From: Histidinibacterium lentulum
GTDB taxonomy: Bacteria; Pseudomonadota; Alphaproteobacteria; Rhodobacterales; Rhodobacteraceae
Length of the DNA stretch: 64,000 nt
Direction: 5' to 3'
NCBI RefSeq assembly: GCF_003789055.1
Contig: NZ_ML119083.1
Span: 310,001-374,000 of the forward strand
Below the pieces are notes generated by a model. The model was not told the DNA's origin, made no database searches, and saw nothing but the letters and a program-made list of their open reading frames with translations. Numbering within the stretch: position 1 is the first letter of the stretch; the number at the start of each line of letters is the position of its first letter. Shown here piece by piece: positions 1 to 64,000 of the stretch. The position numbers were made by a program, and so were the translations under genes.

Positions 1-625
1 ATACCGTCCAGATCGTGCCGGACAGGGGTTTCGTCGCGTCCCAGCTTTGCGAGAGGGTCATGCCCTCGCCCACCGCCGCCGAGGGCAGCACCAGCGCCCA
101 GCGGAGCCAGAAGTAGCCGAAGACGAGTCCGAGCAGAATCGCGCCGACGAGCCCCGCGAGAAACGGGCTGGCCATGGCCACCGGACCGAGCGCGAGACTG
201 GCCAAGATCACGATGGGAATGAAGACGACGATCAGCACCACGGCGAGCCAGACCGACTTGCCGATGTAGGGCCAGACCGGTTTGCCGGACAGTTCGGGGA
301 GCGGGCCGGGATATTCCTCGAGCAGGATGAAGCGATGCCAGGCCACCGCAACCCAGGCGAGAATGAAGAGCGAGATCAGCGCCGCGCAGAGGCCGAAGAG
401 CGCGAGCCCCCCGGCATTCGGCGGCAGCTGCTGCGCCATCGGCTCGCCGGTATCGGTGAAGACCGGCTCCCGCGAGAGGATCAGCGAGAGATCGACCTGC
501 AACAGGAGCGCCAGGCCGAGCGCCAGCGCGAGGCCGATGGCGATGGGGCCGAGCGACGCCTTCAGCGCATTTTGCCAGTTGTTGAGCACCATCAGTATGG
601 CGTGTCGCACGATCTGAAGTGCCAT
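1..625 (-). CDS. integral membrane protein of unknown function (C-terminus cut by window edge)
   Basis: The reverse strand reads an open frame from the ATG at 623-625 to the window edge (208 codons, no stop), starting [20 protein letters not shown]. Hydrophobic stretches lie near residues 25-43, 72-92, 123-150 and 155-178, so this is a polytopic inner-membrane protein with at least four helices. A charged [10 protein letters not shown] segment follows the second helix. No catalytic motif is visible and I do not recognise a named family; similar small membrane proteins of unknown function are common in Rhodobacteraceae. It is divergent from argG, with about 125 bp between the two starts. Confidence 0.75.
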
Positions 626-751
626 CCCCGGCTTTTCCCTGTGAACCCTCATTGCGCGACCGTGAGGGGCGCTGCGGTCATGGTCAAGCCGCTCGCTTGC
701 GGGCTCGGGGGAATGGCGCTAGGCCAGCGCGCGACAAGTGACGGAGGCCCC

Positions 752-1975
752 ATGTCCGCGCCGAAGAAAGTCGTCCTCGCCTATTCCGGCGGTCTCGACA
801 CCTCGATCATCCTGAAGTGGCTGCAGGTGGAATACGGCTGCGAAGTCGTGACCTTCACTGCCGATCTCGGCCAGGGCGAGGAACTGGATCCCGCACGCCA
901 GAAGGCGGAGATGCTGGGGATCAGGCCCGAGAACATCTTCATCGACGACCTGCGCGAGGAGTTCGTCCGCGACTTCGTGTTTCCGATGTTCCGGGCCAAT
1001 GCGCTCTATGAGGGGCTGTATCTGCTTGGCACCTCCATCGCGCGGCCGCTGATCTCCAAGCGGCTGGTGGAGATCGCCGAGGAGGTCGGCGCCGATGCGG
1101 TCAGCCACGGGGCTACCGGCAAGGGCAACGACCAGGTCCGGTTCGAGCTGTCCGCCTATGCGCTGAACCCCGGGATCCGGGTGATCGCGCCGTGGCGGGA
1201 GTGGTCCCTGTCGAGCCGCACGAAGCTGCTGGAATTCGCCGAGGAACACCAGATTCCCATCGCCAAGGACAAACGCGGCGAGGCGCCCTTTTCCGTGGAT
1301 GCGAACCTCCTGCACACCTCGTCCGAGGGCAAGGTGCTGGAAAACCCGGGCGAGGAGGCGCCGGATTACGTCTACCAGCGCACCGACGATCCCGAGACCG
1401 CGCCCGATACGCCTCAGATGGTGGAGATCACCTTCGAGAAGGGCGATGCCGTGGCCATCGACGGCGAGGCGATGTCGCCCGCAGCGCTGCTGACGCGGCT
1501 CAACGAGCTGGGCAAGGTGCACGGCATCGGTCGGCTCGATCTCGTGGAGAACCGCTTTGTCGGCATGAAGTCCCGCGGGGTCTACGAGACCCCGGGCGGC
1601 ACCATCCTGCTGGAGGCCCATCGCGGGATCGAGCAGATCACGCTCGACAGCGGGTCGGGGCACCTCAAGGACAGCCTGATGCCGCGCTACGCGGAGCTGA
1701 TCTACAACGGCTTCTGGTTCTCGCCCGAGAGAGAGATGCTGCAGGCGGCCATCGATAAGAGCCAGGAGCATGTGACTGGCACGGTACGGGTGAAGCTTTA
1801 CAAGGGCCTGGCGCGAACCGTGGCGCGGTGGTCGGAGCATTCGCTCTATTCCGAGGCCCATGTGACCTTCGAGGACGATCTCGGCGCCTACGACCAGTCC
1901 GATGCCCAGGGTTTCATCCAGCTCAACGCGTTGCGGCTGAAGCTTCTCGCGGCGCGCAAGCGGCGGATGGGCTGA
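752..1975 (+). CDS. argG: argininosuccinate synthase
   Basis: This enzyme joins citrulline and aspartate using ATP to give argininosuccinate in arginine synthesis. The 407-residue product starts [18 protein letters not shown], which contains the SGGLDTS pyrophosphate-binding loop of the N-type ATP pyrophosphatase fold at residues 12-18. Length is normal for the family. The [13 protein letters not shown] segment of the citrulline/aspartate site is also present. The open frame runs upstream to position 47, but GGAGG at 743-747 and the conserved N-terminus place the start at 752. It is a single gene followed by a strong hairpin shared with the convergent neighbour. Confidence 0.97.
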
Positions 1976-1983
1976 GGGTGAGT

Positions 1984-2008
1984 GCCGGGCGGGGATCCCC
2001 CGCCCGGC
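1984..2008. terminator. hairpin between convergent argG and the next gene
   Basis: GCCGGGCGGGG (1984-1994) and its exact complement (1998-2008) form an 11-bp stem with an ATC loop, 8 bp after the argG stop. The neighbouring minus-strand gene ends at 2015, so the hairpin can serve both genes. Neither side has a good T-tract. Confidence 0.6.
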
Positions 2009-2014
2009 GAAAGC

Positions 2015-2431
2015 TTACTGCGCGGTGATGACCGTCATGACGAGGTCGCCGTCGAGACGGATCGGGCCGTCCTCTGTTGCGCCCAGCGTGTATTCGAAGA
2101 CGCCGTTCGACATGCCGCCCTCCTCGCCATGGACCATCAGCATCAGCATCTCGCCCGAGGCCACATCCTCTTGCAGGATCGCGGCGACATCCGCGGTCTC
2201 TCCCATCCTCAGCGGTGCGTAGCCCACGACGGGACCGGGGGCCATGTCGGCGTCCGTGCGGTGCACGACGAGCCAGCCGTTCGCCGGCGCGGTGACGCTG
2301 TCAGCGGTGACGACGCCGCCCGAGACATCCTGGTCCATCGCGGTGACGGAGGGCGTCGCGGCATGGGAGTCCGCCAGCGCGGCGACCGGCGCGAGAGTGG
2401 CGAAGGCTGCGATAAGTGTGGAACGAAGCAT
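2015..2431 (-). CDS. small exported protein, DUF7282-like
   Basis: The 138-residue product has an N-terminal signal peptide (MLRSTLIAAFATLAPVAALA, probable cleavage after ALA near residue 20). The rest is an acidic domain of about 115 residues with the pattern APANGWLVVHRTDAD ... VVGYAPLRMGET. This resembles the domain found in many secreted halophile and roseobacter proteins (DUF7282-like, assignment from memory). It is expected in the periplasm; no catalytic residues can be named and no cysteines are seen in the mature part. It converges on argG. Confidence 0.7.
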   Translation of the reverse strand: MLRSTLIAAFATLAPVAALADSHAATPSVTAMDQDVSGGVVTADSVTAPANGWLVVHRTDADMAPGPVVGYAPLRMGETADVAAILQEDVASGEMLMLMVHGEEGGMSNGVFEYTLGATEDGPIRLDGDLVMTVITAQ

Positions 2432-2505
2432 ATGATTTCTCTCCTGTTTCTTCCAACCCCGTCAGCCGGGGATGCCCAACACACGATGGCCGCGGGCGGA
2501 GAGTT

Positions 2506-3213
2506 TCAGTCTGCGGGGATCTTTTTTGCCTCGAGGGCGCGGTAGTACGGCAGCGCCTCTTCGGCGAGGGCGGCGTCGGGGCCGGTGAGCTGGGGAAGGG
2601 GGCCCTCGGGGCCGGCGAAGCCGGTGCTGGCGTGGAGGGCCTTGTACCAGTGCGGGGCCCAGGCGCCGTCGGCGGGGTGGCCGCCGGCGGACCATGAGAG
2701 CATCGCCGCATCGAACGGCAACCCGATAGAGGTGCAAAGCCTTTCCAGCATGTTCCGGGGGTTGGCGCGGATGTCGCTGCCGTCGATCACGTGTCCCCCG
2801 GTTTTCTTCTGAATGTCCAGCTGTTGCTGAAAGCCGATGTCGTGGGCGGTGATGCCTTGGCGGCGGCCGCCGTAGCTCGCCACGACGCGGGCGGGGTGGC
2901 GGATCAGGTGGATGTGGGTGCAATCGGCAAGCCAGCCCGTGGGAAAATTGTCCAGCAGATGCAGAGCGATATGCTTCATGTACCAATGCGTCTTCCCCTC
3001 CGGAACAGGCCCCGCGCAGATGCTCCCGACGGCTTCGGGGTCGGACTCGTGGCGGGCGAGGATCTCCTCTCTCAGGGGATCGGGGCGGCCTGTCGCGACG
3101 AGGTAGGGGGCATAGAATGGCTCGTCCCAGACGGCGCAATCCGTGCGCCGGGCGAAAGCGTACATCATCGCGGTGGAGATGTTGCGCGGCCCCGACCAGG
3201 CGGCGATCTTCAT
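2506..3213 (-). CDS. sulfotransferase-like P-loop protein
   Basis: The product (235 residues from MKIAAWSGPRNIST) begins with a PAPS-type P-loop (WSGPRNISTAMM). It also has a HLIRHPARVVASY segment like the 3'-phosphate-binding region of sulfotransferases. An upstream GTG would add six residues, but the ATG at 3213 directly precedes the conserved strand. It lies just downstream of the class IV aminotransferase on the same strand, about 67 bp from its stop, and the two may be co-transcribed. The substrate is unknown; such proteins are often loosely annotated together with the aminotransferase. Confidence 0.7.
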   Translation of the reverse strand: MKIAAWSGPRNISTAMMYAFARRTDCAVWDEPFYAPYLVATGRPDPLREEILARHESDPEAVGSICAGPVPEGKTHWYMKHIALHLLDNFPTGWLADCTHIHLIRHPARVVASYGGRRQGITAHDIGFQQQLDIQKKTGGHVIDGSDIRANPRNMLERLCTSIGLPFDAAMLSWSAGGHPADGAWAPHWYKALHASTGFAGPEGPLPQLTGPDAALAEEALPYYRALEAKKIPAD

Positions 3214-3280
3214 GTGATGCACCGCGTGCACCGGGCGTGCACAGGCCCGGACCGCACGCGAGGGACAGACGCCATTAACC

Positions 3281-4183
3281 TCATGCCGACACCAGCCGGC
3301 GATAGGCGGCGCGGATCCGCTCCGTGACCGGGCCGCAGCCCTCGGCCGGGCCGATCCGCCGCCCGTCGATCTCTCCCACCGGGGTCTGCGCCCCGAAGGT
3401 GCCGGTCAGGAAGGCCTCGGCGGCGGAGTAGGTCTCGACGAGGCTGAAGTTCTTCTCGAAGATCGGGATACCCTCGGCCCGGCAGAGGTCGATGACCTTC
3501 TGACGGGTGATGCCCTTCATGCAGTAGTCGCCCGTGGAGGTCCAAACCTCGCCCCGGCGGACGATGAAGAAATTGCAGGCGTTGGTCGTGTTCACGAAGC
3601 CATGCACGTCGAGCATCAGCGCCTCGTCGGCGCCGGCCTTTTCGGCGGCGATGCAGGCGAGGATGCAGTTGAGCTTGGAATGGCTGTTGAGCTTCGGGTC
3701 CTGGGTCATCGGCAGGCCGCGCAGGTGCGGCACGGTGGCGAGACGGATCGGGCGCGGGATCGCCGGGCGGGAATGCTCCATGATGATGACCACGGTAGGA
3801 CCCGAGCGGCTGAGGGCGGGGTGCTGGAACGGGCGGTGTTTCAGCCCGCGCGTGACCATCAGCCGGGCATGGGCGTCGGTCTGCATCCCGTTGGCGGCGC
3901 GGGTCTCTTCCAGCGCGGCGGCAAGAGCGGCGCGGTCCCTGCCGATATCGAGGTCGATGGCCAGCGCCGCCTCGAACAGCCGGTCGAGATGCTCGTCGAG
4001 GAAGGCCCAGCGCCCGTCATAGAGGCGCAGCCCCTCCCACACCCCGTCGCCCAGCATGAAGCCCGAATCGTAGACGTTGACCACGGCCTCGGGCCTGGGG
4101 CGCAGCGCGCCGTTGACCCAGACGAGGATACCGGCGTTGCGGGCGTCCTCCTCGGCGGCGTGAGTGCTGACCTCGTGGTTCAT
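3281..4183 (-). CDS. class IV (branched-chain/D-amino acid type) PLP aminotransferase
   Basis: This 300-residue PLP enzyme carries fold-type IV features: VWVNGALRPRPEAVVNVYDSGFMLGDGVWEGLR at the N-terminus, the likely Schiff-base lysine in SHSKLNCILA, and FVNTTNACNFF in the phosphate-binding region. The family includes branched-chain amino acid, D-alanine and aminodeoxychorismate enzymes, and the substrate cannot be decided by eye. It is not a clear IlvE. The start ATG at 4181-4183 is the first codon of the conserved region's reading frame. The sulfotransferase-like gene follows it. Confidence 0.85.
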   Translation of the reverse strand: MNHEVSTHAAEEDARNAGILVWVNGALRPRPEAVVNVYDSGFMLGDGVWEGLRLYDGRWAFLDEHLDRLFEAALAIDLDIGRDRAALAAALEETRAANGMQTDAHARLMVTRGLKHRPFQHPALSRSGPTVVIIMEHSRPAIPRPIRLATVPHLRGLPMTQDPKLNSHSKLNCILACIAAEKAGADEALMLDVHGFVNTTNACNFFIVRRGEVWTSTGDYCMKGITRQKVIDLCRAEGIPIFEKNFSLVETYSAAEAFLTGTFGAQTPVGEIDGRRIGPAEGCGPVTERIRAAYRRLVSA

Positions 4184-4307
4184 GGGGGCACGCTAGGCGC
4201 GGGGGGGATTTGTTCCAAGCCCTCAAACCCGCGTGACGGAACCCCCGCAGAGGTGGACGCAAGGACAGGGAGCCGCAAGGTTAGGTGGCGAAACTGGAGG
4301 ATTCCCG

Positions 4308-4982
4308 ATGGCGACCCGGATTGCGACCCTGAAGACCCTGACCCTGATCGCGGCGATCGCGATGGCTCTCGGCCTCAAAGCCGGGCCGGCGCAGGCCCAG
4401 CGGCAGGAGGTGCTGACCGTGGCGGGCGGCTGTTTCTGGTGCGTCGAGGCGGATTTCGAGCGCGTGCCCGGGGTGGGCGACGTGGTGTCGGGCTTCACCG
4501 GCGGGACCGTGCCGAACCCCAGCTACCGGCAGGTGACCGGCGGCGGCACGGGGCATTACGAGGCGGTGGAAATTCCGTTCGATCCCTCGGTCGTGTCGCG
4601 GCGGCAGCTCCTCGACCTCTTCTTCCGTTCGATCGACCCGACCGATGCGGGCGGCCAGTTCTGCGACCGGGGCGAGAGCTATCGCACCGCGATCTTCGTC
4701 AACGGCCCCGAGGAACGGGCGATGGCAGAAGCCGCGAAGGCCGCCGCGGCGGAGGAGCTGGGGCAAGAGATCGTGACACCCATTCTGGACGAGGCCACGT
4801 TCTACGAGGCCGAGGATTACCATCAGGACTACTATCGCAAGGACGGTCGGGGCGACGTGATCCTGACCCGCGCGGGTCCGCAGACGAAGGCCGAGGCCTA
4901 CAAGTTCTACCGCGATGCCTGCGGGCGGGACCAGCGGGTGCGCGAGCTCTGGGGCGACGATGCGCCGTTCGTCGGCGGCTGA
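4308..4982 (+). CDS. msrA: exported peptide methionine sulfoxide reductase MsrA
   Basis: MsrA reduces methionine-S-sulfoxide in proteins. The 224-residue product has an N-terminal signal (residues 1-27, ending GPAQAQ) followed by the MsrA catalytic motif GGCFWCVEADF. Further family motifs are GTVPNPSYRQV, GTGHYEAVEI, DQGESYR-like FCDRGESYR, and EDYHQDYYRK. The start is set by GGAGG at 4296-4300, 7 bp upstream. The export signal implies repair in the periplasm. It converges on the glutaredoxin/MauE gene with 3 bp between the stops. Confidence 0.93.
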   Translation: MATRIATLKTLTLIAAIAMALGLKAGPAQAQRQEVLTVAGGCFWCVEADFERVPGVGDVVSGFTGGTVPNPSYRQVTGGGTGHYEAVEIPFDPSVVSRRQLLDLFFRSIDPTDAGGQFCDRGESYRTAIFVNGPEERAMAEAAKAAAAEELGQEIVTPILDEATFYEAEDYHQDYYRKDGRGDVILTRAGPQTKAEAYKFYRDACGRDQRVRELWGDDAPFVGG

Positions 4983-4985
4983 CGG

Positions 4986-5744
4986 TCAGAGCAGGATCAT
5001 GCGGGCCGGCATCCAGAGACCCATGCCCACCATGATGAGGTTCTCGGTCAGCGACACGAATCCCAGCGGCACGTTGCTGCCTCCGCCGACGCAGGCGCAT
5101 TTCAGTTCGCGCTTGTCGATGTAGACGGCCTTGAAGACCGAGACCGCCCCCACGGTGCCGATGAAGAGAGCGACCGGCGCGGCGATCCAGATCAGTGCGC
5201 CCGCGATCATCAGCAGACCGGCGAGGGTTTCGCCGAACGGGTAGAGATAGGCGTACCGGACCCGGCGCCGGGCCAGCAGATCGTAGTTCAGGAACATCGT
5301 GCTGAAGCTTTCCACGTCCTGCAGCTTCTGGATGCCGAGCAGGGTCATGGCGATGGCGACGAACCATTCGACGGCGCGGATGGTGAGGATCGTGCCGAGG
5401 GCCGCCCAGCTGACCGCGAGACCCATGAGGAAGGCCACGGAGAAGATGGCGATGACCGGCTGATAGCTGGTGTCGTCCTCCGACTTCAGTGGCTTGCCGA
5501 AATGGGCGCGCAGATCGTCGTAGCCGCCGATCCTGTCGCCTCCGATCCACGTCTGGGGCGTCGTCTCGACCCCGTGGCGCTCCATGAAGGCCTCGGTTTC
5601 GTCGCGGGTCTCGAGCCAGTGATCCTCGACCTCGTAGCCCCGCCGTTCCAGCAGGGCCTTCGATTTCAGGCCGAAGGGGCAGAGATGGCCGGGCATGACC
5701 ATCCGGTAGAGGGTCGCGGTGCGGGCAGTGTCGTCGAGCGGCAT
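4986..5744 (-). CDS. glutaredoxin-MauE fusion membrane protein
   Basis: The 252-residue product joins two domains. Residues 1-80 are glutaredoxin-like, with HLCPFG as a one-cysteine active site, a TPQTW cis-proline loop and GGYDDL. The remainder holds four or five hydrophobic helices of the MauE/DoxX-like type and ends with a CACVGGGSNVPLG segment before SLTENLIM, a MauE hallmark. AGGAGG at 5752-5757 supports the ATG at 5742-5744. MauE-type proteins supply or transfer electrons for periplasmic disulfide chemistry; the exact role here is inferred. It converges on exported MsrA, which suggests but does not prove a shared redox job. Confidence 0.8.
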   Translation of the reverse strand: MPLDDTARTATLYRMVMPGHLCPFGLKSKALLERRGYEVEDHWLETRDETEAFMERHGVETTPQTWIGGDRIGGYDDLRAHFGKPLKSEDDTSYQPVIAIFSVAFLMGLAVSWAALGTILTIRAVEWFVAIAMTLLGIQKLQDVESFSTMFLNYDLLARRRVRYAYLYPFGETLAGLLMIAGALIWIAAPVALFIGTVGAVSVFKAVYIDKRELKCACVGGGSNVPLGFVSLTENLIMVGMGLWMPARMILL

Positions 5745-5830
5745 GGGCGGATCCTCCTCGGCCCGGGGCAGGCGCTGGAGGAAAACGAGGAACCCCGGAG
5801 GAGAGGTTCCCCCCGAGAGCGCAAAACGCA

Positions 5831-5854
5831 ACGGCCGGCCCGAGGGCCGGCCGT
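5831..5854 (-). terminator. terminator at end of the bchF-puh-hemA-cycA series
   Basis: ACGGCCGGCCC and its exact complement form an 11-bp stem with a two-base centre, about 40 bp beyond the cycA stop. On the minus strand it is followed by TGCGTTTTGCG. A weaker inverted repeat (GGAACC/GGTTCC) lies next to it at about 5791-5816. The rest of 5745-5893 is non-coding. Confidence 0.65.
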
Positions 5855-5893
5855 GTCGAAGCCGTCAGGGCCGGAGGGACCGGCCGTCTTTCG

Positions 5894-6370
5894 TCAGCTG
5901 TCGCTGGCTTCCTCTTCCATCGCCTCGCCCTCTTCCGGCGGAGCGAGCGAGTAGAGGTAGGCGTAGAGGTTCACCGCATCCTCCTCGGAGCGGACCTGGT
6001 AGGCCATGTTGCCCCGGGCGCGGCGATCGTCGAGCGCCTCGCGCAGCCAGCCGGTGGGATCCTGAACGTAGCCGACGAAGTTCTCTTCGTTCCAGACGGC
6101 ACCGGTCTCGCCCAGCTCGGAGAGCGAGGCGGAGTAGCGGAAATCCTCGACCGAGGCGATCTGCTTCATCGCGACTCCGTACAGGTTCGGCCCGGTGTTG
6201 GCACGGCGGCCGGCAAGGGTTTCGCCGTCGGGCGTCTCGACCACATGGCAGGCGACGCACTGACGCTCGAACTGTTCGGCGCCGGCGTCGGCGTCACCGG
6301 CAGGCATGTCCTGGGCAAAGGCGGGTGCCGCCAGCATCGCTGCCGCTGCGGCAAGGGTGAACTTGTTCAT
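5894..6370 (-). CDS. cycA: class I c-type cytochrome (cytochrome c2/c551-like electron donor)
   Basis: This 158-residue periplasmic cytochrome has a signal peptide (about residues 1-20, ending APAFAQ), a CVACH haem motif, GPNLYGV in the haem-face loop, and a probable Met axial ligand in RARGNMAYQV. It ends in a very acidic tail (EEGEAMEEEASDS). In this position, last in the series after hemA, it is the expected soluble electron carrier between the bc1 complex and the reaction centre. The ATG at 6370 precedes the signal; the longer open frame to 6475 is not needed. The symbol follows Rhodobacter usage. Confidence 0.82.
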   Translation of the reverse strand: MNKFTLAAAAAMLAAPAFAQDMPAGDADAGAEQFERQCVACHVVETPDGETLAGRRANTGPNLYGVAMKQIASVEDFRYSASLSELGETGAVWNEENFVGYVQDPTGWLREALDDRRARGNMAYQVRSEEDAVNLYAYLYSLAPPEEGEAMEEEASDS

Positions 6371-6455
6371 GGTTGTCCTTCCTGTTTTCCTGAGATGTCG
6401 CGACTCCCCAGTCGGAGCGGATGGTAGGCTTTGGCGCGCGCGCGTAAACCCCCTT

Positions 6456-7670
6456 TTACGCCACGGCGTGGGCAACGGCGCACTGTTTCCACAGGTGGGA
6501 CAGGGCCGCGACCAGCCGCTCGATGTCCTCGTCCGAATGGAGCGGCGAGGGGGTGAAGCGCAGGCGCTCGGTTCCCTTGGGGACGGTCGGATAGTTGATC
6601 GGCTGAACGTAGATGCCCCATTCGTCCATCAGGTAGTTGGCGAGCATCCGGGTCTTCACCGGGTCCTTGATCATGACCGGCACGATGTGGCTCGGGTTGC
6701 GCATGTGCGGAATGCCGGCGCGGTCGAGGGCGGCGCGGAGGCGCGCGACCTGCTGCTGGTGACGCAGGCGTTCGCTGTCGCTTTCCTTGAGGTGGCGGAT
6801 CGAGGCGCGGGCCGCGGCGGCCACGGCGGGCGGAAGCGCGGTCGTGAAGATGAACCCGGACGCGAAGGAGCGGATGAAGTCGCAGAGCGCGTGGGAGCCG
6901 GTGATGTAGCCGCCGACGACGCCGAAGGCCTTGCCCAGCGTGCCCTCGATCAGGGTGATCCGGTCGGCGATGCCGTCGCGTTCGGAGATGCCGCCGCCGC
7001 GGGGGCCGTAGAGGCCGACGGCGTGGACCTCGTCGAGATAGGTCATGGCGCCGTATTTCTCGGCCACCTCGACGATCTCGCGGATCGGGGCCACGTCGCC
7101 GTCCATGGAATAGACGCTCTCGAAGGCGACGATCTTGGGCGCGTTCGCCGGGCAGGCGGCGAGCTTCTCCTCGAGGTCGGCGACATCGTTGTGCTTCCAG
7201 ATCACCTTGTGGGCGCGGGAATGGCGGATGCCCTCGATCATCGAGGCGTGGTTGCCCGCGTCCGAGAGGATGATGCAGTCCTTCAGGCGGCTGCCGAGGG
7301 TGGAGAGCGCGGCCCAGTTCGACACGTATCCGCTGGTGAAGAGAAGCGCCGCCTCCTTGCCGTGCAGATCGGCCAGTTCGCGCTCCAGCAGCAGGTGGTC
7401 GTGATTGGTGCCCGAGATGTTGCGCGTGCCCCCTGCCCCGGTGCCGCAGCGCTCCACGGCTTCGCACATGGCGGCGATCACCTTGGGGTGCTGACCCATG
7501 CCGAGGTAGTCGTTGGAGCACCAGACGGTGACGTCGCGCACGCCGTCCGCATGGTGGTTGGCGGCGCGCGGAAACTTGCCGCACTGGCGCTCGAGCTCGG
7601 CGAAGTAGCGGTAGTTGCCTTCGGCCTTGAGCGCGTCCAGCTGCTCCGAGAAGAGGGCGTCGAAGTCCAT
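6456..7670 (-). CDS. hemA: 5-aminolevulinate synthase
   Basis: This PLP enzyme condenses glycine and succinyl-CoA to 5-aminolevulinate, the first precursor of haem and bacteriochlorophyll. The 404-residue product starts [21 protein letters not shown]. It carries the alpha-oxoamine synthase motifs [14 protein letters not shown] and [10 protein letters not shown]. The PLP lysine lies in [16 protein letters not shown] and [10 protein letters not shown] is also present. The ATG at 7668-7670 is 17 bp from the puhE stop, so it is probably co-transcribed. Placing hemA in the PGC couples precursor supply to photosystem synthesis. Confidence 0.96.
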
Positions 7671-7687
7671 GTGTGTCCCCTTTGGTC

Positions 7688-8470
7688 TTAGTCTTGAGTT
7701 GGGCGCGCAGCGGGAAGCATCCAGCGCCAGAGGCGGGCGTCGGGCAGCGGAAGCACCATGAACCAGTGCTCCAGCAGCGCGAGACCCGAGATTGCGGTGA
7801 GTAGGGCGAACTTGATCTCCGCTCCGGCGGTCTCGGCGGCGATCAGGCGCTCGGCGAAACAGCCCGTGGCAAAGGTCAGGGCGGTGATCGCCAGCGGAAA
7901 GGCGAAGGTGACGGGGCCCTGCCGCATGTGGCTCTTCACATGGGTCAGGGTCGAGGGGACGAACTCCAGGTTGATCCGGGGCACGCCGTAGAACAGGTTC
8001 AGCTTGGCCGCGATGCGGGCGAAGAAGAGGATCGTGTAGGTCCAGAGGCCGGTCGTGTTCTCCGCCCCGGCGTTCAGCCCGACGACAAGGGCGAGGCCGA
8101 GGAGCAGCAGGATCTCGTGATGGGCCACCGCGCCCCAGGCGGCGGCGAAGCGGCGCAGGCCGGTTGCGCCCTTGGGCGCCGGCCGCTTGTCCGGGCCGGT
8201 GACGACGCCCGACAGGAAGGTCAGCTCGATCCAGCCCCAGATCGCCAGCGCGCCCATGAAGGAGACGTAGACGGCCGAAACGGAGGTGTCGCCGCCGGTC
8301 ACGATCAGGGCGGCGGTGCCCAGCGCGAGCGCGGGCACGCCCAGCACCACCGACAGGAAATGCGCCTCTCCCCCGGTCCGGTCGGATCGCCGCACGACGA
8401 GCAGGATCACCCCGGTGGCGAACCACCAGATGAAGAGCGCGGTCAGGGCGGCGATCCAGGGAGAGGTCAT
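7688..8470 (-). CDS. puhE: photosynthetic complex assembly membrane protein PuhE
   Basis: The 260-residue product starts [20 protein letters not shown] and has about seven hydrophobic helices. It matches PuhE, a membrane protein needed for normal reaction centre/LH1 assembly in Rhodobacter. Position between acsF and hemA and size agree. The open frame extends upstream through the dispersed repeat at 8489-8548 with unlikely composition, so the ATG at 8468-8470 is taken as the start. Confidence 0.88.
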
Positions 8471-8488
8471 CTTGCGCCCGCCCCTGTC

Positions 8489-8548
8489 TTTTCTGGCCGG
8501 AAATATCCCGGGGGAGTCCGCGGAACGCGGACGGGGGCAGCGCCCCCC
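8489..8548. repeat. dispersed intergenic repeat, family A, copy 1
   Basis: The order is TTTTCTGGCCGGAAATATCC, a CCCGGGGG run, a small hairpin (GTCCGCG-GAA-CGCGGAC), then GGGGGCAGCGCCCCC. Related copies lie at 20264, 29726, 41091 and 52906. This copy fills the acsF-puhE gap and can fold in both directions, so it may act as a terminator or as an mRNA 3' stabiliser. Confidence 0.85.
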
Positions 8549-8627
8549 GTCCCGATTCCCACGACGCGCAACGTGTCGTCGTCGCGCGCGCGGGCCGGGC
8601 CGGACAGGGGGAGCGCCGCCGGTCCCA

Positions 8628-9761
8628 TCAGTAGGCGGGCTCCAGCCGCGAGGTCTCGGGGACCTCGTTCGGGATCGACGGGATCGTGAGCAGCGACAGG
8701 AAGGCCGCGCCGGCCCTGGCCGAGCCCCACCACTGCTTGAGCTTGCCACCGATACCGCCCTGCCGCTTTGCCGCGGCGATCTGGCGGTTGGCGCGGTCGA
8801 GCCGCTCCAGCCCCGGGATCCAGCGCGGGTGGTCGATGTCCAGCACCATCGGGAAGACCTGGCGCGAGATGTCGGAGGTCTTGCGGAACACCTCCTGCCC
8901 GTACCAGGCCGGATCCACGCCGAGCGCCTCGTGGAATGCGGGGCGCTGGTGATCGCGGACCCACATGGTGGAGAAGACGGCCGTCAGGAAGAACTTGATC
9001 CAGAGCCTGTTCATGCGGCTCTGGGTGATCTCGGGGTCGGTCCGCATCAGCAGGGCGAAGGCCTCGCCATGGCTGAACTCGTCGTTGCACCACTCCCGGA
9101 ACCACTTGAAGATCGGGTGGAACCGCTTGTCCGGGTTGGCCTCCAGGTGGCGGTAGATTGTGATGTACCGCGCGTAGCCGATCTTTTCGCTGAGGTAGGT
9201 GGCGTAGTAGATGAACTTCGGCCGGAAGTAGGTGTATTTCTTGGCCTGCGTGAGGAAGCCGAGGTTCACCGCGATCCCCGCCTCGCGCAGGGCGTCGTTG
9301 ATGAAGCCCGCGTGGCGGGCCTCGTCGCGGGCCATGAGCTGAAAGAGACCCGTTACATCGGGGTTCTTCCCGCGGCGCTTCATCTCCTTGTAGAGCACGC
9401 AACCCGAGAATTCGGCCGTGCAGGAGGAGATCAGGAAGTCGATGAACTCCGCCTTCAGGGCGGGGTCCATACCGTCCCAGTCGATATGGTCCCAGTCGGC
9501 GTTCTTCTTGAAGTGGCCCTTGTTCGGGTCGGCCTTCATCTGCGCGATGAGGAGATCCCATTCCGCGCGCACGGGCTCGACGTTCAGGCTGTCGAGTTCG
9601 TCGAAATCGGTGGTGTAGAACCGCGGTGTGAGCAGCGTGTTCTGCATCGCGATCTCGGTGGCGCGGGTGCTGTCGACGGGAGTGTCGAAGTTCTGGGCGG
9701 CGAGGCCCTCTTCGGCGGTCTTCGCGTCGGCCGAGTGGTTCAGGGGGGTCTGGACGTTCAT
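8628..9761 (-). CDS. acsF: aerobic Mg-protoporphyrin IX monomethyl ester (oxidative) cyclase
   Basis: AcsF is a diiron enzyme that uses O2 to build the fifth (isocyclic) ring of bacteriochlorophyll. The 377-residue product starts MNVQTPLNHSADAK and shows carboxylate/histidine ligand motifs: EFSGCVLYKE, DEARHAGF and NDEFSHGEAF. Its start overlaps the stop of the preceding 98-residue gene by ATGA (9758-9761), which implies translational coupling. It is the only cyclase in the window; no BchE was found. Confidence 0.96.
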   Translation of the reverse strand: MNVQTPLNHSADAKTAEEGLAAQNFDTPVDSTRATEIAMQNTLLTPRFYTTDFDELDSLNVEPVRAEWDLLIAQMKADPNKGHFKKNADWDHIDWDGMDPALKAEFIDFLISSCTAEFSGCVLYKEMKRRGKNPDVTGLFQLMARDEARHAGFINDALREAGIAVNLGFLTQAKKYTYFRPKFIYYATYLSEKIGYARYITIYRHLEANPDKRFHPIFKWFREWCNDEFSHGEAFALLMRTDPEITQSRMNRLWIKFFLTAVFSTMWVRDHQRPAFHEALGVDPAWYGQEVFRKTSDISRQVFPMVLDIDHPRWIPGLERLDRANRQIAAAKRQGGIGGKLKQWWGSARAGAAFLSLLTIPSIPNEVPETSRLEPAY

Positions 9762-10054
9762 GACAGCGCCTCCTCGGAGAAGGAGAACTCGCAGAGTTCC
9801 ATGAATTCGAAATCGCCGGTGGCGCGGGTCCACATCCGCTCGAGCCCCGAGGCGCGGGTGATGACGGCGGTGCGTTCCTCGGAGATCACCTCTCCGTAGG
9901 GCGCCATGATCTCGGGGCCCTGCACCTCGACGGTGTCGCCGGGGTTCACCACGGCGCCGTTGAGGAACTTGACGTGGGCGGAGAGTTCCTCGAAGCGGTG
10001 CGAGATCGTGACCTCGCAGGGCGCCGTCTCCTTGGTTCTGGTCAGAAGTCCCAT
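9758..10054 (-). CDS. conserved PGC protein of unknown function between puhC and acsF
   Basis: The 98-residue soluble protein starts MGLLTRTKETAPCEVTISHRFEEL and is predicted to form beta structure (VNPGDTVEVQGPEIMAPYGE). A small gene at this place is usual in alphaproteobacterial PGCs, but I know no assigned function. Translational coupling to acsF (ATGA overlap) suggests a role linked to the cyclase; this is inference. AAGGAAGG precedes the ATG at 10052-10054. It has no membrane helix and one cysteine (Cys13). Confidence 0.8.
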   Translation of the reverse strand: MGLLTRTKETAPCEVTISHRFEELSAHVKFLNGAVVNPGDTVEVQGPEIMAPYGEVISEERTAVITRASGLERMWTRATGDFEFMELCEFSFSEEALS

Positions 10055-10118
10055 AAGGTGTTCCCTTCCTTTCGGGTGACGGGCGCGGGGCTGGCTAGGC
10101 CCCTGCGCCCCGGTGGTT

Positions 10119-10577
10119 TCAGTCGAGCAGCCGGGCGAAGGCGGCGATGTTGTCCTTGCCGTAGCCGATCAGCTCGATGGTGAAGCTCGTGGACGGATCG
10201 AGCACGGCGATATTGCCGTTCTCGCGCCGCACCACGTCGATGGGCGGATTGCCCGCGACCTGGTGGACGATTCGGCGGCGGTCGATGACCTTGCCGATCA
10301 CCGCGTAGAACCCGCCCTTCTCGTCGGTGGAGGCGGCGATCACCTCGCCGTTCTCGAGGAGAACGTAGTTGTTCATGCCCGAGGGCTCGATCGTCACGCT
10401 GCGGCTCTCGACGACCGGCGCCTCCTGGAGGACTCCGACATGGGCGGCGCCCGAGAGCTGCGCGAAGCTGACGATGGCCAGGGCGAGACCCATCAGGGTG
10501 AACATGCCGATCACGAGGAAGCGGGGGATCATGTCGCGGTCGCGATACCGCATCTGGTGCTGAAGCTGGGTGGTCAT
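10119..10577 (-). CDS. puhC: photosynthetic complex assembly protein PuhC
   Basis: The 152-residue product has a short cytoplasmic N-terminus (RYRDRDMIPRF), one membrane helix at about residues 18-42, and a periplasmic domain ending YGKDNIAAFARLLD. This matches PuhC, which promotes assembly of the RC-LH1 core in Rhodobacter. It lies 6 bp after puhB and before orf98/acsF. The ATG at 10575-10577 directly follows the puhB stop region. Confidence 0.9.
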   Translation of the reverse strand: MTTQLQHQMRYRDRDMIPRFLVIGMFTLMGLALAIVSFAQLSGAAHVGVLQEAPVVESRSVTIEPSGMNNYVLLENGEVIAASTDEKGGFYAVIGKVIDRRRIVHQVAGNPPIDVVRRENGNIAVLDPSTSFTIELIGYGKDNIAAFARLLD

Positions 10578-10583
10578 CGGGGT

Positions 10584-11225
10584 CTACTCCGCGGCGATTG
10601 TGTCAGCGGCCCCGCCGGTGGCGGGAGCCTGGGAAAGCCTGGGCTGGCTGACGCGGGCCTCTGCGGCCTCGGCGAAGATCGCCGCCACTCTTTGAGCGTC
10701 GGGGATGCAGCGCAGGGCAGGCTGCGTGCGGAAGTACCAGGGCCGGACATGGGGCCAGGTCATCAGGTAGCTGATGCGCGCGTCGCCGATGGTCTCGAAG
10801 GCGATGGTGCCCGTGCCGTCCCTGCGCAGCTGCAGGTCGGCATTGCCGATCTTCACGTAAGGCACGTTGAGCGTCATCGTCAGCGCCGCGCCGATCCGCA
10901 TGGCCACGCGCTTGTTCGTCAGCGTGTAGACGGTGGACCGGGCCTGCATGTAGGCGATGCCGTAGAGGATCCCGGCGGTCACGACGGCGGCGATGACGAA
11001 GGGAACCGCATGGGTCAGCGCCACGGGGAAGCTGACGAGGGTGCTGCTGACGCCGACGCGCCAGACGATCAGGATCGCGAAATAGGCCATGATCCAGTCG
11101 AGGGCGAGCGCCTCGCGCGCAAGGCGCCGGGGCTCGGGCGCGCCCTGCCAGAGGATGTGCTCGTCGGGCGGGAGCGCGGCGGGAAGGCCGCGGACCGGCT
11201 CGAAGTTGAAATCGTCGTGGTGCAT
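10584..11225 (-). CDS. puhB: photosynthetic complex assembly protein PuhB
   Basis: The 213-residue product has about three membrane helices (near residues 45-60, 70-100 and following) and a PH-like cytoplasmic part (VYTLTNKRVAMRIG, VPYVKIGNADLQL). PuhB assists reaction centre assembly. It starts MHHDDFNFEPVRGLP, a conserved N-terminus. It sits between puhA and puhC as in Rhodobacter, separated from puhA by a strong hairpin. Confidence 0.92.
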   Translation of the reverse strand: MHHDDFNFEPVRGLPAALPPDEHILWQGAPEPRRLAREALALDWIMAYFAILIVWRVGVSSTLVSFPVALTHAVPFVIAAVVTAGILYGIAYMQARSTVYTLTNKRVAMRIGAALTMTLNVPYVKIGNADLQLRRDGTGTIAFETIGDARISYLMTWPHVRPWYFRTQPALRCIPDAQRVAAIFAEAAEARVSQPRLSQAPATGGAADTIAAE

Positions 11226-11279
11226 GGGCGTTCCCCTCTCGATCTGTCCGGGCCGCTGGCGAGACGGCGCGGGTGGAGG

Positions 11280-11300
11280 CGCCCCGGGCAGCCCGGGGCG
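11280..11300 (-). other. intercistronic hairpin puhA-puhB
   Basis: CGCCCCGGGC (11280-11289) and its exact complement (11291-11300) give a stem of about nine bp with a tiny loop, 9 bp after the puhA stop. It may stabilise the puhA message or limit read-through into puhB. No T-tract follows. Confidence 0.5.
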
Positions 11301-11309
11301 CCGGTCGCG

Positions 11310-12089
11310 TCAGAGCTGCGGCTCGAGCCGGCTCGGGTCGGCGTAGAGCTTGCCGCCGGCGTAGTAGGCGGTGATCTTCTCCTCCTCGAGGAGGGTGACC
11401 TCGCTCGCGGATTTCGTCGTCGGGATGTCCGCGAAGTTCTTCGCGTAGAGCGAATGGACGAAGACGCGGTCCGACCTGATCCGGCAGAGGTTGATCGGGA
11501 TCAGCCGGGTCTGGCCGGAACCCTCGGGATTGAGGTCCATGACGAGGTAGCGGACCATCTGCTCGGGCACGTCCACGAGCATATCGGTCACGCGGCCGAC
11601 CACCTCGCCGTCGGCGGCCTGCACCGGCTTGCCACGCGGATCGCGCCCGGCGGAGACGAAGAAGTCCTCGAGGCTCGAGAGCGGCTTGATCTTGGCATGG
11701 CCGTGGGCGTCGAGTTCGGGCGCGTCGCGGCGCGGGGCCCAGGAGGCGGGGCCGACGCCGTCCACCATCGGGTTGCCCGTGGGTTCATAGGGCGCGCCGT
11801 TGTAGACCGAGGTCCGGGCGAGGGCGAGATCGGTGCGGTCGTGCGCCGCCTCGTTCTCGGGCGAGGGGACGGTGACGGTGCCGCGCTCGTGCGGCAGCTC
11901 GAACGTCTTGGGCGCGGGCAGCGGCCAGCCGGAAATGCCGGTGTCGCGGCCGTCGTCATCGACGAGCGGATAGCCCTCCCGCATGTTCTCGCGCTGGATG
12001 TAGATGATGAGACCGGCGAAGAAGATCCAGAAGAGCCAGATACTTATGCTCGCCAGATCGACGTTGCCCCAGAAGGTGACTCCAACCAT
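11310..12089 (-). CDS. puhA: photosynthetic reaction centre H subunit
   Basis: The H subunit caps the cytoplasmic face of the L/M dimer and guides proton delivery to QB. The 259-residue product has one N-terminal membrane helix (about residues 12-32, ISIWLFWIFFAGLIIYIQRE) followed by the conserved REGYPL segment and a PRC-barrel domain (VGRVTDMLVDVPEQMVRYLVMDL). Length agrees with Rhodobacter PuhA (260). It lies 22 bp after lhaA on the minus strand. Confidence 0.97.
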   Translation of the reverse strand: MVGVTFWGNVDLASISIWLFWIFFAGLIIYIQRENMREGYPLVDDDGRDTGISGWPLPAPKTFELPHERGTVTVPSPENEAAHDRTDLALARTSVYNGAPYEPTGNPMVDGVGPASWAPRRDAPELDAHGHAKIKPLSSLEDFFVSAGRDPRGKPVQAADGEVVGRVTDMLVDVPEQMVRYLVMDLNPEGSGQTRLIPINLCRIRSDRVFVHSLYAKNFADIPTTKSASEVTLLEEEKITAYYAGGKLYADPSRLEPQL

Positions 12090-12110
12090 GTCGATGGTCC
12101 TTTCCTTGGG

Positions 12111-13532
12111 TCAGGTTGGGAAATCGGCAAGACCCATCTTGACCGGTTCCCGAGGGGTGAGGGCCCGCGTCCGCACCAGCGGGCCGAGAGCGATGAGGGT
12201 AAGGAAGATCAGCGCGATCTCGGTGTGGTAGACGACCGAGTAGCCGATGGCCGGCGCGGCGAGGGTTTCGGAGCCTGTCGCCCAGTGGTTGACGACATCG
12301 CGCAGGCTGCCGCCGATGAAGATGGAGAGGCCCGCCGCCGTGGCCTGCGCCGCGCCCCAGGCGCCGAGCGCCAGGCCTCGCCCGGCGCTGGAGCCGGTGG
12401 GCATCGTCATGGCCGCGGTCAGCGTGGAGACGGCGAACATGCCCGCCCCCATGCCGATCAACGCAGCGCCGGCATAGAACAGGACGTTGGCCTGAAGCGG
12501 CGCGGCGAAGATCACCGCGGAGAACGCGACGAGACCGATCAGGAGCCCGGTGCCGGCCATGCGGTGCGGATCGCGGCCCTGGGCCAGCCAGCGCCCGGCG
12601 AGGCCGAAGGCGACGAGCGCGCCGCCCGCCCAGAGGGCCGTCAGGAGCGTGGTGGCGGAGACCGAAAGGCCCATGACCTCGCCGCCATAGGGCTCGAGCA
12701 GGACGTCCTGCATGTTGAAGGCCATGGTCCCGAGGAACACGACCGCGAGAAGCCGCCCGGCATCGCCTCCGGCCATGTAATCGGCCCAGGCGGCACGGAA
12801 GCTGGGCCGGGGACCGGCGCGTTCCTCGCGGCTCATGGGCTTCACACGCTCCTGTTTCCAGAGCGCGATGACGTTGAGAACCAGAGTGACCACGGCGGTG
12901 CCCTGGATTACCTGAACCAGCCGCAGGGGCGAGAAGTCGCGCAGGAGCCAGCCGACGACGACCGCGGCGAAGGCCATGCCGACGAGGAAGCTGACGTAGA
13001 GCAGGGCGACGACCCGGGGCCGCGTCTCTTCCGTCGCGCGGTCGGCAGCGAGCGCGAGACCGGCGGTCTGGGTCATGTGCATCCCGAGGCCGGTCAGCAG
13101 GAAGGCGAGGCCCGCGCCCAGGTAGCCGGCCCAGTCAGCGTCGATGGTCCGGTCGCCGGACAGCACGAGGAGCGCCATCGGCATGATGGCGAGGCCACCG
13201 AACTGGTAGAGAGTTCCGAACCAGAGATAGGGAATGCGCTTCCACCCGATGGCGGAGCGGTAGGTATCGGAGCGGAACCCGAGGAGGGCGCGGAAGGGCG
13301 CCACCAGAACGGGAATCGCGATCATCAGGGCGACGACCGTGGCGGGCACCGAGAGCTCCACGATCATTACGCGGTTGAGCGTGCCGAGGAGCATCACCGT
13401 GGCCATGCCGACGGAGATCTGGAACAGCGAGAGCCGCAGGAGCTGGCCGAGCGGCAGGTCGTCGGAGGCCGCATCCGAGAAAGGCAGGAAGCGGATGGTC
13501 ATTTTCTTGACGAAGCTGCGGGGGACGATCAT
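12111..13532 (-). CDS. lhaA: LH1 assembly/bacteriochlorophyll delivery protein LhaA (PucC family)
   Basis: The 473-residue, roughly 12-helix MFS-type membrane protein starts MIVPRSFVKKMTIRFLPFSD. It shows PucC/LhaA family motifs such as LNRVMIVELSVPA, GFRSDTYRSAIGWKRIPY and NMQDVLLEPYGGEVM. LhaA is required for LH1 assembly. The start codon overlaps the bchM stop (ATGA at 13529-13532). The much longer open frame to 14021 is a bchM shadow. A second family member lies at 26662. Confidence 0.93.
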   Translation of the reverse strand: MIVPRSFVKKMTIRFLPFSDAASDDLPLGQLLRLSLFQISVGMATVMLLGTLNRVMIVELSVPATVVALMIAIPVLVAPFRALLGFRSDTYRSAIGWKRIPYLWFGTLYQFGGLAIMPMALLVLSGDRTIDADWAGYLGAGLAFLLTGLGMHMTQTAGLALAADRATEETRPRVVALLYVSFLVGMAFAAVVVGWLLRDFSPLRLVQVIQGTAVVTLVLNVIALWKQERVKPMSREERAGPRPSFRAAWADYMAGGDAGRLLAVVFLGTMAFNMQDVLLEPYGGEVMGLSVSATTLLTALWAGGALVAFGLAGRWLAQGRDPHRMAGTGLLIGLVAFSAVIFAAPLQANVLFYAGAALIGMGAGMFAVSTLTAAMTMPTGSSAGRGLALGAWGAAQATAAGLSIFIGGSLRDVVNHWATGSETLAAPAIGYSVVYHTEIALIFLTLIALGPLVRTRALTPREPVKMGLADFPT

Positions 13533-14217
13533 CGCGCGGCCTCCGCGGGATCGTGGGTGAACGCGGTCGAAATGTAGAAGCCGCTGGTGACGCGCTCGCG
13601 TTCGGCAAGGCGGCCCGGCACGCGCTCGGCGCGAAGGGCCGAGGCGACGCGGGCGGAGGAATGAGGGACCATGACCGGCGAGCGGTCGGAACGCGGGAAC
13701 ATCTTGCCCATGCGCCACATCGCCATCAGCAGGGGCGTGCGCGGCGGCAGGGTGAAGGCGATGGTGCGCGAGGTGCGGGCGCGCAGCAGACCGAGGAGGT
13801 GCGCAAGCTCGGTGTCCGTGTAGTAGATCAGGCTGTCCATGGCGACGACATGGTCGAAGCAGCCGAGCCCGGGATCGGCGAGATCGCCGGCGCGAAAGTC
13901 GATGCCGAGGCGGGCGGGCACGCGGGCCTTCGCGATCTCGATGAGGTTCGGCGCGATGTCGACGGCGACCACCTCTGCGCCGCGCTTCGCCAGCTCCTCG
14001 GCGAGGGCGCCGGTGCCGCATCCCGCGTCGAGCACCCGGGCGCCGGTGAGGTCGGCGGGCAGGCAGCCGAGGAGGACATTCCGCATCCGGTCGCGGCCCA
14101 CGCGCACGGTCGCGCGGATGCCCGACACCGGCGCGTCCGAGGTCAGACGTTCCCAGGTGCGGGTCGCGGTGCGGTCGAAATAGTCCTCGACCCGGGCAAG
14201 GGTGCCGTGGTGGCGCA

Positions 14218-14218
<1 letters not shown>
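13529..14218 (-). CDS. bchM: Mg-protoporphyrin IX O-methyltransferase
   Basis: This S-adenosylmethionine-dependent enzyme methylates Mg-protoporphyrin IX before ring closure by AcsF. The 229-residue product has the class I SAM motif VLDAGCGTGALAEELA and the second acidic motif VVAVDIAPNLIEIA. The ATG at 14216-14218 shares one base with the bchL stop, and a TTG one codon upstream is possible. The 3' end overlaps lhaA. Tight packing indicates a single transcript bchL-bchM-lhaA. Confidence 0.94.
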
Positions 14219-18707
<4,489 letters not shown>

Positions 18708-18718
<11 letters not shown>

Positions 18719-20252
18719 AATGGGCCTTCGCCTCGTAGAGGGTATCGACGCTGATTTCGCGCACGCCTTTCCGGGCAGCGAATGTCTCCGTGTTGCGGCG
18801 CGCCTTGCCGCGGACGAAGAAGGGGATCTTCTTCAGCTCCTTCTCGGCAGCGGGAAGCCAGACGATGTCGAAGCTGCTCTCGGCGGCGGGCTGCTCGTCC
18901 GCCCTTTCGGGCGGTCTCGCGGACTCCTCGGTGCGGGCCTTGGCCTTGTGGCCATGATGGCTGGCCCCGGCGTCGTCGTGGAACTCGAAATCCTCGCGGA
19001 ACATGGCGAGGAGATGCTCCTCGAGGCCCATCACCAGGGGATGCACCAGCGTGTCGAAGAGCACGTTCGCGCCCTCGAAGCCCATCACGGGAGAATAGCG
19101 CGCGGGAAAGTCCTGCACATGGACGGGGGCGGAGATCACGGCGCAGGGGATGCCGAGGCGCTTGCCGATGTGGCGCTCCATCTGGGTGCCGAGGATCATC
19201 TCGGGGGCGAGGCGCTCGATCGCCTCCTCCACCTCGAGGTAGTCGTCGGTGATCAGGGCCTCGACGCCGTAACCTTCGGCGCATTTGCGCAGGGCGCGGG
19301 CCTGTTCGCGGTTGTAGCAGCCCATGCCCACGACCTCGAAGCCCATCTCGTCGCGGGCGACGCGGGCCATGGCCATGACGTGGGTGCCGTCGCCGAAGAG
19401 GAAGACGCGCTTGCCGGTGAGGTAGGTCGAATCGACCGAGGCCGACCACCAGGGCATCCGGAGGTGGGTCTCGTCGGGGCGGGTGCCCAGCCCAGTGATC
19501 TTCTGCACCTCGGCGACGAAATCGCGGGTGGCGCCGACGCCGATGGGGATGGTTTTCGTGAAAGGCTGGCCGTGTTCCCTTTCGAGCCAGCGCGCGGCGG
19601 TCTCGGCCGTCTCGGGGTAAAGGAGCACGTTGAAATGGGCCGCCGGAAGGCGGGCGAGGTCGGCGGGCGTGGCATCGAGCGGCGCGGAGACGTTCACCTC
19701 GATGCCCATGTCGGCCAGCAGCCCGGTGATCTCGCGGATGTCGTCGCGGTGGCGGAAGCCCAGCGCGGTGCCGCCGAGGATGTTGCAGGTGATGCGCGGC
19801 GTGCGGTCCTGCGGCCGGGCGAGGGCGCGGCAGAGACGGTAGAAGGTCTCGTCGCAGCCGTAGTTTTCCTTGCGCTGGTAGGAGGGCAGTTCCAGCGGGA
19901 TCACGGGGATCGAAAAACCCATGGTTTCGGACATGCCGCCCGGATCGTCCTGGATCAGCTCGGCGGTGCAGGAGGCGCCGACGATGATCGCCTGGGGATC
20001 GAAGCGCGCGACCGCGTCGCGGCAGGCGGTCTTGAAGAGGCCGGCGGTGTCGGCGCCGAGATCGCGGGCCTGGAAGGTGGTGTAGCTGACCGGCGGGCGG
20101 TGGTTGCGCCGCTCGATCATGGTGAAGAGAAGGTCCGCGTAGGTGTCGCCCTGGGGCGCGTGCAGGACGTAGTGCAGGCCCTTCATCGCGGTGGCGATGC
20201 GCATGGCGCCGACATGGGGCGGGCCTTCGTAGGTCCAGACCGAGAGCTTCAT
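18708..20252 (-). CDS. bchB: light-independent protochlorophyllide reductase subunit B
   Basis: BchB forms the heterotetramer with BchN that binds protochlorophyllide and a 4Fe-4S cluster. The 514-residue product starts [20 protein letters not shown]. It carries [16 protein letters not shown] and the conserved C-terminal light-independent reductase domain ([20 protein letters not shown]). Its 3' end overlaps bchH. It is separated from bchN by 112 bp holding a family A repeat, an unusual gap in an otherwise packed operon. Confidence 0.96.
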
Positions 20253-20263
20253 GGCCGGCCTCC

Positions 20264-20307
20264 GGGGGCGCTGCCCCCGGACCCCCGGGATATTTCCGGC
20301 CAGAAAA
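20264..20307. repeat. dispersed intergenic repeat, family A, copy 2
   Basis: The short inverted-orientation copy between bchN and bchB reads GGGGGCGCTGCCCCC, then GGACCCCCGGGATATTTCC, then GGCCAGAAAA. It lacks the middle hairpin of copies 1 and 3. It may modulate bchB-bchH expression relative to bchF-bchN. Confidence 0.8.
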
Positions 20308-20364
20308 GGGAGGGGGCCGGGCCGGTGCAGGCGACCGAGAGCATGGGGCGGAGGGCGGGAGGGG

Positions 20365-22204
<1,840 letters not shown>

Positions 22205-22310
22205 TGTTCCTGTCGGCCGTCGAGTCCCTTGTCCAGCCCCCGCGAGCGGGCGCTTCGGATCATGATAATAGGGACTTTTTCAACGCCGTGCCGCGAGGCG
22301 CATGGGCAAG

Positions 22311-22349
22311 TGTCAATTTACTTTGACAATGTGTCCGAGTTCTCTGACA
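22311..22349. promoter_or_regulatory. paired PpsR operators and promoter upstream of ppaA
   Basis: TGTCAATTTACTTTGACA (22311-22328) and TGTCCGAGTTCTCTGACA (22332-22349) are two perfect sites with centres 21 bp apart, two helical turns, so two PpsR dimers could bind side by side. TTGACA at 22323-22328 and GACAAT at 22346-22351 (17-bp spacer) form a plausible plus-strand promoter for ppaA-ppsR. PpsR would thereby control its own gene. Confidence 0.85.
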
Positions 22350-22420
22350 ATGCCTCCATCCGTCCGACGGTATGGCCGGGCCCATGGGGGGCCGGGCCGT
22401 CGGCGGCGGAGGTCGCGTAG

Positions 22421-23236
22421 ATGGCACAGTCGCTCGGTTCCCAGGCCATCCGCCACGGTCCGGACCCTGTGCCTCACGGACCTGACACGCAACCCGCCAT
22501 CGAGACGATCTGGACGGCCTCCGGGGCCGATCGCCGCCGGTGCGACCCCGCCCCCGAAGCCGATGGGGCCGCGCTCGACCGGCTGGAGGCGGGTCTGCTG
22601 TCGCCCGAGTCCGATGGCGCACGGGAGGCGCTGGACGATCTCGCCGCCTGGGGGATCCCGGCAGAGGAGGTCGCGGATCTCCATGTTCCCGCCATGGCGC
22701 GGCGCCTCGGGCTCCGCTGGCACCGGGACGAGCTGAGCTTTGCGCAGGTGACCATCGGCATGTCGCGGCTGCAGCGGCTGGTGCGGGATATCGTGGCGGA
22801 GTTCGACACGGACCGCTGCGTGGGCCGCGAGGTCGGCTCGCTGCTGCTGGTCGTGCCCGAACAGGAGCAGCACACCCTTGGCGCGATCCTCCTGTGCGGC
22901 CAGCTGCGCAGGCGGGGTCTGTCGGTGCGGCTCTGGCTGGGCTTTCGGCCCGGGGATGCCGCCGATGCCCTCACGTCAGGATCCTATGACGGCGTGTTCA
23001 TCTCCGCTTCGCGCTCATACGGTCTTGAAAACCTTCAGGAGGTCATCAAATCTGTGCGCGACGCCGCGCTGTCGACCCTGCCGGTCTGCATCGGAGGTTC
23101 CTTTACGGAACCCTTGCGACTGCCGAGGGACGTAGAGGCCGCGGTCCATATGACCGAGGACATCGACGAGGCGCTCGAGATTTGCGGTATCCACACCAGA
23201 GTCGCGCCGCCCGCGCCCCGCGCGTTACGGAGTTAA
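22421..23236 (+). CDS. ppaA: PpaA/AerR-type antirepressor with B12-binding-like domain
   Basis: PpaA/AerR proteins modulate PpsR/CrtJ, using a corrinoid in characterised cases. The 271-residue product has a disordered N-terminus (residues 1-50), a helical part, and a Rossmann-like cobalamin-binding domain from about residue 135. The usual DxHxxG motif appears as E149-x-H151-x-x-G154 (EQHTLG). GGAGG at 22408-22412 supports the ATG. It lies directly upstream of ppsR, as in Rhodobacter, under two PpsR operators. Confidence 0.9.
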   Translation: MAQSLGSQAIRHGPDPVPHGPDTQPAIETIWTASGADRRRCDPAPEADGAALDRLEAGLLSPESDGAREALDDLAAWGIPAEEVADLHVPAMARRLGLRWHRDELSFAQVTIGMSRLQRLVRDIVAEFDTDRCVGREVGSLLLVVPEQEQHTLGAILLCGQLRRRGLSVRLWLGFRPGDAADALTSGSYDGVFISASRSYGLENLQEVIKSVRDAALSTLPVCIGGSFTEPLRLPRDVEAAVHMTEDIDEALEICGIHTRVAPPAPRALRS

Positions 23237-23271
23237 ATCATGGTACAGCGCACGACCCCGGCGGACTGGAG

Positions 23272-24699
23272 ATGACCTCCAGGGGCATGCGCTATTGGGA
23301 GAGCGGAGCGATACCGCTCATCGCCCCCGAGATCCTGGGCGACATCATCACCCAGGTGGCCGATGTCGGCATCGTCATCAATGAATCGGGTTCGGTCCTC
23401 TCGGTGATGGTGAACCCGCAGACGGACGGCCTGCAGCGCCTCGTTCAGCTCGAGGGCGAGGACCTGCGCAGCGTTCTTGCCCGGGAAAGCATATCGAAAT
23501 TCGACGAGCGGCTGACGGCGTTTCTCGAAGGCAAGGGAAGCGTGCGGCCGGTTGAGCTGAACCACGACGAGGCGCGCATCCCGATCGGCTTTCCGGTGCG
23601 CTACAGCTTCCATCGGATCGGGCCCGATGGCGCGATCCTGCTGCTGGGCCGCGACCTGCGGCCCATAGCCGAGATGCAGCAGCAGCTGGTGAAGGCGCAG
23701 ATCGCGCTGGAGCGGGATTACGAGACCCAGCGCGAGTTCGACACCCGGTTCCGCGTGCTGATGGAGGCCACGCGGGACGCCCATCTCTTCGTCTCCCTCC
23801 AGACCGGACGAATCACGGAGGCCAACACCGCCGCGGCGACGGCGCTGGGCAGCGACCGCGACGACATCGTGAACACGGCGCTGACCGCGCTGGTCGAGGG
23901 CAGGCGCAAGGGCGAACTGATCGAGGCGCTGACGACGCAGGCGCTGGCCGAGCGGCCGGTGGCGGTCGAGGCGCGGGCGCGCAAGGGCGGAGACCCGCTG
24001 CGGCTGGTTCCGACGATCTTCCGGTCCGGCGGGGACCGGATGCTGCTCTTGCGGGTGGAGACCTCCTCGGAGGGAGCCGCCGGCGGCGACGCCCTGGCGA
24101 CCAACCTGATGGGGCTGTTCCAGCTCGGCCCGGACGCCATCGTCTTCACGGACGATGCGGGCACGATCCTGTCGTCCAACGAGGGGTTCCTCGAACTGAT
24201 CGACGCGGCCCACGACCTGAGCGTGAAGGGGCGGTCGCTGTCCGATTTCCTCCAGCGCGGCTCGGTGGACCTGCGGGTGCTGGCCGAGAACGCCGCCCGG
24301 GCGGGACGGATGCGGATGTACGCCACGAAGGTGGTGGGCGACTACATCTCGCCCCGGGCGGTGGAGATCGCGGCGACGGCCCTGCAGGGCGGGGAAAGGA
24401 CTGTCTTCGCCTATGTGCTGCGCGACACCAGTCGCGCCGAGACCGTGCGCACCGCCGCGTCGCCGATGACGGACGAGGGCGTGCGGTCGGTGATGGAGCT
24501 GGTGGGCAGCGCCACGCTGAAGGACATCGTGGCCGAGACGACGAACGTGGTCGAGAAGATGTGCATCGAGACCGCGGTCGAGCTGACGATGAACAACCGC
24601 GTGGCCGCCGCCGAGATGCTGGGCCTGTCGCGGCAGTCGCTCTACGTGAAGCTGAGGAAATACGGGCTGCTGAGCAGGAACGAGGACGGCGAGGACTGA
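23272..24699 (+). CDS. ppsR: photosynthesis gene repressor PpsR (CrtJ)
   Basis: PpsR represses bch, crt and puc genes under aerobic conditions by binding TGT-N12-ACA. The 475-residue product has an N-terminal domain, two PAS domains joined by a Q-linker helix (EMQQQLVKAQIALERDYETQ region), and a C-terminal FIS-type helix-turn-helix (NNRVAAAEMLGLSRQSLYVK). It contains only one cysteine, Cys431 just before the HTH. R. sphaeroides PpsR has a second, Cys251, in its disulfide switch. The start could also be the ATG at 23287. It follows ppaA by 35 bp. Confidence 0.95.
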   Translation: MTSRGMRYWESGAIPLIAPEILGDIITQVADVGIVINESGSVLSVMVNPQTDGLQRLVQLEGEDLRSVLARESISKFDERLTAFLEGKGSVRPVELNHDEARIPIGFPVRYSFHRIGPDGAILLLGRDLRPIAEMQQQLVKAQIALERDYETQREFDTRFRVLMEATRDAHLFVSLQTGRITEANTAAATALGSDRDDIVNTALTALVEGRRKGELIEALTTQALAERPVAVEARARKGGDPLRLVPTIFRSGGDRMLLLRVETSSEGAAGGDALATNLMGLFQLGPDAIVFTDDAGTILSSNEGFLELIDAAHDLSVKGRSLSDFLQRGSVDLRVLAENAARAGRMRMYATKVVGDYISPRAVEIAATALQGGERTVFAYVLRDTSRAETVRTAASPMTDEGVRSVMELVGSATLKDIVAETTNVVEKMCIETAVELTMNNRVAAAEMLGLSRQSLYVKLRKYGLLSRNEDGED

Positions 24700-24739
24700 A
24701 CCTTGCGGCCTCTGGCGCAAGGGTCCACGCTGGGCGCCC

Positions 24740-25651
24740 ATGTCGCGGCATCACCATCATCATGACCATGGCGGCGACCGGCGGCTGAGTGCCGCCGTCG
24801 TGGTGAACCTTGGCCTGACAGTGGCGCAGGTGGCGGGCGGACTGCTGTCGGGCTCGCTCGCGCTGATCGCGGATGCGCTGCACAATCTCAGCGACGCGAT
24901 GTCTCTGATCATCGCGCTCGTGGCAAGACGCATCGCCCGCAGGCCGCCCGATGCGCGGATGACCTTCGGCTATGCGCGGGCCGAGACGGTGGCGGCGCTG
25001 ATCAACTACACCACGCTGATCCTCATCGCGCTCTATCTCGGCTACGAGGCGGTCGCCGGCCTGATCTCGCCGGACCCGGTGGGTGGATGGATCATGATCG
25101 TCGTGGCAGGAATCGCGCTGGTGGTGGACCTCGTGACAGCCGCGCTGACCTACGCCATGTCGAAGCAGAGCCAGAACATCCGCGCGGCTTTCCTGCACAA
25201 TCTCGCCGATGCGCTGGGATCCGTGGCGGTGATCGTCGCCGGCGTGCTCGTGCTGCTCCACGACTGGTGGAGGGTCGATTCGATCGCCACACTCGGGATC
25301 GCGGGCTATGTGCTGTGGATGTCCGCGACGGAGATCGGCGGCGTGATCCGGATTCTGATGCTGGGCGCGCCGGACGAGCCCTCGACCGGGGAGGTGATCG
25401 GCGCGATCCGCGGGGTGGACGGAGTCGGCGACGTGCACCACGCGCATCTGTGGCAGATGGAGGAGCATGCGACAGCGTTGCAGGCCCATGTCACGCTGGA
25501 TGCCGGGCGGTGGGGGAACGCCGACGCCATCAAGGCGGAGATCAAGGTCCGGCTGCGGGAACGGTTCGGGATCGGGCACGCGACACTGGAGCTGGAATGC
25601 GCGCGGCACGGCTGCGTGGATGCGGCCGTCGTGGGCCACGGCGACAGCTGA
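24740..25651 (+). CDS. cation diffusion facilitator (Zn/Co/Cd efflux type)
   Basis: The 303-residue protein has a His-rich N-terminus (HHHHHDH), six membrane helices, the metal-site motif HNLSD (ALHNLSDAMS) in helix II and HNLAD in helix V, and a cytoplasmic C-terminal domain. This is a ZitB/CzcD-like CDF exporter. It starts 40 bp after ppsR on the same strand and may share its transcript. In R. sphaeroides the genes between ppsR and bchG are bchE and bchJ, so this gene sits at a PGC remodelling site. The metal specificity is not known. Confidence 0.93.
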   Translation: MSRHHHHHDHGGDRRLSAAVVVNLGLTVAQVAGGLLSGSLALIADALHNLSDAMSLIIALVARRIARRPPDARMTFGYARAETVAALINYTTLILIALYLGYEAVAGLISPDPVGGWIMIVVAGIALVVDLVTAALTYAMSKQSQNIRAAFLHNLADALGSVAVIVAGVLVLLHDWWRVDSIATLGIAGYVLWMSATEIGGVIRILMLGAPDEPSTGEVIGAIRGVDGVGDVHHAHLWQMEEHATALQAHVTLDAGRWGNADAIKAEIKVRLRERFGIGHATLELECARHGCVDAAVVGHGDS

Positions 25652-25695
25652 GAGGGGCTGGACCGGAGGGGACGGGCTGCGACCCGCTGTCCGAC

Positions 25696-25748
25696 TGTAA
25701 GGCTGAGTTTACACTTGCCGAAATGCCGATTGTCATCCTAATCTGACA
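25696..25748. promoter_or_regulatory. two PpsR operators upstream of bchG
   Basis: TGTAAGGCTGAGTTTACA (25696-25713) and TGTCATCCTAATCTGACA (25731-25748) match TGT-N12-ACA exactly. Centres are 35 bp apart and the second ends 3 bp before the bchG ATG. TTTACA (25708-25713) could be the -35 box. Confidence 0.85.
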
Positions 25749-25751
25749 GTC

Positions 25752-26660
25752 ATGAGCGTCCTGTCCGATCTGCCCCCCGTCGAACGCCGCTGGCCCGAGC
25801 CCCGGGCGGCACTGCGGCTGATCAAGCCGATCACCTGGTTTCCACCGATGTGGGCCTTTGCGTGCGGCGCGGTCTCGGGTGGCGGCTCCTTTGCGGAAAA
25901 CTGGGGCCTTGTGGTGCTGGGCGTGCTGCTCGCGGGTCCCATCGTCTGCGGCATGAGCCAGGCGGCGAACGACTGGTGCGACCGGCACGTCGACGCGATC
26001 AACGAGCCGGACCGCCCGATTCCCTCGGGCCGCATCCCGGGCCGCTGGGGCCTCTGGATCGCCCTCGCCATGTCGGTGCTGTCGCTCGTCGTGGGCTGGC
26101 AGCTTGGCCCCTGGGGCTTTGCCGCGACCGTGGCGGGCGTGCTGGCGGCCTGGGCGTACAGCCAGGAGCCCGTCCGGCTGAAGCGGTCGGGCTGGTGGGG
26201 ACCGGGGCTTGTGGGGCTCAGCTACGAGACCCTGCCCTGGATCACCGGCGCGGCGATACTTTCTGCCGGCGCGCCGTCGCCCGAGGTGCTGATCGTCGCC
26301 CTGCTCTATGGCCTCGGCGCGCACGGGATCATGACGCTCAACGACTTCAAGGCCCTGGAAGGCGACACGCAGACGGGCGTGAATTCCCTGCCCGTCACGC
26401 TGGGCCCCGAACGCGCGGCGCGGCTGGCCTGCTGGGTCATGGCGCTCCCTCAGGTCGCGGTGATCCTGCTCCTGGCCTACTGGGACCGGACCGGCCACGC
26501 CATCGCCGTGACATGGCTGCTGATCCTGCAGACCCATGCCATGCGGGTCATGCTGAACGACCCGGAGGGCAAGGCGCCATGGTACAACGGAACCGGCGTG
26601 GTTCTCTATATCTCGGGGATGATGGTCACGGCCTTCGCCCTGCGCGGACTGGGGGTCTAG
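25752..26660 (+). CDS. bchG: bacteriochlorophyll synthase (geranylgeranyl transferase)
   Basis: BchG attaches the C20 tail to bacteriochlorophyllide a. The 302-residue UbiA-family membrane protein carries the two Asp-rich sites NDWCDRHVDAINEPDRP and DFKALEGDTQTG. It starts MSVLSDLPPVERRWPEP, 3 bp after a PpsR operator. It leads bchG-(pucC-like)-bchP-idi with 1-bp or overlapping junctions. Confidence 0.95.
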   Translation: MSVLSDLPPVERRWPEPRAALRLIKPITWFPPMWAFACGAVSGGGSFAENWGLVVLGVLLAGPIVCGMSQAANDWCDRHVDAINEPDRPIPSGRIPGRWGLWIALAMSVLSLVVGWQLGPWGFAATVAGVLAAWAYSQEPVRLKRSGWWGPGLVGLSYETLPWITGAAILSAGAPSPEVLIVALLYGLGAHGIMTLNDFKALEGDTQTGVNSLPVTLGPERAARLACWVMALPQVAVILLLAYWDRTGHAIAVTWLLILQTHAMRVMLNDPEGKAPWYNGTGVVLYISGMMVTAFALRGLGV

Positions 26661-26661
26661 G

Positions 26662-27939
26662 ATGACACTCTCCTGGGTCCAGATCGTGCGGCTGGGGCTG
26701 GTGCAGATGTGCCTCGGCGCCATCGTTGTGCTGATGACCTCGACCCTGAACCGGCTGATGGTGGTGGAACTGTCCCTGCCCGCCGTCCTGCCGGGCCTGC
26801 TCGTGGCGCTGCACTACGGCATCCAGCTGAGCCGGACGCAGCTCGGCTTCGCCTCCGACCGGGGCGGGCGGCGGACGGTGTTCATCACCGGCGGAATGGC
26901 GGTGCTGGGCGCAGGGGCGGCGCTGGCCACCTCCGCGATCCTCCTGTTTCCTGTCAACTACTGGGCGGGCCTCTCGGTTTCGATCCTCGCCTACGCGCTG
27001 ATCGGGCTCGGCGCGGGGGCCGCAGGCACCTCCGTTCTGGCGCTCCTCGCCACGGCGACGGCGGCAAGGCGGCGCGCGGCGGCGGCGACGATCACCTGGC
27101 TGATGATGATCTTCGGCATCGCAGTGACGGCGGGTGTCGTGGGCACCCTGCTCGATCCCTATTCGCCGGGCCTGCTCATGCGGATCGTGGGCGCGGTCAC
27201 GGTGGGCGCGGTCGTCGTCACGGCCTTTGCCATCCATGGGATCGAACGCAGCGTGCGCGCGGTGCAGGAGCCGGAACAGACGCCGTTCCTCGAAGGTCTG
27301 GCACAGGTCTGGGCGGAGCCGCGCGCGCGGGTGTTCACCATGTTCGTCTTCCTGTCGATGACCGCCTATTTCATGCAGGAGCTGATCCTCGAGCCCTACG
27401 CCGGCCTCGTCTTCGGTTTCACGCCTGGACAGTCCACCCAGCTGTCGGGCGCACAGAACGGCGGGGTGTTCCTCGGGATGATCACGGTCGGCGTGCTGGC
27501 CACAGGCCTCGGTCTCGGAACGCTCCGGCACTGGGTCATCGCGGGGTGCCTCGGGTCGGCTGCGGCGCTGTCGGTGATCTCGGCCATCGGCCCGGCGGGG
27601 CTGTCGACGCTGCTGGTCCCCGCCGTGGTCGCCATGGGCTTTTTCAACGGCATGTTCGCGGTCGCGGCGATAGGCTCGATGATGGCCATGGCGGGCGAGG
27701 GCCGGGAACGGCGCGAGGGCACGCGCATGGGCCTCTGGGGTGCCGCGCAGGCCATCGCGGCGGGCTTCGGCGGGCTGACAGGTGCTGCGCTCGCGGACGT
27801 GATGCGCACCGTCCTGCCCGACGCGTCGGCCTTCGGCACGGTCTTCGTGATCGAGGCCACACTCTTTGTCGCGGCGGCCCTGATGGCCGCGCGGATCATG
27901 GACCGGGGCACCGTCCCCCAGCTGGTACCGGGAGAATGA
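26662..27939 (+). CDS. PucC/LhaA-family membrane protein (orf428 type)
   Basis: The 425-residue MFS-type protein of about 12 helices starts MTLSWVQIVRLGLVQMCLGA. It has family motifs LNRLMVVELSLPA and MQELILEPYAGLVFG. In Rhodobacter the equivalent between bchG and bchP is called orf428 and is thought to help pigment delivery to light-harvesting proteins. It starts 1 bp after the bchG stop and overlaps the bchP region. It is distinct from lhaA at 12111. Confidence 0.9.
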   Translation: MTLSWVQIVRLGLVQMCLGAIVVLMTSTLNRLMVVELSLPAVLPGLLVALHYGIQLSRTQLGFASDRGGRRTVFITGGMAVLGAGAALATSAILLFPVNYWAGLSVSILAYALIGLGAGAAGTSVLALLATATAARRRAAAATITWLMMIFGIAVTAGVVGTLLDPYSPGLLMRIVGAVTVGAVVVTAFAIHGIERSVRAVQEPEQTPFLEGLAQVWAEPRARVFTMFVFLSMTAYFMQELILEPYAGLVFGFTPGQSTQLSGAQNGGVFLGMITVGVLATGLGLGTLRHWVIAGCLGSAAALSVISAIGPAGLSTLLVPAVVAMGFFNGMFAVAAIGSMMAMAGEGRERREGTRMGLWGAAQAIAAGFGGLTGAALADVMRTVLPDASAFGTVFVIEATLFVAAALMAARIMDRGTVPQLVPGE

Positions 27940-27941
27940 GC

Positions 27942-29120
27942 ATGTACGACGTGATCGTTGTGGGAGGCGGGCCCTCGGGTGCCACCGCCGCCGAGGACCT
28001 GGTGCGGTCCGGCCATTCCGTGGCGCTGCTGGACCGGGCCGGGCGGATCAAGCCTTGCGGCGGCGCGATCCCGCCGCGGCTGATCGCCGATTTCCACATT
28101 CCCGAAAGCCAGATCGTGGCGAAGATCACCACCGCGCGGATGATCTCCCCCACCGGGCGCAAGGTGGACATCCCGATCGAGAACGGCTTCGTCGGGATGG
28201 TCGACCGGGAGCATTTCGACGAGTTCCTGCGCGTCCGCGCCGCCGAGGCGGGGGCCGAGCGGCTGACCGGCACCTACCTCAGGATCGAGCGGGACAAGGA
28301 CGGCACCCATGTCGTCTACCGCGAGAAGGCGACGGGCGAGGAGAAGCGCGCCACCTGCCGGCTGGTGATCGGCGCGGATGGCGCGCGGTCGAACGTGGCG
28401 CGGGACGAAGTGCCGGGCGGCGACAGGATCCCGTATGTGATCGCCTATCACGAGATCATCGAGAGCCCCGGGCCGCGCGGCGAGTATCATCCCGATCGTT
28501 GCGACGTGGTCTATGACGGGCGCATCTCGCCGGACTTCTACGGCTGGGTCTTTCCGCACGGCACATCCGCCAGCGTCGGTATGGGCAGCCTGGTGAAGGA
28601 CGTGAACCTGAAGGAAGCGACGGCGGCGCTGCGGGTTGCGGCGGGCCTCGACGACTGCAGGACGATCCGCCGCGAGGGCGCGCCGATCCCGCTCGAGCCG
28701 CTGAAGCGGTGGGACAACGGGCGCGACGTGCTCCTGGCTGGCGATGCCGCGGGCGTGGTGGCGCCCTCCTCGGGCGAGGGCATCTACTACGCGATGATCG
28801 GCGGGCGGGTCGCGGCGACGGCGGCGGCGGCGAAGCTGAAGACCGGGCGGATCAGGGACCTGCAGCTGGCGCGGAAGCTCTTCCTGCGCGAGCACGGGCA
28901 GGTGTTCCGGGTGCTGGGCGCCATGCAGAGGGCATATTACCGCAGTGACGAGCGGCGGGAGAGGTTCGTATCGCTGTGTCATGACATCGACGTGCAGCGG
29001 CTGACCTTCGAGGCCTACATGAACAAGAAGCTGGTGAAGGCGCGCCCCCTCGCGCATCTGAAGATCGGGGTGAAGAACCTCGCGCATCTGACCGGGCTGG
29101 TTGGACCCGAACGCGTGTGA
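27942..29120 (+). CDS. bchP: geranylgeranyl reductase
   Basis: BchP reduces the geranylgeranyl tail to phytyl with NADPH. The 392-residue flavoprotein begins MYDVIVVGGGPSGATAAEDL, with the Rossmann GxGxxG-type fingerprint at residues 8-13. It also has LVIGADGARSNVAR and the second FAD motif VLLAGDAAGVVAPSSGEGI. GGAG at 27931-27934 favours the ATG at 27942; the ATG at 27936, overlapping the preceding stop, is the alternative and adds two residues. Confidence 0.94.
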   Translation: MYDVIVVGGGPSGATAAEDLVRSGHSVALLDRAGRIKPCGGAIPPRLIADFHIPESQIVAKITTARMISPTGRKVDIPIENGFVGMVDREHFDEFLRVRAAEAGAERLTGTYLRIERDKDGTHVVYREKATGEEKRATCRLVIGADGARSNVARDEVPGGDRIPYVIAYHEIIESPGPRGEYHPDRCDVVYDGRISPDFYGWVFPHGTSASVGMGSLVKDVNLKEATAALRVAAGLDDCRTIRREGAPIPLEPLKRWDNGRDVLLAGDAAGVVAPSSGEGIYYAMIGGRVAATAAAAKLKTGRIRDLQLARKLFLREHGQVFRVLGAMQRAYYRSDERRERFVSLCHDIDVQRLTFEAYMNKKLVKARPLAHLKIGVKNLAHLTGLVGPERV

Positions 29121-29647
29121 CCGCGCCGATCCCGGCCTGGGTCAACGGAACGCTGCAGCCGGTCGACAAGCTGCTCGTCCACCAGCGCGGGCTGAAGCAC
29201 AAGGCGGTCAGCGTGTTCGTGCTGAAGGGCGCCAAGGTGCTGATCCAGCAGCGGGCGGCGGGGAAGTACCACACGCCGGGGCTCTGGGCGAACACCTGCT
29301 GCACCCATCCCGACTGGGGCGAGACGGCGGCCGACTGCGCGGTCCGGCGGCTCGAGGAGGAGCTGGGGATCACCGGGCTGCATCCGGCGCCGAGGGACCG
29401 GGTGGAATACCGGGCCGACGTGGGCGGCGGGATGATCGAGCACGAGGTCGTGGATATCTTCGTCGCCCTGGCCGGGGAGGACCTCGTGGTGCAGCCGAAC
29501 CCCGAGGAGGTCATGGCCGTCGACTGGGTGGATTTCTACGATCTGGCGGCGGCGGTGAAGCGGCGGCCGGAGCAGTATACGCCGTGGCTGCGCATCTATC
29601 TCGAGGAACACCAGGCCGCGATCTTCGGCGACCTCGTGCGAGCCTGA
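29117..29647 (+). CDS. idi: isopentenyl-diphosphate delta-isomerase (type I)
   Basis: Idi interconverts IPP and DMAPP for carotenoid and phytol synthesis. The 176-residue Nudix-fold protein has GLWANTCCTHPDWGET (catalytic Cys in TCCTHP), ADCAVRRLEEELGI (Nudix-like helix) and EHEVVDIF. It starts with GTG at 29117, overlapping the bchP stop. It ends the bchG operon, converging on dxs. Confidence 0.94.
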   Translation: MTAPIPAWVNGTLQPVDKLLVHQRGLKHKAVSVFVLKGAKVLIQQRAAGKYHTPGLWANTCCTHPDWGETAADCAVRRLEEELGITGLHPAPRDRVEYRADVGGGMIEHEVVDIFVALAGEDLVVQPNPEEVMAVDWVDFYDLAAAVKRRPEQYTPWLRIYLEEHQAAIFGDLVRA

Positions 29648-29725
29648 GCCGGGGCGTACACAGTGAACACCCCTTCAAGTTCCTGATTTTAAATCCAAAA
29701 AGTGTTAATGGTTTGGGTGCGCGGC

Positions 29726-29811
29726 GGGGGCGCTGCCCCCGTTCGGGTGCGCGTCCGGCTACGCGTCCGGCTGCGCCGGACCCCCGGACTACCTCAGGCC
29801 GGATAAGACCG
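29726..29811. repeat. dispersed intergenic repeat, family A, copy 5 (degenerate)
   Basis: GGGGGCGCTGCCCCC (29726-29740) is followed by two copies of GCGTCCGGCT (29751-29760, 29763-29772), GCGCCGGACCCCCGG, and a degenerate AGGCCGGATAAGACC end. It lies between convergent idi and dxs and probably works as a two-way terminator. The remaining gap bases are non-coding, with a short AT-rich patch at 29680-29710. Confidence 0.65.
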
Positions 29812-29858
29812 GGGGAGGGCGCGCCGGGCGGAGCGTGTCGCCCCGCCCGGGCGCAGCA

Positions 29859-31763
29859 TCAATCGGCGCGGACGAGGGTGCCGCCGCAGGCCTCGAGCGC
29901 GGTGGCGGCGATGTCGGTCGCGGTGAGGCCGGCATCGGCATACATGGCCTCGGGGGAGGCCTGGTCGATGTAGCGGTCGGGGAGGGTCATGGTGCGCACG
30001 GCGCAACGGCCGTCGAGCTGACCGGAGTTCGCCAGGTGGTGCAGGACCATGGCGCCGAAGCCGCCCTGGGCGCCCTGCTCCACCGTCAGCAACGCCCGGT
30101 GGCCGCGCATCAGGCGGCGGATCAGCGCGGTGTCGAGGGGTTTGGCGAAGCGCGCGTCGGCGAGGGTGACCGACAGGCCCTGCCTCTCCAGCAGCGCCGC
30201 GGCGCGGCGGCATTCGCCGAGATGCGCGCCGAACGAGAGAAGCGCCACGTCGGAACCGTCCTGCAGGACGCGGCCCTTCCCGATCTCCAGCACCTCGCCG
30301 CGCTCTGGCAGGGGGGCGCCCTCCCCCTCGCCGCGGGGGTAGCGGAAGGCGATGGGGCCGCTGTCATGGGCGGCGGCGGTAGCGGTCATGTGCACCAGCT
30401 CCGCCTCGTCGCCCGCGGCCATCACCACCATGTTCGGGAGCGCGGCGAGAAAGCCGATGTCGAAGGCCCCCGCATGGGTCGGCCCGTCGGCGCCGACGAG
30501 GCCCGCGCGGTCGATGGCGAAGCGCACGGGCAGGTTCTGCAGGGCGACGTCGTGGACGATCTGGTCGTAGCCGCGCTGCAGGAAGGTGGAGTAGATCGCG
30601 CAGAAGGGGCGCAGGCCGGAGGCCGCCATGCCGGCGGCGAAGGTGACGCCGTGCTGTTCGGCGATTCCCACGTCGAAGACCCGGGTCGGGAAGCGGTCGG
30701 CCATCAGATCGACGCCGGTGCCCGAGGGCATGGCGGCGCTGACGGCGACGATGCGCGGGTCTTCCGCGGCGAGTTTCGTGAGGGTCTGGCCGAAGACCTT
30801 GGTGTAGGACGGCGCGTTGGGACGACTCTTGGCCTGGGCGCCGGTGGCGACCTCGAACTTGGACACGCCGTGACCACGGTCGGCGGCGAGCTCGGCGGGG
30901 GCGTAGCCCTTGCCCTTGACGGTGCAGACATGGATCAGCACGGGCCCGGTGGCGCGGGCGCGGGCGGCGCGCAGCACGGGCAGAAGCTGGCCCATGTCAT
31001 GGCCGTCGATGGGGCCGATGTAGCTAAGGCCCAACTCCTCGAAGAGCGTGCCCTGCCCGCCCGGAAGCCCGGTGACGAGCTGGCGCGCGCGGCGGGCGTG
31101 GTCGCGGATCGGGCCGGGGAGCGCGGCCTCGAAGCCCTCGGCCATCCTGTGCGCGGCGCCGAGCGGGCCGTCGTAGAGTGAGGAGAGGTATTTCGACATG
31201 GCGCCCGTGGGGGGTGCGATGGACATCTCGTTGTCGTTGAGGATGACGAACATCCGGCGCTTCTCGTGGCCGGCGTTGTTCAGCGCCTCGTAGGCCATGC
31301 CGGCGGAGATCGCGCCGTCGCCGATCACGGCGATGGCGTCGCCCGTGGGCAGGCCCATGTCGCGGCCCACGGTGAAGCCGAGCGCGGCGGAAATGGAGGT
31401 GGAGCTGTGCGCGGCGCCGAAGGGATCGAAGGCGCTTTCCGCGCGCTTGGTGAAGCCCGAGAGGCCGCCCTCCTGGCGCAGGGTACGGATGCGGTCGCGC
31501 CGTCCGGTCAGGACCTTGTGCGGGTAGCACTGGTGGCCCACGTCCCAGATCAGCTTGTCCCGGGGCGTGTCGAAGACGGTGTGGAGCGCCACGGCAAGCT
31601 CCACCACGCCGAGGGACGATCCGAGGTGGCCGCCGGTCTCGGACACCGCCGAGATCACCTCTGCGCGGAGTTCGCGGGCCACCTCGGCGAGGGTGGCGTC
31701 CGAAAGGCCGCGCAGGTCGGCGGGGTAGTGGACGCGGTCGAGATTGGGGGTCATGGGTCGCAT
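29859..31763 (-). CDS. dxs: 1-deoxy-D-xylulose-5-phosphate synthase
   Basis: Dxs makes DXP from pyruvate and glyceraldehyde 3-phosphate, the entry to the MEP isoprenoid pathway. The 634-residue product has the thiamine diphosphate motif [18 protein letters not shown] and the conserved GGHLGSSLG and [11 protein letters not shown] segments. GGAGGAG about 8 bp upstream supports the ATG at 31761-31763. It follows pufX behind a terminator, as in R. sphaeroides, tying isoprenoid supply to the PGC. Confidence 0.96.
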
Positions 31764-31787
31764 CGGTCCGGTCTCCTCCCGGGTATG

Positions 31788-31827
31788 AAAAAGGCGCCGC
31801 GTCGGGTCTTCTTCCCTCCGCGGCGCC
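31788..31827 (-). terminator. rho-independent terminator of the puf operon
   Basis: On the minus strand, GGCGCCGCG (31827-31819) pairs perfectly with CGCGGCGCC (31801-31793) around a 17-base loop, then runs into TTTTT (31792-31788). It lies about 110 bp beyond the pufX stop and 25 bp before the dxs ATG, separating puf from dxs. Confidence 0.8.
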
Positions 31828-31938
31828 AGGTCCTGTAGCCAACAGGAAGGGAACCGGGGGTTTGCGCCCCCTGTGACGGACCGGTCGGGGACCGGACCGA
31901 CGGCGGAGGGGGCGGCGCGGGGGCCGCCCCCTGTCTCG

Positions 31939-32184
31939 TCAGGCGGTGCCCGCCAGCTCCTCGGCGGTGAGCACGAGGCCCAGCCGGTCGCGGACGACCG
32001 GGTCGGGGGTGTCCCGGCTCTCGGGGGGCAGAAGCTCTCCGATCGCCGCGAGAACCGCTATGACGAGCCAGATCGAGACCACCACGATCGCGGCGTAGCC
32101 TGCGCCCTTGAGCATCAGGTAGCCGGTGGTCGCGGCCAGCTGGCCCTTGCGCCCGATCCGAAGGATGTCGTTGTCGTCAACCAT
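31939..32184 (-). CDS. pufX: RC-LH1 core polypeptide PufX
   Basis: PufX holds the LH1 ring open and allows quinone exchange in Rhodobacter-type cores. The 81-residue product has one helix (about residues 29-51). Its [17 protein letters not shown] and ELLPPESR segments align with MKGAGWAGG... and RMLPIQEN of R. sphaeroides PufX (alignment from memory). Length (82 there) and place, 12 bp after pufM, agree. PufX sequences diverge strongly, so this is an assignment by context plus a short motif. Confidence 0.88.
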
Positions 32185-32196
32185 CGTCGTCTCTCC

Positions 32197-33186
32197 TTAC
32201 TGCGGCGCGTAGCCGTGGTCCTGGGCCCAGACGTACCAGTTGTCCACGACCGTGCCCGTGAGCAGGATCCCGATACCGCCGGTCAGCGTGGTCAGAACCG
32301 CGAACCACCAGGCCCAGCGGTGGATGCCCTCCATCGTGGCGTTGAAGCCCATGGTCCAGCGCCAGAAGAGCGCCGCCCGTTCCGAGGCCGTTCCGCGGTC
32401 GACGATCTGCTCGATCTCGCGCTCGCCGCCGAAGCGGGAGACCGCGAGGATCGTGGCGCCGTGCATCGCGAAGAGCAGCGCGGAGCCGTAGAGGAACACG
32501 ATCGAAAGCGCGTGGAACGGATTGTAGAACAGGTTGCCGTAGGTGATCGAGAACAGGTTGGTCCAGTCGAGGTGGCTGAAGATGCCGTAGGGCACCGCCT
32601 CGGACCAGCTTCCCATCAGGATGGGCCGGAACAGTCCGAGCACGAGGAACAGCCAGATCGCCGAGGCGAAGGCATAGGCCACATGCTTGCCCATCTTCAG
32701 GTCCGCCGCCCGCTGATAGGTCCGCACCCACCAGGTGCACACCGAGATCAGCAGGAAGAAGGACGCGATCAGCCAGCCCAGACCCTCGCCCAGCGGCGGG
32801 ATGCCGAGACCGTAGGAGGCCGGCGGCGGCTCCAGCGAGAAGTAGAAGAGATCCCGCAGGAAGACCGCCGGGTTGTAGCCGGCCTGGTCCCAGAAGGCGA
32901 GGCCCACGAGCACGAACCACGCCGTGCCGGTGGCGAGGCTGATCACCCCCCAGGGCCCGAGGTAGATCGGCCCGAGCTGGGCGTTCCCGAAGATGCCGAA
33001 GAGACGGCTGATCCCGGGTTTGCCGAAGCGGCCCTCATGGAGGTCGAGGCCCGTGTCGTCGATCCCCATTTCCGGGGGCCCGGCCACCTGCACCTGGGTG
33101 AAGATGTTCTGGTATTCCCGGGTCAGATAGTCGTTGGGCTTGCGCCGGGACGACGGGGCTCCGTTCGGTGTGCTGACGTCAGCCAT
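32197..33186 (-). CDS. pufM: photosynthetic reaction centre M subunit
   Basis: PufM binds, with PufL, the bacteriochlorophyll special pair, bacteriopheophytins, quinones and iron. The 329-residue product has five membrane helices and M-chain motifs such as [14 protein letters not shown] and [19 protein letters not shown]. It is about 21 residues longer at the N-terminus than R. sphaeroides PufM (308). GGGAGG before the ATG at 33186 supports the longer start. It overlaps pufL by 8 bp. Confidence 0.97.
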
Positions 33187-34027
33187 TGATGCCTCCCTCG
33201 AGATTCACCCACCAGGGCAGGTCCACGTACCAGTACCACCAGTCGGCCCAGACCCCGAACCAGACGGTCCCGGAGATCACGATGCAGACCGCGCTCCAGA
33301 ATCCGGCATTCAGCGCAAGGAACAGACCGAGGCGGTGGATGCCGAGGGGGCCGATGGAATAACCGATGAGATCACGGAAATAGGTGTCCTCATGGTCGGG
33401 GGATTTGACCTTCTCGCCCTTCTCCGGATTCACCGCCGACAGGACCAGAGACCCGTGGAGGGCGAGCGCGAGCGTCGTCGTGAAGAAGAACGTGATCGCG
33501 ATCATGTGGGCCGGGTTGTAGTGGAAGTTGCCGTAGGTGTAGCCGACGTTGTTGACCCAATCGAGGTGCGACCAGATTCCGTAGGGGAACGCATGGCCCC
33601 AGGCGCCGAGCAGGACGGGCCGGATCACGACGAGGCTCGTGTAGGCGAGGATCGCCACGCTGAAGGCGAAGGGCACATGGTAGCCGATGCCGAGCTTGCG
33701 GCAGATTTCCACCTCGCGCAGCATCCACGAGATGAAGGCGCCGTGGGCGCAGATCGTGATGATCTGCCAGAGCCCGCCCTCGCGGAGCGGTGCCGCGCCG
33801 AGACCGTATTCGAGCGGCGGCGGGTCGATCGAGATCAGCCAGGGGTTCCACACCCCCTGGATGGCCGTCCCGTAGAAGATCAGAGCGGTGCCGAGGGCGG
33901 CGAAGAAGAGTGTCGTGACTCCGAAGAAGCCCACGTAGAAGGGGCCCACCCAGAAATCGAACAAATCGCCGCCGACCAGCGTCCCGCCCCGGACGCGGTA
34001 CTTTCTTTCGAAGGTGAGCTGAGCCAT
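33179..34027 (-). CDS. pufL: photosynthetic reaction centre L subunit
   Basis: The 282-residue product starts [20 protein letters not shown]. It has five membrane helices with the L-chain motifs [20 protein letters not shown] (chlorophyll His region), [10 protein letters not shown] (Fe-ligand His region) and [14 protein letters not shown]. Length equals R. sphaeroides PufL. AGGAG at about 34036-34040 supports the ATG at 34025-34027; a TTG two codons upstream is not needed. Confidence 0.98.
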
Positions 34028-34089
34028 CTTCAAACTCCTATGACGCAGTCCGGTCGGAATAGGGCGCCGGTCCGCAAGTTGGTCGGGTT

Positions 34090-34149
34090 GTCCGCGGCCG
34101 ACCCCGGAAAGGGTGCCGCCCGCGGACGCAAGGTTATCCCGTGTCCGCG
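34090..34149 (-). other. pufA-pufL intercistronic hairpins with a shared arm
   Basis: Three copies of one element are present. GTCCGCGG (34090-34097) pairs with CCGCGGAC (34120-34127) over 8 bp. The same middle arm also pairs with GTCCGCG (34143-34149) over 7 bp. The two folds exclude each other. In Rhodobacter a hairpin at this place protects pufBA mRNA from 3' decay and sets the LH1-to-reaction-centre ratio. Confidence 0.7.
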
Positions 34150-34151
34150 CC

Positions 34152-34328
34152 TTACTCGGCGGCGGCGGCGGTCGTTTCCGGCGCGAACGCCAGCTCGAAC
34201 CAGTTGGTCGCGGGATTGCTGAGCAGGACGAGGTGAATCATCACTGCCAGGAGGAACAGGAAGACGCCCTGAGCCACGAAAACGCGGCGGGGATCCCAGA
34301 TCATCCAGATCTTGTAGAACTGCGACAT
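34152..34328 (-). CDS. pufA: LH1 antenna alpha polypeptide
   Basis: The 58-residue product starts [20 protein letters not shown]. It has one membrane helix with the bacteriochlorophyll-ligand His in VMIHLVLLS, then [14 protein letters not shown] and an alanine-rich tail. [14 protein letters not shown] is the typical LH1-alpha N-terminus. It lies 15 bp after pufB and is below the length of most automatic gene calls. Confidence 0.97.
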
Positions 34329-34343
34329 TTCTCAGTTCCTTCC

Positions 34344-34499
34344 TTACCAAGCGAACCAGGGCAGTTTGATGTACGTCAGGATATGAGCCACGACGGCCAC
34401 GATCGTGAAGATCGTGAACCCGCTCATATACACCGAGTGCAGCTCCTGCGCCTGCTCGTCAGTGAGACCCGTAAAGGACAGGTCCGTATTGTCAGCCAT
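34344..34499 (-). CDS. pufB: LH1 antenna beta polypeptide
   Basis: The 51-residue product starts [20 protein letters not shown]. It carries HSVYMSGF and one helix with the bacteriochlorophyll-ligand His in [31 protein letters not shown] is the LH1-beta signature. AGGAG precedes the ATG at 34497-34499. It is first of the pufBALMX structural genes. Confidence 0.97.
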
Positions 34500-34652
34500 G
34501 GATAGTCTCCTGAAACTGACGCCGCGAAACCCCCGCGGCCGGGGTTCGACAGAGGCTCATCCTCTGCCCTGGCTCCGCCGTTCCCCCCGTTTCGGGGAGG
34601 AAAGCGACAGATACGGGACCGGCCCCGGGGGACCGGACCACGATGACGTCCC
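34500..34652 (-). other. pufQ-pufB leader with several small hairpins
   Basis: This 153-bp non-coding stretch holds short inverted repeats: AACCCC/GGGGTT near 34526-34546, CAGAGG/CCTCTG near 34550-34567, and CCCCG-TTT-CGGGG near 34587-34599. GC-rich GGTCC/GGACC pairs lie near 34617-34637. In Rhodobacter 5' hairpins here slow puf mRNA decay. An internal promoter could not be identified. Confidence 0.45.
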
Positions 34653-34880
34653 TCACGCAGAGAAGATGTGAGGGGTGATGATGCGGGCCTGGGTCCAGGC
34701 CCGGCTCACCGGATCCTTGGCCGGCAGACGCCCGTGGCGCAGCGCCGTCAGCGTCCAGGTCAGGAGCGCGAGGGGCAGCGTGGCGAGGAAGATCAGCCCG
34801 AAGTAGGCGTAGTATTCCCGGCGCTGGGCATTGGCCCGGTGGCGCGGGGCGACGGGGCCGTTGGTGGTCAGTTCGCTCAT
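34653..34880 (-). CDS. pufQ: PufQ, puf operon/bacteriochlorophyll regulator
   Basis: The 75-residue product starts [20 protein letters not shown]. It has one helix (about residues 26-46, [18 protein letters not shown]) and ends [17 protein letters not shown]. That C-terminus aligns with ARAWREAGEITPEIFRP of R. capsulatus PufQ (from memory). PufQ is linked to bacteriochlorophyll synthesis, possibly as a pigment carrier. The ATG overlaps the bchZ stop (34877-34880), so it depends on bchZ translation or read-through. Confidence 0.92.
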
Positions 34881-36340
34881 GGGAAGTCTCCCTTCCTTGG
34901 GTCGAGGGCCGTGACGGTCTCGAGCACGACGCGTTCCGCGCCGGAGTCGAGGGCCGCCGCTTCGGCTGCGTCGCGCAGCGTCTTGGCGGCGGAAATGCGG
35001 GTGAGGATCGGGTGGCGGGCCACGATCTCGTCGAGCTTGGCCTGTGCATCGGCATCCCACGGAAAGCTGCGGCGCAGCGGCGTGGCGGTGGCCTCGCCCT
35101 CGTCCATGCGGGTGCCGAGGGGCAGGATGTGGAAGAGCGCGTCGAAGAGGCCGTTGCAGACCTCCTGCAGGACGTAGGTCGCCCCGGCGTAGCCCATGAA
35201 GGGCGTGCCGGTGGCGCGCCGGATGGCGGCGCCCGGAAAGCTCGCCGGGATGAAGGCGGGCGCGGGTCCGTGGCCGGCCTTCTGCTCGGCGAGGTACATC
35301 TTCTCGTTGATCGAGCCCATGACGATGAGCGGGCGCTTCTCGGCGATCATGCCGCGCACCGCCTCGTTGTCGGTCTTAGTGCCCCGGGTGCGGGCCACGG
35401 CGAAGGCGCAGGGAAAGCCCAGATCGCCTTCGAGATAGTGGCGGATGCCGCGGGCATAGGTCTCGGTCGCCACGATCCCGAAGGACGCGGTGGCGTAGAA
35501 ATCCTGCGTGACCGAGCGCCAGAGATCCCAGACGGGCTTCAGTGTCGAATGCTTCTCGCGCTCGATGAAGGGCTCGGGGTCGAGGCCTGTCAGCTCTCCG
35601 AGCTTGCGCAGGAACCTGGTCGTGGAGTCGATGCCGAAGGGGGCCTGCAGGTAGGGCTTGCCCAGCACCTCGCAGAGCCCGCGGCCGAACTCGCGGTACA
35701 TGCAGATGTTGACGTCGGCGTTCACGAGGTTGCGCATCTCGGCGAGATGGCTGCCGAGCGGCATCACCATGTTCACCTCTGCGCCGATGCCTTCGACGAG
35801 GCGCCGGATCTCGGCGAGGTCGGAGGGCATGTTGAAGGCGCCGTACATGGGCCCGAGGATGTTCACGCGGGGGGCGGCCCCCTCCTCGCGCTTTTTCTCG
35901 GGGGGCATCCGGCCCTTGGTCATGCCGAACTCGGTGAAGATCCAGGTCATCGCGCGGTCGGCGCTCTCCCACTGGTCCTCGTCGATGGTGCGCGGCAGGA
36001 AGCGCTGGATGCTGGTGCCCTGGGGCGTGACGCCGCCGCCGATCATCTCGGCGATGGAGCCGGTGACCACGACCGCCGGCAGCGCCGGGTCGAGCGTGTC
36101 CCAGGCGCGCTTCATGGCGCCCTCGGTGCCGTCGCGGCCAAGCTCTTCCTCGGCGAGCCCCGTCACGACGATGGGCAGCTCGTGGGGCGGCAGGCCGTCG
36201 GTGTAGTGCAGGACCGAGGTGACGGGCAGGTTCTCGCAGCCCACGGGGCCGTCGATCACCACCTGCAGGCCCTTCACGGCGCAGAAGGCGTAGACGGCGC
36301 CCCAGTAGCCGCCGGCGCGGTCATGGTCCTGGATCAGCAT
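34877..36340 (-). CDS. bchZ: chlorophyllide a reductase subunit Z
   Basis: BchZ and BchY form the nitrogenase MoFe-like component that reduces ring B of chlorophyllide a. The 487-residue product starts [20 protein letters not shown] and has [21 protein letters not shown] with a likely cluster-ligand Cys. GGAGG 6 bp upstream fixes the ATG at 36338-36340, but that site is folded into a hairpin (see 36345-36409). The start overlaps nothing; the end overlaps pufQ. Confidence 0.97.
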
Positions 36341-36344
36341 GGGC

Positions 36345-36409
36345 GCCTCCGGGGGAGGCACGATCTTCCAGAAGATCGTGGGGCCCAATGAATTTCTAGA
36401 AATTCATTG
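36345..36409 (-). other. three stacked palindromes between bchY and bchZ
   Basis: Going toward bchZ on the minus strand: (1) a perfect 24-bp palindrome at 36386-36409 centred on TCTAGA. (2) CACGATCTTC/GAAGATCGTG, a perfect 10-bp stem with a 2-base centre (36359-36380). (3) GCCTCC-CCC-GGAGGC (36359-36345), whose GGAGG arm is the bchZ ribosome-binding site. The 73-bp gap is thus almost entirely self-complementary, unlike the overlapping junctions around it. Confidence 0.75.
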
Positions 36410-36413
36410 CGGG

Positions 36414-37991
36414 TCATATCATCTGCTCCGCCGCGGCGGCGCGGGCCTGCTTGTCGAGCTTCTTCTGGTGCTGGGCGCGGAAGTCGGGGCGCAGGTTCGG
36501 CGCGCCCTCCCAGATGCCGGCGGTATCGCCCGCGCCCACGCCCTGGAAGAAGGCCTTCATGTCGTCCATCCGGGCCTTGCCGGCGATGGCGGCGTTCACC
36601 ACCTCCTGCAGGGAGCCCGCGCCGGCGGGACCCATCAGCGGCCGGGCCGAGATGAGGTTGGTGAAGTAGAGGCCGGGGATGCCCAGTTCCTTGGCCTTCT
36701 GCACCACGGGTGTCGTGCCGATGGCGAGGTCGGGCTCGAATTCCTGCATCGCGCCGAGATCGTCCTCGAGGCTGGCGCGATAGGTGACGTGCACGCCCTT
36801 GGCAGCAAGCCACTCGGCATCCTCTGCGAGCCAAGGCGTCTTCGGGCAGGCGGTGCCGACGTAGCGGACATCCGCGCCGCTCTCGATCAGGAGGCGCGCG
36901 ACGAGAAGCTCGGAGCCCTCGTAGCCCGAGAGGGTGATGCGGCCCTTGATGCGGCTGCCCTGAAGCGCACCGCGGATGGCGGGAAGGAAGGCGTTCTGCG
37001 CGGCGGCCACGCGGCCCGGGTCGATGCCGAAGGTCTCGCCGATGGCCGCCAGCCAGGCGGCGGTTCCGTCGAGGCCCACGGGCGCCGAGCCCAGGACGGG
37101 GCGGCCCGCGGCCTGAAACTCGCGTACGGAGGCGGTGTAGAAGGGATGGATCGCGGCCACGGCGCCGCAATCAAGCGCGGCGTAGAGCTCCCGCCATTCG
37201 CGGCAGGGCACGACGGGACCGGCGGCGAGGCCCAGGGGGGCCAGCATCGCGCCGATCATCATCGGGTCGGCGGGGAACATCTCGCCCAGCAGGGTCACGG
37301 TGGGCAGGTCGTTCGTTCCGCTCGCGGGACGCGGGACGGGGCCGGCCATGGCCTCCTCGCGGGCGTATTTCAGCATGGCGCCGGCGAGGACGTCCTTCGC
37401 CTCGGCATGGGTCGGCACGCCGAAGCCCGGCACGTCGATGCCAATGATCCGCACGCCGTCGATCTCGTCCGGCAAAAGGCGCAGCGGCACGCCCGAGGCC
37501 GTGGGCACGCAGAGGTTGGTCACCACGATGGCGTCGTAGCGGGCGGGATCGGCGAGTTCGTAAACGCCGTCGCGGATGTCCTCGAAGAGCTTTCCGGTGA
37601 CGAGCGATTCCGAGTTGAACGGGACGTAGCCGACCGACCGGCGGGCGCCGTAGAAATGCGACACGAAGGTCAGGCCGTAGACGCAGCAGGCGCTTCCCGA
37701 GAGGATCGTGGCGACGCGCTTCATGCGAAGTCCCACGCGGAGCGAGCCAAAGGCGGGGCACATGGACTGCGGCTTGTCGTGGGGCCCCGTGGGGTAGTCC
37801 TCGCGGAACTTCCGCATGAGGTCGGGCGCGGCGCGTTCGGCGGCGGCGGTCATCTCCGAGCCCGAGTGGCAGCCGAGCCCGTCCACCGGGGCGGGCGCGC
37901 TCGTCTCTCCCTGCGGGCGAGTCTCGCTGCGGATCACCTCGACGGTGCCGCTGTCGTCGTAGCCGACCTCGTATCCCTCACGCGTCGTCAT
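36414..37991 (-). CDS. bchY: chlorophyllide a reductase subunit Y
   Basis: The 525-residue partner of BchZ has cysteines in DGLGCHSGSEM, QSMCPAFGSL and SGSACCVYGLTF, positions typical of BchY cluster ligands, and NLCVPTASGVPL. The ATG at 37989-37991 lies 14 bp inside the bchX end. Its stop TGA is followed by the palindrome stack before bchZ. Confidence 0.96.
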   Translation of the reverse strand: MTTREGYEVGYDDSGTVEVIRSETRPQGETSAPAPVDGLGCHSGSEMTAAAERAAPDLMRKFREDYPTGPHDKPQSMCPAFGSLRVGLRMKRVATILSGSACCVYGLTFVSHFYGARRSVGYVPFNSESLVTGKLFEDIRDGVYELADPARYDAIVVTNLCVPTASGVPLRLLPDEIDGVRIIGIDVPGFGVPTHAEAKDVLAGAMLKYAREEAMAGPVPRPASGTNDLPTVTLLGEMFPADPMMIGAMLAPLGLAAGPVVPCREWRELYAALDCGAVAAIHPFYTASVREFQAAGRPVLGSAPVGLDGTAAWLAAIGETFGIDPGRVAAAQNAFLPAIRGALQGSRIKGRITLSGYEGSELLVARLLIESGADVRYVGTACPKTPWLAEDAEWLAAKGVHVTYRASLEDDLGAMQEFEPDLAIGTTPVVQKAKELGIPGLYFTNLISARPLMGPAGAGSLQEVVNAAIAGKARMDDMKAFFQGVGAGDTAGIWEGAPNLRPDFRAQHQKKLDKQARAAAAEQMI

Positions 37992-38979
37992 AGATGACCT
38001 CGAGCGACTCGCGGGGTTTGGCGTGCTTGCCGCGCATGTCCGCGTCGGTGGCGGGCTCCAGCGTCACGCCCGCGCCGGTGTCGGAGCCGTCGAAGAGCTC
38101 CAGCAGTTCGTCCTGGGTCAGGGCGGCGGGCCGCAGGGGCGGCGCCTCGGCGACGTTCATCCCGAGTTCGGCAAAGAGCGCGCCCCAGGGCGAGGCATCG
38201 GTGCCGACGATCTGGTAGTTGGCAGATTTCTTGCGCAGGTCGTCGTCCTGGGGGATCGAGGCGAGGATCGGGATGTCGACGGCCTTCGCGAAGGCCTGGG
38301 CCTCGCCGGAATGGTCGTCCTTGTTCACCACGAGGCCCGCGACGCCGACGTTGCCGCCGAGCTTGCGGAAGTATTCCACCGCGGAGCAGACGTTGTTGGC
38401 GACGTAGAGGCTCTGCAGGTCGTTGGAGGCGACGAGGATCACCTTCTGCGCCATGTCCCGCGCGATGGGCAGGCCGAAGCCGCCGCAGACCACGTCGCCG
38501 AGGAAATCCAGCAGGACGTAGTCGAAATCCCAGTCGTGGAAGCCCAGCTTCTCCAAGAGTTCGAAGCCGTGGATGATGCCGCGCCCGCCGCAGCCGCGGC
38601 CCACTTCGGGGCCGCCGAGCTCCATGGCGAAGACGCCGCCGCGCTTGAAGCAGACGTCGCCGATCTTCACCTCCTCGCCGGCGAGCTTTTTCTTCGTCGA
38701 GGTCTCGATGATGGTCGGGCAGGCCTTGCCGCCGAAGAGCAGCGAGGTGGTGTCGGATTTCGGGTCGCAGCCGATCAGCAGTACGCGCTTGCCCTGTTCG
38801 GCCATCATGTGGCTGAGGTTCGCGAGCGTGAAGGACTTGCCGATACCGCCCTTGCCGTAGATCGCGATGATCTGGGTCTTCTTCGTGGGCTCGCCCTGGG
38901 GCACCTCCAGCGAGGGCTCGGCGGCCTCGTCCTTCAGCCGGGTGTCGTAGTCCTTGAGGTTGGGGACTTCGTCTTTCAT
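37978..38979 (-). CDS. bchX: chlorophyllide a reductase iron protein BchX
   Basis: BchX is the NifH-like ATPase feeding electrons to BchYZ. The 333-residue product has the P-loop GKGGIGKS at residues 42-49, [16 protein letters not shown], and cluster cysteines in VGRGCGGRG and [11 protein letters not shown]. It is a paralogue of BchL at 14218. The start overlaps the bchC stop by ATGA. Confidence 0.97.
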
Positions 38980-39914
38980 GCGGCGCTCCAGTCGAGGATC
39001 ATCTTCAGGCAGGCGGGATCGTCGAAGGCCTTCGGATAGGCTTCGGCGGCCCGGTCGGCCGGAAGGCGGTGGGTTATCAGGCCGTCGAGCGACAGGGCCC
39101 CGGACTCGACCAGCGCGCGGGTGGCGAGCAGGTCATCACGGGTCCATTCGGCGGCGATGCGAAGCCGCGCCTCCTTCATGAAGGCCGGCGGGAAGGCGAA
39201 GGAGAGCGGCGCGGTGTAGAAGCCGGCCAGCACCACCTCGCCGCCCCTGGCGATCCGGCCGATCCAGTCGTTCAGGAGATCGCCGCGGCCCGAGGCATCG
39301 TAGATCGCGCGGTAGTCGCGGCGCGGATCGTCGTCGGGATGCAGCACCTCGTAGCCCGCGGCGCCGGTCCGGCGGCCGGGGTCGACCTCCCAGACGGTGG
39401 GGACGGGCGCGCCCGCGGCGAGGGTGAGACGGGCGAGGAGGCGGCCGAGGACGCCATGGCCGACGATCAGGTCGGGAACCGTCACGTTCGGACCGGCGAG
39501 GGCATGGCGCGCGGTGGCGGCGAGCGCGAGAAGCGCGCCCTCCGGCCCGTGGGCCGCGTCGATTCGCACCGCGCGGTCCGCCGCCGACACGAGCCGGGAG
39601 GAGGCCCCGCCGAAGAGACCGAACGCACCCCGGTAGCAGCTGGCGCCCGGAACGAACACATGGTCGCCGACCGCGTAACCCGTCCCGGATCCTGCCTCGA
39701 CCACCTCTCCGGCGGCCTCGTAGCCGGGAACGAGTGGATAGCCCATTCCGGGGAAGGGCGGCATCTGGCCGGACCAGAACAGCTTCTCCGTGCCGGTGGA
39801 AATGCCGGAATGCGCGATCTCCACGACGATGTCGCCGGCACCGGGGTCGGTCACCGGGAGGTCGCCCAGGGCGAGCGACCGAGGGGCATCGAGGATTACG
39901 GCACGGCTCAGCAT
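38976..39914 (-). CDS. bchC: bacteriochlorophyllide a dehydrogenase
   Basis: BchC oxidises the C3 hydroxyethyl group to acetyl, a late step to bacteriochlorophyllide a. The 312-residue MDR-superfamily protein starts [20 protein letters not shown]. It has [16 protein letters not shown] and the nucleotide-binding segment [22 protein letters not shown] before the ATG at 39914 supports this start. Three PpsR operators lie 60-130 bp upstream. Confidence 0.93.
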
Positions 39915-39975
39915 CAGACTGTCCCTCCGCTCCGCGACTCCGAGTCGGTGTGTCACGGCAGCTTGTCTTTTCATG

Positions 39976-40043
39976 TGTCAGTCTACCCTGACATCCTGCT
40001 TTGTCAATTCGGGAGGACAGGCATCTGTCAACTTTTCCTGACA
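39976..40043. promoter_or_regulatory. three PpsR operators and promoter upstream of bchC
   Basis: Perfect sites are TGTCAGTCTACCCTGACA (39976-39993), TGTCAATTCGGGAGGACA (40002-40019) and TGTCAACTTTTCCTGACA (40026-40043), with centres 26 and 24 bp apart. A minus-strand promoter TTGACA (40007-40002), 16-bp spacer, TAGACT (39985-39980) sits across the first two. The third site covers the crtF stop codon. Confidence 0.88.
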
Positions 40044-41128
40044 CCCTGCAGGACGGTCGTGACGAAGGGCCGCCGGGACCGGGGCGGTCCGGCGACCTCG
40101 AAGCCCGCTTCGGCCATGAGGCGCCCGATCTCGCCTGGGCTGCGCACGCGTCCCGTCCGCATGGCCATGCAGTAGAGCGCGAAGTAGGCGTCGCCGGCGG
40201 TGCTGCCGCCCATGGGCTCGCTCAGGATCAGCCTTCCGCCGGGCGGAAGCGCCGCGTGCACCTCGCGCAGCAGGGCGGCCACCGTCCCGTCGGCGTGGTC
40301 GTAGAGAACGCGCACGAGGCTGATCGTGTCGGCCCCGCGCGGCAGGGGGTCGTCGCGGAAGGAGCCTGCGCGGATCTCCGCCCGCTGGCCGAGCCGCGCG
40401 ACCGCGCCCGGAACCACGGCGGGCAGATCGAACAGCGTCAGCTTCAGCCGGGGATGCGCGACGGAGACCGCATCGAGAAAGGCGCCGGTGCCGCCGCCCA
40501 CGTCCATCAGGTGCCTGGTCCGGTCGAGACCTGCGAGCGCGATCGTGTCCTCGGCCACGAGCGCCTGGCTGTCGGCCATGAGCTGCGAATAGCGCGCGGC
40601 GCGACTTGGGTCCTCCGCCGCGCCCGCGCCGAAGACATAGGGCCAGAAGCCCGCGAGTTCGGTTTCCGTCTCGCCGCGGAAGAAGGCGGCGGGATCGGCG
40701 AGGTCGCGGTAGAGGATGGCGTGGTGGGCGATCATGTCGGGCAGGCCCGGAACGGCGGCGAGCGCCGCCCCGCGTGACGTCAGCCGCGCCCTGCCCGCCC
40801 GCAGGCGCAGAAGGCCGAGGCTGGCCGCGGCGCGCAGCAGCACTCGCATCCGATCGGGCGGCACGCCGGCGCATCGGGCGAGATCGGCCTCGGGCGCGGG
40901 TCCCCCGGCGAGGCGGGAGAGCGTGCCGAGCTCCACCAGCGCCATCAGGATCTGGCTGTGGCAGAAGCCCGCGACGATGTCGAAGATCGCCTCCCCCTCG
41001 CGCCGGGCGATGCGACGGAGGCCGGGAATGCGCATGGCAAGACCCTGGAAGCGGCGCGAGGCGGCCAGTCTCTGGACGAGTCCCCTCCCCTCTTTGGGCT
41101 CGAAGTATCCCGGGGGAGTCCGCGGCAC
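40028..41128 (-). CDS. crtF: hydroxyneurosporene/demethylspheroidene O-methyltransferase
   Basis: CrtF methylates the C1 hydroxyl in spheroidene synthesis with SAM. The C-terminal domain has LMDVGGGTGAFLDAVS and a conserved LVRVLYDHAD; the N-terminal dimerisation/winged-helix part is REGEAIFDIVAGFCHSQ. The start is unclear. Conserved sequence (LAASRRFQGLA) extends upstream of the first ATG (41035), but the only in-frame start further up is a GTG at 41126-41128 inside family A repeat copy 3. With GTG the product is 366 residues, with ATG 335. Confidence 0.88.
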   Translation of the reverse strand: MPRTPPGYFEPKEGRGLVQRLAASRRFQGLAMRIPGLRRIARREGEAIFDIVAGFCHSQILMALVELGTLSRLAGGPAPEADLARCAGVPPDRMRVLLRAAASLGLLRLRAGRARLTSRGAALAAVPGLPDMIAHHAILYRDLADPAAFFRGETETELAGFWPYVFGAGAAEDPSRAARYSQLMADSQALVAEDTIALAGLDRTRHLMDVGGGTGAFLDAVSVAHPRLKLTLFDLPAVVPGAVARLGQRAEIRAGSFRDDPLPRGADTISLVRVLYDHADGTVAALLREVHAALPPGGRLILSEPMGGSTAGDAYFALYCMAMRTGRVRSPGEIGRLMAEAGFEVAGPPRSRRPFVTTVLQGVRKS

Positions 41129-41150
41129 GCGGACGGGGGCAGAGCCCCCC
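41091..41150. repeat. dispersed intergenic repeat, family A, copy 3
   Basis: It has the same architecture as copy 1: a degenerate TTTGGGCTCGAAGTATCC end, CCGGGGG, hairpin GTCCGCG-GCA-CGCGGAC, then GGGGGCAGAGCCCCC. It sits at the crtE-crtF junction and overlaps the probable 5' end of crtF. Confidence 0.82.
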
Positions 41151-41165
41151 TCCTCGAGGCCGGCC

Positions 41166-42041
41166 TCACTCACCCGGCACGGTCCGGCGCGCGCCGGCGG
41201 GCACGATCCGGTCGGCATAGGCGCGCACCATCTGCGCCAGCGCGGCCTCGCCGGGGCAGGAGGGGATCGAGGCGATGGCGCCCGAGAGGATGTCGTCGAG
41301 ATGCCGCACCGCGCCGGTGAGACCGTAGGTCGCGACCGCGTTGGGCCGGCCGTGGGTCTCGTCCTGGCGCACGGGCTTGCCCAGTTCCTCGGCGGAGCAG
41401 ATGGCATCGCGCAGGTCGTCCGCGACCTGGAAGGCCGCGCCGATGCGGGCGCCGAGTTCCTCCCAGGGGTCAGGGTCCTGCCCCGCGGCGATGGCGCCCA
41501 TCTGCGTCGCCGCCATGAAGAGCGCGCCGGTCTTGGCGCGGTGATAGGCGGAAAGGTCGATCTCGCCCTCGCTTTCCCAGCCCTGCCCGGCGCAGATGCC
41601 GCCGGGCATCCCGGTGCGTTGCGCGAGGTGCAGCGTCAGGGCGCAGGCGCGGAGGGGGTCCTCGGCGCCCGCGGCGGCGATCACCTCGAAGGCAAGCACG
41701 ATGAGGCTGTCCCCGGCAAGGACAGCGAGCGGCTCGGAATAGGCGCGGTGGACCGAGGGCTTGCCGCGGCGGCGGTCGGCATCGTCGAAGGCGGGCAGGT
41801 CGTCATGAACGAGGCTCGCGCAATGGATCAGTTCGATCGCCGCGGCGGCGGCATCGGACAGGGCGGGGCGGTCGTCGCCGCAGGCGGCGGCGACCGAGAG
41901 CAGGATCGTCGGACGGATTCGCGCGCCGCCGGGATTCACGGCATAGTCGAGCGCGGAGGACAGCCGCCCCGGGCCGCCCTGGCCGCGGGCGATCGCCCTG
42001 GCCATCGCGGCCTCGATCCGGTTGGAAAAGCCCATGGTCAT
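41166..42041 (-). CDS. crtE: geranylgeranyl diphosphate synthase
   Basis: CrtE condenses IPP units to GGPP for carotenoids and the bacteriochlorophyll tail. The 291-residue prenyltransferase has the first Asp-rich motif in HDDLPAFDDADRRRGKPS and the second in QVADDLRD. GGARIRPTILL is the usual substrate-binding region. ATGs at 42041 and 42035 are both possible; GGAG lies 4 or 10 bp upstream respectively. It is divergent from crtD across paired PpsR operators. Confidence 0.94.
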   Translation of the reverse strand: MTMGFSNRIEAAMARAIARGQGGPGRLSSALDYAVNPGGARIRPTILLSVAAACGDDRPALSDAAAAAIELIHCASLVHDDLPAFDDADRRRGKPSVHRAYSEPLAVLAGDSLIVLAFEVIAAAGAEDPLRACALTLHLAQRTGMPGGICAGQGWESEGEIDLSAYHRAKTGALFMAATQMGAIAAGQDPDPWEELGARIGAAFQVADDLRDAICSAEELGKPVRQDETHGRPNAVATYGLTGAVRHLDDILSGAIASIPSCPGEAALAQMVRAYADRIVPAGARRTVPGE

Positions 42042-42067
42042 GATCTCCGGGACGGGGAGTTGGCCGA

Positions 42068-42141
42068 TGTCAGCGCAATCGGACAGGCAATGTGTAAACC
42101 AGACTGGACATTCCGCACCGGGGAGTCAACTATTCCTTACA
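42068..42141. promoter_or_regulatory. PpsR operators between crtE and crtD
   Basis: Two perfect sites are TGTCAGCGCAATCGGACA (42068-42085) and TGTAAACCAGACTGGACA (42093-42110), centres 25 bp apart. A third, AGTCAACTATTCCTTACA (42124-42141), has one mismatch and ends at the crtD ribosome-binding site. They can control both divergent genes. Confidence 0.85.
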
Positions 42142-42150
42142 GGAGGGTCC

Positions 42151-43797
42151 ATGCCGGCTGCCGCTAAGCAGGTGATCGTCGTCGGTGCGGGCATCGGCGG
42201 GTTGGCAGCCGCGCTGCGGCTGGTCCATGCGGGCCATGCCGTGACGGTGATCGAGCGGGCGGAGGCGCCGGGCGGCAGGATGCGCACCCTGCCCAGCATT
42301 GCCGGGCCGGTGGACACGGGGCCCACGGTACTGACGCTGCGGCCGGTGTTCGAGGCGCTGTTCGCCGACGTGGGAGAGACGCTCGCGGATCATGTGACGC
42401 TCGACCCCCTGTCCGTGCTGGCGCGGCATTTCTGGGACGACGGCACGGTGCTCGACCTGCACGCAGACGCGGAGGCGAACGCGGAGGCCGTGGGCTCGGT
42501 CTTCGGAGCGCGGGCGGCGGCGGAGCTGCGGCGGTTCTCGGCGCGGGCGGCGCGGCTCTTCGCGGCCTTCGAGGGACCGATGATGCAGGCGGCCGATCCG
42601 CAGCAGTCGGCGCTCGCGCTGACCGTCATGCGGCGTCCGCGGCTGGCGCTCGACATGGCGCCGCACCGGTCGCTGGCGGCCCTGCTTCAGTCGAGTTTTT
42701 CCGAGCCGAAGCTGGCGCAGCTCTTCGCGCGCTATGCCACCTATGTGGGCGGCACGCCCGGGCAGGTTCCCGCGCTGCTGTCGCTGATCTGGGAGGCCGA
42801 GGCGCGGGGCGTCTGGGCCGTGCGCGGGGGCATGCACGCGCTGGCGCGGGCGGTGGCGGAGCTGGCCGCGAGGAAGGGCGCCGCCTTTCGCTACGGCGTC
42901 GAGGCGACGCGGATCGTGCAGCAGAACGGCCGCGCGGTCGCGGTGGAGACGAGCGCGGGGCGAATGGCCGTCGACGCGGTGCTCTTCAACGGCGATCCGA
43001 GGGCGCTGACCACCGGGCTTCTCGGCCCTGCCGGCCAGGGCGCCGTGCCCGTTGACGCGGTGGAGCCGCGGTCGCTCTCGGCGCAGGTTCTGGCCTTTGC
43101 GGCGGAGTTCCGGGGACCGGAGCTTGCCTATCACAACGTCTTCTTCGGCGAGGACCCCGGCGCGGAGTTCGCGGCTCTGGAGCGAGGCGAGTTGCCGGAA
43201 GACGCCTCGATCTATCTGTGCGCGCAGGACCGCGCCCTGGGCCCGGTGACGGGCGTCGAACGGGTCGAGATCATCCGCAATGCTCCGCCGCTCGGCCCCG
43301 ACACCGGGACGGACGAGACGATCGAGAGGGAGAAGGCGCTATGTCAGAGACGGGTTCTGGACCGCTTGGGGGACTTCGGCCTGGTGCCCGATCCGCGGCC
43401 CCTGCCCGAGGCGCTGACCGTGCCAAGGGACTGGGACAGTCTTTATCCGGCGAGCCTCGGATCGCTCTACGGGCGCTCGCCGAGGGGGCTGACGGCGGGG
43501 CTGAAGCGGCCGAGGGCGCGGACGGCACTTCCGGGCCTCTACCTTTGCGGGGGCGGGGCGCATCCGGGGGCGGGGGTGCCCATGGCGGCGCTCTCCGGCC
43601 GGCATGCGGCAGAGGCGATCACGAGCGACCTTTCTTCCACCTCGCCGTCCCCCGGGACGGCTACGCCTGGTGGTATGTCGACGGGCTTTCCGAAGACGGG
43701 CGGAAGGGCATTTCGATCATCGGCTTCATCGGATCCGTCTTCTCCCCTTGGTATGCCTGGGCCGGACGACGCGATCCCCACGACCACGTCTGCCTGA
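42151..43797 (+). CDS. crtD: hydroxyneurosporene/methoxyneurosporene desaturase
   Basis: CrtD introduces the C3-C4 double bond in the spheroidene route. It is an FAD-dependent phytoene desaturase-family protein with VIVVGAGIGGLAAALRLVHAG at the N-terminus and the C-terminal FAD signature LYLCGGGAHPGAGVPMAALSG. AGGAGGG precedes the ATG at 42151. The frame gives 548 residues against about 495 in R. sphaeroides (from memory). The last roughly 50 residues (Ser/Pro/Thr-rich) are read through the crtC coding region, so a normal crtD stop seems to be lost. Confidence 0.9.
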   Translation: MPAAAKQVIVVGAGIGGLAAALRLVHAGHAVTVIERAEAPGGRMRTLPSIAGPVDTGPTVLTLRPVFEALFADVGETLADHVTLDPLSVLARHFWDDGTVLDLHADAEANAEAVGSVFGARAAAELRRFSARAARLFAAFEGPMMQAADPQQSALALTVMRRPRLALDMAPHRSLAALLQSSFSEPKLAQLFARYATYVGGTPGQVPALLSLIWEAEARGVWAVRGGMHALARAVAELAARKGAAFRYGVEATRIVQQNGRAVAVETSAGRMAVDAVLFNGDPRALTTGLLGPAGQGAVPVDAVEPRSLSAQVLAFAAEFRGPELAYHNVFFGEDPGAEFAALERGELPEDASIYLCAQDRALGPVTGVERVEIIRNAPPLGPDTGTDETIEREKALCQRRVLDRLGDFGLVPDPRPLPEALTVPRDWDSLYPASLGSLYGRSPRGLTAGLKRPRARTALPGLYLCGGGAHPGAGVPMAALSGRHAAEAITSDLSSTSPSPGTATPGGMSTGFPKTGGRAFRSSASSDPSSPLGMPGPDDAIPTTTSA

Positions 43798-44543
43798 ACG
43801 TCGCCACCTACGGACCCGGCGGGCGTTTCGCCATGACCGAGCGCGGGAGCCGCTGGCTCGGTACCTCCGCGGACCGGCTGGAGATCGGCCCCTCGTCGAT
43901 GACCTGGACCGGATCGGAGCTGGTGATCGACATCGACGAATGGAGCGGGCTGCCCCTCGTGGGGCGGATGCGCGGACGGGTCACGGTCAGGCCCCGCGCG
44001 CTGACCTCGGTGGAGCTGCCGCTGACGCCCGACGGCGCCCATGTCTGGCGGCCCTTCGCGCCGGTGTCCGACATCGAGGTCGACCTCGAAGGCGCGGGCA
44101 ACCGCTGGCGGGGGCATGGCTATTTCGACGCCAATTTCGGCACGCGGGCGCTGGAGGCGGATTTCGGCTTCTGGACCTGGGGGCGGTTTCCCACGGGCGA
44201 CGGCGCGACCTGCATCTATGACGCGGACCGGCTGGACGGCACGCACCTGGCGTCGGCCTTCCGGTTCGGGCCGGACGGATCGGCGGAGGAGGTGGAGGCG
44301 CCGCCGCGCACGTCTTTCCGCCGTTCTCTCTGGGCGGTGCGCAGAGAGACACGGGCCGATCCCGGAACGGTGCCGAAGCAGGCCCTGAACATGCTGGATG
44401 CGCCGTTCTATTCGCGCTCGGCCGTGACCACGCGGCTCGATGGCGAGGTGACGACGGGCGTGCACGAGGCGCTTGACCTGCAACGGTTCCGGTCAGGCCT
44501 GCTCAAGCCGATGCTCGCGGTCCGGGTGCCGCGGCGGAGGTAA
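43545..44543 (+). CDS. crtC: carotenoid 1,2-hydratase (hydroxyneurosporene synthase)
   Basis: CrtC adds water across the psi-end double bond. The lipocalin-like protein is clear from FHLAVPRDGYAWWYVDGLS through IGFIGSVFSPWYAWAGRRDP, HVWRPFAPVSDIEVDL and GYFDANFGTRALEADFGFWTWGRF. The start is a problem. No ATG or GTG occurs in frame between 43341 and the conserved domain (from about 43632). The TTG at 43545 is used here only as the nearest upstream candidate. ATG 43341 would add about 97 low-complexity residues. It overlaps crtD by at least 165 bp. Confidence 0.82.
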   Translation: MRGRGASGGGGAHGGALRPACGRGDHERPFFHLAVPRDGYAWWYVDGLSEDGRKGISIIGFIGSVFSPWYAWAGRRDPHDHVCLNVATYGPGGRFAMTERGSRWLGTSADRLEIGPSSMTWTGSELVIDIDEWSGLPLVGRMRGRVTVRPRALTSVELPLTPDGAHVWRPFAPVSDIEVDLEGAGNRWRGHGYFDANFGTRALEADFGFWTWGRFPTGDGATCIYDADRLDGTHLASAFRFGPDGSAEEVEAPPRTSFRRSLWAVRRETRADPGTVPKQALNMLDAPFYSRSAVTTRLDGEVTTGVHEALDLQRFRSGLLKPMLAVRVPRRR

Positions 44544-44562
44544 GGGGTGTGCCGGGAAGATG

Positions 44563-44618
44563 CCTCGCCTACGGCGAGGTTTCGGTGGGTGTTGCGGTAG
44601 GCCGGGCTTGAGCCCGGC
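44563..44618. terminator. two hairpins between convergent crtC and the SapC-like gene
   Basis: CCTCGCC-TAC-GGCGAGG (44563-44579) is followed by TTT on the plus strand and fits a crtC terminator. GCCGGGCT-TG-AGCCCGGC (44601-44618) is a second perfect 8-bp stem that could serve the minus-strand gene ending at 44661. Confidence 0.6.
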
Positions 44619-44660
44619 CAGAGATGCGCCATGCGTCTGCGGCGACGGCGGGCGGTGCCG

Positions 44661-45446
44661 TCAGTCCTCGACCGGTTCGACCGTGTCGCCGATATCGGCG
44701 GCGTCGGGGGTCTCTTCGGGGTGCGTCGCCGAGACGGCGCGTTCGGCGAGCTGGGTGAAATGGCGCATCGACGCGAGGTGCAGGTAGGTGCATTCCAGCT
44801 CGTCGGTGCGGAACATCGTCTCCAGCTCCTCGGGGCCGATCGCCTTCAGTCTCTCGCGGTCGACGCACCTGAAGCCCGTGAGCCTGCGCTGCTCTCCCGA
44901 GGGCAGCGTGAACTGGGCCTCCATGGGGCGCAGGAGGTCGAGCTCCACGAGCCGGCGGCAGTAGACCTGGGTGCGGTTGAACTGCATCTGGTAGTCTTCG
45001 AGAAAGCGCAGGATGCCGCGCAGGTACTGGGTCTGTCCGCCCTCGCTGTCGAAGAGCCGTTCGCCGCGGCCCTCGGTATTCACGCCCGAATGGGCGGCGT
45101 CGAGATGCAGCACGAGCTGGCCCTGCTCGGTCTGGTGGCTGAAGACGAAGGGATAGCGCCGCACGAAGAGCGGGATATAGCGCCCTGTCCAGGCGCCGCT
45201 TGCGTCCACATAGGCGTTCTGCGCACCGCTCGCGCCGAGGATCACGGTGGGCACCGTGGCGTCGCCCTCACCGGCGAAGACGACGGGATATTCCGCACCG
45301 GCCTCGGCGAATTCGGAAGCGACCAGAGGGACCGAATTGACCCCGGCGGCGAAGGCGTAGCTGTCCCCGGTCTTCACGCAGGTGTCGCGATGCGTCTCGG
45401 AGCTGACCGGAACGGGGGACCGGTAGAACAGAAGCTGGGTTGTCAT
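44661..45446 (-). CDS. SapC-family protein
   Basis: The 261-residue protein has the SapC-family pattern VNSVPLVASEFAEAGAEYPVVF near the N-terminus, then YIPLFVRRYPFVF and a MQFNRTQVYCRRLVELDLL segment. SapC was named from an S-layer locus, but the family is widespread and its function is poorly known. It has no signal peptide or membrane helix. It sits between crtC and tspO, where I know no such gene in Rhodobacter PGCs. It is on the same strand as crtI-crtB-tspO, 73 bp after the tspO stop. Confidence 0.8.
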   Translation of the reverse strand: MTTQLLFYRSPVPVSSETHRDTCVKTGDSYAFAAGVNSVPLVASEFAEAGAEYPVVFAGEGDATVPTVILGASGAQNAYVDASGAWTGRYIPLFVRRYPFVFSHQTEQGQLVLHLDAAHSGVNTEGRGERLFDSEGGQTQYLRGILRFLEDYQMQFNRTQVYCRRLVELDLLRPMEAQFTLPSGEQRRLTGFRCVDRERLKAIGPEELETMFRTDELECTYLHLASMRHFTQLAERAVSATHPEETPDAADIGDTVEPVED

Positions 45447-45519
45447 GGTGCGTCATCCTCCTCGATGCCCCAGAATGATCACGGAAACCGGGCTTGGCAA
45501 AGCCAATCGGGGAGGGAGA

Positions 45520-45999
45520 TCAGAGTTCGGCCGGTCGGAGCGGCTTCTGGTCGGGATTGAGGCGCCAGATCTCGATATTGAGCGCCGCGGCGACGGTGAC
45601 CCAAGCGAGGTAGGGCAGCAGCCCCAGACCCGCCAGCGTGTCGAGCTGCCAATGGGTGATCGTGGCGCCGAGGACCGATAGCCACAGGCCCGCCATGATC
45701 GGCAGGGAGCCCTTCATGTTCCTCAGGCCGAAGAACACGGGGGTCCAGACCGCGTTGAAGGCGATCTGCGCCGCCCAGAAGGCCATGGCATAGGCGCTGC
45801 CCTCCAGTGGCGCCACGCGGGAGGCGGCGAAGGCGGTCAGGACGTAGATCGTCGTCCACATGACCGGAAAGACCCAGTTGGGCGGGGTGAAGGACGGCTT
45901 GTTCAGCTTTTCGTACCAGGGCCCCGTCGGGAACAGGGCGCCTGTGGAGCCGGCGGCGAAACACGCTCCGAGGAACAGGAGGAACAGCAGGAAATCCAT
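45520..45999 (-). CDS. tspO: tryptophan-rich sensory protein TspO
   Basis: TspO is an outer-membrane porphyrin-binding regulator that adjusts photosynthesis gene expression to oxygen in R. sphaeroides. The 159-residue product has five helices and the family motifs WYEKLNKPSFTPPNWVFPV (19 residues), WTTIYVLTAFAA and AFNAVWTPVFFG. It lies 9 bp after crtB on the same strand. Confidence 0.93.
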   Translation of the reverse strand: MDFLLFLLFLGACFAAGSTGALFPTGPWYEKLNKPSFTPPNWVFPVMWTTIYVLTAFAASRVAPLEGSAYAMAFWAAQIAFNAVWTPVFFGLRNMKGSLPIMAGLWLSVLGATITHWQLDTLAGLGLLPYLAWVTVAAALNIEIWRLNPDQKPLRPAEL

Positions 46000-46008
46000 T
46001 GGGCAACC

Positions 46009-47028
46009 TTAGGCGCCCATGCGCTCGCGTCCAGTGCTGTCTTGCGCGGCGAGACCGTCGAGGATCGCCATGAGCTGGGATGTGCGGCAGGGCGCCGTGC
46101 GCGGGCGCGCAGCGGCCTCGACGAGAAAGGCGGTCTCCGGAAGCGGCGGCGCGTGCAGGACGGCGGGGCGGGGCATGAGGCTGGAGGAGACGGCATTGAG
46201 CAGCGCCTGCCCCATGAGCACGGCCTTGCGGCCCCGTCCGGTATGGGCCCGGGTGGTGATGGAGTCGCATCCCGCGCGGCGGACCTCGGTGCCGATGGCG
46301 CCGTAGAGCAGCCGCGCGGCCCAGATGCCCATGCGCGCGTCGCGCGGCAGGGCGGGGATGCCGGCCTCGGAGCGCACATAGAGCCTGCGCGCCTCGGACA
46401 GGAGCCGGGAGACCATGCGGCGGATGCCGTCATCGGGCAGGGGCTCGAAGAGGAAGGCGTCGGGTTCGCGCCGCAGTTCGGCGAACCAGTCGGTGGGCAG
46501 GTAGAGCCGCCCGGCGCGGGCATCCTCGCCCACGTCGCGGGCGATGTTCGTCAGCTGCATCGCCACGCCCAGATCGCAGGCGCGGGCGATGGCATCCGCG
46601 TCGCGCACGCGCATCAGCACGCACATCATCGCGCCCACGGCCGAGGCGACGCGGGCGGAGTAGTGCCGCACGTCGGACAGGGTGGCGTAGCGGTCGCCGC
46701 GCGCGTCCCAGGCGAGCCCCTCCAACAAGGCCTCGGGGAGGGCGCGCGGCATCTCGAAATCCGCGATGATGGCGGCGAAGGCCCGGTCGGCGGGCGCGTT
46801 CACCGGCCTGCCGCGATAGGCCAGATCGAGCCGGTCGTGGAGCGAGAGCACCGCCCGGGTCTTGTCGCTGCCCTCGTCCACGAGGTCGTCCGACAGGCGG
46901 CAGAAGGCGTAGAGCGCCAGCGCCGGATCGCGGACGCGGGCGGGCAGCACGCGGGAGGCGGCATGGAACGACAGCGAGCCGGTGCGGATCGCCGCGTGAC
47001 AGGCCTTGAGGTCGGCCGGGGCGATCAT
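46009..47028 (-). CDS. crtB: phytoene synthase
   Basis: CrtB condenses two GGPP to phytoene. The 339-residue product has the squalene/phytoene synthase Asp-rich motifs YAFCRLSDDLVDEG and LTNIARDVGEDARAGRLYLP. The ATG at 47026-47028 overlaps the crtI stop by ATGA, as in Rhodobacter. The long frame upstream to 47580 is a crtI shadow. Confidence 0.95.
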   Translation of the reverse strand: MIAPADLKACHAAIRTGSLSFHAASRVLPARVRDPALALYAFCRLSDDLVDEGSDKTRAVLSLHDRLDLAYRGRPVNAPADRAFAAIIADFEMPRALPEALLEGLAWDARGDRYATLSDVRHYSARVASAVGAMMCVLMRVRDADAIARACDLGVAMQLTNIARDVGEDARAGRLYLPTDWFAELRREPDAFLFEPLPDDGIRRMVSRLLSEARRLYVRSEAGIPALPRDARMGIWAARLLYGAIGTEVRRAGCDSITTRAHTGRGRKAVLMGQALLNAVSSSLMPRPAVLHAPPLPETAFLVEAAARPRTAPCRTSQLMAILDGLAAQDSTGRERMGA

Positions 47029-48554
47029 TCGGCGGCCATGGGCAAAGGCGCGCTTTGCGCGGCGGGGATCATGCCCGCGAGCACCTCGGCGGAGGCGACC
47101 ACGCCCGGAAGGCCCGCCCCGGGATGGGTGCCCGCGCCGGCGAGGTAGAGACCCTTCGCCTCCTCGCTGACGTTGTGGGGCCGGAACCACGCGGATTGCA
47201 GGATGCGCGGTTCGATGGAGAAGCCCGAGCCGTGGGGGGAGAGATAGCGGCTCTCGAAATCGGCGGGGGTCAGGATGTGGCTGGCCGAGAGGTGCCGCTC
47301 GAACCCCGGGATCGTGCGCTCGAGGACGGCGGCGACCTTGCTGCGGTAGGTCTCGCGCTCGGTCTCCCAGTCCACCGCGTTGTCCCAGCCGAGGTGGGGG
47401 ACGGGGGAGAGCGCGTAGAACGTGTCGTCGCCGGCGGGCGCCACGCCCGGATCGGTGACCGAGGGGCGGTGGAGGTAGAGCGACATGTCGTCGGCCAGGC
47501 GACCCTTGATGAAGATGTCCTGCAGCAGGCCCTCGTAGCGGGGACCGGACAGGATCGTGTGGTGCCCCACGTCGCGCCATTTGGCGGCGGTGCCCTTCGT
47601 CCCGAAGTACCAGACGAAGAGGCCCATGGACCAGCGGCGCCTGGCGACATGGCGGTCGGTCCAGCGCTTGCGCGGATGGTTGCGGAGGAGGCGGGTATAG
47701 GTGTGGCCCGCGTCGGCGTTCGACACCACGAGGGGCGCGGCGAGGGTTTCGCCGGACGACAGGCGCACGCCCGAGGCGCGGCCCTTGTCGAGGAGGATCT
47801 CGTCGGCCTCGGTCTCCAGCCGGATGGTGCCGCCCTGGGCGCGGATCACGTTCGCCATCGCGTCGGCGATCGCCTGCACGCCGCCCATCGCGTAGTGGAC
47901 GCCGTATTCCTTCTCGAGGTGGCTGACGAGTGCGTACATCGAGGTGACGTGGCAGGGATCGCCGCCGATGAAGAGCGGGTGGAACGACAGCGCCATGCGC
48001 AGGCGCTCGTCCTTCACGAGGCTGCGCGCGAGGCCGAGGATCGAGCGGTCGGCCCGGAGGCGGGCGAAGGCCGGCAGGACCTTCACCGTTTCAATGATGT
48101 CGTGCATCGGGATGCGGCCGAGGCCCTGGAAGCCGATGCGGTAGCGGGCCTCGGAACCCTTGAGGAACCTGAGGTAGCCCTTCACGTCGCCGGGCGACAG
48201 GCGGCGGACCTCCTCGACCATGCGGTCCGTGTCGCCGCAGGCCTTGAAGGAGGAGCCATCGATCCATCGGATCTCGTAGAAGGGATCCAGAGGGCGCAGG
48301 TCCACATCGGCTTGAAAGTCGCGGCCGCAGGCGCGCCACAGGTCCTCGAAGAGCGACGGGTAGGTGACGATGGTCGGCCCAAGGTCGAACCGGTGGCCCT
48401 CCTTCGTGATCGAGGACCCGCGCCCCCCGGCCCGGTCGAGCCGGTCCACCACGGTGACCTGATAGCCCTTGGCGCCCAGTCGCATCGCGGAGGCGAGACC
48501 GCCGAGGCCGGCACCGACGACGACGGCGCGATGATCGGGAGAGTGTGTCAACAT
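47025..48554 (-). CDS. crtI: phytoene desaturase
   Basis: CrtI carries out the successive desaturations from phytoene to neurosporene (three-step type in Rhodobacter). The 509-residue FAD protein has VVVGAGLGGLASAMRLGAKG near the N-terminus and the C-terminal signature LYLAGAGTHPGAGLPGVV. The ATG at 48552-48554 lies inside a PpsR operator. It heads crtI-crtB-tspO and is divergent from crtA. Confidence 0.96.
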   Translation of the reverse strand: MLTHSPDHRAVVVGAGLGGLASAMRLGAKGYQVTVVDRLDRAGGRGSSITKEGHRFDLGPTIVTYPSLFEDLWRACGRDFQADVDLRPLDPFYEIRWIDGSSFKACGDTDRMVEEVRRLSPGDVKGYLRFLKGSEARYRIGFQGLGRIPMHDIIETVKVLPAFARLRADRSILGLARSLVKDERLRMALSFHPLFIGGDPCHVTSMYALVSHLEKEYGVHYAMGGVQAIADAMANVIRAQGGTIRLETEADEILLDKGRASGVRLSSGETLAAPLVVSNADAGHTYTRLLRNHPRKRWTDRHVARRRWSMGLFVWYFGTKGTAAKWRDVGHHTILSGPRYEGLLQDIFIKGRLADDMSLYLHRPSVTDPGVAPAGDDTFYALSPVPHLGWDNAVDWETERETYRSKVAAVLERTIPGFERHLSASHILTPADFESRYLSPHGSGFSIEPRILQSAWFRPHNVSEEAKGLYLAGAGTHPGAGLPGVVASAEVLAGMIPAAQSAPLPMAAE

Positions 48555-48634
48555 AAGTGGACAGTAGGATGGTCAGGGCGTTGTGACAATAGGTCCTTTG
48601 CATCCGCGACGGAGTGTGTCAGCATAAGTTGACA
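48546..48634. promoter_or_regulatory. two PpsR operators and crtI promoter between crtI and crtA
   Basis: TGTCAACATAAGTGGACA (48546-48563) covers the crtI start codon. TGTCAGCATAAGTTGACA (48617-48634) lies 17 bp before crtA. The two sites are near-identical. A minus-strand promoter TTGTCA (48589-48584), 17-bp spacer, TACTGT (48566-48561) fits crtI, with the first operator over its -10/+1 region. Centres are 71 bp apart. Confidence 0.87.
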
Positions 48635-48651
48635 CATTCAGGGAGCCCGTC

Positions 48652-49359
48652 TTGGCGAACTGCGCCAGCCTCAGCCTCTTCCGCTTCGACCGACTGCGCG
48701 ACCGGGTCTGGGTGTTCTCCCAGATGGGCCTTGCCCGGCCTGCTCTGGCGCGCACGCCGGGGATCGGGTTCTGGAAACTGGTCGGATCGGGCACGGGCGA
48801 AGGCTTTACGCCGGTTCCGAATACGGCGGTCTGGGGCATCCTCGCCACCTGGCCCGATCTCGCGACGGCGCGGGAGCGCACCGCCTCGGCGTCGGTCTTT
48901 GCGCGCTGGCGCGGGCGTGCGGCGGAAAGCTGGACGGTGTTCCTGTCTCCCACCTCCGCGCGGGGCCAATGGGCCGGAACGGAGCCGTTCGAGACCTCCC
49001 CCGACGGCGGCACTGGCCCCCTCGCCGCGATCACTCGGGCCACGGTCCGTCCGCGCCGCGCGCTGCGGTTCTGGAAGCGTCAGCCGGACATCAGCGCGGT
49101 CATCGGCCGCGATCCGGAGGTGATGTTCAAGATCGGCGTCGGAGAGGTGCCCTGGGTGCAGCAGGTGACCTTCTCGATCTGGCCGGACGAGGGCGCCATG
49201 GCGCGATTCGCCCGGCGCGGGCCCCATGCCGAGGCCATCCGCGCGGTCCGTGACGAAGGCTGGTTCCGCGAAGAGCTCTATGCCCGGTTCCGGGTCGTCG
49301 GCGATGCCGGCACCTGGGGCGGGGTCTCCCCCCTTGCCACACGACCGGAGGCCGCATGA
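48652..49359 (+). CDS. crtA: spheroidene monooxygenase
   Basis: CrtA is the O2-dependent haem monooxygenase that turns spheroidene into spheroidenone under air. The 235-residue product shows the CrtA motifs ARTPGIGFWKLVGSGTGEGF, ATVRPRRALRFWKR and GEVPWVQQVTFSIWPDE. It starts with TTG at 48652; GGGAG at 48641-48645 supports it and no ATG is available nearby. The end overlaps bchI by ATGA. Confidence 0.94.
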   Translation: MANCASLSLFRFDRLRDRVWVFSQMGLARPALARTPGIGFWKLVGSGTGEGFTPVPNTAVWGILATWPDLATARERTASASVFARWRGRAAESWTVFLSPTSARGQWAGTEPFETSPDGGTGPLAAITRATVRPRRALRFWKRQPDISAVIGRDPEVMFKIGVGEVPWVQQVTFSIWPDEGAMARFARRGPHAEAIRAVRDEGWFREELYARFRVVGDAGTWGGVSPLATRPEAA

Positions 49360-50360
49360 AAGCGCCGTTCCCCTTTTCCGCCATCGTCGGACAGGACGAG
49401 ATGAAGGACGCCCTGATCCTGACAGCGATCGACCCGTCGATCGGCGGGGTGCTCGTCTTCGGCGACCGGGGCACCGGCAAGTCAACCGCCGTGCGGGCGC
49501 TGGCCGCACTCCTGCCGCCGATACGGGGCGTGAAGGGTTGCCCGGTGAACTCGGCCCGCGTCGAGGACGTGCCGGATTGGGCCGGGTTGGAGACGAAAGA
49601 GGTCGTCGAGATGCCCACGCCCGTGGTCGATCTGCCCCTGGGCGTGACCGAGGACCGGGTGACCGGCGCGCTCGACATCGAGGCGGCGCTGACCCGCGGC
49701 GAGAAGCGGTTCGAGCCGGGGCTGCTGGCGCGGGCGAACCGGGGGTATCTCTATATCGACGAGGTGAACCTTCTGGAGGATCACGTCGTGGACCTGCTGC
49801 TGGATGTCGCCGCCTCGGGCGAGAATCTGGTGGAGCGGGAAGGGCTTTCCGTGCGGCATCCGGCGCGGTTCGTGCTGGTGGGCTCGGGCAACCCGGAGGA
49901 GGGCGAACTGCGGCCGCAGCTTCTGGACCGGTTCGGCCTGTCGGTGGAGGTTTCGTCGCCACGGGAACTGGGACCCCGCATCGAGGTGCTGAAGCGTCGG
50001 GACGCCTATGACCGCGATCACGCCGCGTTCATGCTGCGCTGGCAAGCGGAGGACGCCGCGATCCGCGAGCGCATCCTGGCCGGGCGGCGCGCCCTGACGG
50101 AGCTGGAGACAGCTCCCGGGACGATAGAGGATATCGCGCGGCTGTGCCTCGCGCTGGGCGCTGACGGTCTCAGGGGCGAGCTGACGCTGCTGAAGGCGGC
50201 GCGCGCCTATGCCGCCTGGCGCGACGATACGGCCGTGGTCCGGACCCATGTCCGGGCGGTGGCGCAGGTGGCGCTGCGGCACAGGCTGCGGCGCGATCCG
50301 CTGGACGAGGCCGGAAGCGGTACGCGGGTGCAGCGCATCGTGGAGGACGTGCTTGCCTGA
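49356..50360 (+). CDS. bchI: Mg-chelatase ATPase subunit I
   Basis: BchI is the AAA+ motor subunit of Mg-chelatase. The 334-residue product has Walker A GDRGTGKST (about residues 36-44), Walker B GYLYIDEVNLLEDH and the sensor region LVGSGNPEEGELRPQLLDRF. It overlaps crtA and bchD at both ends, so crtA-bchI-bchD is one coupled transcript. Confidence 0.97.
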   Translation: MKAPFPFSAIVGQDEMKDALILTAIDPSIGGVLVFGDRGTGKSTAVRALAALLPPIRGVKGCPVNSARVEDVPDWAGLETKEVVEMPTPVVDLPLGVTEDRVTGALDIEAALTRGEKRFEPGLLARANRGYLYIDEVNLLEDHVVDLLLDVAASGENLVEREGLSVRHPARFVLVGSGNPEEGELRPQLLDRFGLSVEVSSPRELGPRIEVLKRRDAYDRDHAAFMLRWQAEDAAIRERILAGRRALTELETAPGTIEDIARLCLALGADGLRGELTLLKAARAYAAWRDDTAVVRTHVRAVAQVALRHRLRRDPLDEAGSGTRVQRIVEDVLA

Positions 50361-52017
50361 CCTCGCCTCCCCGGCGTTCCGCGCGGCGCTGGCGCTCGAT
50401 CTTCTCGGCGTCGATCCGGGCCTCGGCGGGCTGGTGATCCGCGCGCGGCAGGGGCCGGTGCGGGCGGCGCTGCTGGAGCGGCTGGACCGGCTGCCCCTGC
50501 CCCGCCACAGGCTGCATCCGCAGGTGACGGACGAGGCGCTCTACGGCGGGCTCGACCTTGCGGCGACGCTGGCCGCTGGGCGGATGGTGCAGGAACAGGG
50601 TCTGCTTTCGGAGCCCTCTGCGCTGGTCATGGCCATGGCGGAGCGCTGCTCTTCGGGCCTGACGGCCCGTCTCGCGGGCTGTCTCGACGAGGGGCGCGGG
50701 CATGTGCTGATCGCGCTCGACGAGGGCGCCGACGCGGAGGAGGCCTGTCCCGAGGCCCTGATCGACCGGGTCGCGTTCCAGGTGGAGCTGTCGCAGGTGT
50801 CGCCGCTGGCGCTCGACTTCGGGGAGGAGCGCGATCTCGACGCGGCGCGGGCCCGGCTCGATGCGATGCCCGTGACGGTGGACCTGCACCGGCAGGTGAC
50901 GGAACTGGCCGCGGCCTTTGGCATCGCCTCCCTGCGCGCGCCGCTCTTCACCCTGCGCGCGGCGCGGGCGCTTGCGGCGCTGTGGGAGTGCGAGGCCGAT
51001 GCGGAGGTGGTGCAGGCCGCCTGCGCCCTGACCTTGTCCCATCGCGCGACGCAGGTTCCCGGAGCGCCCGAGGAGGAGCCCGCCGAAGAGCCCCCGCCCG
51101 AGCCGTCCGAGGGGAGCGACGGAGGGGCGAAGGACAACGAGATGCTGGAGCTGCCGCAGGAGCTGCTGATCGAGGCGGTCCAGGCCCTGCTGCCGCCCGA
51201 CCTGATGGCACGCATCCGCTCGAGGACCCTGCGCGGCGGGCATGGCTCCGGCGCGGGGGCGGCGCGCAAGGGCAACCGGCGGGGAAGGCCCTTGCCCTCG
51301 CGGCCCGGGCGGCCCGGATCGGGCGTGCGGGTGGACCTCGTGGCGACGCTCCGCACCGCGGCGCCCTGGCAGCGCCTGCGCGCGCAGCAGGCGCCCGGGC
51401 GAGAGGGGCTTCACATCCGCGCCTCGGACATCCGGGTGAAACGGTTCGAGGACAAGTCCGACCGGCTGCTGGTCTTCCTCGTCGATGCCTCGGGCTCCGC
51501 CGCCCTCGCCCGGCTCGCCGAGGCGAAAGGGGCGATCGAGCTCTTGCTGGGCGAGGCCTATGCAAGGCGCGACCATGTTTCGCTCGTGGCATTTCGCGGG
51601 ACCGGGGCGGAGGTCCTTCTGCCGCCGACGCGGTCGCTGGTGCAGACGAAGCGGCGGCTTGCCGAACTGCCGGGCGGCGGCGGCACGCCGCTGGCCGCCG
51701 GGCTTCAGGCCGCCATGGGCGAGGCGATGGCCGCGCGGCGGCGCGGCATGGCGCCCACCATCTGCCTGCTGACGGACGGGCGAGCGAACATCGCGCTCGA
51801 CGGATCGGCGAACCGCGCCCAGGCCGCCGAGGATGCTCGGCGCGTGGGCCGGGCGGCGCGGCTGGCGGGGGCCGAGGCGCTGGTTCTCGACTGCGGGATC
51901 AGAGCCGAACCTGGCCTGAAAGCCCTCGCCGCCGCGATGGACGCCCCCTATCTCGCCCTGCCCCGCGCCGACGCGCGCCGCCTGAGCCGGGCGGTCGGCG
52001 CGGCGCTCGGCGACTGA
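50353..52017 (+). CDS. bchD: Mg-chelatase subunit D
   Basis: BchD is the AAA+-like platform subunit that bridges BchI and BchH. The 554-residue product has a degenerate AAA domain, an acidic/proline linker (EEEPAEEPPPEPSEGSDGG), a basic glycine-rich stretch, and a C-terminal von Willebrand A domain with a MIDAS motif (FLVDASGSAAL). It starts with TTG at 50353 (MPDLASPAFRAALALDLLGV); GGAGG at 50342-50346 gives good spacing. The longer frame to 50209 is a bchI shadow. Confidence 0.94.
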   Translation: MPDLASPAFRAALALDLLGVDPGLGGLVIRARQGPVRAALLERLDRLPLPRHRLHPQVTDEALYGGLDLAATLAAGRMVQEQGLLSEPSALVMAMAERCSSGLTARLAGCLDEGRGHVLIALDEGADAEEACPEALIDRVAFQVELSQVSPLALDFGEERDLDAARARLDAMPVTVDLHRQVTELAAAFGIASLRAPLFTLRAARALAALWECEADAEVVQAACALTLSHRATQVPGAPEEEPAEEPPPEPSEGSDGGAKDNEMLELPQELLIEAVQALLPPDLMARIRSRTLRGGHGSGAGAARKGNRRGRPLPSRPGRPGSGVRVDLVATLRTAAPWQRLRAQQAPGREGLHIRASDIRVKRFEDKSDRLLVFLVDASGSAALARLAEAKGAIELLLGEAYARRDHVSLVAFRGTGAEVLLPPTRSLVQTKRRLAELPGGGGTPLAAGLQAAMGEAMAARRRGMAPTICLLTDGRANIALDGSANRAQAAEDARRVGRAARLAGAEALVLDCGIRAEPGLKALAAAMDAPYLALPRADARRLSRAVGAALGD

Positions 52018-52018
52018 G

Positions 52019-52888
52019 GTGCGCTGGCCCGAGGACGCGCAGGGCTGGCCGCTGACAAAGCATTCGCGCTTCGTGCTGTGCCGGCCGCACCGCTGGCATG
52101 TGCAGGAGGCGGGAACCGGCCCGACGCTGGTCCTGATCCACGGCGCGGGCGGCGCGACGCAGAGCTGGCGCGGGCTCTTCCCGCGGCTGGCGGACTCCTT
52201 CCATGTCGTGGCGGTGGACCTGCCGGGCCAGGGCTTCAGCCAGTGCGGCGCCCGCGCGCGGCTGGGCCTCGACGGGGTCGCGGAGGATCTGGGGGCGCTG
52301 CTGGCCCGGGAGGGCTGGCGGCCCGCGGCGCTCATCGGCCATTCGGCGGGCGCCGCCGTGGCCTTGCGGATGGCTCTGACCGAGCCGGTGCCGGTCCTGG
52401 CGATCAATCCCGCACTGCAGAACTTCCGCGGCGCCGCGGGCTGGCTGTTTCCGATGCTGGCGAAGGTGCTGGCGCTGAATCCGTTCAGCGCCTCGCTGTT
52501 CACGGGCACGGTGACCCGGTCGACCGTGCGGCGACTCATTGAGGGCACGGGCTCCCGTCTCGGGCCGGAGGGGCTCGATCTCTACTACCGGCTGGTCCGG
52601 GACCGCGGCCATGTGGACGGGGTGCTCGGGATGATGTCGCAATGGTCCCTGGAGGGTCTCCTGGCCCGCCGCGACCGGATCGGAAGCCCGGTGCGCTGTC
52701 TCGTCGGGCTGGCGGATGGCGCCGTGCCCCCCGCTTCGGTGCGAGCGGGCGTGGCGGGTCTTCGCGATGTCGCTGTCGAGGAATGGGACGGTCTCGGGCA
52801 CCTGATGCACGAGGAAGCGCCGGACCGGGTGGCGGACTGGGTGCGGCGGACCATGGCGGCCCTGCCCCCGGGGACCGGCATCGCCTGA
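52019..52888 (+). CDS. bchO: alpha/beta-hydrolase BchO
   Basis: BchO lies in the bchID operon of most purple bacteria; it is thought to help Mg-chelatase or pigment processing, but its reaction is not settled. The 289-residue alpha/beta-hydrolase has the nucleophile elbow GHSAGAA (Ser in LIGHSAGAAVAL), the oxyanion segment LIHGAGGATQSW and a late His in GLGHLMHEE. It starts with GTG at 52019, directly after the bchD stop. Confidence 0.92.
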   Translation: MRWPEDAQGWPLTKHSRFVLCRPHRWHVQEAGTGPTLVLIHGAGGATQSWRGLFPRLADSFHVVAVDLPGQGFSQCGARARLGLDGVAEDLGALLAREGWRPAALIGHSAGAAVALRMALTEPVPVLAINPALQNFRGAAGWLFPMLAKVLALNPFSASLFTGTVTRSTVRRLIEGTGSRLGPEGLDLYYRLVRDRGHVDGVLGMMSQWSLEGLLARRDRIGSPVRCLVGLADGAVPPASVRAGVAGLRDVAVEEWDGLGHLMHEEAPDRVADWVRRTMAALPPGTGIA

Positions 52889-52905
52889 CCGCGCCCCGCC
52901 ATCGC

Positions 52906-52979
52906 TTTTTCTGGCCGGAAATATCCCGGGGGTGAACGCCGAAAGCTCGCGGCTTTCGGCGGAGGGGGCAGCGCCCCCA
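52906..52979. repeat. dispersed intergenic repeat, family A, copy 4
   Basis: TTTTTCTGGCCGGAAATATC, CCGGGGG, then a 10-bp stem (CGCCGAAAGC/GCTTTCGGCG) replacing the usual GTCCGCG stem, then GGGGGCAGCGCCCCC. It lies between convergent bchO and the ribokinase gene and can terminate both. The swapped middle hairpin with the same ends suggests selection for structure. Confidence 0.85.
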
Positions 52980-52980
52980 G

Positions 52981-53847
52981 CTACGGCCGGAACTCCTGTA
53001 CCTCGAGAAGGTCGGGGATCACGTCCGCCGTGCCCTTTCGGGTGACCATGAGCGCGGCGGCGCGGATCGCCTGGCCTATGGCCTGCGGCATGGGCTGGCC
53101 CCGGTCGAGACCCCCGAGCAGATAGCCAGTGAAGGTGTCGCCCGCGCCGGTGGTATCGACGGGGGTCACCGGGATCGCGTCGAAATGCAGGATGTCGGGG
53201 CCCCGGACCCAGTCGCAGCCGCGGGCGCCGAGCGTGACGATCACGTCCCGCACGGGCAGGTCCGAGGGCCCCTGTCCGGTCGCCTCGCGCAGTTGCTCGG
53301 CCTCGACCGCGTTCAGAACCAGGAGGTCGGCGTGGGGCAGCATCGCGCGGGTCGCGGCGGCGTCGAAGGGCGCGGCGGCATAGGCGACGGACAGCCCCAT
53401 GTCGCGGGCGATGCGGGCGCCCTCCTCCTGCATGTTGGTCTCGTTCTGGGTGACGAAGAGGTCGCCGGTGCGGGCCTCCGACAGGGCGCTCTGCAGCATC
53501 TCGAGCGGGATCTCGCGGTTGGCGCCGGGCCAGAGGGTGATGGCATTCTCACCGTTGCTGTCGACGGTAATGACCGCGTGACCGGTCCCCTGGGCGGTGC
53601 GGGCGATGAAGCGGGTGTCGACGCCCATCTCCGTCAGGCGCAGGACGATCCAGTCGCCGTCCGCGCCCAGCGCGCCGATATGCTTCACCTGCGCGCCGGA
53701 GCGGGCCAGCGCCACGGACATGTTGGCGCCCTTTCCCCCGAGATAGTGCCGCTTTTCCGTGGCCGCCAGCGTCTCGCCCGGGCCGGGGATATGCGGGACG
53801 GAATAGACGATGTCCTCGTTGATCGAGCCGAGGTTCCAGACGGCCAT
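52981..53847 (-). CDS. ribokinase-like PfkB sugar kinase
   Basis: The 288-residue kinase has PfkB signature 1 (GGKGANMSVALARSG) and signature 2 (VDTTGAGDTFTGYLLGG, with catalytic Asp in GAGD). Family members phosphorylate ribose, nucleosides or related sugars; ribokinase (RbsK) is most likely from the N-terminal WNLGSINEDIVYSVPHIPGPGE pattern (first 20 shown in part). No ribose transport genes are beside it, so the substrate is uncertain. Confidence 0.85.
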   Translation of the reverse strand: MAVWNLGSINEDIVYSVPHIPGPGETLAATEKRHYLGGKGANMSVALARSGAQVKHIGALGADGDWIVLRLTEMGVDTRFIARTAQGTGHAVITVDSNGENAITLWPGANREIPLEMLQSALSEARTGDLFVTQNETNMQEEGARIARDMGLSVAYAAAPFDAAATRAMLPHADLLVLNAVEAEQLREATGQGPSDLPVRDVIVTLGARGCDWVRGPDILHFDAIPVTPVDTTGAGDTFTGYLLGGLDRGQPMPQAIGQAIRAAALMVTRKGTADVIPDLLEVQEFRP

Positions 53848-53920
53848 GGCGGGGCTCCTTTCCGACGCTGGCGGGAGGGTAGCGGGGTTCGTCCGGGGGC
53901 GCCACGGCGGGCCGGGCGGA

Positions 53921-53979
53921 GGGTGGGTCGAAAACCCACCCTACGGTCACCCGGGTAGGGCGGGTTTTCAACCCACCCC
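53921..53979. repeat. dispersed repeat, family B (GTAGGGTGGGTTTTCAACCC type), pair of units
   Basis: Two face-to-face units, GGGTGGGTCGAAAACCCACC (53921-53940) and GTAGGGCGGGTTTTCAACCC (53955-53974), each form a small hairpin. They lie at the end of maeB and upstream of the ribokinase start. The same unit is arrayed at 59844-59984. Confidence 0.8.
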
Positions 53980-53984
53980 GCCCC

Positions 53985-56240
53985 TCAGTCGATGTTGCAG
54001 GCCGCGATCACCGCCATGTTGAGGATGTCGTTCACCGTCGAGACGGTGGAACAGATCTGGATCGGCTTGTGCACGCCCGACAGGATCGGGCCGATCACCG
54101 TGGCGCCGCCCATCTCCTGCAACAGCTTGACCGAGATCGACGCCGAATGCCGCGCGGGCACCACCAGCACGTTCGCGGGGCCGGTGAGCCGCGAGAATGG
54201 ATAGGCCTCGGCGGAGCGCGGGTTCAGGGCCACGTCCACGGCCATCTCGCCCTCGTATTCGAAATCGACCCCCCGCTCGTCGAGCACCCGGGGCGCGGCG
54301 TGCATCTTCGCCGCCCGTTCGGACACCGGATAGCCGAAGGTCGAGAAGCTGACGAAGGCCACGCGCGGCACGAGCCCGAAGGCCCGGGCGACCGACGCGC
54401 CGCGTTCGGCGATGTCGGCGAGGTCGTTCTCGTCGGGCCATTCATGGACGAGGGTGTCGGCGATCAGCACGATCCGGCCCCGCGCGAGAACCGCCGTCAC
54501 GCCCACTGCGCCGTCGTGGGGCGCCGCGTCGTAGACATGGTTGATCAGCTCGAGCACATGGGCCGACTTGCGCGTGGCGCCGGTCACCATCCCGTCGGCA
54601 TGTCCGTGCGCCAGCATCAGCGCCGCGAAGACGTGGCGGTCGCGGGCGGCGAGGCGGTGGACGTCCTGCTGGTCGATGCCCTTGCGCTGCAGCCGCTGGT
54701 AGAGGAAGGCCTTGTAGGTCTCGAGATGGGCAGTGTTGGCCGCGTTGACAACGGTCAGCTCGCGCACGGCGTCGCCCAGCCCCTCGGCCTCCAGCTTCTT
54801 CTTCACGTCGTCCTCGCGGCCCACCACGAGAGCCTGGCCGAAGCCGTTCCGCTGATAGGCCACCGCCGCGCGCAGGACGCGGGGATCGTCCCCTTCGGCG
54901 AAGACCACGGTGGCCTGGGCCGCGCGGGCGCGGTTGTTGAGGCTGCGCAGGATGCTGGCGGTCGGGTCCATCCGGCCCTTGAGGCCGGTCTCGTAGGCGT
55001 CCATGTCCACGATCGGACGGCGCGCGACGCCGGTGTCCATGCCCGCGCGCGCCACGGCGGGCGGGATGCGGTGGATCAGCCGCGGATCGAAGGGCGTGGG
55101 GATGATGTAGTCGCGGCCGAAGGTCAGTTTCCGGCCATAGGCCAGCGCCACCTCGTCGGGCACCTCCTCGCGGGCAAGCTCGGCGAGGGCGCGGGCGCAG
55201 GCCAGCTTCATCTCGTCGTTGATGGCGCGGGCGTGGATGTCGAGTGCGCCGCGGAAGAGATAGGGAAACCCCAGCACGTTGTTGACCTGGTTCGGATAGT
55301 CGCTGCGCCCGGTGGCGACGATGGCGTCGACGCGGACGGCGTGGGCCTCTTCGGGGGTGATCTCGGGATCGGGGTTCGCCATGGCGAAGATGACCGGGTT
55401 GTCGGCCATGCTCTCGACCATCGCGGGCGTGACCGCGCCCTTGACCGACACGCCGAGGAACACGTCCGCGCCATTCATCGCCTCTTCGAGGGAGCGCAGG
55501 TCGGTTCTGACGGCGTGGGCCGATTTCCACTGGTTCATGCCCTCGGTGCGGCCCTGGTAGATGACGCCCTTGGTGTCGCAGACGATGCAGTTGTCGTGCC
55601 GCGCGCCCATGGCCTTCAGAAGCTCGATGCAGGCGATGCCCGCCGCACCGGCGCCGTTGAGGACGATCTTCACGTCCTCGATCTTCTTTCCCGACAGGTG
55701 CAGCGCGTTCATCAGCCCGGCGGCACAGATCACGGCGGTGCCGTGCTGGTCGTCGTGGAAGACGGGAATGTCCATCTCTTCCTTGAGGCGCTGCTCGATG
55801 ATGAAGCATTCGGGCGCCTTGATGTCCTCGAGGTTTATCCCGCCGAAGGTCGGTCCCAGAAGCCGCACCGCCTCGCAGAAGGCGTCGGGATCCTCGGTGG
55901 CGATCTCGAGGTCGATGGAGTTGACGTCGGCGAAGCGCTTGAAGAGCACCGACTTGCCTTCCATCACCGGCTTGGAGGCCAGCGCGCCGATGTTGCCGAG
56001 GCCCAGCACGGCGGTGCCGTTCGAAATGACGGCGACGAGGTTGCCCTTGTTGGTGTAGTCGTAGGCGGTCTCGGGCCGGTCGCGGATTTCCTCGCAGGGG
56101 ACGGCCACGCCGGGGGAGTAGGCGAGGCTCAGGTCCCGCTGGGTCGTCATCGGGACGGTGGCGTTGACCTCCCACTTGCCCGGTACGGGCTCCATGTGGA
56201 ACGTCAGTGCGTCCTCCCGCGTCAGCCTCTGCTTCGTCAT
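53985..56240 (-). CDS. maeB: NADP-dependent malic enzyme with phosphotransacetylase-like domain
   Basis: The enzyme decarboxylates malate to pyruvate with NADP+. The 751-residue protein is the large MaeB type. Its N-terminal malic domain (about 1-430) contains SPGVAVPCEEI, FHDDQHGTAVI and the nucleotide-binding VLNGAGAAGIACIELL. The C-terminal phosphotransacetylase-like domain (about 430-751) contains LMLAHGHADGMVTGATRKSA (20 residues) and is usually regulatory, not catalytic. GGAGGGG precedes the ATG at 56240. Confidence 0.96.
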   Translation of the reverse strand: MTKQRLTREDALTFHMEPVPGKWEVNATVPMTTQRDLSLAYSPGVAVPCEEIRDRPETAYDYTNKGNLVAVISNGTAVLGLGNIGALASKPVMEGKSVLFKRFADVNSIDLEIATEDPDAFCEAVRLLGPTFGGINLEDIKAPECFIIEQRLKEEMDIPVFHDDQHGTAVICAAGLMNALHLSGKKIEDVKIVLNGAGAAGIACIELLKAMGARHDNCIVCDTKGVIYQGRTEGMNQWKSAHAVRTDLRSLEEAMNGADVFLGVSVKGAVTPAMVESMADNPVIFAMANPDPEITPEEAHAVRVDAIVATGRSDYPNQVNNVLGFPYLFRGALDIHARAINDEMKLACARALAELAREEVPDEVALAYGRKLTFGRDYIIPTPFDPRLIHRIPPAVARAGMDTGVARRPIVDMDAYETGLKGRMDPTASILRSLNNRARAAQATVVFAEGDDPRVLRAAVAYQRNGFGQALVVGREDDVKKKLEAEGLGDAVRELTVVNAANTAHLETYKAFLYQRLQRKGIDQQDVHRLAARDRHVFAALMLAHGHADGMVTGATRKSAHVLELINHVYDAAPHDGAVGVTAVLARGRIVLIADTLVHEWPDENDLADIAERGASVARAFGLVPRVAFVSFSTFGYPVSERAAKMHAAPRVLDERGVDFEYEGEMAVDVALNPRSAEAYPFSRLTGPANVLVVPARHSASISVKLLQEMGGATVIGPILSGVHKPIQICSTVSTVNDILNMAVIAACNID

Positions 56241-56292
56241 CGTCCCCTCCCAAGAACTTCTTGTGCGGAAAAGTCAGGTGCGACGGGCCATG

Positions 56293-56958
56293 TCAATGGG
56301 CGGGGGCAAAGCTGCGCCGGTGATCGTCCCACCTCAGGCCCAGTCGGCTGGCGTAGCGCCGGAACTCGTGGCCGTTGGCGAGGCGGTTCAGACGGTCGGA
56401 CCAGCTGCGCACCGGGATCGCGTGGATGTCGCCCACGCCATCCACCAGAACGAACTGGCGCTCGCCGCCCCGGTCTCCGAGGACGAAGTTCTTCGGGTTG
56501 AGATCGCTGGCGCGCAGGTTCCAGCGGTCGATGCGCCCGACTACATCGTTGAGCAGGGCGATGAGCGGCGCGTCGAGGGCCTTCTCCTCCGCCAGGGTCC
56601 GCAGCGTCGGTCCGAGGGCGCGGTTGCCGAGGGTGATCCGCTCCACCTCGAGGGCCCAGCCGAGGTCGGTCTCCACATAGCCGTAGGAACGCGAGAAGGG
56701 CGGAGCGCCTGCATCGTCGGGCGCGCGGAGGAAGGCCCGGGCCTGTTCGGCCTGTTCGGCACGCGACGACCGCAGGTCCACAGAGCTCAGGACCGCCCGC
56801 GACAGTCGGCGCAGGCTGAGGCGGCGACGGGGCGGGCGCACGTCGAGCACCTTCAGCAGCCGATCCGCGTGGAGAGGATGAAGATAGACACGCCGCTCCG
56901 CCCCGCGGGCCACAGGCGGAATGCCGGAGAGGCGGAGGGGTGCATCCCCGTGAGACAT
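56293..56958 (-). CDS. YrbL-family kinase-like protein
   Basis: The 221-residue protein matches the YrbL (PhoP-network) family. It has a kinase-like core with a probable ATP-lysine in ADRLLKVLD and a catalytic-loop-like NLRASDLNPKNFVLGD. A metal-binding-like VLVDGVGD follows. No substrate is known. It starts 55 bp from mutS on the opposite strand and lies about 52 bp beyond the maeB start on the same strand. Confidence 0.8.
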   Translation of the reverse strand: MSHGDAPLRLSGIPPVARGAERRVYLHPLHADRLLKVLDVRPPRRRLSLRRLSRAVLSSVDLRSSRAEQAEQARAFLRAPDDAGAPPFSRSYGYVETDLGWALEVERITLGNRALGPTLRTLAEEKALDAPLIALLNDVVGRIDRWNLRASDLNPKNFVLGDRGGERQFVLVDGVGDIHAIPVRSWSDRLNRLANGHEFRRYASRLGLRWDDHRRSFAPAH

Positions 56959-57012
56959 TCACTAGACCATGCGAGACCTTCAGGGTCCTGAGCTTGGGTA
57001 ACGCGCGATGCA

Positions 57013-59673
57013 ATGCAACAGTTTCGTGACGGCAACGCCATGACCGCCCCGGTCACGCCGATGATGGCGCAGTATCTCGACATCAAGGCCCAGCACCCCG
57101 ACGCGCTGCTGTTCTACCGGATGGGCGATTTCTACGAGATGTTCTTCGACGATGCCGTGGCGGCCGCCGAGGCGCTGGACATCGCGCTGACGAAGCGGGG
57201 CAAGCATCTGGGCGAGGACATCGCCATGTGCGGCGTGCCCGTGCACTCCGCCGAGGGCTATCTGCTGACGCTGATCCGCAAGGGGTTCCGCGTCGCGGTG
57301 GCGGAACAGCTCGAGGACCCGGCGGAGGCGAAGAAACGCGGCTCGAAATCCGTGGTGAAGCGGGACGTGGTGCGTCTGGTGACGCCCGGCACGCTGACCG
57401 AGGACGGGCTTCTGGATGCGCGGCGGCACAATTTCCTGGCCGCCTACGCCGAGGTGCGGGACGGCGCCGCGCTGGCCTGGGTGGATATCTCCACGGGTGC
57501 CCTGTGGGTCGCGCCCTGCAGCCGGATGCGGCTGGGACCTGAACTCGCGCGGCTCGGCGCGCGGGAGCTTCTGCTGCCCGAGGCGCTGGAGCGGGATCTG
57601 CGGGCACTTGGGGAGGATCTGGGCGCCGCGGTGACGCCGCTCGCCGGCACGTCCTTCGATTCCACGGGCGGCGCGCGGCGGCTGGCGGAGGTGTTCCGGG
57701 TGGAGACGCTGGACGGGTTCGGCACCTTCGGCCGGGCGGAGGTGTCTGCGCTCGCGGGGCTCGTGGATTACATCGAGATCACCCAGCGCGGAAAGTTGCC
57801 GCTCCTGCAGCCACCGCAGAGGGAGGCGGAGCGGGCGGCGATACAGATCGACGCCGCGACCCGGCGGTCGCTGGAGCTGACGCGCGGCACGGACGGCGGG
57901 CGCGCGGGCTCGCTTCTGGCCGCGGTGGACCGGACGGTGACGGCCGCCGGCGCCCGGCTGCTGGAGCGGCGGGTCGCGGCGCCCTCGTGCCGGCTGGAGG
58001 ACATCCGCGCGCGGCAGGAGGCGGTGAGCTGGGCGGTGGAGACGCCCGACCTCGCCGACCGGCTGCGCGAGAGGCTGCGGCGGGTTCCCGACGTGGACCG
58101 GGCGCTGTCTCGGCTGGGGCTGGAACGGGGTGGACCGAGAGACCTCGCCGCCGTGCGGGCGGCACTGGAGCAGGCGGCGGAGATCGCGGCGCTGCTGGAG
58201 GGGGCGACGCTGCCGGGGCTGCTGGCGGAGGCGCTGGGCGATCTGGTGGGACAGGGGGCGCTGACGGAGCTGCTGGAGGCGGCGCTGGTGGCCGAGCCTC
58301 CCCTTCTGGCGCGCGACGGCGGCTTTGTCGCCCCGGGCCATGACGAGGAGCTGGACGAGGCGCGCAGGCTCCGGGACGAGGGCCGGTCGGTCATTGCCGG
58401 GATGCAGGCGGATCTTGCCGAGGAGGCGGGGGTTCCGGGGCTGAAGATCAAGCACAACAACGTGCTGGGCTATTTCGTGGAGGTCACCTCCACCCATGTC
58501 GAGAAGATGCAGGCGCTGGGCGAGCGGTTCATCCACCGTCAGACCACGGCGAACCAGTATCGCTACACGACGGTGGAGTTGTCGGAGCTGGAGACCCGCA
58601 TCCTGAACGCGGGCGGGCGGGCACTGGAGATCGAGCGGCGCATCTTCGGGGAGCTGACGCGCGCGGTGCTTGCCGAGGCGCCCCGGTTGATGTCTCTTGC
58701 ACGGGCGCTGGCGGAGATCGACCTTGCCGCCGGACTGGGGGACTTGGCGCGGGCGCGGGACTGGTGCCGGCCGGTGGTGGAGGAGGGCACCGCCTTCGAG
58801 ATCCGCGGCGGGCGTCATCCGGTGGTGGAGGAGGCGCTGCGGCGGGCGGGCGATCCGTTCGTGGCCAACGACTGCGACCTGACGGAGGCGCGGATCCACC
58901 TGCTGACGGGTCCGAACATGGCGGGCAAGTCGACCTACCTGCGGCAGAACGCGCTGATCGCGGTGCTGGCGCAGATGGGGGCCTGGGTGCCCGCGGAATC
59001 GGCGCGGGTCGGGATCGTGAGCCAGCTCTTCAGCCGGGTGGGCGCGTCGGACGACCTGGCGCGGGGGCGGTCGACCTTCATGGTGGAGATGGTGGAGACG
59101 GCCGCGATCCTGAACCAGGCGGACGAGGGGGCGCTGGTGATCCTCGACGAGATCGGGCGGGGGACCTCCACCTATGACGGACTGTCGATCGCCTGGGCGA
59201 CGCTGGAGCATCTGCAGGGGGTGAACCGGTGCCGGGCTCTTTTCGCCACCCATTACCACGAGCTGGCGCAGCTGGCGGGCAAGCTGGAGGGGGTCGAGAA
59301 CGCGACCGTCACGGTGAAGGAATGGGAGGGGGAGGTCGTCTTTCTGCACGAGGTGCGGCGGGGGACGGCGGACCGGTCCTACGGCGTGCAGGTGGCGCGG
59401 CTGGCAGGTCTGCCGGCGGCGGTGGTGGACCGGGCACGGGTGGTGCTCGAGGCGCTGGAGAAAGGGGAGCGGGAGAGCGGTGGCAGGGGGGCCGCGGTGA
59501 TCGACGATCTGCCCCTGTTCACGGCGGCTCCTCCGCCGTTACCGGCGGCGTCGCGGGCGGGGCCTTCGAAGGTCGAGGCGCGGCTGGGGGAGGTCCTGCC
59601 GGACGAGCTGTCGCCGCGGGAGGCGCTGGAACTCGTCTATGAATTGAAGGGGCTTCTGGGGCGGGACCGGTAG
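57013..59673 (+). CDS. mutS: DNA mismatch repair protein MutS
   Basis: MutS recognises mismatches and starts repair. The 886-residue product has the mismatch-binding F-x-E motif in [11 protein letters not shown], the Walker A loop [17 protein letters not shown] and the Walker B region [17 protein letters not shown]. The signature helix and the C-terminal dimerisation part ([15 protein letters not shown]) are present. The ATG at 57040 ([15 protein letters not shown]) is an equally good start by homology and is nine codons shorter. Confidence 0.97.
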
Positions 59674-59676
59674 GGC

Positions 59677-59984
59677 GTCCACGCGTGGACAGTGGGGCAG
59701 GTGATTGATATTTCTGTGTTCTCCGGACGGAACGGTTTCGGGACGGTGGGGTCACGGGATCTTTGCCGGGTCGTGCCATCGGGTGCCGCGACGAACAGGC
59801 CCGACCGAGGGGGGGGGTCGGGCCAGCGTCGTGGTGGGGTCGTGGTGGGTTGGAAACCCACCCTACGGGGGGGGTAGGGTGGGTTTTCAACCCACCATCC
59901 GCGGACCCGGTCAGGGCGTAGGGTGGGGTTTCAACCTACCGTCCCCGGGACCGCTCAGGGCGTAGGGTGGAGTTTCAACCCGCC
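59677..59984. repeat. mutS-grpE convergent intergenic region with family B tandem array
   Basis: The gap of 325 bp has no gene. After mutS comes the 14-bp palindrome GTCCACGCGTGGAC (59677-59690), then G-rich sequence without clear features. A reversed family B unit (59844-59867) faces three direct units starting at 59874, 59918 and 59962, exactly 44 bp apart. Each unit reads GTAGGGTGG-GTTTCAACC-type plus a spacer with TCAGGGC. Confidence 0.85.
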
Positions 59985-59998
59985 GTCCCCGAAGCGGG

Positions 59999-60592
59999 TC
60001 AGCCCGCGGGCATGGAGCTGACGCCGACCTGCGCGGGGCGCAGGAGGCGGTCGTGGAGCATGAAGCCCACGGCGGCGACCTGGATGATGTCGCCGGCCTT
60101 CGTGCCGGGCAGAGGCGCCTCGAACATGGCCTGGTGAACCTGCGGATCGAAGCGGTCGCCGACCTCCGGCGCGATGGGCTCGATCCCGTGTTTCTTGAAC
60201 ACGTTCAGAAGCTCCTTCATCGTCAGCTCCACGCCCTCGAGCAGCGCCTTCGAGACCTCGCGGCTTTCGTCGTTGGCGGTCTCGAGCGCGCGGCTGAGGC
60301 TGTCGAAGACCGGCAGCATGTCGCGCGCCAGCTTCGTTCCGCCGTAATGCTCCGCCTCGCGGCGGTCGCGGTCGGCCCGCTTGCGGACGTTCTCGGCCTC
60401 GGCCAGCGCCCGCACGAAACGGTCTTTGAATTCGTCCCTCTCGGCGCGCAGGGCCTCGAGTTCGCCGCCGCCCTCTGCGGGCGCCTCCTCCTCCGGGCCG
60501 GTCTCCGCGACACCGTCGGTCGGCTGGGCGTCGCCGCGCAGCTCCGCGGCGACCTCGTCCATGAATTCCTGCTCGCTCTTCGGCTTGGCCAT
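59999..60592 (-). CDS. grpE: nucleotide exchange factor GrpE
   Basis: GrpE releases ADP from DnaK. The 197-residue product has an acidic disordered N-terminus (residues 10-45), a long coiled coil (about 46-110, LRAERDEFKDRFVRALAEAE) and the C-terminal beta domain with FDPQVHQAMFE and GFMLHDRLLRPAQVGVS. It starts 10 bp after the hrcA stop on the same strand, a common pair. Confidence 0.96.
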   Translation of the reverse strand: MAKPKSEQEFMDEVAAELRGDAQPTDGVAETGPEEEAPAEGGGELEALRAERDEFKDRFVRALAEAENVRKRADRDRREAEHYGGTKLARDMLPVFDSLSRALETANDESREVSKALLEGVELTMKELLNVFKKHGIEPIAPEVGDRFDPQVHQAMFEAPLPGTKAGDIIQVAAVGFMLHDRLLRPAQVGVSSMPAG

Positions 60593-60602
60593 GTCTGTTC
60601 CT

Positions 60603-61667
60603 TCACGCGCGGTCGGAAATGAGGCGCCCGACCAGCTGGGCTGTATAATCCACGATTGGCACGATCCGGCCGTAGTTCAGCCGGGTCGGCCCGATCACGC
60701 CGACGGCGCCGACGATCTTGCGGTCGGCGTTCATATATGGAGAAACGACGAGAGAGGAACCCGTCAGCGAAAAGAGCTTGTTCTCCGACCCGATGAAGAT
60801 GCGCACGCCGTCGCCTTCCTCGGTCAGGTCGAGGAATTCGGCGATGTCGCGCTTGCGCTCGAGATCGTCGAAGAGCTCCCTGATCCTCTCGAGGTCCTCG
60901 GCCTCGGTTTCTCCGGTCAGGAGATTGCCGCGTCCGCGGACGATGAGCCGCTCCGTGGCCTCCCCCTTGTCCTGCCAGAGCACCAGCCCCTGTTCCACGA
61001 GATCGGCGGCCAGCGCGTCGATCTGCTGACGGCGCGCGGCGATCTCGCGGCGCATGACGTCCGCCAGTTCCGAAAGCGTCCGGCCCTCGGCCAGCGCGTT
61101 GATGAAATTGGCGGCCTCGCGCATGGACGAGGGCGTCTGGCCGGGCGGAGGGGTGAAGACGCGGTTCTCCACATGGCCGTCGGCGAAGACGAGCACGACC
61201 AGCGCGCGGTCCTGGGCGAGGCTGACGAACTCGACATGCTTGACCGGCGCGGCGCGTTTCGGGGCAAGCACGAGGCTCGCGCCGCGCGTGAGGCCGGAGA
61301 GGGCCTGTCCGACGCTGTCGAGAAGGCCGGCCACGTCGCTGGTGTTCGAGCCCAGGGTCGCGTCGATCTTCTCGCGGTCCTCACCGGCGAGATCGCCGAG
61401 CTCCAGCAGGCCGTCCACGAAGAGGCGCAGACCCAGTTGCGTCGGCACCCGGCCGGCGCTGACATGGGGACTGCCGAGCAGGCCCAGGTACTCGAGATCC
61501 TGCATGACGTTGCGGATCGTCGCGGCGGAGACCTGTTCGGACATGCTGCGGGTCAGCGTGCGGGAGCCCACGGGCGCACCGGTGTCGAGATAGCTTTCGA
61601 CCACCCGGCGAAACACTTCGCGCGAGCGGTCGTTCATCTCGTCGATCAGGGTGGTCTTGTCTGTCAC
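60603..61667 (-). CDS. hrcA: heat-inducible transcription repressor HrcA
   Basis: HrcA binds CIRCE elements and represses groESL-type operons. The 354-residue protein has an N-terminal winged helix (SREVFRRVVESYLDTGAPVG and SAATIRNVMQDLEYLGLL) and a GAF-like middle domain. It starts with GTG at 61665-61667; the ATG at 61634 (MNDRSREVF) is an alternative 11 codons in. No CIRCE inverted repeat was seen in its own upstream region. Confidence 0.94.
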   Translation of the reverse strand: MTDKTTLIDEMNDRSREVFRRVVESYLDTGAPVGSRTLTRSMSEQVSAATIRNVMQDLEYLGLLGSPHVSAGRVPTQLGLRLFVDGLLELGDLAGEDREKIDATLGSNTSDVAGLLDSVGQALSGLTRGASLVLAPKRAAPVKHVEFVSLAQDRALVVLVFADGHVENRVFTPPPGQTPSSMREAANFINALAEGRTLSELADVMRREIAARRQQIDALAADLVEQGLVLWQDKGEATERLIVRGRGNLLTGETEAEDLERIRELFDDLERKRDIAEFLDLTEEGDGVRIFIGSENKLFSLTGSSLVVSPYMNADRKIVGAVGVIGPTRLNYGRIVPIVDYTAQLVGRLISDRA

Positions 61668-61695
61668 GTCCGGTTTCCGGAGAACGGGCGGCCCA

Positions 61696-61723
61696 ATTAG
61701 AACGACCCGCCGGGGGAGGTCAA
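61696..61723 (-). promoter_or_regulatory. probable promoter of hrcA-grpE
   Basis: On the minus strand TTGACC (61723-61718), a 16-bp spacer and TCTAAT (61701-61696) resemble a housekeeping promoter, about 29 bp upstream of the hrcA GTG. It does not look like a heat-shock sigma-32 promoter. Confidence 0.5.
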
Positions 61724-61787
61724 TCGGGGTTGGACTGCGCCCCGCGCCGGGGGTAGGGGAGGCTGAGCGGATCAGGGGAGACGGACG

Positions 61788-62498
61788 ATGCGGCCATCGG
61801 GGCGGGCACTGGACGAATTGAGGGCGGTCTCGATCGAGACGGGGGTGACGAAACATGCGGAAGGCTCCTGCCTCGTGCGGATGGGCGACACCCATGTGCT
61901 GTGCACCGCGAGCCTCGAGGACCGGCCGCCGCCATTCCTGAAGGGCACGGGTCTCGGCTGGGTCACGGCGGAATACGGGATGCTGCCCCGGTCCACCGGG
62001 AGCCGGATGCGGCGTGAGGCGACCGCGGGAAAGCAGGGCGGCCGCACGGTGGAGATCCAGCGGCTGATCGGGCGCAGCCTGCGCGCGGGCGTGGACCGGG
62101 TGGCGCTGGGCGAGCGGCAGATCACCGTGGATTGCGACGTGCTGCAGGCCGACGGCGGCACGCGCTGCGCCGCGATCACGGGCGGATGGGTCGCGCTGAA
62201 GCTGGCGGTGGGCAAACTGATGAAGGCAGGCGAGGTGCGCACCGATCCGCTGGGCGACCCGGTCTCGGCGGTGAGCTGCGGGATCTACGCCGGCCAGCCG
62301 GTGCTGGACCTCGATTACCCGGAGGACAGCGAGGCGGGCGTCGACGGCAATTTCGTGATGGCCGGGAACCGGCTGATCGAGGTGCAGATGTCGGCGGAGG
62401 GCGCGACCTTCTCGCGCGGGGAGATGGACCAGCTTCTGGCGCTGGCGGAGGCCGGCTGCGCGGCACTCGCGGAGGCGCAGCGCGCGGCGGTCGCATGA
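61788..62498 (+). CDS. rph: ribonuclease PH
   Basis: RNase PH trims tRNA 3' ends by phosphorolysis. The 236-residue product starts [20 protein letters not shown] and has [20 protein letters not shown] (20 residues) and [16 protein letters not shown]. The [16 protein letters not shown] region is also conserved. Length is typical (about 237). It is divergent from hrcA and overlaps rdgB by ATGA. Confidence 0.97.
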
Positions 62499-63106
62499 CC
62501 CGGCGGTTCGACGGAGAGCGGCTGGTCGTCGCCACGCACAACGCGGGCAAGCTGGAGGAGATCGCGGCGCTGCTGGAGCCCTTTGGGGTGGCGTTGACCT
62601 CGGCGGGCGATCACGGGCTGATCGAGCCCGAGGAGACGGAAGACACCTTCGTCGGCAATGCGCGGATCAAGGCCCATGCGGCGGCGGGGGCCACCGGCCT
62701 GCCGGCGCTCGCGGACGACAGCGGGCTGACGATCGACGCGCTGGGCGGCGATCCGGGCGTCAGGACGGCGGATTGGGCCGAAACAGGGTCTGGCCGGGAC
62801 TTCGCGCTCGCCATGACCCGCACCTGGAACGCGCTGGAGGAGGTCTCCGCCCCCGAGCCGCGCCGGGCGCAGTTCCGTTGCACGCTGGTGCTGGCCTGGC
62901 CCGACGGGCATGACGAGGTGTTCGAGGGCGTCATGCCGGGACGGATCGTCTGGCCGATGCGGGGCGACCAGGGGCACGGGTACGATCCGATCTTCCAGCC
63001 GGACGGGCATGAGCTGACCTTCGGCGAGATGGACCGTTGGGAGAAGAACGAGATCAGCCACCGGGCGCGGGCCTTTGCCGCGCTGGTCGAGGGGTGCTTT
63101 GGCTGA
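62495..63106 (+). CDS. rdgB: dITP/XTP pyrophosphatase (RdgB/HAM1)
   Basis: The enzyme removes non-canonical purine nucleotides such as dITP and XTP. The 203-residue protein has the HAM1 motifs [28 protein letters not shown] and [11 protein letters not shown], and ends with a conserved [10 protein letters not shown]. The start overlaps the rph stop. The rph-rdgB-hemW order is common in alphaproteobacteria. Confidence 0.96.
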
Positions 63107-64000
63107 GGACTGGCAGGCGGGGGGCTTCGGCCTTTACGTGCACTGGCCGTTCTGCCAGGCGAAATGCCCCTATTGCGACTTCAACTCGCATGTCGTGGCG
63201 GGGGTGGACCAGGAGCGCTGGGCGAGGGCGCTGGTGGCGGAAATCCGGAGGTACGGGGAGCAGACGGGGCCGAGGGTGCTTGGCAGCGTGTTCTTCGGGG
63301 GTGGCACGCCGAGCCTGATGGGGCCGGAGACGGTCGCCGCGGTCCTGGAGGCGGTGCGGGAGACCTGGCCGAGGGCGAACGATCTCGAGGTGACGCTGGA
63401 GGCCAATCCGACTTCGGTGGAGGCAGGGCGGTTCCGCGGCTACCGGGATGCGGGCGTCACGCGGGTATCTCTGGGCGTGCAGGCGCTGGATGACGAAAGC
63501 CTGCGGCGGCTGGGGCGGCTGCACAGCGCGGACGAGGCGCGGGCGGCGTTCGGGATCGCGCGGGACGTGTTCGAGCGGGTGAGCTTCGACCTGATCTATG
63601 CGCGGCAGGATCAGGGGGTGGAGGACTGGCGGCGGGAGCTGGGTGCGGCGCTGGCGCTGGCCGTGGATCACCTGTCGCTCTACCAGCTGACGATCGAGGA
63701 AGGCACGGCCTTTGGCGCGCGACATGCGGCGGGGGGCCTGAAGGGATTGCCGGACGAGGATCGGGCGGCGGACCTGTGGGAGGTCACTCAAGAGATGACG
63801 GCAGCGGCGGGGATGGCGTCCTATGAGGTGTCGAACCACGCGCGACCAGATGCGGTATGTTACCACAACATGGTGTATTGGCGCTCTGGGGATTACGCAG
63901 CGGTCGGGCCGGGGGCGCATGGGCGGCTGACGCTGGACGGGCAGCGTTGGGCCACGGTGGCGCATCGGGCGCCGGGCAAGTGGATGGACGGGGTTGAACG
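63099..64000 (+). CDS. hemW: radical SAM haem chaperone HemW (cut by window edge)
   Basis: HemW is the HemN-like radical SAM protein now regarded as a haem chaperone; it is often mislabelled coproporphyrinogen III oxidase. The open frame has [20 protein letters not shown] with the Cx3Cx2C cluster motif, [14 protein letters not shown]-type [23 protein letters not shown] and VGPGAHGRL. It starts with TTG at 63099, overlapping the rdgB stop. About 300 codons are seen; the C-terminus lies outside. Confidence 0.93.

Follow-up and report, generated by a model that had tools for sequence, protein, structure and literature searches.

Results

The bchY–bchZ junction and its palindromes

The window (the whole 64-kb stretch of DNA analysed here) contains bchY and bchZ, which are annotated as encoding subunits of chlorophyllide a reductase. 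Both genes are on the minus strand, and the end of bchY at 36414 is separated from the start of bchZ at 36340 by a gap of 73 bp (36341-36413). The features of this junction are the following.

36414..37991, minus strand: bchY, located by tblastn against relatives; its stop codon TGA (36416-36414) overlaps the mini-ORF start as ATGA
34877..36340, minus strand: bchZ, whose start ATGCTGATC contains the mini-ORF stop (ATGCTGA)
36334..36417, minus strand: putative relay mini-ORF of 27 codons plus stop (ATG 36417-36415, TGA 36336-36334); all 98 spaced junctions pooled below have a frame of this kind
36353..36413, plus strand: copy of a dispersed double-palindrome element with short flanks, in the order H1-linker-H2 on the plus strand
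36359..36380, no strand: palindrome H1, CACGATCTTCCAGAAGATCGTG, exact, with a 10-bp stem and a 2-nt loop (helix 1 of the copy comparison)
36386..36409, no strand: palindrome H2, CAATGAATTTCTAGAAATTCATTG, a 24-bp perfect palindrome (helix 2 of the copy comparison)
36345..36359, minus strand: hairpin GCCTCC-CCC-GGAGGC with exact 6-bp arms (36345-36350 and 36354-36359), predicted by folding to pair the bchZ Shine-Dalgarno (SD) sequence
36346..36350, minus strand: GGAGG, from its sequence the likely bchZ SD, located within the mini-ORF and 5 nt upstream of the bchZ ATG

All the palindromes reported in a preliminary description of this DNA, namely the 24-bp palindrome, the 10-bp stem and the 6-bp arms, are exact. 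Both neighbouring junctions overlap, as that description had it, but not both by ATGA, the overlaps being 14 nt at bchX-bchY and 4 nt at bchZ-pufQ. Two adjacent inverted repeats, one of them with a 12-bp stem, are unusual: the window holds nine inverted repeats with a stem of at least 9 bp and a loop of at most 4 nt, and under the same criteria ten Markov-simulated windows yielded 0 to 7 each, with a longest stem of 11. Further strong inverted repeats in the window, with stems of 11-12, lie at 1984-2008, 5831-5854 and 11278-11302.

The preliminary description also suggested that the output of BchZ could be coupled to the translation of BchY. The junction supports such coupling, but by a route that was overlooked, a mini-ORF that overlaps both genes. 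Its ATG is shared with the bchY stop and its TGA lies within the bchZ start, so that both ends, ATGA and ATGCTGA, have the stop/start overlap characteristic of termination-re-initiation. A literature search of partial coverage found no earlier report of a bchY-bchZ junction of this kind.

A dispersed double-palindrome element

Used as a query, the spacer gave 13 matches at nine places in its own genome, its own site included, and because of these dispersed copies the palindromes are not attributable to chance. A pattern search added one copy on contig C5. Ten copies have the same layout, in which a first palindrome of about 22 nt is joined through a short GC linker to a second one that measures up to 24 nt. 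A covariance model gave at least ten strong hits in this genome, a count that is a lower bound and not independent evidence, given that the hits are the same ten copies on which the model was trained and that 150 of 4107 candidates were scored. Weaker matches to the model occur outside the genome, the best of them in genome G015 (E 8.7e-11). Two matches, at C6:145801 of the window's own genome (L023) and at locus L009 of genome G024, were dropped as coding, the flanking sequence having been judged by eye; the flanks of nine copies were viewed with crude gene calls.

Comparison of the copies revealed changes on both sides at 9 of 21 base pairs (7 of 11 in the H2 helix), with 97.1% of cells paired and none of 500 shuffles as high. 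These paired changes maintain the palindromes, as in REP/REPIN sequences, which are dispersed palindromes with an associated RAYT transposase. The likeness lies in the dispersed palindromic copies and the paired changes between them, as it does for other intergenic palindromic repeats; unlike REP/REPIN, the element is a double palindrome with a TTC-NN-GAA core and about ten copies in its own genome.

In the three congeneric genomes in which dispersal was tested (the window's own, G000, together with G002 and G003), the bchY-bchZ spacer is a different dispersed repeat in each. The G003 spacer consists of two other palindromes with TTCGAA cores and belongs to a family that matches G003 17 times, at 12 places with its own site counted, and has no match in G000 and one in G004. 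Elsewhere in G003 (L039-L056), we observed sites of two to four tandem palindromes with TTCGAA-like cores, which differ in their stems and share an outline. The G002 spacer is a third dispersed repeat, with at least 22 matches in G002 (40 of 86 candidates scored; the count includes its own site) and others in all five congeners searched; positions 20258-20302 of the window match this repeat. The sequence comparisons identify the spacer of the window as one copy of a dispersed palindromic repeat, located between a pair of genes that in many relatives overlap at their stop and start codons.

Spaced and tight junctions across relatives

The relatives of the window are Rhodobacterales. The discovery set comprised 85 junctions: the window, five others, and 79 from the best 80 of 576 loci, L076 being left out as lacking bchY. 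Of these, 39 were tight and 46 were spaced by more than 20 nt; L032, in which the bchY stop already carries the start of the bchZ frame, was removed from the spaced set, leaving 45 discovery spacers, and was scored as tight on the tree. A search of the family found BchZ in 163 of 394 genomes, and 106 junctions (26 loci plus 80) were read from the better-scoring part of the list. Removal of the 21 identical to earlier ones left 85 new junctions, 34 tight and 51 spaced, among which near relatives remain, only identical rows having been removed. A survey of the class contributed two spaced junctions among 25 loci. Examination of 10 of 11 records of plasmid-borne clusters (the Methylobacterium record has no gene table) yielded six spaced junctions, one identical to L219 and five new.

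Without the plasmids, 96 junctions overlap or nearly touch (the tight junctions) and 98 are spaced by 37-283 nt, with L032 set aside besides. Grouped by blastn, the 98 spacers yield 56 clusters: 35 spacers share one cluster, eight clusters are pairs, and the window spacer is among the 47 that stand alone. These counts overstate how many independent events took place, since the junctions share a common descent and close relatives were retained, with one cluster joining 35 of the 98 spacers. On a BchY+BchZ tree of the 85, the spaced/tight state requires 20 changes, at least 13 of them forced by starred branches, compared with 28.5 for shuffled labels; hence the state is clustered on the tree but has changed repeatedly.

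A reading frame retained in every spaced junction examined

In all 45 discovery spacers, a start codon lies on the bchY stop (ATGA or TGATG/TAATG/TAGTG) and is followed by a frame that is open to the bchZ start. This frame ends within bchZ, at +7 in 43 cases (ATGCTGA, ATGCTAG and similar), at +10 in L097 and at +14 in L058, where the phase is shifted. No stop interrupts the frame in any of the 45 spacers, where shuffles would give 25.0 stop-free frames, and the other two frames of the same spacers are stop-free in 21 and 26. In the family set, which was collected after the rule had been formed, the predicted start and phase were found strictly in 50 of 51 spacers; the remaining one, L234, has instead an ATG at +4 and an end at +7. 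The frames of this set end at +7 in 44, at +10 in five and at +1 in two, and for 30 of these 51, no earlier spacer matches over at least 25 bp. Both spaced junctions of the class survey carry the frame, L137 (of the same family) ending in TGATG and L145 (of another family) ending on a GTGA overlap. So do all six plasmid-borne spaced junctions, including that of Roseobacter ponti, in which a 158-nt gap has another phase, with a GTG at +3 and the end at TGATG; none of these six mini-ORFs is listed as a gene in its record, the gene table being incomplete.

Pooled without the plasmids, the frame is present in 98 of 98 spaced junctions (Table 1). Furthermore, a stop in the +1 frame by codon 3 of bchZ was found in 88 of 98 spaced but in only 47 of 96 tight junctions (p = 3.8e-10).

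Table 1. The mini-ORF in the pooled spaced junctions (n = 98, plasmids not included)
Best start codon: ATG 84, GTG 11, TTG 3 (TTG being the only start in those three)
End within bchZ: +7 in 87, +10 in 6, +1 in 4, +14 in 1
Length: 14-97 codons, median 34
Gap length: 1 modulo 3 in 96 of 98

Such universal retention might be expected of a functional small protein of the photosynthesis cluster. However, the frames come from 56 spacer clusters and range from 14 to 97 codons, and in three congeners they consist of different repeats; the C-terminal cysteine that the mini-ORFs have in common follows from the overlap of the frame with ATG plus C or T, which dictates it. Given the number of clusters and the range of lengths, we rejected a functional peptide and regard this explanation as very improbable. 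A second possibility is that translation of BchZ begins within the spacer and adds an N-terminal extension, for which the window offers an in-frame upstream TTG at 36388. Yet stops interrupt the bchZ frame in all but 26 of 45 spacers, on which ground we rejected the extension, and the ATG of M1 lies at the same residue as in species with overlapping bchY and bchZ; we give this reading almost no credence.

Folding of the spacer RNA and access to the Shine-Dalgarno sequence

The minus-strand RNA of the spacer folds with z = -2.51, and GGAGG lies in a stem in both the minimum free energy (MFE) and the centroid structure. The earlier proposal of a hidden bchZ ribosome-binding site is thus borne out as a prediction for this species. 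The spacer could on these grounds be selected as a regulatory RNA hairpin that hides the ribosome-binding site, senses temperature or a factor, or is opened by ribosomes translating bchY, with the reading frame being incidental. Consistent with such a hairpin, z is below -3 in 19 of 45 spacers, and the SD region is slightly less accessible in spaced than in tight junctions (median unpaired probability 0.34, n = 98, versus 0.40, n = 96; p = 0.002). However, z is -2 or higher in 24 of the 45, yet the frame is present in 98 of 98. Moreover, none of the 96 tight junctions has the palindromes, and the window spacer has no match of at least 25 bp among the other 97 spacers, so that by the test set in the preliminary description the hairpin is not conserved. 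A search of 34000-39000 against Rfam returned no family at the gathering score and two matches, both far below it, and we accordingly rejected a known RNA thermometer, riboswitch or leader represented by a curated Rfam family. The comparison across junctions also ruled out the hairpin as a conserved regulator, the pairing not being conserved and the frame being so, and we consider this explanation unlikely. These comparisons indicate that conservation applies to the reading frame and not to the pairing.

An SD-like motif precedes bchZ in 65 of 98 spaced and 86 of 96 tight junctions; direct initiation at bchZ is therefore possible in those 65.

Controls and other gene pairs

The pufQ-pufB junction served as a control. 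Across the same best 80 loci from which the discovery set was drawn, the gaps range from 105 to 241, the phases are distributed 38/22/20, and a relay-like ORF, extending between the pufQ stop and the pufB start, is present in 15 of 80. At least five of the 15 (L058, L060, L061, L067 and L068) share the C-terminal part NPAAG.ARRQ..ETKHG, which perhaps derives from conserved leader DNA.

This control bears on the notion that the spacer is a REP/MITE-like insertion that is of no consequence for translation. The element is dispersed, as this notion implies, and other dispersed repeats fill the spacers of G002 and G003. Nevertheless, spacers free of constraint would not hold one phase in 96 of 98 junctions, nor would an open frame with matched ends persist in all 98, and pufQ-pufB shows no such retention of frame or phase. 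The contrast between 98 of 98 frames and the mixed control junction led us to reject an absence of constraint, and an inert insertion appears extremely improbable.

The same element also occurs at the glnD-murJ junction of the window's own genome (L021 1494-1571, contig C5 of G000), where a mini-ORF, MKHLLEDAGAERSSRRSLPRNLEKA, overlaps both genes as ATGA. Among 30 loci examined, own genome included, out of 119 genomes with murJ, 13 were tight, four had no glnD found upstream, five were more than 400 nt apart and eight were spaced by 24-145 nt. Five of these eight short spacers, that of the window's own genome among them, carry a relay that reaches +4; of the other three, one stops at -3, another contains an ORF of 5 codons that stops at -10, and L284 has none. 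The rule thus appears weaker at glnD-murJ. Five of the ten copies of the element were examined in all. No overlapping relay was found at the copy that separates secF from a DUF498 gene or at the one that separates an FGase gene from a DUF1244 gene; at the copy after a tRNA methyltransferase-like gene, the only ORF starts at +9 and stops 13 nt short of the following ATG.

A crude survey of 464 kb (the window and L328-L347) contained 91 spaced same-strand gene pairs, 29 with a start on the upstream stop and 15 with relay-like ORFs, compared with 9.9 from shuffles that keep the ends and the phase, which is no clear excess and serves as a lead only. The relay-like ORF of L343 in this survey resembles a real lipoprotein gene. 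In some Roseobacteraceae plasmids, an annotated hypothetical protein of 57-63 aa overlaps both bchX and bchY (L350 53-244, L351 65-256, L352 68-241; L353 also has the ORF, cut), and resembles a relay ORF, here at a second operon junction.

Discussion

The observations made directly on the DNA are the dispersed copies of the repeat, the double overlap, and the retention of frame and phase in largely unrelated spacers. We consider it highly probable that the spacer acts as a sequence-indifferent translational relay that keeps bchZ coupled to bchY after repeats have parted the two genes. Under this model, a copy of the repeat would be tolerated between bchY and bchZ because it forms a mini-cistron. 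A ribosome that finishes bchY would restart at the overlapping ATG and translate the 27 codons across the hairpins, opening them along with the hidden SD sequence, and the same ribosome would then stop at the TGA inside the bchZ start and restart on bchZ. The sequence of the peptide would be irrelevant, the act of translation itself relaying the coupling between two subunits of one enzyme. A distance of about 20 nt between genes almost abolishes coupling by termination-re-initiation, according to PMC10666635; a 73-nt spacer would therefore break it, and a doubly overlapping mini-cistron would restore it. The same source reports that short overlaps are enriched among genes for subunits of one complex. 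Translation of the mini-ORF, re-initiation at both of its ends, and selection for BchY:BchZ coupling as the cause of the pattern are what we infer from these features.

The proposed relay shares the overlap geometry of the ATGA/TGATG termination-re-initiation pairs, which, according to PMC10666635, often encode the subunits of one complex. It differs from simple overlaps of this type in that two overlaps are arranged in series, joined through a non-conserved mini-cistron over 37-283 nt.

Two known systems appear to work alike. The mycobacterial interspersed repetitive units (MIRU) are intergenic repeats that contain an ORF coupled to the downstream gene at a spacing of -4 nt, and this ORF is thought to make insertion of the repeat tolerable (PMC12548453). 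As in MIRU, the bchY-bchZ repeat lies between genes and bears an ORF that would be coupled to the next gene; the overlap with the downstream start is 7 nt at bchZ in 87 of 98 junctions and 4 nt at glnD-murJ in 5 of 8, against 4 nt in MIRU. Whereas MIRU form one family with its own ORF, the bchY-bchZ frames arise from many unrelated spacers, each of which forms the frame, and the constraint would thus belong to the gene pair. In integrons, the short ORFs of attC sites and ORF-11, ORF-17 and ORF-18 of attI1 are described in PMC8876359 as translated between cassettes by termination-re-initiation; this translation prevents stem-loop formation and delivers ribosomes to the next gene, and amino-acid changes in ORF-11 have little effect. 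The proposed handing on of ribosomes by a short ORF between genes is similar to that in integrons. Unlike attC and attI, which are recombination sites with core sequences, the mini-ORF has ends that overlap native genes of one enzyme. What would set the present case apart from these precedents is a constraint of the gene pair that is met by many unrelated sequences.

It is a real though tentative possibility that relay mini-cistrons serve alphaproteobacterial operons in general, whatever the sequence, as a means of absorbing repeat insertions between coupled genes. If so, inserted DNA would survive only when it leaves a frame from the upstream stop to the downstream start, and translated ORFs of this kind, with peptides of no importance, would make up a large class that has escaped annotation. 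These junctions also carry two warnings, namely that a phase-constrained spacer can mimic an RNA regulatory element and that a selected intergenic ORF need not encode a functional peptide. The bchY-bchZ junctions offer natural replicates, many of them independent, in which coupled genes have been parted and every spaced junction seen retains a candidate route for coupling made of largely unrelated DNA. With such replicates, one can test directly whether a two-subunit enzyme needs translational coupling and how far re-initiation tolerates differences in peptide and RNA sequence.
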